A stretch of 64,000 nt of DNA from Paracoccus benzoatiresistens (GTDB taxonomy: Bacteria > Pseudomonadota > Alphaproteobacteria > Rhodobacterales > Rhodobacteraceae), in NCBI RefSeq assembly GCF_026913015.1, contig NZ_JAPTYD010000004.1, positions 1 to 64,000 of the forward strand, in the 5' to 3' direction. The translations under genes and the position numbers were made by a program. The notes under the pieces were generated by a model, which had not been told where the DNA came from, did not search any database, and saw nothing but the letters and a program-made list of their open reading frames with translations. How positions within the stretch are numbered: position 1 is the first letter of the stretch; every line of letters starts with the position of its first letter. Below, piece after piece: positions 1-64,000 of this stretch.

Positions 1-945
1 TCTACCTGGCTGGCACCAACACGCGCCGCGTCAAGCGGGCGCTGTTCGGGCTGTTCGAAGGAGCAGTGAGCAAGGATGTGGTGAGCCGCGCCTGGCGCAA
101 GGTGAAGGTCGACTGGGACGCCTGGTCTGCCCGCGACCTGGCCGGCGAAGAGATCGTGCGGCTCATTCTCGATGGCACCGTGATCAAGACCCGGCTGGAC
201 CGCAAGGCCACCAATATCTCGGTGCTGGCGGCGATCGGGGTGCGGCGCGACGGGCAAAAGGTTCTTCTCGCCATCAGGAACATGGGCGGCGAAAGCACGG
301 CTGCCTGGAGCAGGTTCCTCACCGACTTGGATGCCCGGGGCCTGCGGCGGCCCGAGTTCGTGATCGTTGACGGCGCCCCCGGCCTTGAGGCCGCGCTTGT
401 GGCGCTCTGGGGCGGGGACCTGCCCATCCAGCGCTGCACGGTTCACAAGCACCGCAACCTGCTCGGCCACGCGCCCAAGCGCCTGCATGACGAGCTGAGT
501 GAAGACTATCGCGACATGATCTACGCTGACACAGCCGCTGAGATCGAGAAGCGTCGCAAGGCTTTCCTTCGCAAATGGACCCTGAAGTGCCGGGCCGTGG
601 CCGACAGCCTTGAGGAAGCAGGCGACCGCCTCTTCAGCTTCACCCGCCTCGATCCCTCGCAATGGAAATCCGCAAGAACCACCAATGCCATCGAGCGCCT
701 GAACGAAGAGTTCCGCCGCCGCATCAAGACCCAGACCGTGCTGCCCTGCGCCGAGACCGTGCCGATGCTGCTCTGGGCGCTCCTGGCCTCCGGCCAAATC
801 CAGATGCGAAAGGTCGACGGCTGGGAAACCCTTTCTCAGCCACTCGTGCCGATGTCCCTTGACCTCGCGGCCTGACTGGAGCCAACGTCACATGCCCGGA
901 GCCCGCTGCCCGGCAATTTCCACCACATTCGCGACACGACCAGGC
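1..945 (+). mobile_element. 3' part of an IS256-family insertion sequence
   Basis: The window opens inside an IS256-type element. Its transposase fills the first 875 bases. The remaining ~70 bases look like the non-coding right end, and an A/C-rich stretch around 915-945 is a plausible terminal inverted repeat. The left end lies outside the window, so the repeat cannot be paired and the right boundary is approximate. A degraded cupin gene begins just downstream, which suits an insertion-prone accessory zone. Confidence 0.7.
3..875 (+). CDS. IS256-family (mutator type) transposase, 5' truncated by window edge
   Basis: DDE transposase of the IS256/mutator superfamily. The reading frame is open from base 3, so the true start is upstream; the GTG at 66 is not the start. 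About 290 C-terminal residues are visible. Family features seen: the first catalytic Asp in LILDGTVIK, the second in FVIVDGAPGLE, the C-x2-H pair in QRCTVHKHRN, and the catalytic Glu in TTNAIERLNEEFRRR near the C-terminus. No internal stop is seen, so the visible part could be functional. It has no expected link to neighbouring genes beyond mobility. Confidence 0.93.
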   Translation, partial: YLAGTNTRRVKRALFGLFEGAVSKDVVSRAWRKVKVDWDAWSARDLAGEEIVRLILDGTVIKTRLDRKATNISVLAAIGVRRDGQKVLLAIRNMGGESTAAWSRFLTDLDARGLRRPEFVIVDGAPGLEAALVALWGGDLPIQRCTVHKHRNLLGHAPKRLHDELSEDYRDMIYADTAAEIEKRRKAFLRKWTLKCRAVADSLEEAGDRLFSFTRLDPSQWKSARTTNAIERLNEEFRRRIKTQTVLPCAETVPMLLWALLASGQIQMRKVDGWETLSQPLVPMSLDLAA

Positions 946-982
946 CGGCGCTCCTCAGATACTAACCCCATGGGAGGGTCCA

Positions 983-1440
983 GTGAAATTGGTTCTGCAA
1001 CAGCAGTTCTGGCACTCACCCTGTCCTCCGCGCTGGCCCAGGAAGTTCAGCACGCCCTGACGAATGCCGAGGATATCGAGTGGACTGAGGGGCCGGCAGT
1101 CTTTCCGGGGACGCAGATGGCAGTGCTCTGCGGGGACCCCAGTTAGGAAGGCATGTTTGTGGCCCGCCTCAAGCTTCCTGCAAACTACCGGGTTCCGCCC
1201 CACACTCACCCGGTTGATGAGGCAATCACCGTGATCTCTGGCGAGTTCAATATCGCCATTGGCGAAGAGTTCGACGAAGGCGAGACAACGGCTCTCACGG
1301 CAGGAGGCCAAGCCACACTGCCAACCACTGTCGCTCACTTCGCGCATACGGACCAAGAGACAGTCATTCAGATCAGCGCTCGAGGTCCGTGGGGGCTCAA
1401 CTACATCAATCCGGAGGACAAGTCCCAGATCATGGAATGA
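983..1440 (+). pseudogene. secreted cupin-domain protein, disrupted by a stop codon and probable frameshift
   Basis: Reads as a small exported cupin. An Ala/Leu-rich signal-like segment ending SSALAQ is followed by a DIEWTEGPAVFPG motif and a cupin core with PPHTHPVDEAITVISGEF. The frame carries an in-frame TAG at about 1144-1146, between GDPS and EG, where relatives commonly have Lys; AAG to TAG would explain it. At the 5' end a good ribosome-binding site (GGGAGGG, 972-978) is followed by GTG 983 in a different frame. A small indel near 995 would join that start to the signal peptide. Both lesions point to a dead gene. Position next to an IS element supports decay. Function of the intact ancestor is unknown beyond the cupin fold. 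Confidence 0.72.
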
Positions 1441-1494
1441 ACCTCCGGGAGAACTGCCATCTATGAGCTCGAGCCTCGGGCTGTGAGCTAGGCT

Positions 1495-2706
1495 TTACGT
1501 TTCCCCGTCGCCGGGCCGCCGCCTGACAACCGCCTCCAGCCCGACCATGGCCGCATCCAGGTTCTCCATGATGCGGTTCAGCCGGTCCTCGTCGAACTGT
1601 TCGTGGAGATGGCCGGGCCGAACTACAGCCTCCAGGCTGACTGCCGCCTTGGCCGGCGGCGCAGCTCTCGGCAACTCGCGGCGGACCCTGGCCGAGGGCT
1701 TCATCTGCGATGCTAAAGATGGCAAGGCCCAGAACCTGGCCGACCGCCTGCCGGTCACGTTCACGAGGCAACTGGCTTTCTCCAGCTCCTCGATGAGAGC
1801 CAGCGCTGTCCTGCGGCTGACGCTCAGCCGTTCGCAGACCATGGCCGAGTTCACGACCGGCTGCTTCTTCAGAAGCGCCGCGAGGTCCCCCAGGCGCGAG
1901 CGGCCGCTAGCGCCTGCCGCTGCCTTGTCCAGGCGGGCAAGCTCATGCCTCAGCGTGCCGAGGTGGCCGAGATCCTGCGAAAGCGCTCGTGACGACGCCT
2001 CGAGGAAGCCTTCGATACCGGACAGGGGCGACCATATGCGCAGGCCGTTGCGGGCCATTGCCACCGATGGGGCAAGGATCCAGCCGGCCGATGCAGGCAT
2101 GATGAGCGCTGCCTGCGCATCGCCATCGTCCTGGGGTGGGGCCGATTGAACGGGTGAAAGCCCGATCAGGTGCCGGGCCGCGCCTTCCACGGCCATGAAG
2201 ACGAGCCGCTCGGCGGCCGGGCTTTCCCGCCGTGACCTGAAGGCATAGACGGCCGCCGCCCGCCATCCGGCAAGAATGGGGAAATGGGCCCATCTCCGGC
2301 CCTCGTCCACGACGAGCGACAACTCCCTGTCCTCGAGCCGGTCCGTTTCGTCCCGCGCTTGACCCACCGGGCTGGCCGCAGCCTCCATCCTGCGAAGCGT
2401 CTCTACAGGCGCGTTGAAGATGTTTCCCGGCCGCTTGATGACGGACAGCACCCTCAGCGCCATTTCCGTTGTTCGCGACTCCTCCTCGATCGCGAGGTTG
2501 CTGGTCAGGCGCATGACCATGCCGGCGGTCGAGATCCTCTCGCCCTCCAGGCCAACCGAGGCCGACGCCTCGAGAAGCGCCACCTCGGTCCTCCAGAGCG
2601 TCGCCAGATCGGGGTCGGCAAGGAGGATGCCATCGATGCGTCCAGCCGCGATCTCACAACGAAGGAGAAGTGCACCGTTATCCACCTGTATCTCCGTGAC
2701 TATCAA
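1495..2706 (-). CDS. DUF1612 / helix-turn-helix protein (RHE_PE00001-like)
   Basis: A 403-residue protein resembling the DUF1612 plus HTH_13 family that is common on rhizobial and Rhodobacteraceae plasmids. The N-terminal ~270 residues match the DUF1612 style (TLWRTEVALLEASASVGLEG, a WRAAAVYAFRSRR segment, ARHLIGLSPVQSAP). Residues ~285-345 form a helix-turn-helix (SAMVCERLSVSRRTALALIEELE). The start is a TTG at 2706; an alternative start cannot be excluded. Upstream DNA is unusually AT-rich and may hold the promoter. Role unknown; a DNA-binding function is likely. Family assignment is from memory of the domain pattern. Confidence 0.65.
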   Translation of the reverse strand: MIVTEIQVDNGALLLRCEIAAGRIDGILLADPDLATLWRTEVALLEASASVGLEGERISTAGMVMRLTSNLAIEEESRTTEMALRVLSVIKRPGNIFNAPVETLRRMEAAASPVGQARDETDRLEDRELSLVVDEGRRWAHFPILAGWRAAAVYAFRSRRESPAAERLVFMAVEGAARHLIGLSPVQSAPPQDDGDAQAALIMPASAGWILAPSVAMARNGLRIWSPLSGIEGFLEASSRALSQDLGHLGTLRHELARLDKAAAGASGRSRLGDLAALLKKQPVVNSAMVCERLSVSRRTALALIEELEKASCLVNVTGRRSARFWALPSLASQMKPSARVRRELPRAAPPAKAAVSLEAVVRPGHLHEQFDEDRLNRIMENLDAAMVGLEAVVRRRPGDGET

Positions 2707-3576
2707 GCTAGGAGTTATGCAAAAGACTTTTATCTATACTTGTATGGGTAATTCTAAAAGGCAAAGAAAACCGGCGCTCTGGCCCTCTCGCCGGAAATCA
2801 CGTGTTGTCGGGTCAGGTGGGCGGCCAAGAATGCTCTGGCCCTCCCCTGCCCTGCCGTTGCTGTGAAATGATGATCAGCCGTAGGTGAGCGCTGCCGGTA
2901 AGAAGTTACTTATAAACGACCGTTTTTACTCATCACGTCAGATTGTATTCCCTGTGCTGGGGCAGGCAGGGCAGAGGTTTGTCATGGCAGATCTGGTGTT
3001 GCTCCAGACGGTTCGCGAGCTTGCGCCGCAGCGCAGTCCCGATACCGGCTGTTGGCGATTGTGGCGGGTATGCGCCAGGCCATGCCCGAGCTAACCTCAG
3101 GCTGAATTGCCAGTACTCGCAGCAGCCTCAGTCCGGGATGCTTCCGGCAGTGTTGACAGCTGTCAACTTGAAGCAGCCATCCTGATCTCTGCATCGACCG
3201 GGCTCCCCTGCGCTTCAGAGAAGTGCCTCATGGCCAAGGCGGAATGGAGACTTCGATAGTGATTGAGCTCATCCGAACAGAGAGAGCGGAAAGCGAGCTT
3301 CCGGCGAAGACGGCTCGAACTAAGGATGCGGAAGCGATGCGGGCGACCGCTTGTTCCAGGCGGGGCTGACCACAGGATGGCGGTGCGGGCGTGCGGCATG
3401 CGCGATCGGCAACCGTTGTGCTTTCCCGGCAGGATCCTGCGCCATCGCAAGCTGACCCACCTTCCGCCTGAGCGCGGCAAATGCGGGCTTGGTCTTCAGA
3501 AGTGCAGTTTGAACGGTGTCGAATGCCGCAGCAGATCCTGGGGTCCTGACCCAAGAGGTTCTCTCCAGATGCTGCC
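2707..3576. other. 870-base region without a convincing gene
   Basis: No reading frame on either strand has recognisable protein features; the short open frames present look like chance frames in GC-rich DNA. The first ~60 bases and the stretch around 2885-2960 are AT-rich compared with the rest of the window. A perfect 16-base palindrome sits at 3152-3167. The stretch lies between an accessory gene and the scfR/aceA locus and may be the eroded remains of earlier insertions, but nothing identifiable survives. Confidence 0.5.
3152..3167. promoter_or_regulatory. perfect 16-base palindrome GTTGACAGCTGTCAAC
   Basis: The two 8-base arms are exact reverse complements with no spacer. A palindrome of this kind is typical of a dimeric repressor operator. 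No gene starts close to it on either strand, so it may be an orphan site left after loss of its gene. Confidence 0.4.
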
Positions 3577-5013
3577 TTACGGACTTTCGAAGCTGAAGAT
3601 CGCCAGGCTGCGTTCGCGTTCGTTGACGGCCATCTTGCGGTTGATGGGCGCATGGGCGCGGGCGGGGCAGTTCTGCCGTTCGCACAGATAGCAGTTCAGG
3701 CCGATATCGACCGGCCTCGTGCGGCCGAGGTCGATCCCGTCGGCATAGATCAGGCGCGGCGCATAGGCGATGTCGCAGCCAAGCCCGATCGCCAGGCGCT
3801 GCGACGGGGCGCCATAGCTGCCTCCGGCGCGGGTCACGGTGCGCGCGATCGAGAAATAGCTGGCGCCCTCGGGCATGCGGATCACCTGCGTCTGGACCTG
3901 GTTGGGCGTCTCAAATGCGGAATGGATGTTCCACAGCGGGCAACTGCCGCCGAAACGCGAAAAGGGAAAGCGCCCCGCGCTGAAACGCTTGGACATGTTG
4001 CCCGCCCGGTCCACCCGCACGAAGAAGAACGGGATGCCGCGCGCCTGCGGGCGCTGCAGGGTGGACATGCGGTGGGCCGTCTGCTCGAAGCTGGTGCCGA
4101 AGCGGTGGCTCAGCAGTTCGACGTCATAACGAGTGCTTTCGCAGGCGGTCAGGAAGCGGCCATAGGGCATCAGCAGCGCGGCGGCGAAATAGTTGGCCAG
4201 GCTGACCCGCAGCAGGCCGATCGCGGCGGGATCGACAAGCCCCGCCTTGGCCACCAGGGCCGAGACGGCGTCGTCGGCCTCCAGCTTGGCCAGAAGGACG
4301 CCGATCTGGAAGCGGCGGCTTGGCTGGCCCAGCAGTTCCGACAAAAGCAGTTCCTTGCGGTGCGGATCGAAGCGGCGCAACTGGTCGCCCATCACCGGGG
4401 CGGGCAGGATGCGGACCTGGATGTCATGGGCCGCCAGGCGCATCGACAGCGCCACATGCGGCTCGCCGCGATGCAGGCCCAGGTCGTTCGCCAGGGCTTC
4501 GGCCGCCTCGTCCAGGGCCTCGACATAGTTGCCGCGCGCATAGAACCAGCCGCGCACCTCCTCGACCGGGCGCGAGCTTTCCGTCAGCACCTCGACCTTG
4601 TCGCGGTCGGTCATCGGGTTGCCGTCGCCCTGAGCGCGCAACATGGCCTCGCGATAGCGGTCATGCAGGCGCACGAAGGCTGCCGCGATCCGGGGCGAGG
4701 ACTGCAGGACGGCCTCGATCTCGGCGCGCGACGCGCCGCCTGCCTCCAGCGCCGGGTCCTTCAGGGCCGATGCGAAATCCGCCGACAACTGCGCATCCGC
4801 CGACGGCGCCAGTTCCGAGATGTTGAGGTCATAGACCTCGGCCAGCCGCAGCAGCAGGCGTGCCGATACGGGGCGCTGATCGGCCTCGATCAGGGTGATG
4901 TAGCTGGCCGAGACGCCCAGCTCCGCGCCCATCTGCGCCTGCGTCAGGCCCAAAGACTGGCGCAGCACGCGCAGCCGCTGGCCAATGATGAGCTTTTCCG
5001 GGCGGGCGGGCAT
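3577..5013 (-). CDS. ScfR/RamB-type XRE transcriptional regulator
   Basis: A 478-residue short-chain-fatty-acyl regulator family protein. Residues 1-70 are an XRE helix-turn-helix (LRQSLGLTQAQMGAELGVSASYITLIEADQRPVS). The middle is an IrrE/ImmA-like region, and the C-terminal part matches the DUF2083-like domain. A conserved Cys cluster, CYLCERQNCPARAHAP, lies near residue 450 and could bind a metal or FeS cluster. The length is typical of the family. Homologues called RamB or ScfR control acetate and glyoxylate-cycle genes, and here the gene is divergent from isocitrate lyase across 307 bases, so it very likely regulates aceA. Start ATG 5013 has an AAGGA element about ten bases upstream. Confidence 0.88.
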   Translation of the reverse strand: MPARPEKLIIGQRLRVLRQSLGLTQAQMGAELGVSASYITLIEADQRPVSARLLLRLAEVYDLNISELAPSADAQLSADFASALKDPALEAGGASRAEIEAVLQSSPRIAAAFVRLHDRYREAMLRAQGDGNPMTDRDKVEVLTESSRPVEEVRGWFYARGNYVEALDEAAEALANDLGLHRGEPHVALSMRLAAHDIQVRILPAPVMGDQLRRFDPHRKELLLSELLGQPSRRFQIGVLLAKLEADDAVSALVAKAGLVDPAAIGLLRVSLANYFAAALLMPYGRFLTACESTRYDVELLSHRFGTSFEQTAHRMSTLQRPQARGIPFFFVRVDRAGNMSKRFSAGRFPFSRFGGSCPLWNIHSAFETPNQVQTQVIRMPEGASYFSIARTVTRAGGSYGAPSQRLAIGLGCDIAYAPRLIYADGIDLGRTRPVDIGLNCYLCERQNCPARAHAPINRKMAVNERERSLAIFSFESP

Positions 5014-5320
5014 TGCGGCGGTTCCTTCTTACAATCTTACAACCCTGAAGCTGTGTTCGTGACCTGACTGACAACACAACCCGTTTGCATGCAGCCAATG
5101 CTGCATCTGCAGCGTAACATTACTGACATGACATTACGAGGAATCATCGGAGCGGACCATGCCCCTTGCCGATCATCGCCAACTGCGTCCCGAACCATCC
5201 TGGCGAACGCGATGCACCCGATAGACGACATGCCCCCTGGCGGTCCGGAACCCGGCACCCAGGGCGACATGCACCCCCGACCCACCCTGCCCCAAGACCA
5301 TGCTGCTGAAAGGAAACGCC
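5014..5320. promoter_or_regulatory. divergent scfR-like / aceA control region
   Basis: This 307-base intergenic region must hold both promoters. The clearest motif is ATGCAG-CCAATG-CTGCAT (5089-5106), an exact inverted repeat with a six-base spacer, immediately followed by a second CTGCAG half-site. A short repeated TTACAA element lies just upstream of the regulator start (about 5029-5041). The inverted repeat is a plausible ScfR/RamB-like operator; this is inference from position and symmetry only. Confidence 0.5.
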
Positions 5321-6931
5321 ATGACCAACCGAAAGACCTTTTCGGAAATCCGATCCGACGTGCTGTCGCGCTACCCCTCCGGTCATACCCCGGCTGGCGT
5401 TTCGGTCGATGACATCGTGCAACTGCGGCTGCAGAACACCTATGACACCCATCTGGACATCGCCCGCGACATGGCGAGGGTCATGCGCGCCGACATGGCG
5501 GCCTATGACGCCGACCCCGCCAAGTTCACGCAGTCGCTGGGCTGCTGGTCGGGTTTTCACGCCCAGCAGATGATCAAGGCCGTCAAGCGGATGCGCGGCA
5601 CCGCCAAGGGCACCTATGTCTATCTGTCCGGCTGGATGGTCGCGGGCCTGCGCAACCGCTGGGGCCACCTGCCCGACCAGTCCATGCACGAAAAGACCGC
5701 CGTGGCCGACCTGATCCAGGAGATCTATGTCTCGTTGCGCCAGGCGGACGAGGTCGCGCTGAACGACCTGGTCCGCGAGCTGAAGAAGGCCGGCAGCGAG
5801 GATGAGCGGGCCAGGATCATCGACAGGATCGACAACTTCGAATCCCATGTCGTGCCGATCATCGCCGATATCGACGCGGGCTTCGGCAACGAACACGCGA
5901 CCTACCTGCTGGCGAAGGAGCTGATCAAGGCGGGCGCCTGCGCGCTCCAGATCGAGAACCAGGTCTCGGACGCCAAGCAATGCGGCCACCAGGACGGCAA
6001 GGTCACCGTTCCGCGCGAGGACTTCATCGAGAAGCTGCGCGCCTGCCGCCTGGCCTTCGAGGAACTGGGGGTCGAGGATGGCGTGATCGTCGCGCGCACC
6101 GACAGCCTGGGGGCGGGTCTGACCCAGAAGGTGCCCGTCAGCCAGCAGCCGGGCGATCTGGCCAGCCAGTACATCAAGTGGCTCAAGACCGAGCAGATCA
6201 CCGCAGCCAACCCGATCCGCGAGGGCGAGCTGGCCATCTACCAGGGCGGAGAGTTCGTGCGCCCCATGCGCCTGCCCAACGGGTTGTTCCCCTTCCAGGA
6301 AAACACCGGCAGGCAGCGCGTAATCGAGGATTGCATCGCGTCCCTGACCCAGGGCGGGGCCGACCTGCTGTGGATCGAGACAGACACCCCCAACGTGGAC
6401 GAGATCGCCGGCATGGTGAACGAGATCCGCAAGGAAGTCCCGAACGCCAAGCTGACCTACAACAACTCGCCGTCGTTCAACTGGACGCTGAACCTGCGCA
6501 AGCAGGTCCGCGCGCAGTGGCTGGCCGAAGGCAGGATCACCGACGCCGATTACCCTGACGGAAACGAGCTGATGAAGGCCGACTACGACGACACAGACCT
6601 CGGCCATGAGGCGGATGCCCGCCTGCAGCGCTTCCAGACCGACATCGCGGCCCGGGCGGGCGTGTTCCACAACCTGATCACGCTGCCGACATTCCACCTG
6701 ACCGCCAAGTCGGTCGATGAACTGTCGCGCGGCTATTTCGGCGAGGAAAAGATGCTGGCCTATGTCAAGACGGTCCAGCGCGAGGAGATCCGCCGCGGCA
6801 TCAGCGCCGTGAAGCACCAGCACGAGGTCGGGTCCGACCTGGGCGACAGCTTCAAGGAGATGGTGGCGGGCGAACGGGCCTTGAAGGCGGGCGGCCACGC
6901 CAACACCATGAACCAGTTCGCGGCCGAATAG
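5321..6931 (+). CDS. aceA: isocitrate lyase
   Basis: Splits isocitrate into succinate and glyoxylate in the cytosolic glyoxylate bypass, allowing growth on acetate and other C2 units. The 536-residue product is the long isocitrate lyase form. Seen: substrate-pocket motifs near the N-terminus (LGCWSGFHAQQ, YVYLSGWMVAGLRNRWG), the DIDAGFGNEHAT metal-site segment, the catalytic-loop Cys in AKQCGHQDGK, and the C-terminal TYNNSPSFNW motif. Start ATG 5321 is chosen over ATG 5300 because AAAGGA lies directly upstream and the product then begins MTNRKTF. No malate synthase gene is in the window. Regulation is probably by the divergent ScfR-like protein. Confidence 0.96.
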   Translation: MTNRKTFSEIRSDVLSRYPSGHTPAGVSVDDIVQLRLQNTYDTHLDIARDMARVMRADMAAYDADPAKFTQSLGCWSGFHAQQMIKAVKRMRGTAKGTYVYLSGWMVAGLRNRWGHLPDQSMHEKTAVADLIQEIYVSLRQADEVALNDLVRELKKAGSEDERARIIDRIDNFESHVVPIIADIDAGFGNEHATYLLAKELIKAGACALQIENQVSDAKQCGHQDGKVTVPREDFIEKLRACRLAFEELGVEDGVIVARTDSLGAGLTQKVPVSQQPGDLASQYIKWLKTEQITAANPIREGELAIYQGGEFVRPMRLPNGLFPFQENTGRQRVIEDCIASLTQGGADLLWIETDTPNVDEIAGMVNEIRKEVPNAKLTYNNSPSFNWTLNLRKQVRAQWLAEGRITDADYPDGNELMKADYDDTDLGHEADARLQRFQTDIAARAGVFHNLITLPTFHLTAKSVDELSRGYFGEEKMLAYVKTVQREEIRRGISAVKHQHEVGSDLGDSFKEMVAGERALKAGGHANTMNQFAAE

Positions 6932-6985
6932 CAGCCAGCGGCCTGTCCCGCGCCGGGGCAGGCCCCCAACCCCCCGGAGGAACCC

Positions 6986-7225
6986 ATGAACAAGCCGGAT
7001 TTCGAACGTGTCGAGCGTCCCGACCTTGATCCCCGCGACCGCGCCATCCACCGCGTGGCCGACGCGGTCCACCGCCTGAACGAGGCGATCCAGCGCGCCG
7101 TCAACGAGGGCGTCTCGGTCGAGCTGGTGCGCGTCTCGCGCCATCACGGCGGCAACGGATCCTGGGGCGACCAGGTCGTGCCGACCATCCGCGACAGCGG
7201 GCGTGCCGCAAACGATGCCGCCTGA
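6986..7225 (+). CDS. small conserved protein downstream of aceA
   Basis: A 79-residue acidic/helical protein beginning MNKPDFERVERPD, with an amphipathic stretch (HRVADAVHRLNEAIQRAVNEG) and a Gly-rich tail. A strong GGAGG ribosome-binding site precedes ATG 6986. It lies 54 bases after aceA on the same strand and is followed by a good terminator, so the two genes form one transcript. No domain is recognised. Co-transcription suggests a role tied to acetate metabolism or to isocitrate lyase itself, which is inference. Confidence 0.75.
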   Translation: MNKPDFERVERPDLDPRDRAIHRVADAVHRLNEAIQRAVNEGVSVELVRVSRHHGGNGSWGDQVVPTIRDSGRAANDAA

Positions 7226-7246
7226 TACCCGTCCAAAGCAGCCAGG

Positions 7247-7273
7247 ATCCGGGGCCGCCTGGCCCCGGATTTT
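7247..7273 (+). terminator. rho-independent terminator after aceA operon
   Basis: A ten-base perfect stem (ATCCGGGGCC / GGCCCCGGAT) with a four-base loop, followed by a short T run. It sits 21 bases after the stop of the small gene downstream of aceA. Confidence 0.8.
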
Positions 7274-7437
7274 CCAGTTCTGGCCACAGGGTAGTCGCGG
7301 TGCCGATGCCTGCCCGCCCGAGCCCCCCTGACAGGCCTGCCAGGCACTTCACCGAACCGCATCCTCCGACAACCGCCCGCAAGGCCCGAAACAGGGATGT
7401 TGCCGCGCCTTCTTGCGGTGCCGACTGTTGGCGGGTT

Positions 7438-8598
7438 TCACAGGGCCGCCTCGAACAGCGCACGAGTGTTCTGGGCAGTCATCGGCAGGGGGTTGCCGCC
7501 GCAGGAGGGATCCTCCAGCGCCATCGCGGTCAGCTCGTCCAGGCGGTCGGCCTCGACGCCCATCGCGGCCAAGCCCTTCGGAATACCCAGTTCCTCACAC
7601 AAGGCCACGACCCGCGCGCGGAACCTGTCGAACCCGCCGGGGATGCCTAGATAGGCGGCGGCGGCGGCGATGCGCTCCTCGATGGCGGGACGATTGAAGT
7701 CCAGGACGGCGGGCATCACCACCGCATTGGTGGTGCCGTGATGGGTGCCATAGATCGCGCCGACCGGGTGGGACAGCGAATGGATCGCGCCGAGCCCCTT
7801 CTGGAAGGCCACCGCGCCCATCATCGCCGCGCTCATCATATGGGCCCGCGCCATCAGGTTGCCCGGTTCGCGATAAACGACGGGCAGGTTGTCGAAGACC
7901 AGGCGCATGCCCTCAAGCGCGATGCCCTGGCTCATCGGATGGTAATGGGGCGAGCAATAGGCCTCGAGGCAATGGGCCAGGGCATCCATGCCCGTTCCCG
8001 CGGTGACGAAGGGGGGCATGCCGACGGTCAGTTCAGGGTCGCAGATGGCGACGGCGGGCATCAGCCGGGGGTGGAAGATGATCTTCTTGCGATGCGTCGC
8101 GGCATTGGTCAGCACGCCCGCGCGGCCGACCTCGCTGCCCGTCCCCGCGGTGGTCGGCACGGCGACGACGGGGGCAATCGCATCGGCATCCGCGCGGGTG
8201 AACCAGTCGTCCACGTCCTCCAGATCCCATACCGACAGTTCCGCGCGCTGCCCGGCCATCAGGGCAATCATCTTGCCCAGGTCCAGGGCCGATCCGCCGC
8301 CGAAGCAGATCACCCCGTCATGCCCGCCCGCCCTGTAGGCGGCGATGCCCGCCTGCATGTTCGCCTCGGTCGGGTTGGGGTCCACGTCGGAAAATACCGC
8401 CCGGCCCAGCCCTGCCCTCTCCAGAACGTCCAGTGCAGCGGCGGTGATGGGCAGCGCGGCAAGCGCCCTGTCCGTCACCAGCAGCGGACGGCCAAGCCCC
8501 GCGGCCCTGGCATGGTCGGCAAGCTCGGCGATCCGGCCTGCGCCGAACTTGATGGCGGTCGGATAGGACCAGTTGCGTTTGGGGACATCATGGCTCAT
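7438..8598 (-). CDS. iron-containing (group III) alcohol dehydrogenase
   Basis: A 386-residue NAD(P)-dependent alcohol dehydrogenase of the Fe-ADH family. The N-terminal nucleotide-binding half contains GGGSALDLGK (about residues 100-109) and the TAGTGSEVG motif. The C-terminal half has the metal ligands in GMDALAHCLEAY and in HSLSHPVGAIYGTHHG. It is the last gene of a leftward operon, one base after the aldehyde dehydrogenase. With that partner it would oxidise an alcohol to an aldehyde and then an acid. The substrate is unknown; the ligase and TRAP genes upstream suggest an amino-alcohol or amine derivative. Confidence 0.92.
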   Translation of the reverse strand: MSHDVPKRNWSYPTAIKFGAGRIAELADHARAAGLGRPLLVTDRALAALPITAAALDVLERAGLGRAVFSDVDPNPTEANMQAGIAAYRAGGHDGVICFGGGSALDLGKMIALMAGQRAELSVWDLEDVDDWFTRADADAIAPVVAVPTTAGTGSEVGRAGVLTNAATHRKKIIFHPRLMPAVAICDPELTVGMPPFVTAGTGMDALAHCLEAYCSPHYHPMSQGIALEGMRLVFDNLPVVYREPGNLMARAHMMSAAMMGAVAFQKGLGAIHSLSHPVGAIYGTHHGTTNAVVMPAVLDFNRPAIEERIAAAAAYLGIPGGFDRFRARVVALCEELGIPKGLAAMGVEADRLDELTAMALEDPSCGGNPLPMTAQNTRALFEAAL

Positions 8599-8599
8599 G

Positions 8600-9982
8600 T
8601 CACGCCCTTTTCAGGTGATAGGATTTCGGGCGGGTCACGGCGAGGTAACCCAGATAGGACAGGCTGCCGCCGCGGCCGGTGTCCTTGCAGCCGGTCCAGC
8701 AGAGGGCCGGGTCCAGGTAATCGGCGCGGTTCATGAAGACGGTGCCGGTCTGGATCCGGGACCCGATCGCGGCCGCCGCCGCGTCGTCGCGCGTCCAGAT
8801 ACTGGCGGTCAGGCCATAGGGGCTGTCGTTCATCAGGCGGATCGCCTGATCGTCGTCCGCCACGCGCATGATGCCCACGACCGGGCCGAAGCTTTCCTCG
8901 ACCATCACCCGCATCGAATGATCGACATCCACCAGCACCTGCGGGGCCAGATAGGCGCCCCCGTCGTCCCGGGGGAAGGCCGCAGGGTCGATCAGCGCGC
9001 GGGCCCCCTGCCCCACCGCCTCGGCGATCTGGTCGCGGACCGTCCGGGCAAAGCGGACATGCGCCATCGGGCCAAGCGTCGTCGCCGGGTCCAACGGATC
9101 GCCAAGCGTCAGGGCGCCTGCCCAGGTCACGGCCTTTTCGACGAAAGCGTCATACAGGCTGTCATGAACATAGATCCGCTCGATCCCGCAGCAGCACTGG
9201 CCCGAATTGAACATCGCGCCATCCATCAGCCCCTCGACTGCCGCATCCAGATCGGCATCGGCGCGCACATAGCCGGGGTCCTTCCCCCCCAACTCCAGCC
9301 CCAGCGGCACGAATGTGCCCGCCGCGGCCCGCTCGATGGCGCGGCCGCCCGCGACCGAGCCTGTGAAGTTCACGAAATCGAAGGCGCGCGCCGCGATCAG
9401 GCCTTCGGTGGTCGCGTGGTCCAGGACGACGTTCTGGAACACGTCGGCCGGCACGCCGCCCGCGTGGAAGGCTTGGGCCAGGCGTTCGCCCGCAAGCAGG
9501 GTCTGGCTGGCATGTTTCAGCACCACGGCATTGCCCGCGATCAGGGCCGGAACGATGGTGTTGATCGCCGTCAGATAGGGATAGTTCCAGGGCGCGATCA
9601 CGAACACCACGCCCAGCGGTTCGCGCGCGATCCGGCGGCCGAAGCTGGCGCTGTCCTCGATGACCCGGGGCGCCAGCGTTTCGGCGGCGATGGAAGCCAT
9701 GTAGTCGGTGCGGGCGTTCACGCCCCCCATCTCTCCTGCGCCAAAGCGGATGGGGCGGCCCATCTGCCGGGCCAGTTCGGACGCGATATCGTCCTTTATC
9801 GCGGTCAGGGCGGCAACGCCCGCCTTGACCATGGCGACGCGCTCCTCCAGCGGGCGGGCGGCCCATGCCGCCTGCGCGCCGCGCGCCCGCGCAACGGCTG
9901 CCTGCGCGCCATCAGGGTCCAGCGGCGTCCGCCGGACCAGCACCGATCCGTCGATCGGGGAAATCAGCTCTATGTCTTTCAT
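8600..9982 (-). CDS. NAD(P)-dependent aldehyde dehydrogenase
   Basis: A 460-residue ALDH-superfamily enzyme. The oxyanion/cofactor motif PWNYPY is at ~131-136, FTGSVAGGR at ~206-214, the general base Glu in LELGGKDP at ~230, and the catalytic Cys in NSGQCCCGIERIYV at ~264. The C-terminal cofactor motif ESFGPVVG is present. It oxidises an aldehyde to the carboxylate. Its place between a glutamine-synthetase-like ligase and an alcohol dehydrogenase recalls gamma-glutamylated amine pathways such as PuuC in putrescine breakdown. Substrate not determinable from sequence. Confidence 0.93.
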   Translation of the reverse strand: MKDIELISPIDGSVLVRRTPLDPDGAQAAVARARGAQAAWAARPLEERVAMVKAGVAALTAIKDDIASELARQMGRPIRFGAGEMGGVNARTDYMASIAAETLAPRVIEDSASFGRRIAREPLGVVFVIAPWNYPYLTAINTIVPALIAGNAVVLKHASQTLLAGERLAQAFHAGGVPADVFQNVVLDHATTEGLIAARAFDFVNFTGSVAGGRAIERAAAGTFVPLGLELGGKDPGYVRADADLDAAVEGLMDGAMFNSGQCCCGIERIYVHDSLYDAFVEKAVTWAGALTLGDPLDPATTLGPMAHVRFARTVRDQIAEAVGQGARALIDPAAFPRDDGGAYLAPQVLVDVDHSMRVMVEESFGPVVGIMRVADDDQAIRLMNDSPYGLTASIWTRDDAAAAAIGSRIQTGTVFMNRADYLDPALCWTGCKDTGRGGSLSYLGYLAVTRPKSYHLKRA

Positions 9983-9993
9983 GGTCGGTCCTG

Positions 9994-11355
9994 TCAGGCG
10001 CGTTCCAGCAATCGGCGCAGGTCATGATCGGTCACGACGCGGTCCGTTTCGGCGATCTCCCATTCCGCGGCGTGGTGATAGTGATCAACCACGTCATCGC
10101 CAAAGGCCCGCCTGTAAAGCTCCGAGGCCTTCAGGCGTCCCGCGGCGTCGCGCAGGGTGCGGGGAACCTCGCACAGGTCCCTGGCCTGGTAGAGATCGCC
10201 GCGGATCTCGGGGCCCAGTTCCAGCTTGCGCTCGATTCCCTCAAGGCCCGCGGCCAGAAGCGCGGCGCAGGCCAGATAGGGGTTGGCGTCGGCACCTGGG
10301 ATGCGGCATTCGATCCGCACGGCCCTGGTCCCCTCGCCGCAGACGCGGAAGCCCGCGGTGCGGTTGTCGCAGGACCAGGCGATCTTGGTCGGCGCGAAAA
10401 GCCCCGTGCAGAACCGCTTGTAGCTGTTCACATAGGGCGCCAGGAACACCATCATCTGGTCCGCGCCCGCCAGCTGGCCCGCCAGGAAATGCTTCATCGT
10501 GGCCGACATGCCGTGGCCGTCGCCGGGGTCATGGAAGGCAGGCTGGCCGTCCCCGAACAGCGACTGGTGGACATGGGCGGCCGATCCCGCCTTGGCGGTG
10601 TCGTATTTCGCCATGAAGGTCACGGATTTGCCGCGCGACCAGGCAATCTCCTTGATGCCCTGCTTGATGATCGTGTGGTTGTCGGCGGTATCAAGCGCGT
10701 CGGAAAAGCGATAGTTCACCTCGATCTGGCCCGCGTCGGCCTCGCCCTTGGTGCTTTCGATCGGGATGCCGGCGCCGTACAGGTGGTTTCGCACGGCGCG
10801 CATCACGCCTTCCTCGCGCGTGGTCTGGAAGATGTGGTAGTCCTCGTTGTAGCCCGAACAGGGCGTCAGCCCACTGACGCCGCCGCGCAGGCTTTCATAG
10901 CTGTTGTCGAACAGGTAGAACTCCAGCTCGGTCGCCATCATGGCCTCGAAGCCCATCTCGCGGGCCCGCGCGATCTGGCGTTTCAGGATCGCCCGGGGCG
11001 AAACGGCGACCTCCTCATGGGTGTGGTGATCCAGCACGTCGCAGATCACCATGGCGGTGCCGGGCAGCCAGGGCAGGCGTCGCAGCGTCTCCAGATCGGG
11101 GCGCATGACATAATCGCCATAGCCCTGTTCCCAGCCAGCGCTGCGATAGCCCGGGACGGTGTTCATCTCCATGTCCAGGGCCAGCAGATAGTTGCAGCAA
11201 TGGGTTTCCCTGTGGCCGCCGTCCAGGAAGAAACCGGCGTGGAAACGCTTGCCCATCAGGCGGCCCTGCATGTCGGGAAAGACCACCAGGACGGTGTCGA
11301 TCTCACCGGCGTCAAAGGCCGTCTTCAGGCTGTCTAAGGTCAGGTTTGCAGGCAT
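9994..11355 (-). CDS. glutamine synthetase-family ligase (gamma-glutamylamide synthetase, PuuA/IpuC-like)
   Basis: A 453-residue member of the type-III-like glutamine synthetase family. It keeps the metal and ATP-site segments (MATELEFYLF, GEADAGQIEVNYRF, GSAAHVHQSLFG, NSYKRFCTGLFAPT, RIECRIPGADANPY). Such proteins usually join glutamate to an amine rather than make glutamine. The gene sits between a TRAP transporter and two dehydrogenases, which fits import of an amine, gamma-glutamylation and oxidation. Start ATG 11355 is preferred to the TTG five codons earlier. True GlnA is less likely given the context and divergence. Confidence 0.86.
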   Translation of the reverse strand: MPANLTLDSLKTAFDAGEIDTVLVVFPDMQGRLMGKRFHAGFFLDGGHRETHCCNYLLALDMEMNTVPGYRSAGWEQGYGDYVMRPDLETLRRLPWLPGTAMVICDVLDHHTHEEVAVSPRAILKRQIARAREMGFEAMMATELEFYLFDNSYESLRGGVSGLTPCSGYNEDYHIFQTTREEGVMRAVRNHLYGAGIPIESTKGEADAGQIEVNYRFSDALDTADNHTIIKQGIKEIAWSRGKSVTFMAKYDTAKAGSAAHVHQSLFGDGQPAFHDPGDGHGMSATMKHFLAGQLAGADQMMVFLAPYVNSYKRFCTGLFAPTKIAWSCDNRTAGFRVCGEGTRAVRIECRIPGADANPYLACAALLAAGLEGIERKLELGPEIRGDLYQARDLCEVPRTLRDAAGRLKASELYRRAFGDDVVDHYHHAAEWEIAETDRVVTDHDLRRLLERA

Positions 11356-11411
11356 GATCGTCCAATCCAAGGATCATGCCGCCGGGCACGAGCGCCCGGC
11401 AGCGGGCGACA

Positions 11412-12452
11412 TCAGCTGTAGCGATAAGGGCGGCCTGCCTTGGCCATGACGTCGTTGTATTTCTTGAAGATCTCGACCACGCGGGCCTTGACTTCGGATT
11501 CGGCGGCGATCTCGTCCCAGAAGGCGCGGGCGCGTTCCTCGACGGTGGCCCATTCCGCGTCCGGGATCGAGGTCAGTTCCAGCTTGGGACCGTTCACCCG
11601 CAGGTCGGCCTCGCCGCCCCAGTACCACCACTGGCGGTAATAATGCGACTGCTCGAAGCAGACCTCCATCAGCATTTTCAGCTTGTCGGGCACCTCGGCC
11701 CAGCGGTCGGCATTGGCAAAGAAATGCCCGATCCACGCGCCCGAGATGTTGTTCGTCAGGAAGTAGTTGGTCACATCGGCCCAGCCGACGGTATAGTCTT
11801 CGGTGATGCCCGACCATGCGACGCCATCCAGCTCTCCGGTCTGCAGGGCGACCTGGATATCCTCCCAGGGCAGTTGCATGGGCACGACGCCGAACTGCGC
11901 CAGGAAGCGGCCTGCGGTCGGGAAGGTGAAGACGCGCTTGCCTTCAAGGTCGGCCAGGCTGTTGATCGGGTCCTTTGTCGCGAAATGGCACGGATCCCAC
12001 GCCCCGGCCGAGATGTGCTTGATGCCGACCGCCGCGTATTCCTGTTCCCAGATTTCCTTCAGTCCGTACTGGTTGAACAGCACCGGCACATCCAGGCTGT
12101 AGCGGCTGGCAAAGGGGAAATAGCCGCCGAACACCGTCACCTCGGTCGGCGACTGCATGGAATCGTCGTCCGACTGCACCGCGTCGATGGTGCCGTTCTG
12201 CATGGCGCGGAACAGCTCGGATGTCGGAACCAGCTGGTCGGAGTAATACAGCTCGATCTGCATCTCGCCCTCGGCGATGGCGTTGAACTTGTCGATGGCG
12301 GGCTTGACCACATGTTCGCCAAGGGCGGCGCCCGCATAGGTCTGCATCCGCCAGCGGATCGGCGCGCCCTGCGCGTGGACGGCGGGCGCGGCCAGCGTGG
12401 CGGCGCCGGCGGCAAGGGGGGCGGTCATCAGAAACTTGCGTCTTGTCGTCAT
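11412..12452 (-). CDS. dctP: TRAP transporter substrate-binding protein (DctP type)
   Basis: A periplasmic solute receptor of 346 residues that delivers its ligand to the DctQM membrane pair. The N-terminus carries a Tat-like signal (TTRRKFLMTAPLAAGA, cleavage near AVHAQ). The mature part has the DctP fold signatures (LGEHVVKPAIDKFN, DLEGKRVFTFPTAGRF, WSGITEDYTVGW). The WWYWGG region resembles the COG4663 group, whose TakP member binds 2-oxoacids. Start ATG 12452 is supported by GGAGG. It lies 44 bases downstream of dctM. Ligand unknown. Confidence 0.92.
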   Translation of the reverse strand: MTTRRKFLMTAPLAAGAATLAAPAVHAQGAPIRWRMQTYAGAALGEHVVKPAIDKFNAIAEGEMQIELYYSDQLVPTSELFRAMQNGTIDAVQSDDDSMQSPTEVTVFGGYFPFASRYSLDVPVLFNQYGLKEIWEQEYAAVGIKHISAGAWDPCHFATKDPINSLADLEGKRVFTFPTAGRFLAQFGVVPMQLPWEDIQVALQTGELDGVAWSGITEDYTVGWADVTNYFLTNNISGAWIGHFFANADRWAEVPDKLKMLMEVCFEQSHYYRQWWYWGGEADLRVNGPKLELTSIPDAEWATVEERARAFWDEIAAESEVKARVVEIFKKYNDVMAKAGRPYRYS

Positions 12453-12496
12453 CCGAACCTCCGTTTGTTTGGAAAGGGGCGGTTCGCCGCCCCTCG

Positions 12497-13825
12497 TCAT
12501 TGTCCGTAGACCTGCCCCGGCAACCACAATGCGATCTGCGGAAAGGCCATGATGATCGCCAGCGTCAGGATCATGATGCCGACGATGGGCACGATCGAGC
12601 GATAGATGTCGGCCAGCGTGACGTGGCTTGGGGCCAGCGCCCGCATCAGGAACAGGTTATATCCGAAAGGGGGCGTGATATAGGCGATCTGGCAGGTGAT
12701 CGTGTAAAGCACCCCGTACCAGATCAGATCGAATTCCAGCGCGCGCACCAGCGGGATATACAGCGGCGCGACGATGACCAGCATGGCGGTGTCGTCCAGG
12801 AACATTCCAAGAACAAGGAACGAGACCTGCATCAGGATGATGATCTGCCAGCGCGTGAGGCCCAGTTCGTCCAGAAAGAAGGACTCGATGGCGCGCACCG
12901 CCCCCAGACCGTCGAAGACCGCGCCAAAGGCAAGCGCCGCCAGAAGGATCCACATGAACATGGAGGTCACGGCCAGCGTCCCGCGCAGGCAGGTTTCCCA
13001 GACGGCGCGGGTCCAGCGGCGCTTGGCAACGGCGACAAGCGAGGCGATGGCCGCGCCGATGACCGAGGATTCGACCAGGCTGACATAGCCTGCCACGAAC
13101 GGCCCCATCATCGCGGCGAAGATGACGAAGGGGATGATGCCCGCGCGAAGCAGGCGCAGCCTTTCACCCCATGTGATGGCGGCCAGTTCCTCGGCCGGCA
13201 GGCGCGGGGCAAGGCGCCTGTCCAGGCCGCAGCGGATCAGGACATAGACGATGAACAGCCCCGCCATCAGCAGGCCGGGAAACACGCCTGCCAGCCACAG
13301 ATGCCCCACCGGCTGGCGCGCGATCATGGCATACAGCACCAGCACGATGGACGGCGGGACCAGGATGCCCAGGGACGAACCGCCCTGGATGATCCCGGTG
13401 ACCATCACCTTGTCATATCCGCGCCGCAGCATCTCGGGCAGGGCGATGGTGGCGCCGATGGCAAGTCCCGCCACCGACAGCCCGTTCATGGCCGAGACCA
13501 GCACCATCAGCAGGATGGTCCCGACCGCCAGCCCGCCCGGCACCGGCCCGAACCAGACATGGAACATCCTGTAAAGGTCGTCCGCCATGCGGGTTTCCGA
13601 CATGACATAGCCCATCCAGACGAACATCGGCAGGGTCAGCATCGGAAACCAGTTCATCAGCTTGATGGCGCTGGTAAAGGCCAGGTCATAGCCGCCCCGA
13701 TCCCCCCACAGGGCGATCGCCGCGATCACGGCGACGAAACCGATGCTGGCAAAGACCCTCTGCCCGGTCATCAGCAGCACCACCATGCCCAGGAACATCG
13801 AGACGGCGATCAGTTCATAGGACAT
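12497..13825 (-). CDS. dctM: TRAP transporter large permease
   Basis: A 442-residue polytopic inner-membrane protein with about twelve hydrophobic segments. It is the ion-coupled transport subunit of a TRAP system. The family motifs GGSSLGILVPPSIVLVLY and GMFLDDTAMLVIVAPLYIP are clear. Its start overlaps the dctQ stop by one base (TGATG), showing translational coupling. Confidence 0.95.
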   Translation of the reverse strand: MSYELIAVSMFLGMVVLLMTGQRVFASIGFVAVIAAIALWGDRGGYDLAFTSAIKLMNWFPMLTLPMFVWMGYVMSETRMADDLYRMFHVWFGPVPGGLAVGTILLMVLVSAMNGLSVAGLAIGATIALPEMLRRGYDKVMVTGIIQGGSSLGILVPPSIVLVLYAMIARQPVGHLWLAGVFPGLLMAGLFIVYVLIRCGLDRRLAPRLPAEELAAITWGERLRLLRAGIIPFVIFAAMMGPFVAGYVSLVESSVIGAAIASLVAVAKRRWTRAVWETCLRGTLAVTSMFMWILLAALAFGAVFDGLGAVRAIESFFLDELGLTRWQIIILMQVSFLVLGMFLDDTAMLVIVAPLYIPLVRALEFDLIWYGVLYTITCQIAYITPPFGYNLFLMRALAPSHVTLADIYRSIVPIVGIMILTLAIIMAFPQIALWLPGQVYGQ

Positions 13826-14349
13826 CAGACGCGTCCCTCGGGCATCGGAATGCCGCGCAGCGTCGCGATGTCACGGATCAGGAAGGCCAGCGATTGCAGC
13901 AGCATCAGGAAGACGCCCGCGCAGATCACGATCTTGATGGGCGCCATGTAGGGCCGCCAGACGGTGCGCGACCGCTCGCCGATCTCCAGGGCATAGATGG
14001 TGCTTTCAATGCCGCCCCACAGGATCACCCCCAGAAAGACGACAAGGGCGAAGACCGTCACGCTGTCCACGGCTGCGCGGGTCCTGATCGACCAGCGGGA
14101 ATAAAGCAGGTCCATCCGCACATGCGCGCCCAGCATCAGCGAATAGGCACCCCCCAGGACGACATAGGCGATCATCGTGAACTGCGCCATTTCCTGGGTC
14201 CACAAGGCCGGACGGAAGAACGCCTTGGCGATCACCGACCAGGTCAGGACCCCGGCAAGAACGAACAGAAGATACATGGCCATGCGGCCGACCCGATGGT
14301 TGATCGCCTCGACCACGCGCACAAAGCCAATGGCCATGTCAGGCATCAT
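13825..14349 (-). CDS. dctQ: TRAP transporter small permease
   Basis: A 174-residue membrane protein with four predicted transmembrane segments, the usual size of DctQ. It carries the WTQEMAQFTMIAYVVLGGAY segment and the GAHVRMDLLY motif common in this subunit. It is the first gene of the six-gene operon, with an AAGGGGG ribosome-binding site before ATG 14349. It pairs with DctM to form the importer. Confidence 0.93.
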   Translation of the reverse strand: MMPDMAIGFVRVVEAINHRVGRMAMYLLFVLAGVLTWSVIAKAFFRPALWTQEMAQFTMIAYVVLGGAYSLMLGAHVRMDLLYSRWSIRTRAAVDSVTVFALVVFLGVILWGGIESTIYALEIGERSRTVWRPYMAPIKIVICAGVFLMLLQSLAFLIRDIATLRGIPMPEGRV

Positions 14350-14524
14350 TGGCCCCCTTCGGACAACAGGATACCGGGCGCGAAAACGCGCTGAAATGGC
14401 AGGCCCGCCACGATTCTTCTCCCTGCTTTCGGCTCAGCGTCCTCTCTGTTCTTGCGTTCTGTCAAGAATTTTTCATTTCATTGCTTCCTGATAGGATCAT
14501 TTCAGAAGCGGGCAGGAGGCTGTC
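14350..14524. promoter_or_regulatory. divergent promoter region between dctQ operon and rpiR-type regulator
   Basis: 175 bases between divergent genes. The part nearest the regulator (14460-14506) is AT-rich and holds the direct repeat CATTTCA at 14474-14480 and 14499-14505, 25 bases apart. These are plausible binding sites for the RpiR-type protein, by position only. Confidence 0.4.
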
Positions 14525-15379
14525 ATGACCATCGAAGACCGGATGCGCGCACAGCTGGTCTCCCTGACCCGGGCCGAGCGGCAGGCCGCGACGCATATCC
14601 TGTCGCACTTTCCGATGTCGGCCCTGGGGTCGATCACCATGCTGGCCAGTGCGGCCGAAGTCTCGGCGCCCACCATCGTGCGGCTGGTCCAGAAGCTGGG
14701 CTTCAAGGGCTATGCCGACTATCAGGCCGCGCTGCGGGCCGAGGTCGGGCGCCTTCTGGCAGCGCCCCTGTCCCTGCCGGAACACGAGCCGCGCCGTCAC
14801 CCCATGCAATCCTTTGCGGCGCAGGCGATAACGAACATCCAGGCGACGCTGGATCAGATCGCGACACAGGAATTCGACGCGGCGGCCGCGCTTCTGTCCG
14901 ACCCCGCACGCCATGTCGCCGTCATGGGGGGACGCCTGACACATGCCCACGCCGATTACATGGCAACGCTGCTGCGCGTGATCCGGCCGGGCGTCACCTA
15001 TGTGTCGGATCATCTGACCGACTGGCAGCAGGCCCTGCTGGACCTGCGAGCCGAGGATGTGGTGGTGATCTTCGACATCCGGCGGTACGAAGCGAATGCC
15101 GTCCACATGGCCGAATTGGCGGCACGGCAGGGCGCCCGGGTCGTCCTGATCACCGATCACTGGCTTTCCCCTGCCGCGGGACACGCCCATCACACCCTGC
15201 CTTGCCGCATCGACATGCCGGCCGCATGGGATTCGACCATCACGATCCTCATGCTGGTCGAGGCATTGCTGGGCCGCGTGCAAGGCCACTGCGCCGATCA
15301 GGTGCAGGATCGCCTCAACCGGCTGGAGGACGTCTTCGCGAAGACGCGCATCTTCCGGGCGCCCAAGCTGGGGCGATGA
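14525..15379 (+). CDS. MurR/RpiR-family transcriptional regulator
   Basis: A 284-residue regulator with an N-terminal HTH_6 domain (residues ~1-75, SAAEVSAPTIVRLVQKLGFKGYADYQ) and a C-terminal SIS domain (~120-250, containing HVAVMGGRLTHAHADYM and EDVVVIFDIRRYEANAV). It is divergent from the TRAP/ligase/dehydrogenase operon, which it probably controls. SIS domains usually bind phosphosugars, but several RpiR members respond to other metabolites, so the effector is open. Ribosome-binding site GGCAGGAGG precedes ATG 14525. Confidence 0.92.
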   Translation: MTIEDRMRAQLVSLTRAERQAATHILSHFPMSALGSITMLASAAEVSAPTIVRLVQKLGFKGYADYQAALRAEVGRLLAAPLSLPEHEPRRHPMQSFAAQAITNIQATLDQIATQEFDAAAALLSDPARHVAVMGGRLTHAHADYMATLLRVIRPGVTYVSDHLTDWQQALLDLRAEDVVVIFDIRRYEANAVHMAELAARQGARVVLITDHWLSPAAGHAHHTLPCRIDMPAAWDSTITILMLVEALLGRVQGHCADQVQDRLNRLEDVFAKTRIFRAPKLGR

Positions 15380-15418
15380 AAGCACCCTGCCCCGACGCCG
15401 TTGCGTATCAGCCCCTCT

Positions 15419-15437
15419 AGGTTTCGCCGCGAAACCT
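15419..15437. promoter_or_regulatory. parS-like centromere site 1
   Basis: A perfect 19-base palindrome built on GTTTCGC-C-GCGAAAC. It overlaps the parB stop codon. Two more copies of the core lie at 16472-16486 and 18032-18046, so it is the best candidate for the ParB-binding centromere. Confidence 0.8.
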
Positions 15438-16548
15438 ACTTCTCCAGCAAGGCCTGTATCTCGGTCATCAGCATGTCCATCAGGTCCGAGTTGATGGGCG
15501 CGCCTTCCAGCCGCAGGACATGGGCATTGCCGTCGCGGGCGCGGCGGATGGTGATGCCGCTGGTGGTCCTGATCGTCAGGTCGTCGATCCAGCCATATTG
15601 CACCGGCGCCTTGGTGCGGGGACGGCCGCCGCGGGCAGGGCTGCGGGGTGCGCCCTCGACCTGCGCAAGGACGGGTTCCAGCAGCAACCACTCTTCCTCG
15701 GCATCGCCCGGCGACCCGGCGGACAGCGCCTTGCGCAGCCGGGATTCGGCGCCCTCCCGCAGCGCCGCCGACAGGCGCAGGCCGCGCTTTTCGGTCAGCG
15801 CCTCGGGAAAGCGCAGCATGTCGCCCAGTTCCTCGAAGATCAGGGCGAAGGACCGGACCTTGGACCGCTTGGCCTTCGATCCGGTGGCGAACAGCCGGTT
15901 TACGGCATCCTCCACATTGGCAAAGGCGCCCTGATTGGCGGCGATCACGGCGATGCGGCCGCGCTCGAAATGGCTCAGTTCCTCGCGGACCTCGTTTTCC
16001 TCGACCATGGCGACAAAGGCGGCGTCCGCCTCGGCCTTGGGACGGATCAGGGCGCGGATCCGGTCGTATTTCGCGTCCCGCGTCAACTCGCGCAGCGCAC
16101 GGACGGCATGAAGCCGGCGATAACCCGACAGAAGGCCATAGCCCGCCTTCCGTCCCTCCGGCGTGCCAAGCGCGAAGACCTCGATCGGCAGGCGCAGTCC
16201 GTTGGCGGCAATGGAGAGGCGAAGTTCCTGCATCTCGTCCTCGCTCATGACCATTCGGTCACGGATCATCGCGCCTTCGTCGATCTGGTCCAGCGGCAGT
16301 TCCACGATCAGAAGTCCCTGCTCTTCGGCCTGGCGCAACCGTTCCGCATCGACCTGGTCGCGCGCCCGCGCGGCCCGCGCGTCGGCATCGCCCGCGGCGC
16401 TCAGCGCAGCGGTTTCGGCGGCCACCTGGGCGATCGGCGCGATGCCGGGACCGATTGAGGGCCGCCCCAGGGTTTCGCGGCGAAACTGTTCCTCGATCCG
16501 GGTCAGATCGTCGTTGCTGGGGGTTTCCAGACGCCTGCGCTTAACCAT
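15436..16548 (-). CDS. parB: ParB/RepB-family plasmid partition protein
   Basis: A 370-residue centromere-binding protein. The ParB nuclease-like N-terminal domain spans roughly residues 75-180 (LPLDQIDEGAMIRDR, LRLSIAANGLRLPIEV, GYGLLSGYRRLHAVRAL). The HTH region follows (ELSHFERGRIAVIAANQ, FATGSKAKRSKVRSFALIFEELGD). The C-terminal part probably dimerises. It acts with the adjacent ParA to segregate the replicon. Its start overlaps the parA end by eight bases, so the pair is one operon. A parS-like site lies in its own 5' coding region and another at its stop codon. Confidence 0.93.
   Translation of the reverse strand: MVKRRRLETPSNDDLTRIEEQFRRETLGRPSIGPGIAPIAQVAAETAALSAAGDADARAARARDQVDAERLRQAEEQGLLIVELPLDQIDEGAMIRDRMVMSEDEMQELRLSIAANGLRLPIEVFALGTPEGRKAGYGLLSGYRRLHAVRALRELTRDAKYDRIRALIRPKAEADAAFVAMVEENEVREELSHFERGRIAVIAANQGAFANVEDAVNRLFATGSKAKRSKVRSFALIFEELGDMLRFPEALTEKRGLRLSAALREGAESRLRKALSAGSPGDAEEEWLLLEPVLAQVEGAPRSPARGGRPRTKAPVQYGWIDDLTIRTTSGITIRRARDGNAHVLRLEGAPINSDLMDMLMTEIQALLEK
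16472..16486. promoter_or_regulatory. parS-like site 2 inside parB
   Basis: GTTTCGCGGCGAAAC, a perfect 15-base palindrome within the codons for about residues 21-26 of ParB. Identical in core to the copy at the parB stop codon. Confidence 0.75.
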
Positions 16549-17944
16549 TGGCCTTCTCCTTGCCAGCCTGCTCAGCCTGTTCCATCTGCAGATCGCGCCA
16601 CCAGGTGCCCAGGATCAGTTCCTTGACCTCGGCCCAGGTGCGATCAAAGGTCTCGCGGCCGCGGACATAGGTGTCGCGGTTGAACTCGCGGTAGTCCGCC
16701 TCGTAGATGCCGTTCACCTGCTCGCCGGCCTGGCCCACCATGGCCGTGACTTCCTGGCGGAAGGTGGTCATGAAATCGCCGAAATAGGCCTGGATGACAT
16801 TGGCAAGGTCGGTCTGCTGGGCGGCATCGAAGCGGGTGATGAGGGCGCGCACCGCATCCCATTCGAACTTCATCTCGGGCAGCCCCTCACGGCGACGGGC
16901 GGCGTTCTCGCCTTCCTCGACACTTGCGAAGGTCGAATAGAGCATGTCGAAGAACCGTCCCGTCGAGTCGAATTCCAGGAACGAGGCGCCAAGCGGCACC
17001 AGCAGGATATCGGCGGCAGCCAAGGCGTTGATCGTCAGGTAGCCAAGCGCGGGAGGAGTATCCAGGATGATGATGTCGTAATCGTTAACGATGCGATCGT
17101 TGGCCAGCGCGTTGCCAAGCGCGTCCCACAGGGGCCAGCCGCGCAACCCCATCCGCCAGACGGGCACCTGAAACTCGGCCCAGTACAGGTTCAGCTGCGC
17201 GCCCAGCAGGTCGATGTTCGTCCAGTGGGTGGTCTGGATGACATCGCGGGCGGTGATCTTCAGCGCCTCGGTCAGCGTCTCGTCGAAGGGCAGGGGGGCT
17301 TGACCCGCCGCCTCGCGGACGCGGTTTTCCTGCTGCAGGGCCAGGGCATAGTCCTTGGCGATCAGCGGGAAGGCCGTGGACCATTCGTCGGCCACCCGCC
17401 CCCCCATGATCGAGGTAAGGCTGCCTTGGCTGTCCAGATCGACCACCAGCACCTTGTAGCCGTCCAGCGCGGCCGACATGGCCAGATGCGCCGCCGTCGA
17501 GGTCTTGCCGACGCCGCCCTTGAAGTTCGCGACCGCGATGGTCTTGGCGGGCAGGCCCTCCGGACGCCACGGGCGGTATTCGCGCCCGGCGGCGCCTTCC
17601 GCGGCGAAATGGTCGCGCAGCCGCAGCACATCCTCGAGCGTGAACCATTTCGAGTTTCCCTCGCCGGTGCCCTGCGGCAGGTCCGGGAACTTGCGCAGCA
17701 CGCGGCGGAAGTGGGCGGGCGCAACGGGGATCAGGTAGCGGCAGATCTCCCATGTGGAAAAGCGGCGCAGGCGCTTCTGGCCATCGGGGGCATAGCCGCG
17801 CTCGGCAAGGTCCTGACGTCCGCGGGCGGCGAAGGCGGCGGCCTTGGCGAATCGGGCGGTGTCGATAGGATCGGACAGCCGCTTTGCCGCCCTGGCCGGA
17901 TCGATGTTGAAATAGGGGGGAAGGGGATCTTTGCCTGATGACAT
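16541..17944 (-). CDS. parA: ParA-family partition ATPase
   Basis: A 467-residue Walker-type ATPase of the long plasmid class. The N-terminal ~130 residues form a winged-helix-like DNA-binding extension (FSTWEICRYLIPVAPAHFRRVLRK). The deviant Walker A motif is KGGVGKTSTA at about residues 143-152. Walker A' is VLVVDLDSQGS and Walker B is DIIILDTPPALGYL. The N-terminal extension is typical of ParA proteins that also repress their own operon. Start ATG 17944 is chosen over an upstream frame extension because it gives MSSGKDPL. Transcription runs away from the origin. Confidence 0.94.
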   Translation of the reverse strand: MSSGKDPLPPYFNIDPARAAKRLSDPIDTARFAKAAAFAARGRQDLAERGYAPDGQKRLRRFSTWEICRYLIPVAPAHFRRVLRKFPDLPQGTGEGNSKWFTLEDVLRLRDHFAAEGAAGREYRPWRPEGLPAKTIAVANFKGGVGKTSTAAHLAMSAALDGYKVLVVDLDSQGSLTSIMGGRVADEWSTAFPLIAKDYALALQQENRVREAAGQAPLPFDETLTEALKITARDVIQTTHWTNIDLLGAQLNLYWAEFQVPVWRMGLRGWPLWDALGNALANDRIVNDYDIIILDTPPALGYLTINALAAADILLVPLGASFLEFDSTGRFFDMLYSTFASVEEGENAARRREGLPEMKFEWDAVRALITRFDAAQQTDLANVIQAYFGDFMTTFRQEVTAMVGQAGEQVNGIYEADYREFNRDTYVRGRETFDRTWAEVKELILGTWWRDLQMEQAEQAGKEKANG

Positions 17945-18031
17945 GTTACACTCTCGGCGATGTGCTGCTTGGACGCGGTGTTTTCGCAATCTATTGCACA
18001 TGACCCCGCGCAAGTGAATCGCGCAAGCGAG

Positions 18032-18046
18032 GTTTCGCGGCGAAAA
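18032..18046. promoter_or_regulatory. parS-like site 3, degenerate
   Basis: GTTTCGCGGCGAAAA, one mismatch from the two perfect copies, lying about 90 bases upstream of parA. ParB binding here could link partition to autoregulation of the par operon. Confidence 0.65.
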
Positions 18047-18150
18047 CCCCCTTTTGAACCGGAGAAGCCGTCATGAATTTAGAGACTCTTTGATTCTTTA
18101 AGGATCTTTCGGGTGCAGATTATGTAGGCAAATCAGCCGGCTCTGTGGCA

Positions 18151-18238
18151 TCCGGGACCTGTTTACAGGACCAAGGGCACCCGTCCACGGGATCAAGGGT
18201 CCCCGATTCCGGGAGCAGGGGCGCCGATTCGCAGGAAA
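18151..18238. repeat. four tandem 22-base iterons
   Basis: Units start at 18151, 18173, 18195 and 18217. The two middle units share the pattern AAGGG-NN-CCCG-NNNN-CGGGA-NC; the outer two are more diverged. The exact 22-base period equals about two helical turns, as expected for initiator-binding iterons. The inverted 14-base elements at 18301 and 18348 (CGTCCCGGAAACGG and its complement) resemble the same core and may serve in autorepression of rep. Confidence 0.72.
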
Positions 18239-18300
18239 AGGCGTTTTAGGGGCGAATCGAGGCCTGAACAGCGCCAATGGGCCGTGAAAACCTGTCCCTG

Positions 18301-18361
18301 CGTCCCGGAAACGGGTGCCTTTCGACCCGCCAGACAGGCTTAGGTATCCGTTTCCGGGACG
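18301..18361. repeat. 14-base inverted repeat upstream of rep
   Basis: CGTCCCGGAAACGG at 18301-18314 is exactly reverse-complementary to 18348-18361, separated by 33 bases. It ends 93 bases before the rep start. In Rep_3 plasmids inverted repeats near the promoter are commonly bound by Rep dimers to repress transcription. Confidence 0.65.
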
Positions 18362-18454
18362 TTGCATTTCCGGAACACGCAACGCTGCGGTGCCCATGTG
18401 GCGATTGTCGGCGGGTACCCTCTGAGGCATAATCGCGAAAACAGGGCAGGACCG

Positions 18455-19648
18455 ATGGACGATATTCCGAGAGACCAGCTGAGTGGCGCCCTGCGCCGCG
18501 GCGCGGTCAAGAAGCACGTGGCGGCGATCCATGTGTCGGGCAAGCTGACGCTTCTGCAGCGCAAGCTGTCGAACGTGCTGCTGCTGAATGCCTATGACAC
18601 GCTGACCAGCAGCACGCGCCACCAGATCGACGCGCGCACCCTGTGCCTGATGATCGGCTACAACTCGAACGACATGGACACGCTGAAGCAGTCGCTGCGC
18701 GGCCTGGCCGAGACGGTGGCCGAATGGGACATGCTGGATGAAAAGGGCCAGCAGGAATGGGGCGTGTCCAGCCTTCTGTCCTATGCCAAGCTGAAGGGCG
18801 GGGTCTGCGAATACGCCTATTCCCCCGCGCTGGCCGAAAAGCTGCATGACCCCAAGGTCTTTGCGCTGATCAACCTCAACATCCAGCGCCGCTTCACCAG
18901 CGGGCACGCGCTGGCGCTCTATGAAAACTGCTACCGCTTCGTCAGGACCGGATCGACCGGCTGGTGGCCGCTGGAGCTGTTCCGGCGGCTGATGGGCGTG
19001 GACGGTTCGGCCTACTACGAGACCTTCAAGCACCTGAACGCCAAGATCATCAAGCCCGCCGTGGCGGAGGTGAACCGCACCAGCAACATCATCGTCACGC
19101 CCGAGACGAAGAAGACCGGCCGGGCCGCCACCGACATCCGCTTCCGGATCAAGGAAAACCCGCAGCTTGCGATCCTGGACATCGACGATGGCGAGGGCGC
19201 GCGCCACGGACCCGTCTATGCCCGGCTGCGCGCGCTTGGCGTGAGCGACCGCCTGGCCCGGCAATGGCTGACCTCTCACGGAGAGGAACAGGTGCTGGCC
19301 AAGCTTGCCTATGTCGAGGCGAAGGAAGGCGTGCGAAGCCGCATCGGCTATCTGAGCGCGGCGCTGGAGGGCGACGGGCGCACGGAAAGGGCAGGGGGGG
19401 CGCCCGCCCTGCCGGCGCCCGCACCCTCGCCCCGCGCCGAACGCCTGCGCCGGATCCTCGAGGCGGTGAAGGCGCGCACGCCGACGCAGCGCGATGCCGA
19501 CCGCCGCCTGTTCATGAGCCAGCTTCCCGAGGCGCGGCTGCGCGACGATTTCGAGCGGCATGGCTGGATGTCGCCCTTGAACGCCACGCGGATCGCCGGC
19601 TTCTGGCGCGAGATGGCGCCGGGCCTGTTCGACGGGATCGACGACTAG
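18455..19648 (+). CDS. replication initiation protein (Rep_3 / RepB type)
   Basis: A 397-residue plasmid initiator. Residues ~10-250 resemble the Rep_3 fold of two winged helices (LTLLQRKLSNVLLLNAYDTL, LALYENCYRFV, TGWWPLELFRRLMG, YETFKHLNAKIIKPAVAEVN). The C-terminal ~150 residues are Arg/Ala-rich and carry a second conserved block (MSPLNATRIAGFWREMAPGLFD). It should bind the 22-base repeats upstream and recruit the host helicase. Start ATG 18455 has a GCAGGA element and gives MDDIPRDQ. Divergent from parAB, a common layout for Rhodobacterales replicons. Some such initiators are called DnaA-like in the literature, so the exact compatibility class is uncertain. Confidence 0.85.
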   Translation: MDDIPRDQLSGALRRGAVKKHVAAIHVSGKLTLLQRKLSNVLLLNAYDTLTSSTRHQIDARTLCLMIGYNSNDMDTLKQSLRGLAETVAEWDMLDEKGQQEWGVSSLLSYAKLKGGVCEYAYSPALAEKLHDPKVFALINLNIQRRFTSGHALALYENCYRFVRTGSTGWWPLELFRRLMGVDGSAYYETFKHLNAKIIKPAVAEVNRTSNIIVTPETKKTGRAATDIRFRIKENPQLAILDIDDGEGARHGPVYARLRALGVSDRLARQWLTSHGEEQVLAKLAYVEAKEGVRSRIGYLSAALEGDGRTERAGGAPALPAPAPSPRAERLRRILEAVKARTPTQRDADRRLFMSQLPEARLRDDFERHGWMSPLNATRIAGFWREMAPGLFDGIDD

Positions 19649-19915
19649 CCGAGGGAAGCGCTCCGATCCGGATCTGCGCGCCGGGGGATGAAGGCGGCGC
19701 AGGGGCAATGACATCGGTTCCGTGTCGGCCCAGCGGCGTGATGACCGGAGGAACGGAGGGTTTCGCTGCTGGACCGACCGCTGCCAACCGGTCCGGCGCA
19801 AGGATGTTCCCGCAGAAAGGCAATCAGGCTGCGCGGCCGGCCGAAACGTCGCGCTTGGGAACATTGCACGGCGTTCGCCGTTCTGACGCGGGCATCATTG
19901 CGGGGGAATCGGCGG
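19649..19915. other. 267-base intergenic region with stress promoter at its 3' end
   Basis: No gene is seen between rep and the SDR gene. The only clear element is the sigma promoter match at 19858-19882. Confidence 0.5.
19858..19882 (+). promoter_or_regulatory. EcfG-type promoter (exact match) upstream of SDR gene
   Basis: GGAAC followed by 16 bases and CGTT, an exact match to the known ECF15/EcfG consensus GGAAC-N16/17-CGTT. The -10 element ends 33 bases before the SDR start ATG, a normal promoter distance. Confidence 0.75.
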
Positions 19916-20893
19916 ATGGGCAGGCACATGAGGGAATTGCGCGGGGCCACGGTTGTCATCACCGGCGCCTCGAGCGGGATCGGCCGGGCCACGGCCGAGG
20001 CTTTCGCGCGCGAGGGTGCGCGGCTGGTCCTTGTGGCGCGGGATCCCGACGCGATCGAGGAGGTGGCCGATGGCTGCCGCGACCTGGGGGCCGAGACGCT
20101 GGCCATCGCCGCGGATGTCACCGATGCCGTCGCCATGACCGAGGTCGCCCAGCAGGCCGCCGAGTTCGGCAGCGGCATCGATGTCTGGGTCAGCAATGTT
20201 GGCACCGGCGCGGTCGGTGCCTTTCACGAGGTGCCGCTGGAAGCCCATGAGCAGGTGATCAGGACCAACCTGATCGGGCACATGAACGACGCCTATGCCG
20301 TCCTGCCGATCTTCCTGGAGCAGGGCCACGGCGTTTTCATCAACATGATCTCGCTTGGCGGCTTCGCGGCGACGCCCTTCGCGGCGGCCTACAGCGCCAG
20401 CAAGTTCGGCCTGCGCGGCTTTGCCGAGGCCCTGCGGGGCGAGCTGATCCATCACCGGGATATCCACATCTGCGACGTTTACCCGTCCTTCGTGGACACG
20501 CCCGGAATCGCGCACGGGGCGAACTATACCGGGAGAGAGCTTTCGGCCCCGCCGCCGGTCCTGGACGCCCGCCGCGTGGCCGACGCGATCGTGCGCCTGT
20601 CGGTGCGGCCCAAACCGACCACGATGATCGGCGCACCGACGGCGCTGATACGGCTGGGGCATGCGATCTCGCCCGAACTGACCACGCGGGCCATGGCGCT
20701 GTTCCTGGAAAGCTATTTCCGCCGGGCGCCGCAAGCCCCGATCGACAGCGGCCACCTGTTCCAGCCGCCCGAACACGCGGGCGGAATCGACGGGGGGCTT
20801 CGTTCGCCCGCGCAGCGGACGGGGGTTGCGGGCCTGGCGCTTGGCCTGGGCGCGCTGGCGGTCGTGGCGGTGGCGCTGCGGGGGAGGCGATAG
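19916..20893 (+). CDS. short-chain dehydrogenase/reductase with C-terminal membrane segment
   Basis: A 325-residue SDR oxidoreductase. It has the Rossmann motif TGASSGIG near residue 15, the structural VSNVG element, and the catalytic Y-x3-K (AAYSASKFGL). The last ~25 residues (GVAGLALGLGALAVVAVAL) form a hydrophobic anchor, so the enzyme is probably membrane-attached. The substrate is unknown. ATG 19916 is chosen over TTG 19898 because GCGGGGGA is correctly spaced. It is followed without a gap by a DUF4336 gene, and an exact EcfG-type promoter lies upstream, which suggests stress induction. Confidence 0.88.
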   Translation: MGRHMRELRGATVVITGASSGIGRATAEAFAREGARLVLVARDPDAIEEVADGCRDLGAETLAIAADVTDAVAMTEVAQQAAEFGSGIDVWVSNVGTGAVGAFHEVPLEAHEQVIRTNLIGHMNDAYAVLPIFLEQGHGVFINMISLGGFAATPFAAAYSASKFGLRGFAEALRGELIHHRDIHICDVYPSFVDTPGIAHGANYTGRELSAPPPVLDARRVADAIVRLSVRPKPTTMIGAPTALIRLGHAISPELTTRAMALFLESYFRRAPQAPIDSGHLFQPPEHAGGIDGGLRSPAQRTGVAGLALGLGALAVVAVALRGRR

Positions 20894-21631
20894 ATGGCCG
20901 ATGTCACCTATCCGCCGCTGGACGTGCTGAAGCCCGTGGCCGAAAATGTCTGGGTCGTGGACAGCGGGCCCATGAAGGCCATGGGGATGATCCCCATTCC
21001 GGTCAGGACAACGGTGATCCGGCTGCCCGGTCACGGGGTGATGGTCCATTCGCCATCCCGCCTGACCCCGGACCTGCGCCGGCAGATCGAGGAGATCAGC
21101 CCGATCCGCCACCTTGTCGCGCCCAACATCGCGCATTGGACCTTTCTGAAGGATTGGCAGCAAGCCTTGCCCGAGGCCACCACCTGGGCCGCCCCCGGCC
21201 TGCGCAAGCGCGCCCAGGTCAGGGCGTCAGGGCTGCGGCTGGACCACGATCTCGGCAATCCCCCGCCCGAAAGCTGGCCGCCCGAACTGGAACAGATCGC
21301 CGTTCATGGCGGGGCAGGCTTCTGCGAGGTCGCCCTGCATCACCGCCCCAGCAGGACGCTGATCCTGGCCGACCTGGTGCAGAACCTGGAACGGCAGAAG
21401 CTGCCGGCGCTGCTGCGCCCCCTTGCCGCGGCGGCAGGCGTGCTGGCGCCGGAGGGCCGCGCCCCGGCCTATCTGCGCGCCGTCGTCAAGCTTGGCGGGA
21501 AAGATGCGCGCGAGGCGGGGCGGCGCCTTGTCGGCACCCGCCCCGACCGCGTGATCTTTGCCCATGGCCGCTGGTTCGACCGGGACGGGGCCTCGTCCCT
21601 GGAACGCTCATTGAAATGGCTGACGGGCTGA
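20894..21631 (+). CDS. DUF4336 family protein (metallo-beta-lactamase-like fold)
   Basis: A 245-residue protein that begins on the base after the SDR stop, with a GGGGAGG site inside the SDR end. The family looks like a degenerate metallo-beta-lactamase fold: NVWVVDSGPMK at the start, PIRHLVAPNIAHWTFLKDW in place of the usual HxHxDH, then ILADLVQNLE and VIFAHGRWF later in the chain. The canonical metal-binding HxHxDH is absent. Function unknown; co-expression with the SDR under a stress promoter is likely. Confidence 0.82.
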   Translation: MADVTYPPLDVLKPVAENVWVVDSGPMKAMGMIPIPVRTTVIRLPGHGVMVHSPSRLTPDLRRQIEEISPIRHLVAPNIAHWTFLKDWQQALPEATTWAAPGLRKRAQVRASGLRLDHDLGNPPPESWPPELEQIAVHGGAGFCEVALHHRPSRTLILADLVQNLERQKLPALLRPLAAAAGVLAPEGRAPAYLRAVVKLGGKDAREAGRRLVGTRPDRVIFAHGRWFDRDGASSLERSLKWLTG

Positions 21632-21713
21632 GGCGCCAAGTGCCAGGGCGTGGTGCGCGGGGGCGCGCGTCCTCGGCCGCCCTGGGCCGGTGCGAAGGGC
21701 GCCCCCGTCTTGT

Positions 21714-21953
21714 TCAGCCTTGAGGCTTGCCGTTTTCCAGTTCGTCATACTGGCGACGGGCCAGTTCGGATTCGATCGTGTCGCGGTCCCCTTCCGGCGG
21801 GTCCTGTTGCAGCTGGTGCGCGGGGGTGTCATCCTCTCCGACCTCGGAAGAGGCCTGCTGCCAATGTTCGGCATGCTTGCCTTCGGGGCGGCCCTGCTCC
21901 TCCCACAACTGATGGGCACGCTGCCTTATCCTTTCCTCACGGTCTGTCGCCAT
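21714..21953 (-). CDS. DUF2934 small protein
   Basis: A 79-residue soluble protein starting MATDREERIRQRAHQLWEEQGRPEG, the hallmark of the DUF2934 family, often found near stress and catalase genes. ATG 21953 is selected over ATG 21959 because the AGAGGGAG site is then correctly spaced. A near-consensus EcfG-type promoter reading leftwards (21985-22009) lies just upstream. The C-terminal half is acidic and low in complexity. Molecular role unknown. Confidence 0.85.
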   Translation of the reverse strand: MATDREERIRQRAHQLWEEQGRPEGKHAEHWQQASSEVGEDDTPAHQLQQDPPEGDRDTIESELARRQYDELENGKPQG

Positions 21954-21968
21954 GGCCATCTCCCTCTT

Positions 21969-21994
21969 GGAACCACCCGGCAGCAACAGCCGTT
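21969..21994 (+). promoter_or_regulatory. EcfG-type promoter match, rightward
   Basis: GGAAC, 17 bases, CGTT: exact consensus halves with the longer allowed spacer. It overlaps the leftward promoter for the DUF2934 gene. The next rightward gene is the response regulator at 22241, about 245 bases away, so a long leader or a different target is implied. Confidence 0.5.
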
Positions 21995-22009
21995 GGTTCG
22001 AAATGTTCC
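21985..22009 (-). promoter_or_regulatory. near-consensus EcfG-type promoter for DUF2934 gene
   Basis: On the minus strand GGAAC, 16 bases, TGTT; one change from CGTT. The -10 element lies about 30 bases upstream of the DUF2934 start. Confidence 0.55.
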
Positions 22010-22240
22010 CGTCCTGCCTGACAAGCAAACCTTCGACAGCGGGTAACGGCCCTGTGATGGCGGTACCGGCCGCCGGGCGGATTTTTGCCAATGATGGTTT
22101 CATGAGCAGGCAAATTCACTGGCGGTTGAGAGGCCTTGCGTTAATGATAAACCCTGAGATTGCCGACGCGTCTTTACTCGGTCGATTTATATTCAGGTGA
22201 GGGTGTCTCGTTGCTGCAGCTTTTCTGATCGGGTCTAAGG

Positions 22241-22819
22241 ATGACAAACAATTCGTTGCGGATACTGGTCGTCGAGGATGACTTCTTTGCCGCACAGAGG
22301 CTGGCAAACGAGATCCGTGCCCATGGCGACCATGTCGTGGGGCCTTTCGCGGATGTCCACGAGGCGATCCACCGCGTGGGCCTGGTGCAGGCCGCCATCC
22401 TGGATATCCGCGTGCAGGACGAGAATTCCTTTCAGCTGGCGGATTCCCTGACCCATGTGGGAATTCCCTTTGTCTTCCTGACCGGATACGACCGTTGCGT
22501 CATTCCGCCCCGCTTTTCGGGACGGGGCGTCTATACCAAGCCCAGTTGCGCCGCGCCCCTGCTGGACAGCCTGCATCGCGAACACGCGCGGATCGCCCAC
22601 CGGCAGGAGGATTCCCTGGAAACCGTGGTGATCGAGATGCTGCATCGGGCGCGCGGCATGATGCCGGACGAGGCCTCGGTCGAGCGGCTGGTCGAGGCGG
22701 TGCTTTTGCGCGCGATCCACGAACAGGCCGACGCGCCGCCCATCGAGGACCTGCACGGCTGGCTGTTTCACATGCTGGAGATCGAGTACCAGGAACGCGG
22801 CAAGACACATCTTCAGTGA
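22241..22819 (+). CDS. response regulator with C-terminal sigma2-like segment (reversed-PhyR candidate)
   Basis: A 192-residue protein. Residues ~5-120 are a receiver domain: acidic pocket E12/D13/D14, phospho-acceptor D55 in AAILDIRV, T81 in FLTGYD, K100 in YTKP. Residues ~128-185 are not a known output domain. By eye, residues 137-176 align without gaps to residues 52-91 (region 2) of the EcfG-type sigma factor encoded 300 bases away, with about 15 of 40 identities including ARG, LV, LLRAI and WLF. Canonical PhyR has a sigma-like domain first and a receiver last; this has receiver first and only a sigma2-like part. It likely acts as an anti-anti-sigma factor on the NepR-like proteins, which is inference. 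Convergent with the ecfG operon, 15 bases away. Confidence 0.8.
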   Translation: MTNNSLRILVVEDDFFAAQRLANEIRAHGDHVVGPFADVHEAIHRVGLVQAAILDIRVQDENSFQLADSLTHVGIPFVFLTGYDRCVIPPRFSGRGVYTKPSCAAPLLDSLHREHARIAHRQEDSLETVVIEMLHRARGMMPDEASVERLVEAVLLRAIHEQADAPPIEDLHGWLFHMLEIEYQERGKTHLQ

Positions 22820-22834
22820 CGTGCCGCCGGGCGG

Positions 22835-23005
22835 TCAGTGGTCTTGGCCCCTTCGGTCGGCCGCCTGCCGCTGCATGAGAACCTTGCGCAATTGCGCCGC
22901 AAGGTCCTGCAGCCGTTCAGGCACCCTCTCGCGCTGGAGCCTGTGTCCCCACTCCTCAAGCTCTGCATCCATGTCGCGTTCCGCTTCATAAGCCCCGGAA
23001 GGCAT
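22835..23005 (-). CDS. NepR-like anti-sigma factor candidate A
   Basis: A 56-residue protein starting MPSGAYEAERD. Its core (LEEWGHRLQRERVPERL then QDLAAQLRKVL) matches the NepR pattern of an amphipathic helix, a VPxR turn and a second helix with LxxLxxxL spacing. It lies 99 bases after ecfG on the same strand, the position expected of a cognate anti-sigma factor. Too short for routine gene calling. Its 28-residue core aligns gap-free with the second NepR-like protein at 23938-24102. Binding to EcfG and release by the response regulator are inferred. Confidence 0.72.
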   Translation of the reverse strand: MPSGAYEAERDMDAELEEWGHRLQRERVPERLQDLAAQLRKVLMQRQAADRRGQDH

Positions 23006-23104
23006 GCTCCAACCCTTTTTGGCGGCAAATGAGTGCCGGTTGATTGACGGTTCCGACCGATCCTGCACCCCGTGCCGCAGCGATGGTGGTTTCAAAAGAC
23101 ATGG

Positions 23105-23686
23105 CTAGAACTCGGGGTTCAGCATGTCGCGCAGGATGCGCCTGGCACGGCTGACGCGGCTCTTGATCGTGCCGATGTCGCAGTCCAGGATCACCGCCGC
23201 GTTGATATAGCTTTCCCCCAGGACCGAGATCAGCATCAGGGCCTCGCGGTAATGGGAGGGAAGCCGGTCCAGGGCGTGCAGCATCTCCTTGTGCCGCAGG
23301 TGCCATTCCTGGGTGGGCTGGCATTTGGGCAGGGCCGAGACACAGTCGATCTGCCCGATGGTTTCGCGGTTGACGCGCTTGCAGTTGTTGTAGAACCGGC
23401 TGCGCATGATGGTGAACAGCCAGGCGCGCAGGTTCGTGCCGGGCCGGTAGCTGTCGGCATATTCGATGGCGCGCAGCAGGGTTTCCTGCACCAGGTCGTC
23501 GGGATCCTGCGCCCCGCGGCACAATCCCCGCGCAAAGGCCCGAAGCGCGGGCAGATAGTCCAGGATGTCGTCCGACATGCCCGGCGCCGAACTGGTTCCC
23601 AGGACAGAGGCGGCATGGTGGGGAAGGGCCTGTCCCGTCCGGGGACGGGGCGCTGCAACGTCCAGGGAATCCATATGATCAGCCAT
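23105..23686 (-). CDS. ecfG: EcfG-type (ECF15) RNA polymerase sigma factor
   Basis: A 193-residue extracytoplasmic-function sigma factor of the alphaproteobacterial general stress type. Region 2 is at residues ~48-105 (LRAFARGL, DLVQETLLRAIEYADSY, GTNLRAWLFTIMRSRFY). Region 4 is at ~137-188 (LDRLPSHYREALMLISVLGESY, GTIKSRVSRARRIL). Start ATG 23686 is fixed by a perfect AGGAGG six bases upstream, giving a length normal for EcfG. Its own upstream region carries GGAAC-N16-GGTT at 23776-23800, suggesting autoregulation. It forms an operon with a NepR-like gene and faces a second NepR-like gene divergently. Confidence 0.92.
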   Translation of the reverse strand: MADHMDSLDVAAPRPRTGQALPHHAASVLGTSSAPGMSDDILDYLPALRAFARGLCRGAQDPDDLVQETLLRAIEYADSYRPGTNLRAWLFTIMRSRFYNNCKRVNRETIGQIDCVSALPKCQPTQEWHLRHKEMLHALDRLPSHYREALMLISVLGESYINAAVILDCDIGTIKSRVSRARRILRDMLNPEF

Positions 23687-23775
23687 GCGGCTCCTCCTGT
23701 GTTGCTTTGCCTCCGGGTTCCGGGACATGCACTTCTCGCCCCCGCAGCCATTCCATGCCGGTTGACGGCGTCCTG

Positions 23776-23800
23776 AACCGTCTTTCCGCATTATTGTTCC
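23776..23800 (-). promoter_or_regulatory. near-consensus EcfG-type promoter for ecfG operon
   Basis: On the minus strand GGAAC, 16 bases, GGTT (one change from CGTT). It lies about 90 bases upstream of the ecfG ATG and would make the sigma factor autoregulated, as is usual for EcfG. Confidence 0.6.
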
Positions 23801-23937
23801 CATTCGGGGCAAAAAAATATCACATTTTGGCAAGCCACAGTTTTCAGGGCACCATGATCGTCGTAAAAAGGAGGTCAGGCGCCGGTTTGCATCGTCACTT
23901 GCGCTTGTCGCGCCGGGTCAGCTTGAAGACAAGAATC

Positions 23938-24102
23938 ATGGACAACAACGACGACGGCCCCTTTGCCGACCGTGAGCCGGACCCTAGGCTGGCAGAGCTT
24001 CTGGGCGATGTCGGCGCGCAACCGATCCCGCCCCGCCTGAAGGCGCTTGCCGAGGAACTGAAGAGGACCCTGGCAGAGGCCGGCAAGCGCCGCGACGACT
24101 GA
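23938..24102 (+). CDS. NepR-like anti-sigma factor candidate B
   Basis: A 54-residue acidic protein. The segment LAELLGDVGAQPIPPRLKAL then AEELKRTL fits the NepR core (helix, PxPxR turn, helix) and aligns gap-free with the NepR-like protein downstream of ecfG, about 9 of 28 identical. It is transcribed away from ecfG and towards the Mn-catalase gene. ATG 23938 lacks a strong ribosome-binding site; an in-frame TTG at 23887 preceded by GGAGGT is an alternative start that would add 17 basic residues. Confidence 0.65.
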   Translation: MDNNDDGPFADREPDPRLAELLGDVGAQPIPPRLKALAEELKRTLAEAGKRRDD

Positions 24103-24175
24103 GGTCGCCGCATCCCGTCACCGGCCCGTCCTTGTTCCTGACCGGTTGATAAAGTTTTAGCGGCACGATCTTCGG

Positions 24176-24200
24176 GGAACATCCGGGCGGTTTGGCTGTT
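24176..24200 (+). promoter_or_regulatory. near-consensus EcfG-type promoter for Mn-catalase
   Basis: GGAAC, 16 bases, TGTT, one change from consensus, with the -10 element 88 bases before the Mn-catalase ATG. Non-haem catalases are frequent targets of the general stress sigma factor. Confidence 0.6.
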
Positions 24201-24288
24201 TTCTGGGCGACAGCACCCATGCAGGCGTGCGGGCGGGGCATCCGGTCCTGCCGGGAGCTTGTCCTCAATCCACAGCCGGAGCCATTCG

Positions 24289-25122
24289 ATGTTTTATACC
24301 GATAACAAGCTGCAATATCCCGTTCGGGTCGATACCCCCGATCCGCTGTTCGCGCGTGCCCTCCAGCAGGCCATCGGCGGGGTCGAGGGCGAGATCCGCG
24401 TGGCGATGCAGTATTTCTTCCAGGCTTGCGGCGCGCGCGGCAATCCCAAGTTCCGCGACCTTCTGATGAATACCGCGGCCGAGGAACTGGGCCATATCGA
24501 GATGCTGGCGACCGCCGTGGCCATGAACCTGGAAGGCGCGCCCCTGTCGATGAAAGAGGACATGGCGGCGGGCGACCGCGCCGTGGCCGCCATCATGGGC
24601 GGCATGAACCTCAAGAACCTCTTGTCCTCGGGCCTGTCGGCGATGCCGGTGGACAGCGACGGCGTGCCCTTCGACATGTCCCACATCTATGCCAGCGGCA
24701 ACATCGCCGCCGACATGACGGCCAATGTCGCCGCCGAGTCCACGGGGCGCACGCTGGCCGTGAGGCTGTACAACATGACGGACGATTCCGGCATGAAGGA
24801 CATGCTGTCCTATCTGATCGCCCGCGACACGATGCACCAGAACCAGTGGCTGGCCGCGCTTGAGGAACTGGGCGGCATGACCGGCGCCTTCCCGATCCCG
24901 AACAGCTTCCCGCAGGCGCAGGAAAAGACCGATTTCAGCTATGCCTATCTGGGCTTCCAGGCCGATGGCAGCGCGCCGGTTCCGGGCCGCTGGGCCGAGG
25001 GAACCTCGATCGACGGCAAGGGCACCTTCACCACGGGCAAGCTGCACCCGTCCGACCAGAAGCCCGACCTGGGGCTTGCCAAGCCCAACAGCGGCGCGCA
25101 GGCCGAACAGATCGCAGGCTGA
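24289..25122 (+). CDS. manganese (non-haem) catalase
   Basis: A 277-residue di-manganese catalase that dismutates hydrogen peroxide in the cytoplasm. The four-helix-bundle ligand motifs are visible: E in GGVEGEIRVAMQYFFQA, the E-x2-H pair in TAAEELGHIEM, a second E in NVAAESTGRTLAVRLY, and the H in ARDTMHQNQWLAALEEL. Start ATG 24289 gives the family-typical MFYTDNKLQYPV. A strong terminator follows. Upstream are the second NepR-like gene and a near-consensus stress promoter. The usual length and intact ligands indicate an active enzyme. Confidence 0.95.
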   Translation: MFYTDNKLQYPVRVDTPDPLFARALQQAIGGVEGEIRVAMQYFFQACGARGNPKFRDLLMNTAAEELGHIEMLATAVAMNLEGAPLSMKEDMAAGDRAVAAIMGGMNLKNLLSSGLSAMPVDSDGVPFDMSHIYASGNIAADMTANVAAESTGRTLAVRLYNMTDDSGMKDMLSYLIARDTMHQNQWLAALEELGGMTGAFPIPNSFPQAQEKTDFSYAYLGFQADGSAPVPGRWAEGTSIDGKGTFTTGKLHPSDQKPDLGLAKPNSGAQAEQIAG

Positions 25123-25128
25123 TCGCAT

Positions 25129-25158
25129 GGCCCGCCGGATGGGTCCGGCGGGCCTTTT
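25129..25158 (+). terminator. rho-independent terminator after Mn-catalase
   Basis: An 11-base perfect stem (GGCCCGCCGGA / TCCGGCGGGCC) with a four-base loop and TTTT. It separates the catalase from the following membrane-protein gene, though read-through is possible. Confidence 0.85.
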
Positions 25159-25176
25159 CATCAAGGGGGCCTGACC

Positions 25177-25923
25177 ATGACGGGATCGCGGTGGCTGCGC
25201 TGGACCTTTGTCCTTGGCTTCGCGCTTGGGGGGTTCTTCGACGGGATCCTGCTGCACCACATCCTGCAGTGGCATCACCTGCTGAGCCTCGTGCCCGGCA
25301 TGACCGACCTGCGGCTGCAGATCCTGTGGGACGGTTATTTCCATGCGCTGATGTACGCCCTGGCCGTTCTGGCGCTGTGGGGGTTGTGGCGCGGGTGCAA
25401 GCAGGCGCCTGCGGCGGGCGCGACGCTTGGGACCTTGCTGGCGGGCTTTGGCGCCTGGCATGTCATCGACGCGCTGTTGTCGCACTGGCTGCTGGGCATC
25501 CACCGGATCAGGCTGGACAGCGCCGTTCCGCTAGCCTGGGACCTGGCCTGGCTGCTGGCCTTCGGGTTGGTGCCGATCGTGCTGGGCTGGCTGGCCCTTC
25601 GCCGCGCGGGACCGGGCGGCCCGCCACCCGCGGCACTTGTGCTGGTTCTGGGGCTGGTCGCCACGGGCGCGGGGATCTGGGCCGCGCAGCCGCCTGCCGG
25701 CCAGCCTGTCACGGCCATCGTCTTCGCGCCCGGCATCCAGCCCGAAGCCGCGCTGGCCCGCGCGGGTCTTGCCGATGCCCGGGTCATCTGGACCGATCCC
25801 CTGTCGCAAGTGACCTGGGCGCGGCTGGAGTCGGGAAATCCGTGGAAACTCTATCTTGCCGGCGCGTTGATGGTCAGCGGCGCGGGGATGCCAGCCGGCT
25901 GCTTCAGCTGGGCGCGCGCCTGA
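25177..25923 (+). CDS. DUF2243 membrane protein with extra C-terminal region
   Basis: A 248-residue polytopic membrane protein. The first ~150 residues match DUF2243 (LGGFFDGILLHHILQWHHLLS, GYFHALMYALAVLALW, GAWHVIDALLSHWLLGIHRIR), with conserved His residues in the membrane that could bind metal or haem. Beyond that is a Pro/Ala-rich linker, another hydrophobic segment and a small periplasmic-like domain. Such proteins often neighbour cytochrome oxidase or stress genes. It starts a three-gene rightward set with a metallo-hydrolase and a P450. Confidence 0.8.
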   Translation: MTGSRWLRWTFVLGFALGGFFDGILLHHILQWHHLLSLVPGMTDLRLQILWDGYFHALMYALAVLALWGLWRGCKQAPAAGATLGTLLAGFGAWHVIDALLSHWLLGIHRIRLDSAVPLAWDLAWLLAFGLVPIVLGWLALRRAGPGGPPPAALVLVLGLVATGAGIWAAQPPAGQPVTAIVFAPGIQPEAALARAGLADARVIWTDPLSQVTWARLESGNPWKLYLAGALMVSGAGMPAGCFSWARA

Positions 25924-25972
25924 GACGGAGGAAGACCGACATGACCCTGCCCGCCCTTATCGGAGACATGCC

Positions 25973-27127
25973 ATGATCCCGCCCCGCCTTCATGCCGCGC
26001 TTGATGCCGCCTCGGCGGCGGGGCTGGTGCTGCTTGCGCTGCGCTGGCCGGGCCGCCTGTCGCGCCCGCTGGCGCTGGCTGGCCTGGGGGTCGCGGCCTA
26101 TTCGCTGGCCACCCGGTATCGCGAGGGGCCCGGCAGGGGCATCGGCCTGGCCCAGCACCGGCTGCTGGACGCAGCGCAAGGCGCTGCCTGTCTGGCGGCG
26201 GGGCTGCGCGAGGAAAGACCCGGACCGCGCGCCTTCCTGACGGGCTATGGACAGTTCTCGCTGGCCGCCGCCGCGCTGAGCGGCCCGCCGGGTCCGCAGG
26301 GCGTGGCCCTGCCCGCCACCGCGGTGGCCGGCGCCGAGGCCATCGGCCCCGACCTGGCCCGGCTGCGCTGCGGCATCGTGAACGTGGCCTTCATCGGCCA
26401 GCCCGGGGCAGGGGACCGCGAATGGTTCCTGGTCGATGCGGCGATCGCCGGGTCCGCACCCTTCATCCGCGCGGCGGCACGCCATCGCTATGGCGATGCG
26501 CGCCCCGCCGCCATCCTGCTGACCCACGGCCATTTCGACCATGTCGGCGCCCTGGAGCAGCTTGCCCGTGACTGGGACGCGCCGGTCTATGCCCATCCCC
26601 TGGAGCAGCCCTTCCTGGACGGCAGCTGGTCCTATCTTCCGCCCGCGCCCGAAGTCGGCGGCGGGCTGATGGCGGAGCTTTCCCCCTTGTTCCCGCGCAG
26701 GCCGATCGAGATCCGCGACAGGCTTCGCGAGTTGCCGCAGGACGGGTCCATCCCCGGCCTGGAGGGCTGGCGCTGGATCCATACGCCCGGCCATACGCCG
26801 GGCCATGTCTCGTTCTGGCACGAGGCGACGGGACGGCTGATCGCGGGGGACGCCATCAGCACCACGCAACAGGAATCGCTGTGCAGCGCGGCGCTGCAAA
26901 TACCGAAGCTGCAAGGGCCGCCCGCCTATTTCACCACCGACTGGGAAGCGGCGGGGGAATCGGTGCGCCGTCTGGCGGCCCTGCATCCCCAGGCGATGAT
27001 CGCCGGCCACGGCCCTGCCGTGGAGGGGCCCGAGTTCCAGGCCGCGCTGAACGAACTGGCGCGGAACTTCACCGCGCTCGGCCTGCCGCATGACAGCCGC
27101 TATGCCGCGGCTCGCCTGACCGCATGA
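25973..27127 (+). CDS. MBL-fold metallohydrolase with N-terminal membrane-like region
   Basis: A 384-residue protein. The N-terminal ~110 residues are hydrophobic (LHAALDAASAAGLVLLALRW, ALAGLGVAAYSLATRY). Residues ~125-360 are a metallo-beta-lactamase domain with the zinc motif THGHFDHVG, later ligands in TPGHTPGHVSFW and LIAGDAIS, and a final AGHG. It overlaps the following P450 start by four bases (ATGA), so the two are translationally coupled. The substrate is unknown; glyoxalase II-like or lactonase chemistry is possible. Confidence 0.85.
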   Translation: MIPPRLHAALDAASAAGLVLLALRWPGRLSRPLALAGLGVAAYSLATRYREGPGRGIGLAQHRLLDAAQGAACLAAGLREERPGPRAFLTGYGQFSLAAAALSGPPGPQGVALPATAVAGAEAIGPDLARLRCGIVNVAFIGQPGAGDREWFLVDAAIAGSAPFIRAAARHRYGDARPAAILLTHGHFDHVGALEQLARDWDAPVYAHPLEQPFLDGSWSYLPPAPEVGGGLMAELSPLFPRRPIEIRDRLRELPQDGSIPGLEGWRWIHTPGHTPGHVSFWHEATGRLIAGDAISTTQQESLCSAALQIPKLQGPPAYFTTDWEAAGESVRRLAALHPQAMIAGHGPAVEGPEFQAALNELARNFTALGLPHDSRYAAARLTA

Positions 27128-28374
27128 GCGCCTTGCTGCCCCGTCTTCCGGGTCCGGACCATACGCTGGCCTTCCTGCGGCAGGGCTATCGCTTCATCGG
27201 CAATGCCTGCGACCGGCTGGGGTCCGACCGGTTCCGCGCCCGCCTGATGCTGCGCCCCGTGATCTGCGCGCGGGGCGAAGATGCCGCGCGGCTGATCTAT
27301 GACCCCGACCTGTTCACCCGCAACGGCGCCATGCCGCCTTCGGTGCTGCGGCTGCTGCAGGACAAGGGCAGCGTGCAACTGCTGGACGACGCCTCGCACC
27401 GCCACCGCAAGGCGCTGTTCGCCGGCCTGCTGATGACGGACGAGGCCGAGCGGTCCTTCCTGGAGGTTTTCGATGCCGAATGGCGCCTCGCGCTGCGGGA
27501 CTGGACCGCCAAGGGCCGCATCACCCTGTTCGACGAGGTGAACCTTGTCCTGACCCGGGCGATCTTTCGGTGGGCCGGCGTTCCGCTGGACAATCCGCGC
27601 CAGATGGCGGGCGATCTGTCCTCGGCCGTCGAGAACACCGGCCGTATCGGCCCGCGCATGTGGCTGGCCCTGGCTCGCCGGCACCGGGTCGAAAAGCGGA
27701 TCCGCCGGGTGATCGACCAGGCACGGGCGTCAGGGGCCAACGATGCGACGCCGCTGCACCGTGTCGCAGGCTTTCGCGACGCCGATGGCAGCCTTCTGTC
27801 GCCGGACAAGGCCACGGTGGAGCTGATCAACATCCTGCGCCCGACCGTGGCGGTGGGGCGCTATGTCACCTTTGCGGCCCTTGCCCTGCACCAGCATCCC
27901 GCCTGGCGGGACGCGCTGCGCAGCGCCCGGGAGGACAGCTTCCAGCGCTTTGCCGAGGAGGTGCGGCGCTTCTACCCCTTCTTCCCGGCCATCGGCGGCA
28001 TCGCGCGGCGGGATTTCCGGCAGGGCGGGCTGGAGATGTCGAAGGGCGACTGGCTGATGGTCGATCTGTTCGGCACCTGCCACGACCCCCGGCTGTTCCC
28101 GTCGCCCCGGGATTTCGATGCGGGGCGGGATCTGTCCTGGCGGTCCTTCGGGTTCGATTTCGTTCCGCAGGGCGCGGGCGATCCGCACCGTGGGCATCGC
28201 TGCCCGGGAGAGCGTCTGACGGTCGCCGTGATCCGGCACGCCACCCGGCTGCTGGTCGAGGCGATGGACTATGCAGTGCCGCGGCAGGACGCGACGGTCT
28301 CGCTGTCGCGCATCCCGGCTCTGCCCAGAAGCGGAATGGCGCTGTCCGGGATCCGCGAAAGGGCCGGCCGCTAG
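27124..28374 (+). CDS. cytochrome P450 of the CYP152 fatty-acid peroxygenase type
   Basis: A 416-residue P450. The haem-binding stretch is [20 protein letters not shown] with Cys as axial ligand. The I-helix segment [19 protein letters not shown] has the Arg-Pro pair characteristic of CYP152 enzymes, where Arg binds the fatty-acid carboxylate, replacing the usual acid-alcohol pair. Known members (BSbeta, SPalpha, OleT) use hydrogen peroxide directly to hydroxylate or decarboxylate fatty acids. No redox-partner gene is nearby, which fits a peroxygenase. It converges on the reductase gene with a four-base overlap. Product of the reaction cannot be predicted. Confidence 0.9.
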
Positions 28375-29294
28375 AGGCTGTCTGCCACGCAGCGGTCCTC
28401 CTGCATCCGTAGCAGGTTGTGGATATGCGTCGCGGCCACCTCTCCCTGCGCCATGGCGACGGCGATCTGGTTGAGCCCGGTCACGACATCCCCGGCCGCG
28501 AAGACCTTCTTCACGGATGTTTCCTGATGCGCGTTCGTGACGATGCGGCCGTCGTCGGCAAGCTCCACCCCGAGGCGGCGGGCCAGGTCGTTCTGCGGGT
28601 CGATCCCCAACCCGGAATAGACCGCCCGGAAGCGGACCACATCCTGCCCCAGCCTGACGCTGACGCCCTGATCGCCAAAGTCCCAGTCCGAGGCTTTGTC
28701 CGGGATGATCCGAACCCCGGCCTTTTGCAGCTTTTCCATGACCGGCGTCGAGACCTCCAGCCTGTCGCCCAGGGTCAGGATGGCGATATCGGGGGTGTAA
28801 TGGCGCAGGAACAGCGCCTCGCCTGCCGCGCAATCGCGCGTGCCGATCACGGCCACGGGCTGGCCGCTCAGCTCATAGGCATCGCAGATCGGGCACTGGC
28901 GCAGCAGGCCCTCGCGGATATGGGACAGCGCGTCGTCCAGCGGCGGCAGGCGGTCGCGCGATCCGGTGGCAAGAATGACATGATCCGCCACAAGGGTCTG
29001 GCCCGCCGTGATCCGGAAGCTGCCGTCCGGACCCAGAACGGCATCCGTGGCCTTTTCCGGCAGCACCGAGACTCCGAACTTGTCCATCTGCCGGCGCATC
29101 CGGTCCAGCAGGTCGTTGCCGTGGATCCCGTCGGGATAGCCCGGATGGTTGTGGGACCTGGGGATCAGCGATGCGCGGCTTTCGCCCCCGTCGATCAGCA
29201 CGACGCGCCGGCGGAACCGGGCCAGATAGATGGCCGCGGTCATCCCCGCCGGGCCGCCCCCCAGGACGGCGCAATCAAAGTGCGTTGCTTCCAT
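28371..29294 (-). CDS. thioredoxin reductase-like FAD/NAD(P) oxidoreductase
   Basis: A 307-residue flavoprotein of the thioredoxin reductase fold. FAD motif [15 protein letters not shown] at the N-terminus, redox-active CPIC at about residue 135, a second nucleotide site ([16 protein letters not shown]) with a weakened GxGxxx pattern, and the C-terminal [21 protein letters not shown]. The altered second site suggests it may not be a normal TrxB; ferredoxin-type or BdrB-like reductases are alternatives. Start ATG 29294 lies inside the end of nadE (20-base overlap). Last gene of the DUF892-nadE operon. Confidence 0.87.
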
Positions 29295-30351
29295 TGGCTT
29301 CCGGTGTGAGTAGCGCCCCCCCTCGATCGGTGGAAGGGGCCAGCGTAGCATCCTGCTGGCGCAGCACGGCGGGCCGGAACAGGCTTTCGTCCGTCCGGTC
29401 GATCAGGGCGAAGCGGTGGGCCAGCGGATGGTCGAAGCGGATCGGATTGACCCGCTTGTGCCAGGTCATCCGCAGCCGCGCCAGCACCGTGTCGAGGATC
29501 CGGCGCGCGTGATCGTCGCCGCCCAGTTCCAGCGCATCCGCCAGGGACGTGGCCGTAAGCTGCGGATTCTCGCGCAGCGCCTCGGCAATGGCGAAGATGG
29601 TGATGTCCCATTCCAGATAGGTCGCGCCGATCTGCGCCTCGTCCCCTCCGCCGATACCCAGACCATCCGTGGGCTTGGCCCGCCAGGTCTTTTCCGGCAC
29701 GCCGACCTCTCGGGCCAGCCAGGGGATTTCCCATGACTTGATCAGGCCCTGCACCGGCGCCAGGTCGCCCACGTCGCCGTGCAGCGTCCAGAAGCCCGCG
29801 CAAAGTTCGGAAAAGTTGTCCGTGCTGGCGACGATCCCGCCAAAGCGATGCGCTTGGTCGTAAAGCGCGATCATCCGCAGGCGGGCCCGCAGGTTGCCGC
29901 GGCGGGTCCTGGCCGGGTTGGTGTCGGCTTGCGGCAGCGCCTCATCGACGCGGCCAAGGGCCGCAACCATCGCCTCGTATTCGGGGGACAGGTCCAGGTG
30001 GAAGTGCTCGAGGCCCAGGGCCTCGCAGGCCTCGACGCCGCGTTCGGTTTCGACCGGGTCCTGGCGGATCGGAAGGGTAAAGCCGACGACCCGCCAGCCC
30101 GCCTGCTTGAACAACGCGGCCGTCACGGCGGAATCGACCCCGCCCGACATGCCAAGGACGGCGGTGCCCACCCCGGCCTGGTCGCGATAATCCGCAAGTT
30201 GCCGGATGATCCTGTCCCGCACCTTGCCAAGCTGGTCTTCCCCAAGAAAGAGGCCTGCGTCGATCTGCGCCTTCAGGCGGTCGTCGAACCAGGGGCCGAG
30301 GCCCCCGGCTGCCGCCTGACGCGAGAGGGCCAGGATCTCGGAATAGGACAT
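29275..30351 (-). CDS. nadE: NAD(+) synthetase, short ammonia-type
   Basis: Makes NAD from deamido-NAD, ATP and ammonia. The ATP pyrophosphatase P-loop is [10 protein letters not shown] at about residue 68. Other family segments are [28 protein letters not shown] and [16 protein letters not shown]. At 358 residues it lacks the N-terminal nitrilase domain of glutamine-dependent NadE, and it has a C-terminal extension. It lies between a DUF892 stress protein and a flavin reductase, under a near-consensus stress promoter. It may be a second, stress-linked enzyme rather than the housekeeping copy; that depends on the rest of the genome. Confidence 0.9.
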
Positions 30352-30369
30352 GCGACCCCCTTTCCCGGA

Positions 30370-30882
30370 TCAGATGTCGGCGCGTTCGCCGCTGGCCGAG
30401 AGGCTGACATATTGCCGAACCACGTCCGGCAGGCCGGCGTCGATGGCGGCGGCCATGGCCAGCTCCTCGTCCAGGTTCTGCCGCAGCAGCGGGATGGCCG
30501 AGGTTTGGCCGTCCAGTTCCGCCGCCGTGATCAGCGCTGTATACGCCGCGATCTCGAAATGCTCGAACGCGAAGTTCGCCATCGAGTTCTTGAGGATCTC
30601 GTCGCTGGTCAGGCTGTGGGTGACCGCCGCCATCGATCCGCTGAAGGACAGCATGGTATCCTTCAGCCCCGAGGGCGATTCCCCGATGCTGTCCAGGATC
30701 TGGTCGATGCGGGCAATCTGGCCCTCGGTTTCGCGGATGTGGCGATCCAGAAGGGCCGCGACCTCGGGGTAATGCTCCAGGCGGTTCAGCTGCGGCTGCA
30801 TGATCGACAGGGCCTGGTTCTCCATGGCATGCGCATTGCGCAGGCCGTCAACGAAAAGATCATGTGCGGCGGCATTGGTCAT
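30370..30882 (-). CDS. DUF892 (YciE/YciF-like) ferritin-like stress protein
   Basis: A 170-residue helical-bundle protein. The sequence AHDLFVDGLRNAHAMENQAL at the start and the repeated E-x2-H-type helices (LDRHIRETEGQIARIDQIL, FAFEHFEIAAYTALITAAEL) match the DUF892 family, whose members are induced by osmotic and oxidative stress. Start ATG 30882 is set by AGAGGA eight bases upstream. First gene of the operon with nadE and the reductase; GGAAC-N16-GGTT lies at 30937-30961. A ferritin-like di-iron role is possible. Confidence 0.88.
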   Translation of the reverse strand: MTNAAAHDLFVDGLRNAHAMENQALSIMQPQLNRLEHYPEVAALLDRHIRETEGQIARIDQILDSIGESPSGLKDTMLSFSGSMAAVTHSLTSDEILKNSMANFAFEHFEIAAYTALITAAELDGQTSAIPLLRQNLDEELAMAAAIDAGLPDVVRQYVSLSASGERADI

Positions 30883-30936
30883 GGGATTCATCCTCTGCAA
30901 GAAACCGGCGCTGCTTCGGGCCGGCACATATCGTTG

Positions 30937-30961
30937 AACCCGCCCGCCGGTGCATCGTTCC
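30937..30961 (-). promoter_or_regulatory. near-consensus EcfG-type promoter for DUF892-nadE operon
   Basis: On the minus strand GGAAC, 16 bases, GGTT; the same -10 variant as in front of ecfG. It lies about 55 bases upstream of the DUF892 start. Confidence 0.62.
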
Positions 30962-30982
30962 GAAAGGACGGCTAAACATAGA

Positions 30983-32770
30983 TCAGTCCCCAGCGGGCGG
31001 GCGTTCGGCCCTGATGCCCTCCGTGACGGCCCGGAAGGTGTCGCTGCGGACGATATCGTCGAGGGCTTGCCCCAGCTTCGGGCGCCAGTTCGGGTATTCG
31101 TCCCAAGTGCTTGGGACGTTGACCGGGCGGATCTCGCCGGCCAGATCCTCCAGCCGCACGGCCATCAGGCGGCAGGGCGTGCGCGCCAGATAGCGGTGCG
31201 CGGCCACCACCACGTCCAGCGGCGCAGCGTCGCCATCGGTAGCCTGCCCCTCTGGCAGCAGGCCGGCGTCCGCAAGCGCCTGGACCAGCGCCTGCCGTTC
31301 GGCGGGCCGGGCATCCGCCTGCTCGCGTCCCGTTTCCTCGCTGACCAGGTCAAAGCGCTGGCGCAGCCGCACGTCGTCTCCGCGCCACCAGCCCTGGAAG
31401 GTGGGCAGGTCATGGGTCGAAAGGCAGGCCAGGGCGTTGGCCGGATAATCCTGCGGTGCGATGAAGCCCGTTTCGTGGCGTTCGAAGAACAGGATGCGAT
31501 AGGACAGGACGCCCGCCGCCTCCATCATCTCGCGAAAGCCGGGGGGAACATTGCCCAGATCCTCGCCGATGACCACCGAGCCGTTTTCGTTCGAGGCACG
31601 CGCCAGGGCGCGCAGCATGTCGTCCAGCGGATAGCGGGCATAGGTGCCGGCGGTGGCATCCGCGCCGTCGGGGATCAGGAACAATTGCCACAGTCCCATG
31701 GCATGGTCGATCCGGACGGCGCCCGCGCGGCGCATCACGCGGTCCATCAGGGCGCCGAAGGGTGCCGCCTGCGTGGCGGCCATGGTGGCGGGGGACAAGG
31801 GGGCCAGTCCCCAGTCCTGCCCCTTTTCGTTGAAATAATCGGCCGGCGCGCCGATGCGGACGCTTCCCAGGACATCAGGGCGGCCCCAGCTGCCCGACCC
31901 GTCCGCCGCCTCTCCGACCGCGATATCGAGGTAAAGCCCGATCGCCATGCCCGCCGCCCGGCAAGTATCCTGCGCACGGGCAAGCTGCTGGTCCGCCTGG
32001 TCCTGCAGCCAACGGTGAAAGGCCAGGTCTGGCGCGTGGTCGCGGGCAAAGGCGGAAACCTCGGGGCTGCCTGCCTCCTGCCAGGCGGTTGGCCAGTCGC
32101 GCCAGCCCGCGCCATGCCCTTCAACCACCATGCGGGCCGAGACCGCCTCGAACAGCGCGTGGCGGTCCAGATCCTCTCCGCCCCGGCTGCGAAAGGCCTC
32201 GCCGGCGTCCGGCGCGCCGACGGCCTGCCAGACCATCCGCAGGGCGTGCAGCTTGGCAGCGGCGACAGCGGGATAGTCCACCAGATCCGTGGCCTGCAGG
32301 CGCGCGATCTCGTTCGGGTCGGCCATGTCGGGGGTAAAGCCCGGAACCCGGTCCACGGCGATGTAGAGCGGGTTCAGGAAGCGCCGGTTCGAGGGCGAGA
32401 ACGGGCTGCATCGCGCCGGATCGGACAGGAACATGGCGTGCAGAGGGTTGAGGCCGATGAAATCGGCCCCTTCCGCAGCCAGAATGGTGGCAAGCGTTTC
32501 CAGATCGGCGAAATCGCCGATGCCCCAGTTGCGCGCCGACCGGACCTGGTAAAGCTGCACTGCCACGCCCCAGCCCCTGGGCCGGTCGGGCAGGTGGCAG
32601 CGCACCCCTTCCGGCGCTTCCAGAACCTGGGGACGCATGGCGGGGGCGTCCCCGAAGGCCGCGACCAGCTTTTCCAGCGTCTCGGCGGGCACCTGGTGAC
32701 GGGTGCCGCCCACGCCCTCGTAATCGGCCTGCAGGCCCAGTTCCTGCGCCCGCACCTTGATGTCGTTCAT
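30983..32770 (-). CDS. malQ: 4-alpha-glucanotransferase (amylomaltase)
   Basis: A 595-residue GH77 enzyme that transfers alpha-1,4-glucan segments between maltooligosaccharides or to glucose. Conserved blocks: WGIGDFADLETL, GLNPLHAMFLSDPARCSPFSPSNR, the catalytic Asp in AVRIDHAMGLW, the acid/base Glu in VIGEDLGNVPPGF, and LSTHDLPTFQGWW. No glycogen or maltose genes are near. It follows a small stress-type gene by 12 bases and shares its exact EcfG-type promoter, which suggests that glucan remodelling is part of the stress response here. Confidence 0.95.
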   Translation of the reverse strand: MNDIKVRAQELGLQADYEGVGGTRHQVPAETLEKLVAAFGDAPAMRPQVLEAPEGVRCHLPDRPRGWGVAVQLYQVRSARNWGIGDFADLETLATILAAEGADFIGLNPLHAMFLSDPARCSPFSPSNRRFLNPLYIAVDRVPGFTPDMADPNEIARLQATDLVDYPAVAAAKLHALRMVWQAVGAPDAGEAFRSRGGEDLDRHALFEAVSARMVVEGHGAGWRDWPTAWQEAGSPEVSAFARDHAPDLAFHRWLQDQADQQLARAQDTCRAAGMAIGLYLDIAVGEAADGSGSWGRPDVLGSVRIGAPADYFNEKGQDWGLAPLSPATMAATQAAPFGALMDRVMRRAGAVRIDHAMGLWQLFLIPDGADATAGTYARYPLDDMLRALARASNENGSVVIGEDLGNVPPGFREMMEAAGVLSYRILFFERHETGFIAPQDYPANALACLSTHDLPTFQGWWRGDDVRLRQRFDLVSEETGREQADARPAERQALVQALADAGLLPEGQATDGDAAPLDVVVAAHRYLARTPCRLMAVRLEDLAGEIRPVNVPSTWDEYPNWRPKLGQALDDIVRSDTFRAVTEGIRAERPPAGD

Positions 32771-32782
32771 GAAACCCTCGGA

Positions 32783-33295
32783 TCAGGCGCCGCCATCGAC
32801 GATATAAAGGCCGCGCCGCCCCTTGCCGGACGCGGCCTGGGGCATATGGTCGGGGAAGGTATCGCCATAGCCTGCATGTTCGTCCTTGGGTCTGGTATAG
32901 GGAACATCCCGTGTGGTGCCGCGGATGCCGTCGGGCAGGGCGGTGTCGTCACCGGTGCCGGCATCGGGCTGGGGGCTTGGCACAGCGCCGCTGTCATGGT
33001 CGCGGTCCAAGGCCTGCAAGGCAAGGTCGTGTTCGTTCTGCGAATTGGTGGTGACCACAAGCACCACGCCGTTCTCTGCCAGGGCGGATGAAACCGCCCG
33101 GCGTTCAGCCTCGGGAAGGCGGTCAAGGGCGGGATGGGCCGGGCCGTGGCCGGCGACCTCATGGATGCCGGCGCCATTCACACCGGCGTTCTGCATCGAC
33201 TGGGTCGCATAGGCGGCCCCGTCCCGATCGGCAAAGACCGCGATGATGACAAAGGGCCGTCCGGTTCCTGCAGTCTGTTCCAGATTGTGCGCCAC
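32783..33295 (-). CDS. putative general-stress protein (YflT-like N-terminus)
   Basis: A 170-residue protein read from GTG 33295, which has GGGAGAA upstream. The N-terminal ~90 residues (FVIIAVFADRDGAAYATQSMQNAGV ... NGVVLVVTTNSQNEHDLALQAL when split by a linker) resemble the YflT/DUF1269 style alpha/beta fold of stress proteins, in which a residue run after a first strand builds a pairing domain. The C-terminal half is hydrophilic and probably disordered. It is first in an operon with malQ and preceded by an exact EcfG-type promoter. Family assignment is tentative. Confidence 0.6.
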   Translation of the reverse strand: MAHNLEQTAGTGRPFVIIAVFADRDGAAYATQSMQNAGVNGAGIHEVAGHGPAHPALDRLPEAERRAVSSALAENGVVLVVTTNSQNEHDLALQALDRDHDSGAVPSPQPDAGTGDDTALPDGIRGTTRDVPYTRPKDEHAGYGDTFPDHMPQAASGKGRRGLYIVDGGA

Positions 33296-33349
33296 GGGTC
33301 TTCTCCCTTGCTGCGACGCGGGCCTGCGCTGGCCGGGCGCCTGGAGGAG

Positions 33350-33374
33350 AACGATCCCGTGCTGAATTTGTTCC
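33350..33374 (-). promoter_or_regulatory. EcfG-type promoter (exact match) for stress gene-malQ operon
   Basis: On the minus strand GGAAC, 16 bases, CGTT, exact consensus. The -10 element lies 55 bases upstream of the GTG start. Confidence 0.72.
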
Positions 33375-33428
33375 GGGACCCGCTCAGGGCAAGCGCCCGT
33401 CATGGATCGCGGGTCCGGAAAAACAGAA

Positions 33429-33452
33429 GGCCCGCCAACGGCGGGCCGGAAA
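33429..33452 (-). terminator. rho-independent terminator after small 57-residue gene
   Basis: An eight-base perfect stem GGCCCGCC / GGCGGGCC with a three-base loop. On the minus strand it is followed by a T-rich tail (about 33420-33426). It lies 25 bases beyond the stop of the small gene. Confidence 0.75.
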
Positions 33453-33472
33453 CGTCTTGCGGTCTGCGCGGA

Positions 33473-33646
33473 TCAGGCGCGCGACATCGCCGCCATGGCG
33501 GCGCGGGTCGGCTCGATGCCCAGGCGGCGCAGGTCGCCAGCGGCGGGCGCGTGGTGCGAGCGCACGGCGGCCGAGGCGGAAATCGCGGCATCCATCACGT
33601 CCAGAAGCGCGAAAATGCGGATCATGGCGTTGCGGAGGGCGGTCAT
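33473..33646 (-). CDS. small 57-residue protein, DUF1127-like tail
   Basis: Begins MTALRNAMIRIFALLDVMD and ends DLRRLGIEPTRAAMAAMSRA. The helical N-terminus and the C-terminal DLRRLGI motif recall the short DUF1127 proteins of Rhodobacterales, some of which influence RNA processing and phosphate or stress responses. Upstream AAGAGAGA may serve as ribosome-binding site, and a good terminator follows. It lies 86 bases downstream of the PLP decarboxylase, and could be a separate unit. Confidence 0.6.
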   Translation of the reverse strand: MTALRNAMIRIFALLDVMDAAISASAAVRSHHAPAAGDLRRLGIEPTRAAMAAMSRA

Positions 33647-33732
33647 GGCAGGTCTCTCTTTCTGTCCTTGGTTGACAGGCTCAAGATGGGCCCTTCAACG
33701 CCATGCCGCAACGCAGCAAATCGGAAGATCCG

Positions 33733-35202
33733 TCATGCAGGACTTGCATGGGTCGGGGCATGGGTCGTCGCCAGCGCATCTCCGGTCCTGACCACCGCGG
33801 CCAGGGCCATGCCGATGTCCTCGTCCGTCGTGCGGTGGTTGCAGATCGCCGCCCGCAGCCCGTGTTCGCCATGCACCGTGGTGTCGGAAAAGGCCACGGT
33901 GCCGTCCTCCTGAAGGCGCATCATGATCTCTGCGTTCAGCCCGGCCAGGGCAGAAGGGTCCAGCCCGCCGGGGTCGTAGCGGAAGCAGGCGATGTCCAGC
34001 GTGACCGGCGACAGCAGGGTCAGCCGGGGATGGGCCTGGGCCAAGGCCGCCAGCCGACGCGCCTGGTCGATGTTGCGGCCGATGATCCGGCCAAGGCGCG
34101 CGGTGCCATGTTCGCGCAGCATCATCCAGATCTTCAGCGCCCGGAACCCGCGCGAGGTCTGGAGCCCCAGATCCAGCAGCCAGCCGCCCGCCGCGATGCC
34201 GCGCAGGGCCGGATCCAGATATTCGGAATGCAGCGCGAAGCTGCCCAGATGGGCGCGCGCGTCGCGGACCAGCACGCATCCGGCCTCGAAGGGGACATGC
34301 AGGCTTTTGTGCGGGTCCAGCGCCAGGCTGTCGGCGCGGTCGATCCCGTCCAGCAGGTGCGCGTGACGGGGCGACAGCCGGGTCAGCGCGCCGATGCAGC
34401 CATCGACATGAAGCCACAGCCCCCGGTCGCGGCACAGGTCGGCCATGGCGGGCAGCGGGTCGATCGCCCCCGTGTTCACGGTGCCGGCGGTGGCGATCAC
34501 GCAGGCGGGCTGCCAGCCTTGGGCCCGGTCCTCCTCGATGGCGCGCGCCAGCGCCTCCACATCCATGCGGCAATCGGGGCCGGTGGGAATGCGCCGCAGG
34601 GCGCGGTTGCCCAGGCCCAGCAACTCGACGGCCTTCTGGTGGCAGCCGTGCACCTGGTCCGAGGCATAGAAGCGCAGGGGCCGGGGCAGGGCGGCCAGTC
34701 CCCCTTCGCGCAGGTCGATGCCGGGGATGGCGCGGTTGCGGGCGACCGTCAGCCCGATCAGGTTCGCCTCGGACCCGCCGCTGGTCAGGGTTCCGCTGCT
34801 GCCTTCGGGGAAACCCGCGATCTGGCGCAGCCAGTCGATCACCTGCCGCTCGCACTCGGCGGCGGCATGATCGCCGCCGCCCAGGTTCGAGCCGTCTGCG
34901 GCGGCCAGGAAATCCGCCAGCGCGCCCGTCAGGCTGGAGGCGCCCATGTACCACATCCAGAAACGCGGATGCGTGTTGCCCATGGGATAGGCCAGGATGG
35001 TGTCCCAAGCCTCGTCCACCACATGATCCAGCGGCGTCGGTTCCACCGGCAGGGGCTGGCGCAGCGCCTTGCGCGCCGCAGGCGGCATGGGCCGCCAGAC
35101 GGGGCGGTCGCGCAGGGCGGCGGTGCGGGCGATGGCCTCGTCCACCGCCTTGTGGGCGATGCGCGCGAACTCGCCCCAGTCCGTGGGGTCCAGCGTTTCC
35201 AT
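33733..35202 (-). CDS. PLP-dependent amino acid decarboxylase (group II, aromatic-type)
   Basis: A 489-residue member of the group II decarboxylase family (aromatic-L-amino-acid, glutamate and diaminobutyrate decarboxylases). It has the N-terminal HPRFWMWYMG motif, the TSGGSEANLIGLTVARN cofactor phosphate segment, the stacking His in DQVHGCHQKAVELLG, the Asp in WLHVDGCIGAL, and the PLP-lysine in LDPHKSLHVPFEAG. It starts four bases after the cysteine synthase stop, so the two are one operon. The natural amino acid substrate is unknown; it could decarboxylate the product of its partner. Confidence 0.92.
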   Translation of the reverse strand: METLDPTDWGEFARIAHKAVDEAIARTAALRDRPVWRPMPPAARKALRQPLPVEPTPLDHVVDEAWDTILAYPMGNTHPRFWMWYMGASSLTGALADFLAAADGSNLGGGDHAAAECERQVIDWLRQIAGFPEGSSGTLTSGGSEANLIGLTVARNRAIPGIDLREGGLAALPRPLRFYASDQVHGCHQKAVELLGLGNRALRRIPTGPDCRMDVEALARAIEEDRAQGWQPACVIATAGTVNTGAIDPLPAMADLCRDRGLWLHVDGCIGALTRLSPRHAHLLDGIDRADSLALDPHKSLHVPFEAGCVLVRDARAHLGSFALHSEYLDPALRGIAAGGWLLDLGLQTSRGFRALKIWMMLREHGTARLGRIIGRNIDQARRLAALAQAHPRLTLLSPVTLDIACFRYDPGGLDPSALAGLNAEIMMRLQEDGTVAFSDTTVHGEHGLRAAICNHRTTDEDIGMALAAVVRTGDALATTHAPTHASPA

Positions 35203-35206
35203 GGCG

Positions 35207-36283
35207 CTATTCCATCCGATATCCGGGGGTGGATTCGGACAGGGCGCGTTCGGCCTCGTCCATGTCCTCGGGGATGTCCTGGAACAGGGGGGTGGTGAGG
35301 TAGCGCTCGCCCGTGTCGGGCAGCATGGCCAGGATCACCGTGCCGGGTTCGCACCGCTCGGCGATCTGCATCGCCACCGCAAAGGTGGACCCGCCCGAAA
35401 CGCCGGTCAGGATGCCCTCCCGGGACGCCAGCTTGCGCGCCCATTCCATGCCCTGGGCCCCCGTGACGGGGATCAACTCGTCATAGCCGCCCTTGTCCAG
35501 CGCCTCTTGCAGGACGAACGGAATGAAGTCGGGGGTCCAGCCCTGGATCGGATGCGGCTCGAAGGCCGGGTGGCTGGCGGCGGGGCCATGGCCTTCGCCG
35601 CGCTCCTGCGGGATGCCGCTGCCGACCAGGGCGGCGTTGGCGGGCTCGGTCAGGACGATCTTCGTGTCGGGCCGCTCGCGGCGCAGGACGCGGGCCAGGC
35701 CGCTGACCGTGCCGCCGGTGCCATAGCCGGTGACGACATAGTCCAGCCGCCCGCCCGCGAAATCGCCCAGGATCTCCTGCGCGGTGGTGGCTTCGTGGAT
35801 GTCGGCATTGGCTTCGGTCTCGAACTGTCGGGCCAGGAACCAGCCGTGCTTTTGCGCCAGTTCCACCGCCTTGTTGTACATGCCGGTGCCTTTTTGCGCG
35901 CGCGGCGTCAGCACCACCCTGGCGCCCAGCATCCGCATCAGCCGCCGCCGTTCCACGGAAAAGCTGTCGGCCATGGTCACGACCAGCGGATAGCCCTTCT
36001 GGGCGCAGACCATGGCCAGGCCGATGCCGGTATTGCCGCTGGTCGCCTCGACCACGGTCTGGCCGGGCGTCAGTTCGCCGGATCGTTCGGCGGCCTCGAT
36101 GATGTTCAGGGCCAGCCGGTCCTTGACCGAGGCCGCGGGGTTGAAGAACTCGGCCTTGACGTAAATCTGCACGCCGTCGGGGCCAAGGTTGTTGACCCGG
36201 ATGGTCGGCGTGTCGCCCACGGTGTCCAGGATGCTGTCATACAGCCGCCCGCGCCCCCGGGTCGTCCTGATGGTCTGTGACAT
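35207..36283 (-). CDS. cysK: cysteine synthase / O-acetylserine sulfhydrylase family enzyme
   Basis: A 358-residue PLP enzyme of the beta family. The PLP lysine is in PAASVKDRLALNI, the substrate loop EATSGNTGIGLAMV is typical of OASS, and the cofactor glycines are in TGYGTGGTVSGLARVL. The C-terminus holds DTGERYLTTPLF. Cysteine synthesis is the default reading, but coupling to a decarboxylase leaves room for a special beta-substituted alanine as product. ATG 36283 has GGGAGGA upstream. First gene of its operon, divergent from a winged-helix/TPR regulator. Confidence 0.9.
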   Translation of the reverse strand: MSQTIRTTRGRGRLYDSILDTVGDTPTIRVNNLGPDGVQIYVKAEFFNPAASVKDRLALNIIEAAERSGELTPGQTVVEATSGNTGIGLAMVCAQKGYPLVVTMADSFSVERRRLMRMLGARVVLTPRAQKGTGMYNKAVELAQKHGWFLARQFETEANADIHEATTAQEILGDFAGGRLDYVVTGYGTGGTVSGLARVLRRERPDTKIVLTEPANAALVGSGIPQERGEGHGPAASHPAFEPHPIQGWTPDFIPFVLQEALDKGGYDELIPVTGAQGMEWARKLASREGILTGVSGGSTFAVAMQIAERCEPGTVILAMLPDTGERYLTTPLFQDIPEDMDEAERALSESTPGYRME

Positions 36284-36397
36284 GAACGGATCCTCCCAAA
36301 ATGAAACTGGTCGCATCTTAGCCCGCGGGGCACCGAAAAGCTTGACGGGTTCATGAAGGAATCATGCAGAAAGCCCCGTTCGGCGGTATACTGCGGC

Positions 36398-37912
36398 ATG
36401 ATCTACGGCTTCGGCGATCATGAACTGGACGATCAGCGGTTCGAGCTGCGGCGGAATGGCCGGTCCATTCCGGTCGAGCCGCAGGTGTTCCTAGTCTTGC
36501 GCGAACTCTTGCGGGCAGGCGGGCGACTGGTCGGCAAGGAACAGCTGGCCGATGTGGTCTGGGGCGGGGCCGTGTCCGATGCCAGCATCGCCAGCCGCGT
36601 CCGCGCCGCCCGCGCGGCCCTGGGCGACGACGGCGAACGTCAGGCCGTCATCCGGACGGTCCACGGCCGGGGCTTCCGGCTGATGCAGCCCGTCCGCGCC
36701 GCGCCGCAGGGGGGTCCCGCGCTTGCCGCCCCATCATTGGCCGTGCTGCCCTTCGGGGCCATCGGCCTGCCGCGCGACCGCGCCATCCTGACCGAGGCCC
36801 TTGCCCACGAGATCCTGCGCGCCCTGTCGCGGTTGCGCTGGCTGGTGGTGATCTCGCGCGGGTCGTCGTTCCGCTTTGCCCGTGCGGGGGCCGACCTGTC
36901 GGCCATCGGCGCGCGACTTGGGGTGCGCTATCTGCTGACCGGCACGGTCGAGCTGTCGGGAAACACCCTGGCCGTCAGCCCGGAGCTGGTCGAGGCCGAA
37001 AGCGCCCGCATCCTGTGGACCGACCGGCTGTCCGAGCCTTTGGACAGGCTGGCCGAACTTCAGCAGACCATCGTCTCCGCGCTTTGCACAGCCCTGGAAC
37101 TGCATCTGCCCCTGAACGAGGCGCGGCTGGCCGAAGGGCGCGACATCGAAAGCCTGGATGCCTGGGCCAGCTATCACCTGGGGCTGCGGCAGATGTTCCA
37201 TTTCACGGCCGAGGGGAACCGCCAGGCCGCGGCCTGCTTCGACCGGGCGATCCGGCTGGATCCCGGTTTCGCGCGGGCCCATGCCGGGCTGTCCTTCACC
37301 AGCTTCCAGGACGCCTTCCTGCGCTATGGCCCCGACCGCGACCGGGCCACCGACGCCGCCCGCGCCCATGCCGAACGCAGCCTGGAGCTGGACCCGCTGG
37401 ATCCCTTCGCGGCCCTGACGCTTGGCCGGTCCTACTGGCTGACGGACCAGGTCGAGGTGGGGGCGGGCTGGCTGGCGCGGGCCACGGATCTGAACCCGAA
37501 CTATGCGCAGGGTTTCTATGGCCGCGCGATCCTGGCCGCCATCCTGGCCCGCCCCGAGCAGGCGGACGAGGGGGTGGACCGGGCCCTGCAGCTGAGCCCC
37601 CTGGATCCGCTGCTTTACGGCATGTTCGGCACCCGGGCCCTGCGCCTGCTGCAGGGCGAGGACCCCGAAGGCGCGGCAGACTGGGCGGACCGCGCCGCAT
37701 CGGCGCCGCATGCCCATTTCCTGATCGGCATGATCGCGATGGCCGCGAATGGCCTGGCGGGGCGCGACGATCAGGCCGGAACCTGGGGGCGCCATGTGCG
37801 CGCCCTGCGTCCCGATGCCAGCCGCGAGCTGTTCTTCACCGCCTTCCCGCTGCGCGACGACAGGGCGCGCGGCCGCATCGGCGGCGAACTGGCGCGGCAG
37901 GGATTCGGCTGA
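36398..37912 (+). CDS. winged-helix (OmpR/CadC-type) regulator with TolB-like and TPR regions
   Basis: A 504-residue soluble protein. Residues 1-95 are an OmpR-type winged helix (GKEQLADVVWGGAVSDASIASRVRAARAAL, VIRTVHGRGFRLM). Residues ~110-235 resemble the TolB-like N-terminal domain used in adenylate-cyclase-type and CadC-like regulators (SLAVLPFGAIGLPRDRAI, LGVRYLLTGTVELSG, RILWTDRLSEPLDRL). The rest is a TPR array (about residues 260-480). No membrane segment is seen, so it differs from CadC. It is divergent from cysK, which it may regulate. Start ATG 36398 gives MIYGFGDHELD. Confidence 0.85.
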   Translation: MIYGFGDHELDDQRFELRRNGRSIPVEPQVFLVLRELLRAGGRLVGKEQLADVVWGGAVSDASIASRVRAARAALGDDGERQAVIRTVHGRGFRLMQPVRAAPQGGPALAAPSLAVLPFGAIGLPRDRAILTEALAHEILRALSRLRWLVVISRGSSFRFARAGADLSAIGARLGVRYLLTGTVELSGNTLAVSPELVEAESARILWTDRLSEPLDRLAELQQTIVSALCTALELHLPLNEARLAEGRDIESLDAWASYHLGLRQMFHFTAEGNRQAAACFDRAIRLDPGFARAHAGLSFTSFQDAFLRYGPDRDRATDAARAHAERSLELDPLDPFAALTLGRSYWLTDQVEVGAGWLARATDLNPNYAQGFYGRAILAAILARPEQADEGVDRALQLSPLDPLLYGMFGTRALRLLQGEDPEGAADWADRAASAPHAHFLIGMIAMAANGLAGRDDQAGTWGRHVRALRPDASRELFFTAFPLRDDRARGRIGGELARQGFG

Positions 37913-37916
37913 AACG

Positions 37917-37943
37917 AAAAGGCCCCGGCGATGCGGGGCCTTT
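37917..37943. terminator. bidirectional terminator between regulator and tctA
   Basis: AAAGGCCCC and GGGGCCTTT form a nine-base stem around an eight-base loop, flanked by A and T runs so that it can act on both strands. It sits between two convergent genes. Confidence 0.85.
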
Positions 37944-37945
37944 CC

Positions 37946-39463
37946 TCAGTCCTCGTCCGAGGCAAGCTGGTTCAGCACCGCGCCCTTGCCCCGCGCGCGC
38001 AGGATCAGCGGCACGATCAGCGCCAGCGCCGACAGTGCCAGCAGCGTGGCCGAAACCGGCGATCCGACCAGCGTTGTCAGGTCGCCCTGGCTGATGGACA
38101 GCGCCCGGCGCAATTGCTGTTCGGCCATCGGCCCCAGGATCAGGCCCACCACGACGGGCGCGATCGGATAGCCGTAAAGCCGCATCGCATAGCCCATGAC
38201 GCCGAAGATCAGCAGCATCGACAGCTCGACCGGCGAAGGGTTGGCCCCGATGGTCCCCAGGGTCGCAAAGACCAGGATGCCTGCGTAAAGCCAGGGGCGC
38301 GGGATGGTCAGCAGCTTTACCCACAGCCCGATCAGCGGCAGGTTCAGCACCAGCAGCATGAAGTTCGCGATCAGAAGCGAGGCGATCAGCCCCCAGACCA
38401 GTTGCGGATTGGTGGCGAACAGCAGCGGCCCCGGTTGCAGGCCGAACTGCTGGAAGCCCGCCAGCATGATCGCCGCCGTGGCCGTGGTGGGCAGGCCCAG
38501 CGTCAGCAGCGGCACCAGGGTGCCTGCGGCGGATGCGTTGTTCGCGGCCTCGGGGCCTGCGACGCCCTCGATGGCGCCGTTGCCGAATTCCTCGGGGTGC
38601 TTCGACATCTTCTTTTCGGCCGCATAGGACAGGAAGGTGGCGATGTCGGCCCCGCCCGCGGGCATGGCGCCGATGGGAAAGCCGATGATCGTGCCGCGCA
38701 GCCAGGGCTTCCAGGACCGCGCCCAGTCCTTCGCGGTCATCCAGACCGATCCCTTGACGGCGATCACTTCGTCATCGACGGCATCGCGCTTGCCCGTGAC
38801 GAACATCGCCTCGCCCACGGCGAACATGGCGACAGCCAGGGTCGTGACCTCGATCCCGTCCAGAAGCTGCGGCACGCCGAAGGAGAGGCGCGCCTGCCCG
38901 GTCAGCTGGTCGATGCCCACAAGCGCCAGCGCCAGGCCGATGAACAGCGAGATCAGCCCCTTCCTGGCGCTTTCCCCGAAGGCCGAGGACACGGTGACGA
39001 AGGCCAGCACCATCAGCGCGAAGTAATCGCGGGGGCCGAAGACCAGGGCCAGCTTCACCACCGTCGGCGCGACAAAGGCCAGAAGCACGGTGGCCGCAAG
39101 GCCCGCGATGAAGGAGCCGATGGCGGCGGTCGCCAGCGCGGGCCCGCCGCGCCCCGCCCGTGCCATCTTGTTGCCTTCCAGCGCGGTCACGATGGACGCG
39201 CTTTCGCCCGGCGTGTTCAGCAGGATCGAGGTCGTGGATCCCCCATACATCCCCCCGTAATAGATGCCCGCGAACATGATCAGCGATCCCGCGGGATCCA
39301 GCCCGTATGTCACCGGCAGCAGCAGCGCCACGGTCAGCGCGGGGCCGATGCCGGGCAGGACGCCCACGGCCGTGCCCAGCGTCACGCCGATCAGCGCGTA
39401 AAGCAGGATCATCGGGTCAAGCGCGACCGACAGGCCCTGCAGCAGGAAATCGAATGTGTTCAC
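37946..39463 (-). CDS. tctA: tripartite tricarboxylate transporter large permease
   Basis: A 505-residue membrane protein with about eleven to twelve hydrophobic segments, the main channel subunit of a TTT importer. Family motifs: [24 protein letters not shown] at the N-terminus, [20 protein letters not shown], and [25 protein letters not shown] in the middle. Its start overlaps the end of tctB by four bases. Substrate is probably a carboxylate. Confidence 0.96.
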
Positions 39464-39966
39464 GCAGGTGTCCCCCGGAACAGGCCCCAGACCAGGTCTT
39501 CAAGCGGACCGGCGGGCAGGCTGAGCTTCAGAAGCCCCGCGAAGATCAGATAGACGACCAGGGCAAAGGCGATGCCGACCGGCACCGTCAGCAACAGGTT
39601 GCGCTTGCCGAAGGCCCGCGCGGTCGCGGCGAACAGAAGGCCCGTGGCGATGGAAAAGCCGACCGTGGTCAGCAACGCCAGTTGCGCGGCCAGCCCGCCC
39701 ACGATCCACAGGATCGGGCCGGTGTTCTGCGCCTCACGTTCGACCTTGCCCGACCGGAAGGCCTCGATCACGGACCACAGCGACAGGCCGCCAAGGCCCA
39801 GGGCGATCCAGCGCGGGACATCGGCGGGGCCGACGCCGGCATAGCCGCCCGCCTGCGGCAGGCGCGCGGCGTCCCGCCAGATCACGACGGCGATGACGGC
39901 CAGGATGACGGCGACGACCAGCGTCGCCCCATCGGGGCGACGCGTTCCGGGGGTGGACCCGCTCAT
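39460..39966 (-). CDS. tctB: tripartite tricarboxylate transporter small permease (TctB)
   Basis: A 168-residue protein with four predicted membrane segments, the DUF1468/TctB size and pattern. ATG 39966 overlaps the tctC stop (ATGA). It is the poorly conserved partner of TctA, so recognition rests on position, length and topology. Confidence 0.9.
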
Positions 39967-40907
39967 TTCACCAGACCGATGTCCTTGAGGACGGTTTCGG
40001 TTGTGGCGATGTCCTTCTCCAGCTGCGCCTTGAACTCGTCGCCTGCTAGATAGGTGTTCGCCCATCCCTTGGTCGCCAGCGCGTCCTGCCAGGTCTTGGA
40101 CTGGACCATCTTTTCGATGTCCGCCGAGATCGCGGCCTTCTGTTCGTCGGTGATGCCGGGGGCGGCGGCGACCATGCGCCAGTTCTGCATGGACACGTCC
40201 AGGCCCGCTTCCTTCAGCGTGGGCGCGTCCACGCCCTCGATCCGCTCGTCCGAGGACACGGCCAGGATCCGCAGCGTGCCCGCATCGGCCTGCGCCTTGA
40301 ATTCGCCAAGCGAGGAAATCCCCGCCGTCACCTGGCTGCCCAGGATCGCGGCCAGGGCCTCGCCGCCGCCGGAATAGGCGATATAGTTGATCTGCGTCGG
40401 ATCGACCCCCGCCGCCTTGGCGATCTGGCCCACGGCGATGTGGTCGGCGCCGCCGGCCGAGCCGCCCGCCCAGCTGACCGCGCCCGGTTCGGCCTTCAGC
40501 TTCTCGATCAGCTGGCCGATGTCCTGGATCTCGGACGCGGCGGGAACCACGATGGCCTCGTATTCGCCGGTCAGCCGCGCGATCGGGGTCACGTCGGCCA
40601 GCGATACCGGCGAGGCATTGGTCAGGATCGCGCCCACCATGACATAGCCGCCGACGATCAGCTGGTCAGGCTTGCCCTGGCTGGAGGCCACGAACTGAGC
40701 CAAGCCCACGGTGCCGCCCGCGCCGGGCACGTTCTGGACTTGCACGGTGTCGGAAATGCCCTCGCCCTGCAGGGCTTCCTGCATGGTGCGCGCGGTCTGG
40801 TCCCAACCGCCGCCGGGGGCCGCCGGAGCGATGATGGTGTAATTCTCGGCGTAGGCCGGGACGGCCAGGGCGGCAGCGATCAGCCCCGCGAAAAGGGTAT
40901 GCTTCAT
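39963..40907 (-). CDS. tctC: tripartite tricarboxylate transporter substrate-binding protein
   Basis: A 314-residue periplasmic Bug-family receptor. A Sec signal peptide (MKHTLFAGLIAAALAVPAYA) is followed by the ligand-loop motif IIAPAAPGGGWDQTART, then VQNVPGAGGTVGLAQF and the second loop around SWAGGSAGGADHIAVG. ATG 40907 has a GGGAGGA site. It feeds TctBA encoded downstream. Ligand unknown. Confidence 0.95.
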   Translation of the reverse strand: MKHTLFAGLIAAALAVPAYAENYTIIAPAAPGGGWDQTARTMQEALQGEGISDTVQVQNVPGAGGTVGLAQFVASSQGKPDQLIVGGYVMVGAILTNASPVSLADVTPIARLTGEYEAIVVPAASEIQDIGQLIEKLKAEPGAVSWAGGSAGGADHIAVGQIAKAAGVDPTQINYIAYSGGGEALAAILGSQVTAGISSLGEFKAQADAGTLRILAVSSDERIEGVDAPTLKEAGLDVSMQNWRMVAAAPGITDEQKAAISADIEKMVQSKTWQDALATKGWANTYLAGDEFKAQLEKDIATTETVLKDIGLVK

Positions 40908-41040
40908 GTTTGTCTTATCCTCCCGAATGCGCAAGCGCGGGCCGGACCCTCCAGCCCGGATGCGGCCCACCAAACAGGATGAACCTGTCACCAAGCTGAC
41001 ACGGGCGCCCGAAAATAGGGGAACGTGCCGCCTTTTCGAC

Positions 41041-42090
41041 CTAATCGCCCCTGATCGCGCCCCGCCAGCGTTGGATCAGCCGGGCGCGCTTGGCCTGGTC
41101 CAGATAGACCAGCAGGCCGGGGCTGACGGGCACCGGGCGCAGTTGCGCGCCAAGCGCCGCCTGCATGGCGCGCGCGCTGTTCTCGTCGGCGACCTCCAGG
41201 CTGACGGCGGGCAGGCGCAGTTCTTCCGCCAGGATGGTCTGGCCCGCCCGCGACATGAAGAAGCCCAGGAACCGCGTCCCCAGGTCGGACCGCGCCGCCG
41301 CGCGCGGCACCAGCCCCACCCGAGAGACGACCACCGTGAAGTCGCGCGGCAGCACCATGCCCACATGGGGATGGTCGCGCGCCCAGTCGGCGGCGTATGA
41401 CCCGAGGATGTTGTAGCCGATCAGCAGCCGCCCGTCGCCCACGCGCTCCAGGATCTGCTGGCTGGTGGTGAACTGCTGCACGCCCGCCCGCCCCATGGCG
41501 GCGATGACGGACCAGATGTCGGGGAAATGTTCCTGGTCGCGGGCCAGGAACAGGTATCCCACGGCGGACCTTTCGATGTCATAGGTGCCGACACGGCCCT
41601 GGACCGCCGCCCCGCCATGGGCCAGCCAATCCACAAGTTCGAACCGGGACGACGGCGGGGGCCGGTCGCGGAAGGCAGGGCGGTGATAGACCAGCACCGC
41701 TGGCTCGAAGGTGAGGGCATAGGCGGTGTCGCGCCAGTTCGCCCACCGGGGCCAGCCGGCGCTGTCGGAGGTCACGGCCGGTTGCGCATAGCCGTCGTTT
41801 GCCAGCTTGATCTGCAGGTCCATGGCCGAGGAAAAGGCGAAATCCGCCGTGGGCTGCCCCGCGTCGGTTTCCCTGATGATGCGGTCGTTCAGCTCGCCGG
41901 TCAGAAGTTCCTCGTACCGAACGGTCACGTCGGGGTTCTGCGCCTGGAAGCCCGCGATCAGCGGCGCGGCCAGGTGGTTGTCCAGCGAGGAATAGATCGT
42001 CAGGATCTGGTCCCCGCCGGGATAGGTGAACAGCTCGGCCCGGGCGGGCAGGGCAAGCAGCGTCAGGGCGGCGATCAGGCGCAGGATCAT
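41041..42090 (-). CDS. extracytoplasmic substrate-binding protein of a TctDE-linked sensing unit
   Basis: A 349-residue exported protein (signal peptide about residues 1-19, ALPARA) of the Fbp/SfuA-like binding-protein class: LTIYSSLDNHLAAPLIAGFQ, VRYEELLTGELNDRI, ADFAFSSAMDLQIKLANDG. There are no ABC permease or ATPase genes nearby. It is divergent from the tctD response regulator across 79 bases. In such triads the binding protein probably presents a ligand to the sensor kinase rather than serving transport, which is inference. Confidence 0.82.
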   Translation of the reverse strand: MILRLIAALTLLALPARAELFTYPGGDQILTIYSSLDNHLAAPLIAGFQAQNPDVTVRYEELLTGELNDRIIRETDAGQPTADFAFSSAMDLQIKLANDGYAQPAVTSDSAGWPRWANWRDTAYALTFEPAVLVYHRPAFRDRPPPSSRFELVDWLAHGGAAVQGRVGTYDIERSAVGYLFLARDQEHFPDIWSVIAAMGRAGVQQFTTSQQILERVGDGRLLIGYNILGSYAADWARDHPHVGMVLPRDFTVVVSRVGLVPRAAARSDLGTRFLGFFMSRAGQTILAEELRLPAVSLEVADENSARAMQAALGAQLRPVPVSPGLLVYLDQAKRARLIQRWRGAIRGD

Positions 42091-42169
42091 CGCCCGATCA
42101 TGGCAGCGGCGGGGCCGGTTCACAACGCCGATGCGCGCGGCTATCGTGGCCGGGCGAGGGAGGGCGGCG

Positions 42170-42838
42170 ATGCGGCTTTTGCTGGTCGAGGACAATGAAC
42201 AGCTGGCCGAGGCGCTGCAATTCCTGCTGGCGGGCGCGGGCTATGCCGTGGACCGCGTGGCCGACGGCGCCTCGGCCGAGGCGCTGGCCGCCGCCGAACG
42301 CTTCGACCTGATCATCCTGGACCTGAACCTGCCGCAGATGGACGGGCTCTCGGTGCTGCGCGCGCTGCGGGCGCGCAACAACCAGGCGGCGGTGCTGATC
42401 CTGACGGCCCGCGGCACGCCCGAGGACCGGATCCGCGGCCTGGATCTTGGCGCCGACGACTACATGGTCAAGCCCTTCGACATCGGAGAGTTCGAGGCTC
42501 GCGTCCGGTCCCTGCTGCGCAGGCAGGCGGGGCTGCGCGCGGCCATCGTCACCGTAGGCGGCGTCACGCTGGATCTGGCGGCGCGGCGCTTTACCGCCGG
42601 GGGCGCGCCCCTGGACCTGCCGGCCCGCGAACTGGCGCTGCTGGAGCTGCTGTTCATGCGCGCCGGCAAGGTCGTGACCAAGGACGCCATCGTCCAGTCG
42701 CTGACCAGCCTTGACGACAGCCTGTCCGAAAACGCCATCGAGCAATATGCCAGTCGGCTGCGCCGAAGGCTGGCGCCCCACGGCGTGCATCTGCGCACCG
42801 CGCGCGGCATCGGCTACTATATCGACAGGTCCGCCTGA
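42170..42838 (+). CDS. tctD: OmpR-family response regulator (TctD-like)
   Basis: A 222-residue regulator with receiver domain (residues ~1-115: acidic E7-D8, phospho-acceptor Asp in DLIILDLNLPQMDG near 51, Lys in YMVKPF) and winged-helix output domain (~125-218: VVTKDAIVQSLTSLDDSLSENAIEQYASRLRRRL). ATG 42170 gives MRLLLVEDNEQ. It overlaps the histidine kinase start by one base. Likely controls tctCBA, as TctDE does in Salmonella. Confidence 0.93.
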   Translation: MRLLLVEDNEQLAEALQFLLAGAGYAVDRVADGASAEALAAAERFDLIILDLNLPQMDGLSVLRALRARNNQAAVLILTARGTPEDRIRGLDLGADDYMVKPFDIGEFEARVRSLLRRQAGLRAAIVTVGGVTLDLAARRFTAGGAPLDLPARELALLELLFMRAGKVVTKDAIVQSLTSLDDSLSENAIEQYASRLRRRLAPHGVHLRTARGIGYYIDRSA

Positions 42839-44259
42839 TGGGATCGCTGCGCCGCCGGCTGCTGGGCTGGCTGCTGGCCGCGACCGCGCTGCTTGGCCTG
42901 CTGGCCCTGGCCGATACCTGGGGCGAGGCCGTGACCACGGCCACCCGCGTGTCCGACCGCGTGCTGGCCGGGTCGGCGCTGGCCATCGCCGAACGCGTGA
43001 CGGTGGACGAGGATCGGGGCCTGCAGGTGGACATTCCCTATTCCGCGCTGGAGATGCTGGCATCCACCGCGCAGGACCGGGTGTTCTATCGTGTCGATGG
43101 GCCCTTGGGGTTCCTGACCGGCTATCGCGATCTGGCGCTGGCGCCGACCGACCGCGACGGGCGCGGCTTCGCCGACGGCATTCACGCGGGCGAGCGGATC
43201 CGCATCGCCACCCTGGCGCGCACGGTCTCGACCGGGGTCGAGTCGATCCCCTTCACGGTGACGGTCGCGGAATCGACGCTGGCGCGGCGCGATCTGACAC
43301 AGTCTATCCTGATCCGGTCCGCCCTGCGGCTGGCCGGCATGATCATCGGCGCCGCGCTGATCGTCTGGATCGCCGTGCCGCTGGCGCTGCGCCCCCTCCA
43401 CCGCCTGGGAGAGGCGATCGCGGCCAGATCCCCCGACGACCTGTCCCCGATCCGCGAACCGGTGCCCGTCGAGGTGCAGGGCCTGGTCGAGGCGGTCAAT
43501 TCGTTCATGGCCCGCCTTGGCACGGCGCTGGACGCGCTGCGCAACTTCACCGGCAATGCCAGCCACCAGCTGCGCACCCCCCTTGCCGTGCTGCGCATGC
43601 AACTGGCCCTGGCCGACCGGGCCGAGACGCCGCAGGCGGTGCGGTTGGCGGTGGCCAAGGGCGACGCGGCGCTGGCCCATGCCGAACGGGTCCTGGCGCA
43701 ACTGCTGCTGCTGGCACGCGTCGATGCCGCGCCGGGGCAGGGCGCCTTGGCTGCCGTCGATCTGGCCGCCTTGGCGCGTGAGGTCACGGGCGAGGCGATA
43801 CCGCGGGCGGCCGAGGTCGGGATCGACTTGGGCTTTGAAGGGGAACAAGCGCAGATCCGCGCCGAACCCGTCCTGCTGGCCGAGGCTCTGGCGAACCTGA
43901 TCGACAACGCCCTGGCCTATGCGGGCCGGGGCGCGGTGGTCACGGTCAGCGTGGGGACCAGGGGTGACCGGGCGATCCTGGCCGTGACCGACGACGGTCC
44001 CGGTATCCCGCCCGACGCCCGTGCCCGGTTGGGCGCCCGCTTTGCCCGCGGGACCGAGGGTGCCGAGGGGCTTGGCCTTGGCCTTGCCATCGTAGCCGAG
44101 ATCGCGGCGCTGTTTGGTGGCAGTTTCGCGCTGCTGGACAGGCCCGACGGGCGCGGGCTCCGGGCGGAACTGCGGCTGCGCCTGTGCGAAAGCGGCCCCC
44201 CGGCGCGCGCTTCAGAGGGCTGCGACAGGATCGAGGCGCGTGATCAGCGGGCCAGTTGA
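42838..44259 (+). CDS. tctE: sensor histidine kinase (TctE-like)
   Basis: A 473-residue membrane sensor. One transmembrane helix near residues 8-26, a periplasmic ~140-residue input region, a second helix near 163-183, a HAMP-like linker, then the HisKA box with the phospho-His in NASHQLRTPLAVLRMQL (about residue 242). The ATPase domain has N in EALANLIDNALAYAG, DDGPGIP and GLGLGLAIVAEIAALFGG. Its last 16 bases overlap the convergent peptidoglycan-binding gene. Confidence 0.94.
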   Translation: MGSLRRRLLGWLLAATALLGLLALADTWGEAVTTATRVSDRVLAGSALAIAERVTVDEDRGLQVDIPYSALEMLASTAQDRVFYRVDGPLGFLTGYRDLALAPTDRDGRGFADGIHAGERIRIATLARTVSTGVESIPFTVTVAESTLARRDLTQSILIRSALRLAGMIIGAALIVWIAVPLALRPLHRLGEAIAARSPDDLSPIREPVPVEVQGLVEAVNSFMARLGTALDALRNFTGNASHQLRTPLAVLRMQLALADRAETPQAVRLAVAKGDAALAHAERVLAQLLLLARVDAAPGQGALAAVDLAALAREVTGEAIPRAAEVGIDLGFEGEQAQIRAEPVLLAEALANLIDNALAYAGRGAVVTVSVGTRGDRAILAVTDDGPGIPPDARARLGARFARGTEGAEGLGLGLAIVAEIAALFGGSFALLDRPDGRGLRAELRLRLCESGPPARASEGCDRIEARDQRAS

Positions 44260-44984
44260 TCCGCTTGCTGCACGGTCAGATAGCCCGTGGCGCTCATGCG
44301 ATTGGCCTGCTGCCACGAGGCGATGGCACCGCGTGTGCCGCGCCCGAACACGCCGTCGATGCCCCGCGTGTCATAGCCGCGCCGCGTCAGTTCGGCCTGG
44401 ATCGCCGCCCGCTGCGACCGGCTGAGGCCGATATCGTCCTCGGCCCGCGCCGCGCTGCCGCTGGAGGCGCCGGCCGAACTGCTGCTGCTGCCGGCGACCG
44501 CGGTGCCGCGCAGGATTTCGTTCGCCTGTGCGGTGGTCAGGCTGCCGGTCTGGGTATAGTTGCGGTCGCGCTGCCACAGCGCGATGGCGCGGCGCGTGCC
44601 GGGGCCGAAATTGCCGTCCGCCCCGTTGGTGCTGTAGCCGAGCGCGTTCAGGCGCCGCTGCACGGCGACGCGCTGGTCGCGCGACAGCCCGGCACTGTTG
44701 CTGCCGCCCGCATAAGGATCGTCCCGCGTGTCCACCGATCCGCCCAAGCGCGAGATCTGCTGGCGTGCCTCGGCGGCGTAAAGCCCGCTTGGAAACTGCT
44801 GCAAATAGGATTGATATCCCCGGATCGTGTTCTGGCTTTGCGCCTGTGCGAAGGCGGCGCGGTCCTGTTCCTGTTGCAGGTACTGCCGGGCGACACCGCC
44901 GACGATATCTCCCAGATCCTGCGCCTGCACCGGCGTCGTCAGCGTCGCGGCGACAAAGGCCGCGGAAAGCATCTTCCTGACCAT
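44244..44984 (-). CDS. exported protein with two peptidoglycan-binding domains
   Basis: A 246-residue protein with a signal peptide (about 1-22, ending PVQAQ). A helical, Gln-rich segment follows, then two PG_binding_1 modules (about 95-155 and 185-245), each with the RRLNALGYSTNGADGNFGPGT or RRGYDTRGIDGVFGRGT pattern. A Ser-rich linker joins them. No catalytic domain is present, so it is likely a periplasmic anchoring or structural protein of the cell wall. Confidence 0.88.
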   Translation of the reverse strand: MVRKMLSAAFVAATLTTPVQAQDLGDIVGGVARQYLQQEQDRAAFAQAQSQNTIRGYQSYLQQFPSGLYAAEARQQISRLGGSVDTRDDPYAGGSNSAGLSRDQRVAVQRRLNALGYSTNGADGNFGPGTRRAIALWQRDRNYTQTGSLTTAQANEILRGTAVAGSSSSSAGASSGSAARAEDDIGLSRSQRAAIQAELTRRGYDTRGIDGVFGRGTRGAIASWQQANRMSATGYLTVQQADQLAR

Positions 44985-45074
44985 CGGATGGCCCTCCGTT
45001 ATCGGTTCGTGCCCCCTCCGGGGCGCTGACGATATAGCGCGGATGCGGGCTTTCGGTTCCCGCGCGGGGCTGCC

Positions 45075-46022
45075 CTAACCCTGCGGGGTCATTGCCTTTC
45101 TTTGCCGGTTTCGCTCCAGGCCCAGCCTGCGTTCGCGCCAGATGATCCCGATGCCTGCCCCGATCACCAGGACCGCGCCGGTCAGGACCACGCCCGTCGG
45201 CGCCTCGCCGAAGACATACCAGCCGATGACGATGGCCAGCAGCATCGAGACATATTCGAAAGGCGCCACCAGCGAGGCATCGGCATGGCGATAGGCCGAG
45301 GTCAGCAGGATCTGCGCCACGCCTCCCAAAAGGCCGCTGCCGACCAGAAGCGCCGCGGTTGTCGCGTCGGGCATCACCCAGCCAAGGGGCAGCGTCATCA
45401 GCCCCAGAACGGTCGAGGTGAAGGAAAACCAGAACACGATGGCCGAGGTGCGTTCCTCCTGCACCAGCTTGCGCACGAAGATCTGCGCCAGCGCCGATCC
45501 GACCGCGCCGCCCATGGCCACGGCAGCGCCCAGCATCCGGTAGGGATCGGGATCGCCATGCAGCCGCAGCTGCGGGGACAGCACGATCAGCACGCCCGTC
45601 AGCCCCAGGCCGACCATGGACAGGCGGAACAGGCGCACATCCTCGCCCAGAAACATCGCGGCGAAGATGACCACCAGCAGGGGCGCGGCATAGCCGATCG
45701 CCGTGACTTCGGGAAAGGACAGCAGCGCCAGGGCCGAGAAGTTCAGCGCCATGGCCGCAGTGCCGACGATGCCGCGATAGAAATGCCCCAAGGGCCGCAC
45801 GGTGCGCAGCCCGACGGAAAGCTCGCCCCGGATGGCAAGCCAGACCAGGATCACCGGGATGGCGAACAGCGATCGGAAGAAGACCTGCTGGCCCGCGGGG
45901 ACCGAGGCACCCTCGGACGTGGCCTTGACCAGCGCGGCCATGACCGTGAAGACGGCGACGCTGGCGCATTTCAGCAGGATGCCCTGCATCGGGTTCTGGT
46001 GGGGCATGGGTCGGAAAACCAT
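45075..46022 (-). CDS. EamA/DMT-family transporter
   Basis: A 315-residue inner-membrane exporter with ten predicted helices in two EamA repeats (around PAGQQVFFRSLFAIPVILVW and the second half ending IIWRERRLGLER). Such proteins export metabolites or amino acids; the substrate cannot be assigned. The start is uncertain between ATG 46022 and ATG 46007; neither has a strong ribosome-binding site. It appears to be a single-gene unit. Confidence 0.88.
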   Translation of the reverse strand: MVFRPMPHQNPMQGILLKCASVAVFTVMAALVKATSEGASVPAGQQVFFRSLFAIPVILVWLAIRGELSVGLRTVRPLGHFYRGIVGTAAMALNFSALALLSFPEVTAIGYAAPLLVVIFAAMFLGEDVRLFRLSMVGLGLTGVLIVLSPQLRLHGDPDPYRMLGAAVAMGGAVGSALAQIFVRKLVQEERTSAIVFWFSFTSTVLGLMTLPLGWVMPDATTAALLVGSGLLGGVAQILLTSAYRHADASLVAPFEYVSMLLAIVIGWYVFGEAPTGVVLTGAVLVIGAGIGIIWRERRLGLERNRQRKAMTPQG

Positions 46023-46140
46023 GGGCTTGTCGGGCAGCCCATCGTTAGGACGCAGGGCGCCGGGCCACAAGGGGCGGCTTGCAGATCGTGCAGATTTCCG
46101 TGTCCGGGATGCGTGGAGGATGGCGCCTCACGCGGTCATG

Positions 46141-48162
46141 TCATTCGGCGGGCATGACGCCTGCTGCCTGCGCGTCGGTCAGGCCGAAATGATCCAGGCC
46201 CTCGATCACGCCCGAGGCATGGGCGGCCTGCGCGCGGTAAAGACCCGGCCGGTCGGCAAGCCGCAGTTCCGCCCAGGCATTGCCCACCACGATCGCCCGG
46301 CCCGCCGCCGACAACATGCAGGCGTCGTTGCCGCTGTCGCCTGCCGCCACGCAGTCGGCCAGCGTCAGGCCAAGGCGGCGGGCCTCGAAGGACAGGGCGC
46401 CCGCCTTGCCCGCGCGCTGCGGCAGAATGTCGATGAACCGCCCGTGCGACGGGATCACCCGCGCCGCAAGGCCTGCGTCCCACAGCGCGTCCTGGATCAC
46501 CCATGCCTCGGCTTCCGGGCCCAGCAGGCCGATCTTCCAGCGCCGCTCGTCGCGGTGGGGCTGGCAGGCGACCGGCAGCCGGTCCAGCACCCGGCGGATC
46601 CGGTCCGGCTGCCAGCCTTGGCTGATCCAGTCGGCGTAGTCTGCGCAAAGCGCCAGCGACCCGCGCCGGTCGGCGCGCCAGATCTCGGAGCCGACCGAGG
46701 TGAGCATCACGGCGGGTTCGGGCAGCGACCAGTCGGCCAGGATGCGTCGCGCCTCGGGCAGCGAACGGCCGGTGGCGATGACCAGGTGCTGGCGGCGCGC
46801 ATGGGCGCCCGCCATCCAGTGGCCAAAGGCCCGCGCGCCGTCCCGGCAGCCGGTCAGGGTGCCGTCGATGTCGAAGGCCAGCACCGCCTGCGGCAAGGCC
46901 GTGGGGCGCAGCGGCGCGGATCGAAGGGTCAGGCGGCGGCTGATCAGCGACACACGCCGCGCCCACGCCGTCCAGTCGAACTGCCCGTGGTGGGCAAGGC
47001 CGCTCTGCGACCGGAGGCGCCATTCGCCGGGATCCCGGATCAGGCGCAGGCAGGCCCCGGCAATGTCTTCGGGCGACTGCGGATCGACCAGCAGCCCGTG
47101 GCACAGGCTGGCCAGGATCTCGGCCGGCGCGCCGTTCCGCGTGGCGACCACCGGCAGGCCGAAGCGCGCGGCCTCGACCAGGGCCAGGTCGAAGGGCTCG
47201 TGCAGTGCGGCGTTAACGAAGACCCCGCCCTGTGCCGCCGCCCGCCGGTAAAGCTGCGCGACCAGCGCCGCGTCGTGGCAGGCAGGCAGCAGAACCTTGC
47301 CCGGAAGGGATGCCGCCATCCGGGCCAGTTCCTTGCGCACCGCGCGATGTTCGGCTTGGGGGCCACCCTGTCCGGCCAGGATCACCATGTTGGCGCGGGC
47401 CTGCAGTTCGGGCGAGGCCAGGTAGGCCTGCATCAGGCCCGTCAGGTTCTTCCTGTCCACGGGCGGGGCGATGGCCAGCAGGAAGGGCAGGGCGGGCCGG
47501 TCCAGCCCTTCCTCCAGCATCCGCGCGGCCTGCCCATCGGCCGCGGAAGGGGGCAGGCTTGTCCCCGGATTGATGCACCACGCGCGGCCCGGGCCGTCCT
47601 GGTCATGGGCGGCGACCTGGTGTTCGGCCTCGTCGCGGGTTGAGGTGATGATGGCATCCGCGCTGACGATGGCCGCCCGCTCGCGCCGCAGCCGGGCGTG
47701 GCAGTCGGATGCGGCGCAGCCCGTGGCCAGCGCGTGGGGGGTATAGAGCATCGGGATGTGAAACCGCGCCCGCGCCGCAGCCCCCAGTTCGGCGGAATCC
47801 GCGACATGGCAATGCAGGATGTCGGGCTTGCGCGGCAAGAGCGACAGCAGGTCCAGGAAGGCTTCGGTCAGGGCAGGCAGCTCGGCCTCCGGCACCTTCC
47901 GGTCCGGATGGCCGCTGGAGGGGCCCTTCAGCCGCAGGATGCGCAGCTTGGGGCCGATCTGCTGGACGGGCATGGCATGATCGGGGTCAAGCGAGGGGTC
48001 GTCGAACATCGGGGTCAGGATATCTACGCGCGACATCTCGGGCAGGCGCGCCTGCGCTGTGGCCGCGCCCAGGACATAGGCGATATGGCCGTCCAGGGTC
48101 ATGGGGTGTCCGGTCGGCGGCTGCGTGATGCATCCGCCAAGGACGATGTGCATCACATACAT
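46141..48162 (-). CDS. sucrose-phosphate synthase-like glycosyltransferase fused to a HAD phosphatase
   Basis: A 673-residue fusion. Residues ~1-430 are a GT-B glycosyltransferase of family 4, with MHIVLGGCITQPPTGHPMTLDGHIAYVLG at the N-terminus, LYTPHALATGC, and the nucleotide-sugar C-terminal half containing NAALHEPFDLALVEAARFGLPVVAT (E-x7-E type). Residues ~440-673 are a HAD hydrolase (nucleophile Asp in AFDIDGTLTGC, later AAGDSGNDACML). Fusion of synthase and phosphatase would make sucrose from UDP-glucose and fructose 6-phosphate in one protein. Sucrose is a compatible solute, and an exact EcfG-type promoter lies upstream. Start ATG 48162. Confidence 0.86.
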   Translation of the reverse strand: MYVMHIVLGGCITQPPTGHPMTLDGHIAYVLGAATAQARLPEMSRVDILTPMFDDPSLDPDHAMPVQQIGPKLRILRLKGPSSGHPDRKVPEAELPALTEAFLDLLSLLPRKPDILHCHVADSAELGAAARARFHIPMLYTPHALATGCAASDCHARLRRERAAIVSADAIITSTRDEAEHQVAAHDQDGPGRAWCINPGTSLPPSAADGQAARMLEEGLDRPALPFLLAIAPPVDRKNLTGLMQAYLASPELQARANMVILAGQGGPQAEHRAVRKELARMAASLPGKVLLPACHDAALVAQLYRRAAAQGGVFVNAALHEPFDLALVEAARFGLPVVATRNGAPAEILASLCHGLLVDPQSPEDIAGACLRLIRDPGEWRLRSQSGLAHHGQFDWTAWARRVSLISRRLTLRSAPLRPTALPQAVLAFDIDGTLTGCRDGARAFGHWMAGAHARRQHLVIATGRSLPEARRILADWSLPEPAVMLTSVGSEIWRADRRGSLALCADYADWISQGWQPDRIRRVLDRLPVACQPHRDERRWKIGLLGPEAEAWVIQDALWDAGLAARVIPSHGRFIDILPQRAGKAGALSFEARRLGLTLADCVAAGDSGNDACMLSAAGRAIVVGNAWAELRLADRPGLYRAQAAHASGVIEGLDHFGLTDAQAAGVMPAE

Positions 48163-48216
48163 CGGAACCTCGTTCGGCGTGGCTGTGCGCAGAAGGCGGG
48201 CGTCCTGCGCCCTATC

Positions 48217-48241
48217 AACGTGATCCGTCCTGCCGGGTTCC
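48217..48241 (-). promoter_or_regulatory. EcfG-type promoter (exact match) for the sucrose-phosphate synthase fusion
   Basis: On the minus strand GGAAC, 16 bases, CGTT, exact consensus, with the -10 element 55 bases upstream of ATG 48162. The distance is the same as for the stress-gene/malQ promoter. Confidence 0.7.
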
Positions 48242-48265
48242 GGCGGCCGCTTCCATCGGGGAAAG

Positions 48266-49957
48266 CTAGTCGCCGCTGTCCCCATTGGCGCCCTGCACGG
48301 CCAGGAAGTGCCGGCGCAGCCGCGCAAGCCCGGCGTCGTCCCACCCCCGGGGCTGCGTCACGGCCATCCAGGGGTCGATATGGTCGGCATAGGCATAGGT
48401 ATGCCCGCGGCCAATCGGCACATGCAGCGCCAGGGCTATGTCGAAGGCCAGTTGCAGGAAGCTGACGATCGGATACCAGCGCAGGTCGGGCGAAACGTCG
48501 GGACCGCGCGGCGCATTCATCCAGTCGGGGCGGCGCAGCAGCGATCCGGTGCTGAAGAACACCACCGGGTCGCTGGCGTATTGCAGATAGACGATACGGA
48601 TCCCGCCCCAGGGGTCCTGCAGGGACAGCCCCTGCTGCCTATTGGTGAAGCGTACCGTCTGCCCCTGGTCCATCCGTGGCAGCCATTCGGGCGAGGCGGG
48701 GTCGCGTTCCCGCACCAGCGTCTGCCACAGCGGGCTGACGAAGGGGGGGCCGACCCACAGGGCGCCCGCGAAAGGCTGGTCGATCATCTCGTAAAGCCGC
48801 AGGGATTGCTGCGAACTGTAGGCACCCAGGCTGAGGCCATAGAGATACAACCTGGGGCGTCGGTCCGGGGGCAGGCTCAGCCAGTGGTGGCGGACGGCGC
48901 TGAACAGGGCGCGCCCCGCGTCGGCCGAATATTCGGGCTCGACCAGCAGGGAAATCCAGCTTGGCAGATAGGAATATTGCAGCGCCACCGTCGCCACGTC
49001 GCCGCGATGCAGGTATTCCAGGGTGGTCATGGCGGCGGGGTCCAGCCAGCCGGTGCCGGTCGGCATGGCGACGACCAGGATGGACCGGTCGAAGCCGCCG
49101 ATCCGGGCCAGTTCGGCCACGGCCAGGGCCGCCCGATCCTCGGTCGTCCCGGCGGCGTTCAGGCCGACATAGGCGCGCAGGGGCTGCATGGTGGCGCCGC
49201 CGGTGACGGCGGCGATGTCCACGGCCGTCGGGGTGGTGGCGATATGGTTGCGCCCTTCGCGGCCCAGGTCCTCCCACGCGACCAGGGAAGCGGGGCTGCC
49301 GGTGCGCAGGGGATCGGCGGGCGGCTGGATGTCGGGCGGGATGACCGCATCCAGCGCGCGGGCCGAACTGTCGGCAACCCGGATGAAGCCGCTGAACAAG
49401 ACGCCGTTGGCCAGCGTCCACAGCAGGATGCCGCCGATGACCAGCCCCAGCAGGATGGCCGCACGGCGCGGGATCACCCGTTCGATCCGCCGGATCAGGC
49501 GGCGCAGCAACAACGCGATGAGCTTGCCCGTGACCAGCAGCACCGCCGCCACCACCAGGGCGATGGCGCCGATCCTCAGCGGCAGTTCGGGTGGCACCGG
49601 CTCCATCCGCATGGCGGTGCGGATCGAGTTCTGCCAGTCCGCCGCCTGAAACAGGAAGGCCCCTGCGATCAGCGCCGCCACGATGGCCGAGCCGATCAGC
49701 AGCCGGTGGCCCGCGCGCTCGCCGATCCGCGGCAGGTCCAGCGTGACCCAGATCCAGCGCAGCAGCACCGCGATCCCGTATCCTGCCGCGAAGCAGATCC
49801 CGGCCAGGGCGCCCTGCACGGCCTCGCCCCGGGGGATCAGGCTGGGGGTCAGCGAGGCCGCGAGAAACAGCGCGCCCAGGACCAGGCCCATGCCCGAGAC
49901 ATTGCCCGCAAGCCCGCGAAGGATGAATCCCGGCCGGATTTGTCGCTGGTTCGTCAT
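48266..49957 (-). CDS. membrane protein with C-terminal alpha/beta-hydrolase domain
   Basis: A 563-residue protein. The first ~180 residues hold about four hydrophobic segments (GLVLGALFLAASLTPSLIPRGE, LLIGSAIVAALIAGAF, IGAIALVVAAVLLVTGKLIALLL, RAAILLGLVIGGILLWTLANGVLFSG). The rest resembles the Abhydrolase_9 family: ILVVAMPTGTGWLDP, nucleophile Ser in YLYGLSLGAYSSQQ, catalytic-His context AYADHIDPWM. The active site probably faces the periplasm. Substrate unknown. It ends about 100 bases before the sucrose gene, with that gene's promoter in between. Confidence 0.87.
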   Translation of the reverse strand: MTNQRQIRPGFILRGLAGNVSGMGLVLGALFLAASLTPSLIPRGEAVQGALAGICFAAGYGIAVLLRWIWVTLDLPRIGERAGHRLLIGSAIVAALIAGAFLFQAADWQNSIRTAMRMEPVPPELPLRIGAIALVVAAVLLVTGKLIALLLRRLIRRIERVIPRRAAILLGLVIGGILLWTLANGVLFSGFIRVADSSARALDAVIPPDIQPPADPLRTGSPASLVAWEDLGREGRNHIATTPTAVDIAAVTGGATMQPLRAYVGLNAAGTTEDRAALAVAELARIGGFDRSILVVAMPTGTGWLDPAAMTTLEYLHRGDVATVALQYSYLPSWISLLVEPEYSADAGRALFSAVRHHWLSLPPDRRPRLYLYGLSLGAYSSQQSLRLYEMIDQPFAGALWVGPPFVSPLWQTLVRERDPASPEWLPRMDQGQTVRFTNRQQGLSLQDPWGGIRIVYLQYASDPVVFFSTGSLLRRPDWMNAPRGPDVSPDLRWYPIVSFLQLAFDIALALHVPIGRGHTYAYADHIDPWMAVTQPRGWDDAGLARLRRHFLAVQGANGDSGD

Positions 49958-50220
49958 GGGCCGTCCCTTGCCGCCTTCCGCAGATCAGCGCCGATCGGTG
50001 CGGGGGCGTCAAGTCCCGGCGCCCGCGAAACCTTGCCACGGCCCCGCCGGGGGCATGCCGGACCGCAAGAATCTGCGGCTGCTGCCTTGCCGCGATGACC
50101 TGCCCGAGGCGCCGCGCGGGGATTGCCGGGCAGGTCTGGGCAGAAGCGTCGGCCTGTCAGCCCTCGTGCCCCGCGCACACTGGGAATGGGATGCCCCCAG
50201 GCAGGATTCCCATGCCGGGA
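49958..50220. other. 263-base intergenic region, nothing recognised
   Basis: Between the soxG stop and the start of the hydrolase gene. No promoter, hairpin or small gene could be identified with confidence. Confidence 0.4.
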
Positions 50221-50751
50221 CTAGAGCCCGGCCACGAACTCCTCCTGAACCTGCGCCAGCAAGGCGCGGACATGCGGGGCGAAGCTGCGCCAGATGTCCA
50301 TGCGGAAATCGGTCGGGCCGTCGCGCCAGAGGACTACGGTGGCGCTGTCGAAGACCGTTCTCGCAGCCGAGCCCACGGGAATGGCCGCGACATCACGCGG
50401 GCAGCAGGCCGCCAGCAGATCCAGAACCGAAGGTCCCGAAAGCCGCAACGTGACCTCTCGGTCGCTGATGTCCACCAGGCTGTGCGGGGCATCGGCATAG
50501 ACGGCGCGGGCAGGGGTGGTCAGGTCCGTGCCCTCGGGCGCGGTGATCAGCCATTCGTCGGGGCCGAGGCACAGCGCCTCGGTCCCGCCCGCCGCCACGC
50601 GGGCGCCGACGCGGGTGGGCAGGTCCAGCCCGAGCGCCTGGCCCAGGCTCGCGCGATGCGCGGGCTTGACGCGCAGCGACAGGCGCAGGACGGGGGCCAT
50701 GTCCTCGACCAGGACGGGCGAGGCGTCGAATTGATGCTTCTGGTTGGTCAT
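50221..50751 (-). CDS. soxG: sarcosine oxidase gamma subunit
   Basis: A 176-residue subunit of heterotetrameric sarcosine oxidase. It carries the GcvT-like LCLGPDEWLITAPEG motif and VDISDREVTLRLSGP typical of SoxG. ATG 50751 has AAGGAGA just upstream and lies 11 bases after soxA. It helps assemble the alpha-beta complex. Confidence 0.92.
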   Translation of the reverse strand: MTNQKHQFDASPVLVEDMAPVLRLSLRVKPAHRASLGQALGLDLPTRVGARVAAGGTEALCLGPDEWLITAPEGTDLTTPARAVYADAPHSLVDISDREVTLRLSGPSVLDLLAACCPRDVAAIPVGSAARTVFDSATVVLWRDGPTDFRMDIWRSFAPHVRALLAQVQEEFVAGL

Positions 50752-50762
50752 CGCTTGTCTCC

Positions 50763-53744
50763 TTACGCCTTCAGCCGTTCGTTCGACGGGTCGTAGAACA
50801 CGGTCGATGTGATCCTGGCCTTCCGCACGCCGTCCGGCATGGGGACGAAGACCGTCTCGCCCATCTTGTCGAACCCGCCCTCGATCACCGCCATGGCGAT
50901 CGGATGACCCATGGTGGACTGATAGGACGAGGTCACGTGACCCACCATCTTCATGGGCTTGGGCTGGTTCGGATCCAGCACGATCTGCGCGCCTTCCTGC
51001 AGCAGGCTGCCGTCTTCGGTCAGAAGACCGACCAGCTGCTTGCGGCCTTTCGCCACGATGTCGGGGCGGGACAGCGACCGCTTGCCGACAAAGTCCTTCT
51101 TGGCCTTGCCGATGGCCCATTCCAGGCCCGCATCGGCTGGCGTCACCGTGCCGTCGGTGTCCTGGCCCACGATGATATAGCCCTTTTCGGCGCGCAGGAC
51201 GTGCATCGTCTCGGTGCCATAGGGACAGATGTCGTAAGGCTTCCCGGCCTCCATCAGCGCGGTCCACAGGGTCAGGCCGTGGCGGGCGGGAACGTTAACC
51301 TCGAAGCCGATCTCTCCGGTGAAGGACAGGCGGAACAGGCGCGCGGGCAGGCCCGCCACCGTGCATTCGGCGCAGGACATGTGCGGGAAGTCCTCCCAGT
51401 CCACGCCCTCGACCAACGGCTTCAGCATCTTCAGCGCGTTCGGCCCGTTCAGCGCGACCGTGGCCCACTGCTCGGTGGTGGAGGTCAGCCAGACGTCCAG
51501 CTCGGGCCATTCGGTTTGCAGGTAATCCTCCATCATGGTCAGCACGCGCGCAGCACCGCCGGTGGTGGTGGTGACGTGGAACAGATCACTGGACAGCCGC
51601 CCGATCACGCCGTCGTCGCGGATAAAGCCGTCCTCGCCCAGCAGCAGACCGTAACGGCAGCGGCCCGGTTGCAGCTTGGTCCAAGGGTTGGTGTACATGC
51701 GGTTCATGAATTCAACCGCATCGGGGCCCGCGACCTCGATCTTGCCCAGGGTGGAGGCGTCGAAGATCCCCAGCGATGCGCGCGTGGCCTTGCATTCGCG
51801 CAGCACGGCGGCGTGCATGTCCTCGCCCGGCTTCGGGAAATACCAGGCGCGACGCCATTGGGCGACGGGTTCGAAGACCGCGCCGTTCGCCTCGGCCCAG
51901 GGGTCGATGGGCGTCTTGCGGGTCAGCTGGAAGGTGTCGCCCCGCAGGTATCCGCAGAAGGCCCCGAAGCTGGTCGGCGTATAGGGCGGGCGGAAGGTCG
52001 TCAGGCCCACCTGCGGCGGCGCCTTGCCCAACGCATCGGCGGCGATCATCAGCCCGTTGATGTTCGACATCTTTCCTTGGTCGGTCGCCATGCCGTTGGT
52101 GGTATAGCGCTTCACATGCTCGATCGAGCGCATCCCCTCGCGCACGGCCAGGCGGATGTCCTTGGCGGTCACGTCGTTCTGGAAATCGATGAAGGCGCGC
52201 GCCTTGCCGGCATTGCCGTCGGTCGGCAGCTCGGTGTGGCTGACGCCCGTGCCGGGGCGGTCGTTCGCCACCGTGAAGCTGGCGTCATGACCCGCGCGGC
52301 CCAGACCTTGCAGCGCGCGCAGACCCGCCGCCGCGCCATCGGCCAGCACGGATTCGTAGCCCCAAAGGCCGCGTCCCGCGCCGGCGATCTCGCATTCCTC
52401 GGTCTTGCGGTCCGGCAGGAAGGTCTGGCTTGTCGTGTCCCAGGCCAGCGACCCCTTGGTGTGCGAGAAGAGATGCAGCGAAGGCGTCCAGCCGCCCGAC
52501 ATCAGCAGGCAGTCGCAGGGGATGGAGCGGCCCGTGCCGACATGGGTGCCACGGACGGGGGCAACGCGGACGGATTTCACGCGCAGACGGCCCCTGGTGG
52601 TGGTGACGGTGTGGCTGGTCAGGGCCTCGATCCCGCGCTTGCGGGCGCCGTCCAGCAGGTCGGGGCGGACGACGTCGCGCGTGTCGATGATCGCCGCCAC
52701 CCTGGCGCCGTTGTCGGCCAGGTCGAAGGCCGCGTACCAGGCGCTGTCATGGCTGGTCACGATGGCGGGGTTGTCGCCCACCTTGACGCCGTACTTGTGC
52801 AGATAGGTCTGCGCGGCGCCGGCCAGCATCACGCCAGGACGGTCGTTGCCGTCGAAGACCAGCGGCTTTTCCAGCGCTCCCTGCGCCAGAACCACCTGGC
52901 CCGCGCGCACCCGCCACATGCGTTCGCGCGGCGCGCCCTTGGGCGGGTTGTCCAGGTGATCCGTCAGCCGCTGGCAGAGGCCCACCATGTTCTGGTGGTA
53001 ATATCCGATGGCCGTGGTCCGCGTCATCAGCCGTACCCCGGCCGCGCGCAGGCGCGCCAGTTGCGCGTCCACCCAGTCCCAGGCCGGCTTGCCGTCGATC
53101 TGCACCGCCGGATCGGACAGCAGCGATCCGCCCATCTCCGGGTTCTCATCCACCAGCGTCACATCCGCGCCCGATTGCGCCGCAGCCAGCGCCGCCGCAA
53201 TCCCCGCGGGGCCCGCGCCGACGATCAGAACGTCGGTGTGCAGATAGCGCGAGGCGTAGCGGTCGGGATCGGGTTCGGTCGGCGACTTGCCAAGGCCCGC
53301 CGCGCCCCGGATCACGGGTTCATAGACCTTGTCCCAGAAGGATTTCGGCCACATGAAGGTCTTGTAATAGAACCCGGCCGAAAACAGCATGTAGGCCCGG
53401 TCGTTCACCGCACCGACGTCGAAGGACAGATTTGGCCACTTGTTCTGGCTTTCGGTCACCAGCCCCGCGCGCAGTTCCTGGACGGTGGCGCGGGTGTTCG
53501 GCTCGAACTGGCCCGCCCCGCGGCTTGTGCCGATCAGCGCGTTCGGTTCCTCGGACCCGGCAGTCACGGCGCCGCGCGGGCGGTGATATTTGAACGACCG
53601 GCCCATCAGGTGGACGCCATGGGCCAGCAGGGCGGATGCGACCGTATCGCCGCGCAGACCCCCATAGGTCTTGCCGTCGAAGGTGAAGGAGACGGGCGCG
53701 GAATGATCGACGCGGCCCTTGCCCGGAATGCGATAGCGGCTCAT
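50763..53744 (-). CDS. soxA: sarcosine oxidase alpha subunit
   Basis: A 993-residue subunit. The N-terminal ~90 residues are the 2Fe-2S-like fold region with GLRGDTVASALLAHGVHLMGRSFKYHRPRG. Residues ~165-420 form an NAD(P)-binding oxidoreductase with VLIVGAGPAGIAAALAAA. The C-terminal ~400 residues are GcvT-like aminomethyltransferase domains (LGIFDASTLGKIEVAGPDAVEFMNR, LRAEKGYIIVGQDTDGTVTPADAGLEWAIG), which pass the methyl group to tetrahydrofolate. Start overlaps soxD by four bases. Confidence 0.96.
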   Translation of the reverse strand: MSRYRIPGKGRVDHSAPVSFTFDGKTYGGLRGDTVASALLAHGVHLMGRSFKYHRPRGAVTAGSEEPNALIGTSRGAGQFEPNTRATVQELRAGLVTESQNKWPNLSFDVGAVNDRAYMLFSAGFYYKTFMWPKSFWDKVYEPVIRGAAGLGKSPTEPDPDRYASRYLHTDVLIVGAGPAGIAAALAAAQSGADVTLVDENPEMGGSLLSDPAVQIDGKPAWDWVDAQLARLRAAGVRLMTRTTAIGYYHQNMVGLCQRLTDHLDNPPKGAPRERMWRVRAGQVVLAQGALEKPLVFDGNDRPGVMLAGAAQTYLHKYGVKVGDNPAIVTSHDSAWYAAFDLADNGARVAAIIDTRDVVRPDLLDGARKRGIEALTSHTVTTTRGRLRVKSVRVAPVRGTHVGTGRSIPCDCLLMSGGWTPSLHLFSHTKGSLAWDTTSQTFLPDRKTEECEIAGAGRGLWGYESVLADGAAAGLRALQGLGRAGHDASFTVANDRPGTGVSHTELPTDGNAGKARAFIDFQNDVTAKDIRLAVREGMRSIEHVKRYTTNGMATDQGKMSNINGLMIAADALGKAPPQVGLTTFRPPYTPTSFGAFCGYLRGDTFQLTRKTPIDPWAEANGAVFEPVAQWRRAWYFPKPGEDMHAAVLRECKATRASLGIFDASTLGKIEVAGPDAVEFMNRMYTNPWTKLQPGRCRYGLLLGEDGFIRDDGVIGRLSSDLFHVTTTTGGAARVLTMMEDYLQTEWPELDVWLTSTTEQWATVALNGPNALKMLKPLVEGVDWEDFPHMSCAECTVAGLPARLFRLSFTGEIGFEVNVPARHGLTLWTALMEAGKPYDICPYGTETMHVLRAEKGYIIVGQDTDGTVTPADAGLEWAIGKAKKDFVGKRSLSRPDIVAKGRKQLVGLLTEDGSLLQEGAQIVLDPNQPKPMKMVGHVTSSYQSTMGHPIAMAVIEGGFDKMGETVFVPMPDGVRKARITSTVFYDPSNERLKA

Positions 53745-54034
53745 TCTGCGGCCTCTTGGGTCAGGGTGGGACGGGCCTCGCCCGCCTTGTAGGTCATCAG
53801 GAAACGGTCGCTGACCGTGTCGCGCAGGGCGTTGAAGAAGCGCCCGCAACCGATGTGCCGCCAGCGTTCGTAATGCGGCCCGCGCGCGTTGGTGCGAATG
53901 AACAGGAAGTCGCGCCATTCCTCGTCCGAAAACGCCGAGGGATCGGCGGGCCGGGCGATATGCGCCTCTCCGGCATAGGTGAATTCCAGTTCCGGCAGGG
54001 TGTCTTCGCAATAAGGGCAGTGGATCAGCAGCAT
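53741..54034 (-). CDS. soxD: sarcosine oxidase delta subunit
   Basis: A 97-residue subunit. The zinc-binding motif CPYC-x~55-HIGCGRFFN is present (HCPYCEDTLPE near the start, RWRHIGCGRFFNALRDT near 60), as in known SoxD. It overlaps soxA by four bases and follows soxB by 10 bases. Confidence 0.94.
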   Translation of the reverse strand: MLLIHCPYCEDTLPELEFTYAGEAHIARPADPSAFSDEEWRDFLFIRTNARGPHYERWRHIGCGRFFNALRDTVSDRFLMTYKAGEARPTLTQEAAE

Positions 54035-54044
54035 GGTTTGGTCC

Positions 54045-55298
54045 TCAATGCGCGACGGCGGCGGCGGCGGCTTCGTCGATCAGGCGGCCGGTGGTGAAGC
54101 GTTCCAGCGTGAAGGGCGCGTTCAGCGGGTGCGGCTCGTCCTTGGCGACGGTGTATGCCAGCAGATGCGCGGCACCCGGCGTGGCCTTGAAGCCGCCCGT
54201 GCCCCAACCGCAGTTGACATACAGGCCCTTGATCGGGGTCTTGCCCAGTATGGCGGACCGGTCGGGAGTCACGTCCACGATCCCGCCCCATTTGCGCAGC
54301 ATCCGCATCCGCGTGAAGATCGGGAAGACCTCGCAGATGGCAGCCACGGTGTGTTCGATCAGCGGCATACCGCCGCGCTGCGAATAGCTGGTGTATTGGT
54401 CGGTGCCGGATCCGATCACCAGCTCGCCCTTGTCGGACTGGCTGATATAGGCGTGGACGGTGTTCGACATGACCACGCAGGGGAAGATCGGCTTGACCGG
54501 CTCGCTGACCAGCGCCTGCAGGGGGAAGCTTTCCAGCGGCATCCGCAGCCCGGCGCTGTCCATCACGACGCTGGTGTTGCCGGCGGCCGACACCGCGACC
54601 TTCTTGGCGCGGATGAAGCCCTTGGCGGTATCGACACCGATCACCGCCCCGTCCGGGCCGCGCCGGATCGCATTCACGGCGCAGTTCTGGATAATGTCCA
54701 CGCCCCGCGCGGCGGCGGCGCGGGCATAGCCCCAGGCCACCGCGTCGTGCCGCGCCGTGCCCGCCCGCATCTGCAGCGCGCCGCCCATCACCGGATAGCG
54801 CGCATCGGGGCTGATGTTCAGCGGCGGGCAGAAGGCCTTGCATTCCTCTTTCGTCAGCCAGCGGTTGTCCACGCCGTTCAGCCGGTTCGAGTTCACGTGG
54901 CGCTGGAAGGACTGCACGTCATGGACGTTGTGCGCCAGCATCAGCACGCCGCGCTTGGAATACATGACGTTGTAGTTCAGTTCCTGCGAAAGGTTGTCCC
55001 ACAGGTCGAGTGCGTGGTCGTAAAGCTTGGCGCTTTCGTCATACAGATAGTTCGACCGGATGATCGTGGTGTTGCGGCCCGTGTTGCCGCCGCCCAGCCA
55101 GCCCTTGTCGATCACCGCGACATTGGTGATGCCGTGTTCCTTGGCCAGGTAATAGGCCGCGCCCAACCCGTGTCCGCCCGCGCCGACGATCACAACGTCG
55201 TATTCGGCCTTGGGCTGGCTGTCGGGCCATTGCTCTCGCCAGCCCTTGTGGCCGTTGAGCGCCTGCTGGAGAAGCGAGAAGGCTGAAAAGCGGGTCAT
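54045..55298 (-). CDS. soxB: sarcosine oxidase beta subunit
   Basis: A 417-residue flavoprotein subunit that holds FAD and FMN and oxidises sarcosine to glycine and formaldehyde-level C1. The dinucleotide motif is [18 protein letters not shown] (residues ~35-52). [16 protein letters not shown] and the C-terminal [17 protein letters not shown] are the conserved SoxB segments. First gene of the operon soxBDAG, divergent from a GlxA-type regulator. It indicates use of glycine betaine, choline or creatine-derived sarcosine. Confidence 0.96.
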
Positions 55299-55399
55299 GC
55301 GGCGAACCTTTCGGCGGCGATTCCGTGATAAGCGGAAAATGACAGAAACACCTCACTGCCGACTGGATCCCTGCGCCAGCGCAGTGTTACATTTGCGTC
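55299..55399. promoter_or_regulatory. divergent soxB / GlxA-type regulator control region
   Basis: 101 bases between divergent genes. It includes the exact inverted repeat CTGCGC-CA-GCGCAG at 55371-55384, just upstream of the regulator start, which may be an operator for the AraC-type protein. Confidence 0.4.
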
Positions 55400-56398
55400 A
55401 TGCGCGACATGCCTCAAGCCCCTGCGGATTCCCTGCGCCTGCGAGTCGGATTTCTTCTGGCGCGGCGCTTTACCTTGTCGGCGTTCGCCAACTTCGTGGA
55501 CGTGCTGCGGCTGGCCGCGGACGAGGGCGACCGGTCCCGCCCGATCCGCTGTTCCTGGCGGGTGCTGGCGACATCCAGCCAGCCGGTGCAGTCTAGCTGC
55601 GGCATCGCCGTGTCGCCGGACGAGAAGCTGGGCGATCCGTCGCGCTTCGACTATATCGTCGTGGTGGGCGGGCTGATCGACGAGATCGAGCGGCTTGAGC
55701 CCGAATACACGGCCTTCCTGCACCGCGCGGCCAAGGCGGGCGTGCCCTTGGTCGGCGTCTGCACCGGGGCCTTCATCCTGCACCGCGCGGGGCTGATGAA
55801 CGGCTATCGCTGCTGCGTGAGCTGGTTCCACCACGAGGATTTCCTGGAACAGTTCGACGGGCTGCGCCCCGTGTCCGACCGCATCTTCGTGGTGGACCGC
55901 GACCGGCTGACCTGTTCAGGGGGCGCCAGTTCCGCGCATCTGGCGGCCTTCCTGATCGACCGCCACATTGGCCGGGCGGCGGCGCAGAAAAGCCTGCACA
56001 TCATGATCATCGACGAGGCGATGGCCGCCGACGACCCGCAGCCCGGCCTGCCGCTGGAGCTGAAGACCCAGGACGCGCTGGTCCGCCGCGCGCTTCTGAT
56101 GCTGCAGCAGAACATGGATTCCCCGCCCGCCGTGGCCGATGTCGCCGCCCACCTGCAGGTCAGCCGCCGCAAGCTTGAGCGTCATTTCGCGGCGTCGCTG
56201 TCGATGTCCCCGGCCGAGGCCTTCATGCGCGTCCGCCTGTCGCAGGTGCGCATGCTGCTGTCGCGGCCCGACCGCACCATCAGCCAGATCGCGGCCGAGA
56301 CGGGCTTCTGCGACGCCTCGCACCTGATCCGGGTGTTCCGCGACATGATGGGGATGACGCCGGAGCAATGGCGCAAGGGGCAGCGCGAAGGGGTCTAG
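55400..56398 (+). CDS. GlxA-family AraC-type regulator (divergent from sox operon)
   Basis: A 332-residue regulator with an N-terminal DJ-1/PfpI-like sensing domain (about 12-180; nucleophile-elbow Cys in PLVGVCTGAFILHRAG) and a C-terminal AraC helix-turn-helix pair (about 230-330; VADVAAHLQVSRRKLERHF and ISQIAAETGFCDASHLIRVFRDMMGMTPEQW). Homologues such as GbdR, SouR and CdhR govern glycine betaine, sarcosine and carnitine use. Its divergent position makes it the likely activator of soxBDAG. Confidence 0.92.
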   Translation: MRDMPQAPADSLRLRVGFLLARRFTLSAFANFVDVLRLAADEGDRSRPIRCSWRVLATSSQPVQSSCGIAVSPDEKLGDPSRFDYIVVVGGLIDEIERLEPEYTAFLHRAAKAGVPLVGVCTGAFILHRAGLMNGYRCCVSWFHHEDFLEQFDGLRPVSDRIFVVDRDRLTCSGGASSAHLAAFLIDRHIGRAAAQKSLHIMIIDEAMAADDPQPGLPLELKTQDALVRRALLMLQQNMDSPPAVADVAAHLQVSRRKLERHFAASLSMSPAEAFMRVRLSQVRMLLSRPDRTISQIAAETGFCDASHLIRVFRDMMGMTPEQWRKGQREGV

Positions 56399-56425
56399 CC
56401 TTCGCGTCCGATCTGGCGCGCCCGC

Positions 56426-57430
56426 CTAGCTTGCCAGCGCCAGCACGCCCCATTCCAGCGCCGGCAGGGCCTTCTGCACCCCCCGTTCGCGATAGGGCGA
56501 GGTTCCATAGCGTTCCCGATAGCATTTCGAGAAATGCGAGGAACTGGCGAAGCCGCAGGCGATGGCGATCTCGATCAAGGACAGGTCGGTGTTCAGCAGC
56601 AGGTGGCGCGCGCGCGCAAGCCGGGCCTCCAGGTAATAGCGCTTGGGGCTGCGGTTCAGATAGCGCATGAACAGCCGTTCCAGCTGGCGGGTGGACATGC
56701 CCGCGTCTGCGGCCAGTTGCGACGGGCTGACCGGGGTTTCCAGATTCGCCTCGATCCGTTCCACCACGGTCGCCAGGCGGGGGTGGCGGATGCCGATGCG
56801 GGTGGCGATGGACAGGCGCTGGCGGTCGCGGTCGTTGCGGATGGCGGTGTGCAGCATCTGGTCGGCGATCTGCGAGGCAAGATCGGCGCCATGCGCCTTG
56901 CCGATCAGGTGCAGCATCATGTCGATCGACGATGTTCCGCCCCCGGCGGTCAGCCGGCTTCCGTCGTCGACGAAGACCTGCCGGTGCAGGTTCACGTTCG
57001 GGAAGGTTTCCGAGAAGGAGTCGTGGTTTTCCCAGTGGATCGTGGCGCGCCGTCCGTCCAGAAGCCCGGCCTTGGCAAGCACGTGGCTACCCGTGCAGAC
57101 CGCGCCAAGCGTGGCGCCCGCGCGCGCCTGCCTGCGCAGCCAGGCCAGCACGGGACGCGTCGCCTGCGCCGTGATGTCGTCACCGCCGCAGACGATCACC
57201 ACCTCGTCCCGCGTGACGGCGATCTCGTCGCCGAGGCCCCCGTCCAGTGCCATCCGCGAGCCGTTCGAGCAGATGGCGAAGTCCCCGTCCTGCCCGACCA
57301 GCCGCCAGTCATAGATCCTGCGGCCCGACATCTTGTTGGCCAGACGCAGCGCGTCGAGCGTCGCCGCGAAGGGCAGCATGGTGAAGCGGTCCAGCAGCAG
57401 AAAGGTGAAACGCCGGGGGGTGGTTGCCAT
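56426..57430 (-). CDS. second GlxA-family AraC-type regulator
   Basis: A 334-residue paralogue with the same architecture: DJ-1/PfpI domain with LGAVCTGSHVLAKAG, then AraC domain (PSQLAADAGMSTRQLERLFMRYL and LIEIAIACGFASSSHFSKCYRERYGTSPYRER). It converges tail-to-tail with the first GlxA gene, 27 bases apart. ATG 57430 has GGAGAGA upstream. It probably senses a related quaternary amine or methylamine intermediate; which promoter it serves is not evident. Confidence 0.92.
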   Translation of the reverse strand: MATTPRRFTFLLLDRFTMLPFAATLDALRLANKMSGRRIYDWRLVGQDGDFAICSNGSRMALDGGLGDEIAVTRDEVVIVCGGDDITAQATRPVLAWLRRQARAGATLGAVCTGSHVLAKAGLLDGRRATIHWENHDSFSETFPNVNLHRQVFVDDGSRLTAGGGTSSIDMMLHLIGKAHGADLASQIADQMLHTAIRNDRDRQRLSIATRIGIRHPRLATVVERIEANLETPVSPSQLAADAGMSTRQLERLFMRYLNRSPKRYYLEARLARARHLLLNTDLSLIEIAIACGFASSSHFSKCYRERYGTSPYRERGVQKALPALEWGVLALAS

Positions 57431-57552
57431 GAGTTCTCTCCGTCGCGAAGGCTGCGGCATTGGGCGCGAGCGTGACAGGTTGCCAACGCACGACAATGGA
57501 CATTCGCGGCAGAACGATGTGAAAGTTGCGCCATTCCCTGCCGGGGGCAGCA

Positions 57553-58317
57553 ATGACCGAGATCGCCCTGACCTTGTCCATCTTCGCGGCCCTTGTCACG
57601 GCGGCGTTCGGGGCGCGCCGGGCCTCGGCCCGGATGAAGGCGCATCACGTCAGCAAGGAAACGAATGCGGTGGTCCGCCTTGTGGCGGGGCTGTTCGTGG
57701 TTATGACCTCGCTGGTGTTCGGGCTGCTGATCAATTCGTCCCGCACCGGCTTTGAAGCGCTTGGCAGCCAGGTGCAATCCTATGCGGCGCACCTGATCCT
57801 GCTGGACAGGACGCTGGCCGCCCGCGGCTCTGATACGGACAAGGCCAGGCAGCTTCTGGCCGATTACGTCCAGGCGGCCATCGACGACCCGGCGCGGGTC
57901 CAGCAAGACGAGGCGCTGCGGTCCTATCGCGCCGAGGACCGGCTGGCAGCGGTATACCAAGCCTTTTCCGCCATCCCGCCCTCCGATGATCGCGGCCGGT
58001 CCCTGCTGGACGATGCAAGCCGCCAGTACCGGCAGATCATCGAACAGCGCTGGACCATCATCGAGGCGGGCCAGGGCCGCCTGCCATTCCAGATGACCCT
58101 GATGCTGGCGGGCTGGCTGGTGCTGATCTTTGCCAGCTTCGGCTATCGCGCGCCCTGCAATGCCGTCATCGACCTGACCTTTGTGTCGGCGGCGGGGCTG
58201 ATTGCCGGGTCGCTGTATCTGGTGCTGGACATGAACGTTCCGTTTTCCGGGCCGATGCAGATATCAGACCTGCCGCTTCGGCAGGCGCTTGCGGAGTTGC
58301 GGCGGACCCTGCCGTAA
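57553..58317 (+). CDS. DUF4239-like membrane protein
   Basis: A 254-residue protein with two N-terminal hydrophobic helices (residues ~3-20 and ~42-62, RLVAGLFVVMTSLVFGLLINSS), a helical soluble middle and two C-terminal helices (about 180-200 and 210-230). The arrangement matches DUF4239, which resembles the bestrophin-type channel domain. Function unknown. It converges on the GntR gene with a three-base gap. Confidence 0.78.
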   Translation: MTEIALTLSIFAALVTAAFGARRASARMKAHHVSKETNAVVRLVAGLFVVMTSLVFGLLINSSRTGFEALGSQVQSYAAHLILLDRTLAARGSDTDKARQLLADYVQAAIDDPARVQQDEALRSYRAEDRLAAVYQAFSAIPPSDDRGRSLLDDASRQYRQIIEQRWTIIEAGQGRLPFQMTLMLAGWLVLIFASFGYRAPCNAVIDLTFVSAAGLIAGSLYLVLDMNVPFSGPMQISDLPLRQALAELRRTLP

Positions 58318-58320
58318 GCG

Positions 58321-59007
58321 CTAGGGCTGCAGGCTGTCCTTGACCCTTTCCCAGGCCAGCGTCAGGTGGCGGCCCAGGATCGCCGACAGGCGGTCGGGAT
58401 CGCGTGCCTCGAGCGCCGCGATCATCTCCTCGTGCTCGGCCACGGCCTTGGCCCATTTCTCGGGGCCCTCGTGGCCGATGAAGCGGATGCGCTTCAGCCG
58501 CGTCTGCAGCATGCCATGCACATCCGACAGCGCGGCATTGTCGGCAAGCGCCACGATGCCGGAATGGATCGCCTGGTTCAGCTTGTAATAGCGCAGCCGG
58601 TCGCCCGAGCGGTAGCAGGCCACCATTTCGTCATGCAGGTCGCGGATGCGGCCGATGTCCTGGTTCGTGGCGATCTGGCATGCGCGGCTTCCGGCGAACT
58701 GCTCCAGGGTGCGGATCACCTCGATCATGTCCAGCACCTCCTTGGCGCTGAAGGACTTGACCACGGCGCCACGGCTGGGGACCAGTTCCACCAGCCCTTC
58801 GCTGGCCAGATACTTGATCGCCTCGCGCAGGGGTGTGCGCGACACGCCAAGCTGCGCGCCGATCTGGCCCTCGTTGATGCGGGTGCCAGGAACCAGATGG
58901 CCCTCGATGATCATGTCGCGCAGACGGGAAAGAATGGCGTCATGCAGCGACTGCCGTTCGATCCGGGTCGATGGTTCCGGGTTTGGATGGGGACTGACCG
59001 CGACCAC
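58321..59007 (-). CDS. GntR-family regulator, FCD subgroup
   Basis: A 228-residue repressor-type protein. The N-terminal winged helix (residues ~18-85: LHDAILSRLRDMIIEGHLVPGTRINEGQIGAQLGVSRTPLREAIKYL) is followed by an all-helical FCD ligand domain (about 95-220), with metal-type residues in ELIHDEM-like and HEEMIAALEARD segments. GTG 59007 is used because GGGAGG lies seven bases upstream. It is divergent from the isomerase-kinase-pdxA operon. A CTGNATACAG palindrome in the intergenic region and another before pdxA are its likely operators. Confidence 0.9.
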   Translation of the reverse strand: MVAVSPHPNPEPSTRIERQSLHDAILSRLRDMIIEGHLVPGTRINEGQIGAQLGVSRTPLREAIKYLASEGLVELVPSRGAVVKSFSAKEVLDMIEVIRTLEQFAGSRACQIATNQDIGRIRDLHDEMVACYRSGDRLRYYKLNQAIHSGIVALADNAALSDVHGMLQTRLKRIRFIGHEGPEKWAKAVAEHEEMIAALEARDPDRLSAILGRHLTLAWERVKDSLQP

Positions 59008-59074
59008 GAATTGCCTCCCTGGCTGTTCCTCATCGGTATGCGCCTTGGAGATGCAAGTCAATCATGCGCGCTAA

Positions 59075-59090
59075 ATGCTGCATACAGTAT
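59075..59090. promoter_or_regulatory. candidate GntR operator 1
   Basis: An imperfect palindrome centred on CTGCATACAG (59078-59087) in the divergent region between the GntR gene and the isomerase. It shares the core CTG-x-ATACAG with the perfect palindrome before pdxA. Confidence 0.6.
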
Positions 59091-59221
59091 TCTTGCTCCT
59101 TCGTCATCCGTCATGTTAGCGTCCTGTCATGGAGGAGTGATTCGGAACGGGGATGTCGCAGCCAAGGGCCGCGCCGCCCTGCGCCAGCATCAGCCTTCTG
59201 AGGAACAACGGAGGCTGTGCA

Positions 59222-60160
59222 TTGACCCTACCCTGGACTGCCGACACCTGGCCCATTGCCGCGGCCATGATTCCCTTTCCGGGCCGTCTGCACGACGGCA
59301 GCCTAGTTCAGGACGCCGCCCCCGAGGTCTGGGCCGCCAGCCTGACGGACGTGGCCGATGCGGGTTTCGACTGCGTGGACCCGACCGACAGCTGGCTGCG
59401 CGTGGCCGATCTGGATCCGGCACGGCGGGCCGAGTTCGTGGCGATCTGCAAGGATCTGGGTCTGTCGGTGCCGGCGATCTCGACATCCCGGCGCAGCGTG
59501 ATCGACCCCGAGCATGGCGACGAATACCTGGCCTATGGCCACCGCGTGATCGACACCGCCGCCGAACTGGGCGCGGGCTATGTCAGCTTCGGCTTGTTCG
59601 GCCCCTTCACGCCGGCGCAGCAGAAGGCGCTGTGGTTCTGGACCGAGCAGGGCGTGAAGAACCCCGACGACGCCGCGACCTATCAGCTGGCCGTGGGCCG
59701 GATCCGGGAACTCGCGCGCCACGCCGCCGACCTGAATATCCAGCTCTCGCTTGAGATGTACGAGGATACCTATCTGGGCACCGCGCGCGACGCGGTACGC
59801 TTTGTCACCGACGTGGATCACCCCTCGGTCAAGCTGAACATCGACATCGGCAACCTGATTCGCCTGCACCGCCCGGTGGAGCACTGGTCCGAGATGATCG
59901 ACCTGTGCGTCCCCTTCGCGGGCTACTGGCATGTCAAGAACTACTACCGGATCGAGGATCCTTCGGGGGCGGTCATGTCGCATCCCGCACCCCTGATGGG
60001 CGGCACGATCAACTGGCGCCTGGCGATCCGCAAGGCAATCAAGGCGGGCTTCAACAGCCCCTTCCTTGTCGAACATTACGGCGGAGACGGACTGGGCGTC
60101 TGCGCCGAGAACCGCGAATACATCAGACGCATCCTGTCGGGGAGGATGATCCGCACATGA
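59222..60160 (+). CDS. sugar phosphate isomerase/epimerase (xylose isomerase-like TIM barrel)
   Basis: A 312-residue TIM-barrel protein of the AP_endonuc_2 family. It has the metal-site segments ISLEMYEDTYLGT-like LSLEMYEDTY, KLNIDIGNLIRLH, YWHVKNYY and FLVEHYGGDG. The start is uncertain; TTG 59222 with GGAGG eight bases upstream is preferred, with ATG 59267 as alternative. It overlaps the kinase by four bases. It probably isomerises or epimerises a four- or five-carbon sugar or sugar acid, substrate unknown. Confidence 0.82.
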   Translation: MTLPWTADTWPIAAAMIPFPGRLHDGSLVQDAAPEVWAASLTDVADAGFDCVDPTDSWLRVADLDPARRAEFVAICKDLGLSVPAISTSRRSVIDPEHGDEYLAYGHRVIDTAAELGAGYVSFGLFGPFTPAQQKALWFWTEQGVKNPDDAATYQLAVGRIRELARHAADLNIQLSLEMYEDTYLGTARDAVRFVTDVDHPSVKLNIDIGNLIRLHRPVEHWSEMIDLCVPFAGYWHVKNYYRIEDPSGAVMSHPAPLMGGTINWRLAIRKAIKAGFNSPFLVEHYGGDGLGVCAENREYIRRILSGRMIRT

Positions 60161-61866
60161 CCAAGGTTTTTGACCGGCCCGAAGAGTTCGCCGAAACCGC
60201 GCTGCAGGGCTTCTGCGCGGCCAATGCCGACCGCGTGCGCGCCGTGCCGCATGGCGCGGTGCGCGCCGCGCCGGGCGCCAGGGGCAAGGTGGCCCTGCTG
60301 GTGGGCGGCGGGTCGGGCCATTACCCGGCCTTCCTGGGCTATGTCGGCACGGGCTTTGCCGATGCGGCGGTGGCGGGCGATGTCTTCGCCTCGCCCTCGA
60401 CCGCCTGGATCTACGGCGTGGCCAAGGCCGCGAACCGGGGCGGCGGCGTGATCCTGGGCTTTGGCAACTATGCGGGCGACGTGCTGAACTTCGGCTCGGC
60501 CGCCGAGCGGCTGCGGGCCGAGGGGATCGACGCGCGCATCCTGGCCGTGACCGACGACGTGGCCAGCGCCAAGGCCGACGAACGCGCCAGGCGGCGGGGC
60601 GTCGCGGGCGACTTGCCGGTCTTCAAGATCGTCGGCGCCGCGGCCGAGGCGGGTCTCGACATGGATGCCGTGATGGCGGTGGCGGACAAGGTCAACCGGG
60701 CGACCGCGTCCTTTGGCGTGGCCTTCGACGGCTGCACGCTGCCCGGGCAGGGCAGGCCCCTGTTCACGGTGGATGCGGGGCAGGTCGGCATGGGCCTTGG
60801 CATCCATGGCGAGCCGGGCATCAGCACGCAGGCGATGATGCCCGCCACCGAACTGGCGCGCACGCTGCTGCAGCCGTTGCTGGCCGAACGCCCGGCGGGC
60901 CATGACGGCCGCGTGGCGGTGATCCTGAACGGCCTGGGCCGCACGAAATACGAGGAACTGTTCGTCCTGTGGCACCACCTGACCGGCATGCTGGCCGATG
61001 CCGGCCTGACCGTGGTGGAGCCCGAAGTGGGCGAGTTCGTCACCAGCCTGGACATGGCGGGCTGCTCGCTGACCATCACCTGGCTTGACGACGAGCTTGA
61101 GGGATACTGGCGCGCCCCTGCCGATGCCCCTGCCTTCCGCAAGGGCACCGTCGCCCGTCCGCTGGCCGCCGAGGCCGTCGAGGCAGGCGTCGAAATCGCC
61201 GGCGAGATCGCGCAGGGCAGCGCCGAGTCGCAGGAGGCCGGGCGCCGCGTGGCCGCACTGATCGGCCATGTCGCGACTGCCCTGGCGGATGCCGAGGAAG
61301 AACTGGGCCGGATCGATGCGCAGGCCGGCGACGGCGACCATGGGCAGGGCATGGCGCGCGGATCGGCCGCCGCCGCTGCCGCCGCCGAAAAGGCGGTGCT
61401 GGCGGGGGCCGGGGCAGGGACCGTCCTGTCGCTTGCCGGGGATGCCTGGGCGGACCGCGCGGGCGGGACCTCGGGCGCGCTGTGGGGCGTCGCGCTTCGG
61501 GCCTGGGGACAGGCGCTTGGCGATGCCGACAAGCCGTCCGCCCGGACCGTCGCGCAAGGCGCGCAGGCTGCCCATGACGCCATCGTCCGGCTGGGCGGGG
61601 CGAAGGTCGGCGACAAGACACTGGTGGATTCGCTTGTGCCCTTCGTCGAGGTTCTGACCGAGCGCGTCGCGGCGGGCGAAAGCCTGGGCGTGGCCTGGGC
61701 CGCCGCCGCCGCGCGCTCGACCGAGGCCGCGGACGCGACCGCGCAACTGACGCCGAAACTTGGCCGGGCGCGTCCGCTCGCGGAACGCAGCCTGGGCCAC
61801 CCGGACGCGGGCGCGGTTTCGCTGGCGCTCTGCGCACGTGTGGTGGGGGCCAACCTCTCGGACTGA
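60157..61866 (+). CDS. dihydroxyacetone kinase family enzyme, fused DhaK-DhaL (erythrulose kinase-like)
   Basis: A 569-residue ATP-dependent kinase. The DhaK domain (about 1-330) contains LVGGGSGHYPAFLGYVGTGFAD and the covalent-binding His in GIHGEPGIST. The DhaL domain (about 370-569) has the Mg-ATP motif DAQAGDGDHGQGMARG and DRAGGTSGALWG. Fused enzymes of this type phosphorylate dihydroxyacetone or C4 ketoses such as erythrulose. ATGA overlap with the isomerase shows coupling. The pdxA-like gene downstream suggests a C4 sugar or acid as substrate. Confidence 0.9.
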   Translation: MTKVFDRPEEFAETALQGFCAANADRVRAVPHGAVRAAPGARGKVALLVGGGSGHYPAFLGYVGTGFADAAVAGDVFASPSTAWIYGVAKAANRGGGVILGFGNYAGDVLNFGSAAERLRAEGIDARILAVTDDVASAKADERARRRGVAGDLPVFKIVGAAAEAGLDMDAVMAVADKVNRATASFGVAFDGCTLPGQGRPLFTVDAGQVGMGLGIHGEPGISTQAMMPATELARTLLQPLLAERPAGHDGRVAVILNGLGRTKYEELFVLWHHLTGMLADAGLTVVEPEVGEFVTSLDMAGCSLTITWLDDELEGYWRAPADAPAFRKGTVARPLAAEAVEAGVEIAGEIAQGSAESQEAGRRVAALIGHVATALADAEEELGRIDAQAGDGDHGQGMARGSAAAAAAAEKAVLAGAGAGTVLSLAGDAWADRAGGTSGALWGVALRAWGQALGDADKPSARTVAQGAQAAHDAIVRLGGAKVGDKTLVDSLVPFVEVLTERVAAGESLGVAWAAAAARSTEAADATAQLTPKLGRARPLAERSLGHPDAGAVSLALCARVVGANLSD

Positions 61867-61952
61867 ACCAGCTTTGGACAGGCGTGCCCAAGGGTTTCGC
61901 CTGTTCCTTTCGACAAGCCGCATCAGCCAGAAACAAGTGGAGTTGATGCAAA

Positions 61953-61968
61953 ATTCTGTATACAGAAT
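61953..61968. promoter_or_regulatory. candidate GntR operator 2
   Basis: ATTCTGTATACAGAAT, a perfect 16-base palindrome 28 bases upstream of pdxA. It matches the core of the site near the GntR gene, which suggests a second regulated promoter inside the cluster. Confidence 0.72.
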
Positions 61969-61995
61969 ATTACATAGAGGACGGAGAATCGGGAA

Positions 61996-63057
61996 ATGCG
62001 CATAGCTTTGGCAATCGGTGACGCCGGTGGCGTCGGCCCGGAACTTGCGGCCAAGCTGCTGGCCGATCCGGCAATGGCGGAAAACGACATCGTCGTGGTG
62101 GGCGACGCCAGCGTGCTGAAGATGGGTGCGACCCATGCCGGCGTGACGCTGAACCTGCCAGTGATTTCCGCGGATCAGCTTTCGGGCGATCTGCCCAAGG
62201 GGCATTTGCTGGTCGATCTGGGCAACATTCCGGCGGACAAGGTGACGCTTGGCGGTTCCAGCCCCGAAACCGGCGCGGCATCGTTGCAGAACTTCGCCGC
62301 CGTGCTGCGGCTTGCCAAGGCCGGCATCGCCGATGCGGTGATGTTCACGCCCTTCAACAAGCATTCCATGCGCCTGGCCCGCCCGGCCTATGTTGACGAG
62401 ATTGGCTTCATCGACCGGGTGCTGGACACCGATCGCAGCGGCCGCGAGTTCAACGTGCTGGAAGAGGTCTGGAACGCCCGCGTGACGTCCCACATCCCGC
62501 TGAGCGAGGTCGCCAGCCGGATGAGCGTCGAGCGCATCCTGGGCAGCCTGCGCCTGACGCACGAGGTGATGACCGGCGCGGGCAAGCCCAATCCCCGCAT
62601 CGGCGTGGCCGCGCTGAACCCGCACGCGGGCGATGGCCGCAACTTCGGGACCGAGGATGACGACATCATCGCCCCTGCCGTCGTGGCTGGCGTGGCCGAG
62701 GGGATCGACGCCAAGGGGCCGATCCCGTCCGACACCGTCTTCGTGCGCGCCGTGCGCGGCGAATTCGACGCGGTGCTGACCATGTATCACGACCAGGGCC
62801 AGATCGCGATGAAGCTGATGGGCTTTGATCGCGGCGTGACGCTGATCGCGGGCTATGGCTTCCCGATCGTCACCCCCGCCCATGGCACGGCCTTCGACAT
62901 CGCGGGCCAGGGCAAGGCCGATCTGGGCGCCACGATGCAGGCCGCCCTGCTGGGCGCGCGCCTGGCCAAGCTGAACCCCGCCCGCGACCGCCAGCCGCTG
63001 CCCGCCGACTGGGCGACCGCCGGAGTCGAGGGCGCGGCGGCGCTGGTCGCCGAATAA
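61996..63057 (+). CDS. PdxA-family 4-phospho-hydroxy-acid dehydrogenase (PdxA2-like)
   Basis: A 353-residue NAD-dependent dehydrogenase of the PdxA family. Seen: AIGDAGGVGPELAAK at the N-terminus, metal-binding His in SHIPLSEV, GVAALNPHAGDGRNFG, MYHDQGQIAMKLMGF and PAHGTAFDIAGQGKAD. In vitamin B6 synthesis PdxA acts on 4-phosphohydroxythreonine, but PdxA2 paralogues oxidise and decarboxylate 4-phospho-threonate or -erythronate to DHAP. The kinase and isomerase neighbours favour the catabolic role. Preceded by a GntR-type palindrome. Confidence 0.88.
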   Translation: MRIALAIGDAGGVGPELAAKLLADPAMAENDIVVVGDASVLKMGATHAGVTLNLPVISADQLSGDLPKGHLLVDLGNIPADKVTLGGSSPETGAASLQNFAAVLRLAKAGIADAVMFTPFNKHSMRLARPAYVDEIGFIDRVLDTDRSGREFNVLEEVWNARVTSHIPLSEVASRMSVERILGSLRLTHEVMTGAGKPNPRIGVAALNPHAGDGRNFGTEDDDIIAPAVVAGVAEGIDAKGPIPSDTVFVRAVRGEFDAVLTMYHDQGQIAMKLMGFDRGVTLIAGYGFPIVTPAHGTAFDIAGQGKADLGATMQAALLGARLAKLNPARDRQPLPADWATAGVEGAAALVAE

Positions 63058-63067
63058 GACTGAGTTC

Positions 63068-63094
63068 CCGGCCCCCGTCGCAGGGGGCCGGTTT
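63068..63094 (+). terminator. hairpin between pdxA-like gene and tctC-like gene
   Basis: A nine-base perfect stem (CCGGCCCCC / GGGGGCCGG) with a six-base loop and a short T run. It may be a partial terminator or a stabilising hairpin within the transcript, raising receptor expression relative to transport. Confidence 0.55.
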
Positions 63095-63113
63095 ACCCCG
63101 GAGGAGGACATCC

Positions 63114-64000
63114 ATGACCAAGACCAAGACCGGCCTTCTGGCCGCCACCGCGCTGATGCTGGCTGCGCCCGCATTTGCGGATTTCGCCCCGACCCGCCCC
63201 GTCGAATTCATCGTCGCCTCGGGCGCCGGTGGCGGCACCGACAACTTTGCCCGGACCATCCAGGCGGTGCTGACCCGGGACGAGATCGTGGAACGTCCGA
63301 TCGTGGTGCTGAACAAGGGCGGCGGATCGGGGGCCGAGGCCTTCCTTTATGCCCGCCAGAACGAAGGTGACCCGCACAAGCTGGTCTTCGGGACGAACAA
63401 CGTCTACCTGCTGCCGCATGTCGCGAAGCTGGCCTACACGGTCGAGGATCTGCAGCCCGTCGCGGCGCTGGCGCTGGACGAATTCCTGGTCTGGGTCAAG
63501 GCGGACTCGCCTTATCAGAACGTCATGGATCTGGTGAACGCGGCCAAGGAAGCGCCCGGCACCATTCCCTTCGGCGGCAGCCAGTCCAAGGACACCGATG
63601 AGACGCTTGTCGCGCTGATCGAGCAGACCACCGGCGCGGACTTCAAGTATGTGCCCTTCAACGGCGGCGGCGAGGTCGGCGTGCAGCTGGCCGGCGGCCA
63701 TGTCGCGGCCAACGTGAACAACCCGAACGAAAACGCGGGCCAGTGGCAAGCCGGCGCGATCCGCCCGCTTTGCGTCTTCGCGCCGCAGCGCATGGCCGAG
63801 AGCGAGCCGGTCAGCGGCGATATGGGCTGGCACGACATCCCGACCTGCAAGGAGCAGGGCCTGGAGATCGAAAGCTACCAGATGCCGCGCACCGTCTGGC
63901 TGCCCGCCGGGACCGAGCCCGAGGTGCTGGCCTATTATCAGGCCGCGATGCAGAAGGTCGCCGAAAGCCAGGACTGGAAGGACTACCTGGCCAAGACCTC
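63114..64000 (+). CDS. TctC/Bug-family substrate-binding protein, 3' truncated by window edge
   Basis: The first ~295 residues of a periplasmic receptor are visible; the frame is open at the window end. Signal peptide MTKTKTGLLAATALMLAAPAFA, then the Bug ligand loops (VASGAGGGTDNFARTIQ, VLNKGGGSGAEAFLYA, FGGSQSKDTDE). ATG 63114 has GGAGGAGG upstream. It probably imports the carboxylate handled by the kinase-isomerase-PdxA enzymes; tctBA partners are expected just beyond the window. Confidence 0.9.
   Translation, partial: MTKTKTGLLAATALMLAAPAFADFAPTRPVEFIVASGAGGGTDNFARTIQAVLTRDEIVERPIVVLNKGGGSGAEAFLYARQNEGDPHKLVFGTNNVYLLPHVAKLAYTVEDLQPVAALALDEFLVWVKADSPYQNVMDLVNAAKEAPGTIPFGGSQSKDTDETLVALIEQTTGADFKYVPFNGGGEVGVQLAGGHVAANVNNPNENAGQWQAGAIRPLCVFAPQRMAESEPVSGDMGWHDIPTCKEQGLEIESYQMPRTVWLPAGTEPEVLAYYQAAMQKVAESQDWKDYLAKT

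Follow-up and report, generated by a model that had tools for sequence, protein, structure and literature searches.

The window analysed here is a stretch of 64,000 nucleotides of Paracoccus benzoatiresistens. At 22241..22819 on the forward strand it holds an open reading frame of 192 residues, which we call REC-sigma2, in which a receiver domain (about residues 1-118; 22241..22594, forward) is followed by a sigma2-like domain (residues 125-192; 22613..22816, forward). It was assigned as a response regulator from its receiver and PhyR_sigma2 matches and from an alignment of 39 homologues. The receiver has E12, D13, D14, D55, T81 and K100; the second domain, predicted to form three helices, was recognized by Pfam, hhalign, a PDB sequence profile, AlphaFold and VIA-align. 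On the reverse strand, 23105..23686 encodes an EcfG2-type ECF sigma factor of 193 residues that is EcfG-like in sequence, exceeds the cut-offs of Sigma70_r2 and Sigma70_r4_2 and has an AGGAGG ribosome site at its start. The original prediction of a 192-residue protein at 22241, receiver first and with a sigma2-like C-terminus, beside an EcfG factor, agrees with the open reading frame and the Pfam matches.

Two small genes encode candidate anti-sigma factors. NepR-like protein 1 (56 residues, beginning MPSGAYEAERD; 22835..23005, reverse strand) was assigned from relatives near REC-sigma2 and from an hhalign comparison to NepR. NepR-like protein 2 (54 residues, beginning MDNNDDGPF; 23938..24102, forward strand) is divergent from EcfG2 and was likewise compared to NepR by hhalign. 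A crude motif scan identified no kinase in the window. The genome also contains a canonical PhyR, NepR and EcfG1 set.

Pattern search located EcfG-type promoters upstream of EcfG2 itself (GGAAC-N17-GTT, 23776..23800, reverse strand), of a manganese catalase gene (promoter 24176..24200, gene 24289..25122, both forward; PF05067, E=9.7e-83) and of a DUF2934 gene (promoter 21985..22009, gene 21714..21959, both reverse; PF11154, E=4.3e-14), the latter two being likely EcfG targets. The printed consensus, as given in excerpts of one paper, is GGAAC-N16-17-C/GGTT (PMC12148442). The strict pattern GGAACN{15,17}CGTT has 4 matches in the window with 1.03 expected, and 4 of 100 shuffles reach 4; the looser pattern GGAACN{16,18}GTT has 11 matches with 2.64 expected, a number reached by none of 100 shuffles, and these 11 include the sites upstream of EcfG2, the manganese catalase, the DUF2934 gene and a dehydrogenase. 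Among the context loci, 7 of 10 EcfG2 genes have an EcfG-type site at most 450 bp upstream, the background being 0.129 sites per kb per strand. A manganese catalase gene near the regulator is also found in loci L112, L114 and L135 and in P. yeei, and a DUF2934 gene in L111, AK26 and Shinella.

The sigma2-like C-terminal domain

Taken alone, the 192-residue protein matches Response_reg (E=0.0018) and PhyR_sigma2 (PF22029; E=0.016, residues 137-179) below the curated Pfam cut-offs. Because these matches are weak, we tested the claim on relatives. The gap-free alignment with the neighbouring EcfG, proposed originally by hand, was recovered by BLASTP as one ungapped alignment of residues 137-188 with 16 of 52 positions identical (E=2e-5, single comparison). 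We then aligned 39 distinct full-length REC-sigma2 proteins, 32 from Paracoccus and 7 from other genera. At E<=1, PhyR_sigma2 is matched by 33 of the 39 C-terminal domains (best 3e-8) and Sigma70_r2 by 7. The curated PhyR_sigma2 cut-off of 27 bits is passed by the relative in genome G051 (33.9 bits) and by that of Ketogulonicigenium (locus L214, 31.5 bits).

Profile-profile comparison with hhalign placed the domain with sigma2 far above column-shuffled controls, as had been anticipated. The 31 core rows aligned to ECF sigma2 with a probability of 96.9 and a score of 51.8, with 100 column-shuffled copies scoring at most 17.2, and the domains aligned to PhyR sigma2 with a probability of 82.3 and a score of 29.4, with shuffles scoring at most 16.7. 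Set against full-length alignments of EcfG and of PhyR, the domain profile matched sigma2 and no other part, and the reading frame ends there, which bears out the absence of sigma4. Compared with solved chains, the profile of the 39 domains had its best match in an RNA polymerase sigma factor, 5uxx_A (E=5.5e-5), which belongs to an entry titled as a Bartonella RpoE-NepR complex. In the reverse search, the domain profile detected true EcfG proteins in plasmid loci, with E values down to 4e-10.

The AlphaFold model of the domain alone has three helices (pLDDT 93.9), which fits excerpts of a published PhyR structure in which sigma2 comprises helices 1-3 (PMC12148442). With VIA-align, for which Z values below about 13 can mean little in helical bundles, the top hit of the model was SigR (Z 9.9, rmsd 1.9, 64 aligned), RpoE-NepR had Z 8.0 (rmsd 2.6, 66 aligned) and PhyR-NepR had Z 7.9 (rmsd 2.7, 64 aligned); the top 13 chains, with Z values from 9.9 to 7.9, were all sigma factors or PhyR, and the first unrelated chain had a Z of 5.7, level with the PhyR chain 4qic_C. 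Foldseek found no match of the isolated domain at E<=0.001, its best seven rows, all sigma factors, having E values of 0.34-1.4, and the fold claim thus rests on the VIA-align Z values and the sequence profiles. The model of the C-terminal segment aligns best with solved sigma2 domains, in line with the predicted fold, and we regard the domain as sigma2-like in profile and predicted fold. The full-length model has a pLDDT of 88.0; its pTM is only 0.63 and we therefore left the relative placement of the two domains unused.

The identities to EcfG from which the idea started are partly kept in the homologues: over the 39 rows, L150 is found in 33, V151 in 36, L155 in 33 and A158 in 36. Within the identical WLF triplet, L175 is kept in 36 of 39 rows, but W174 in 18 and F176 in 5.

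Receiver lineage and distribution

Over the 39 rows, D55 is conserved in 38, E12 in 33, D13 in 33, T81 in 34 (T or S in 36) and K100 in 35. Judged by sequence, the receiver would be phosphorylatable, as that of PhyR is, since D55, T81, K100 and the acidic pair are found in the protein of the window and in the majority of rows. REC-sigma2 also resembles PhyR in joining a receiver to a sigma-like domain and, in several loci, in having NepR-like, EcfG-type and HWE-kinase genes. It differs in that the order is reversed, the sigma-like part (residues 125-192) following the receiver (residues 1-118) instead of preceding it, in that sigma2 alone is matched, the protein ending at 192 residues where PhyR has sigma2 and sigma4, in that its receiver is of another lineage and in that its C-terminal domain is nearer to ECF sigma2.

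Among NCBIfam families the receiver best matches PRK13435, a family of single-domain regulators (E=3.4e-9, far below the family cut-off), and the full-length model has 30% identity to SdrG (5ieb). The receiver shares with these regulators its type and the PFxFxTGY motif, the family being nicknamed FAT GUY, and REC-sigma2 differs from them in its added sigma2-like domain. In a receiver tree of 91 rows and only 118 columns, with bootstrap not settled and finer forks loose, REC-sigma2 groups with single-domain regulators and the 15 PhyR receivers form their own group (100/99). The reference sets were 15 PhyR and 15 ECF rows, after PhyR row L153 and ECF row L159, missed by the cutting pattern, had been dropped. 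Of 48 C-terminal domains, 46 scored higher on the ECF sigma2 profile than on the PhyR sigma2 profile, a closeness that may partly mirror slower change since PhyR sigma2 is itself divergent. The reading of the regulator as a PhyR in swapped order, put forward originally, was abandoned on the receiver tree and these profile scores. With a receiver of the single-domain type and a C-terminal domain nearer to ECF sigma2, the history looks like a new fusion, which is the simplest account compared to a permuted PhyR. The tree requires two changes to REC-sigma2, 36 rows forming one group with L136, L137 and L140 apart, and two fusions are possible on it.

REC-sigma2, the candidate switch protein, is a protein of Paracoccus and some other alphaproteobacteria and is often plasmid-borne. 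Among named genomes, homologues were found in 12 loci, 11 of Paracoccus and one of Tistrella. Searches of 61 relatives and of 394 genomes at the level of the family found them in 7 and 5, respectively. At the level of the class, a match reaching the C-terminal domain was found in 4 of 385 genomes (the window's own, G548, G773 and G051), or in 20 of 385 when receiver-only matches are included. A copy reaching into the C-terminal domain is present in 25 of 125 Paracoccus genomes, a list that excludes receiver-only rows and includes one truncated copy (G539:C3). Further homologues come from plasmids of Ketogulonicigenium, Martelella, Mesorhizobium, Shinella, Ensifer and Sinorhizobium; of 121 plasmid records with a match, 32 cover 80% or more of the query.

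NepR-like proteins and EcfG2

The two small proteins belong to one family, their subtypes aligning with an hhalign probability of 96.6. Compared with NepR, the family reached a probability of 93 and a score of 32.2, with 100 shuffles scoring at most 15.5, and it shares with NepR the core pattern L..L...EPIPxRLxxLAxxL. The proteins of the window differ from NepR in being too divergent for the Pfam model (PF18557), which matched neither of the two; the L214 protein matched it with E=4e-4 and 20.4 bits, under the cut-off of 25.7. The suggested link to NepR therefore rests on profile comparison and this one sub-threshold match.

Relatives of NepR-like protein 1 lie between REC-sigma2 and EcfG2 in L111, L112 and L114 and beside REC-sigma2 in L103, and a hypothetical protein is annotated at its place in Paracoccus sp. 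AK26. In many Paracoccus genomes, a relative of NepR-like protein 2 has EcfG2 or REC-sigma2 as its neighbour. Overall, 18 of 39 loci have a NepR-like reading frame at most 1.3 kb from the regulator, three of them partial (L110, L138 and L139), and within this distance none was found in the other 21. The alignment (A5) has 17 rows, which are reading frames found by similarity inside regulator-centred stretches. Counting matches at E<=1e-9 and leaving weaker ones aside, 48 of 54 NepR-like matches in Paracoccus have EcfG2 or the regulator no more than 1.5 kb away; without the 17 training rows, this holds for 31 of 37 (30 by EcfG2 and one by the regulator, hand count).

For co-occurrence, EcfG2-type factors were taken as those above 150 bits among the matches listed. 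A strong NepR-like member is present in 40 of 125 Paracoccus genomes: in 38 of the 43 with EcfG2 compared to 2 of the 82 without it (p=4e-24, Fisher, 125 genomes). EcfG2 occurs in 19 of the 25 genomes with REC-sigma2 compared to 24 of the 100 without it (p=2.4e-6, Fisher), and both Fisher values overstate independence, the Paracoccus genomes being related. Conversely, of the 43 genomes with EcfG2, 19 have REC-sigma2, as do 6 of the 82 others. Since 24 genomes carry EcfG2 without REC-sigma2, EcfG2 and its NepR-like neighbour are the wider unit, to which the regulator is an addition in about half. Among the 25 genomes with the regulator, 7 have no strong NepR-like match.

The non-Paracoccus plasmid loci were searched for the same genes. 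Six of the seven have a NepR-like gene beside the regulator (L211, L212, L213, L214, L215 and L219), and the profile search found no NepR-like reading frame beside that of L210. The A5 profile alone detects those of L212 (4.9e-8), L211 (3.8e-4), L215 (4.3e-4) and L214 (0.002); to pick up those of L213 (7e-5) and L219 (1.2e-6), the profile had to be enlarged by six rows, which included L211, L212 and L214. Five of the seven loci (L210, L212, L214, L215 and L219) hold an EcfG2-type sigma gene. In Ketogulonicigenium (L214) the regulator, the NepR-like protein, EcfG and an HWE kinase are encoded in a row, and genes for HWE kinases are likewise found close to the system in Martelella and on one Ensifer plasmid.

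A proposed switch for extra EcfG factors

We propose, with a probability of roughly three in four, that REC-sigma2 is a receiver-controlled, phospho-dependent sigma mimic that sequesters the NepR-like anti-sigma candidates and so frees EcfG2. A kinase that probably belongs to the HWE type would phosphorylate D55. The C-terminal domain of the phosphorylated protein would then bind one or both NepR-like proteins and pull them off EcfG2, and the free EcfG2 would act on GGAAC-N17-GTT promoters to transcribe its own gene, that of the manganese catalase and further stress genes. The computed basis of this proposal is the architecture, the sigma2-like profile and predicted fold, the conserved phosphorylation residues, the NepR-like neighbours, the link to EcfG2, the promoter matches and the loss of two residues invariant in the ECF factors compared; from it we infer a kinase in the Paracoccus strain, the binding of NepR-like proteins, a requirement for phosphorylation and the direction in which the switch works. 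In our best reading of the sequences REC-sigma2 would work like PhyR but would not be a PhyR. The distinct partner-switch design of the original prediction is thus kept as the best reading, given the EcfG and NepR-like neighbours, but is separated from the swapped-PhyR identity. With the canonical PhyR, NepR and EcfG1 in the same genome, REC-sigma2, NepR-like proteins and EcfG2 would be a second circuit parallel to the canonical stress response. In excerpts of published work, the PhyR-NepR complex superimposes on a complex in which an anti-sigma factor wraps sigma2 and sigma4 (PMC4598750); as REC-sigma2 offers sigma2 alone, its affinity for NepR-like proteins could be low.

The mimic might instead be aimed at the chromosomal canonical NepR, or at both types, and feed plasmid-borne signals into the canonical response. 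The presence of the canonical set and the 6 of 25 regulator-bearing Paracoccus genomes that have no EcfG2 would fit this target, but the gene neighbourhood links the regulator to NepR-like and EcfG2 genes. In addition, four of these six genomes carry a copy with K100 replaced by R, as if decaying; all four such copies are in genomes without EcfG2 and form one related group on the tree, and at most they hint at decay where the partner is missing. We consider a canonical target unlikely. It is highly improbable that the receiver acts alone and that the sigma2-like domain, as a remnant used for dimerisation or as a scaffold, has no role as mimic: a receiver of single-domain type and a less conserved third helix would agree with this, but seven columns are conserved at 90% or more over the 39 rows and the domain is linked with NepR-like genes.

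A working sigma factor would combine sigma2, sigma4 and the DDLVQ segment. Position 149 is D in all 15 ECF rows and R in 38 of 39 REC-sigma2 proteins, and position 152 is Q in all 15 and E in 36 of 39; we take both to correspond to core-polymerase contacts in ECF factors. Because these positions are replaced and sigma4 is absent, REC-sigma2 probably does not function as a sigma factor itself. The replacements also argue against a split factor, in which, in the manner of the SigO/RsoA pair, REC-sigma2 would provide RNA polymerase with sigma2 and another protein would bring sigma4; we give this very little chance, although the predicted fold would suit it and split factors exist according to excerpts of one paper (PMC8103513). 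The full-length fold search raised the resemblance to EutV and Rv1626, in which a receiver likewise precedes helices. The C-terminal domain of these proteins is ANTAR, and a three-helix RNA-binding antiterminator of this type was rejected as scarcely credible, ANTAR being absent from the 15 families listed for the 39 domains at E<=1, whereas 33 match PhyR_sigma2, and the isolated domain aligning with sigma2.

The proposed phospho-dependent mimic may bear on extra EcfG copies in general. Their wide occurrence has not been satisfactorily explained according to excerpts of a paper on R. etli, which also refers to studies of C. crescentus and Sphingomonas in which no interaction between NepR and EcfG2 was found (PMC3892343). 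Like the factor of the window, ECF15 paralogues such as R. etli EcfG2 are EcfG-type sigma factors often found on plasmids. R. etli EcfG2 is reported in the same excerpts without a nearby regulator or anti-sigma gene (PMC3892343), and our profile search found no NepR-like reading frame in the 35-kb stretch around it, whereas in the window both regulator and NepR-like genes adjoin EcfG2. Searches of open-licence PMC text, and the excerpts consulted, brought up no receiver-first regulator with sigma2 only.

Many extra EcfG copies can now be assigned a neighbouring candidate inhibitor family, and some of them a candidate switch protein as well; as these sit in cultured named strains, the control of such copies becomes testable. 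More broadly, receiver-controlled sigma mimicry may have arisen at least twice, once in PhyR and once, perhaps repeatedly, by joining a single-domain regulator to a captured ECF sigma2, giving a plasmid-spread switch of HWE kinase, REC-sigma2, NepR-like protein and EcfG2 beside the canonical response that would explain the control of many non-canonical EcfG paralogues; we hold the case for this wider scenario to be evenly balanced. If true, sigma mimicry can be achieved with a sigma2 domain alone and has had an origin separate from that of PhyR. The findings suggest a second, probably separately evolved way of switching on stress genes.

Replicon type and a promoter match in the window

The 240-kb contig that bears the window is probably a plasmid or chromid, since genes for a ParA-type ATPase (window 16541-18013, minus strand) and a Rep3 replication initiator (18362-19648, plus strand) adjoin on it. 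An EcfG-type promoter match can be seen at 19858-19882 on the plus strand, upstream of a short-chain dehydrogenase gene.

Other copies of the regulator and of its sigma2-like domain

Another copy of REC-sigma2, the receiver-first response regulator with a C-terminal sigma2-like domain, was found in the genome of the window itself; it is 58% identical and located at 748-1314 of an 8.9-kb contig (C171), the opposite end of which carries a partial NepR-like ORF. The conserved receiver lysine is replaced by arginine in the regulator copies of loci L116, L117, L121 and L125, which form a single related group and in every case belong to genomes lacking EcfG2, the second EcfG class. In Paracoccus genome G539, a regulator copy (locus L118, 5850-7508) is broken, its two pieces separated by several hundred bases. 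Genome G051 has two additional PhyR_sigma2 matches above the cut-off (L171, 3249-3356; L172, 3053-3178), each terminating a long frame where inspection by eye showed no receiver.

A NepR-like ORF in Sinorhizobium meliloti

On pSymB of the model organism Sinorhizobium meliloti 2011, the extended NepR-like profile matches an ORF at 6555-6761 of locus L218 (E=6.5e-14), where the gene table has no gene annotated; the ORF adjoins an EcfG-type sigma gene.
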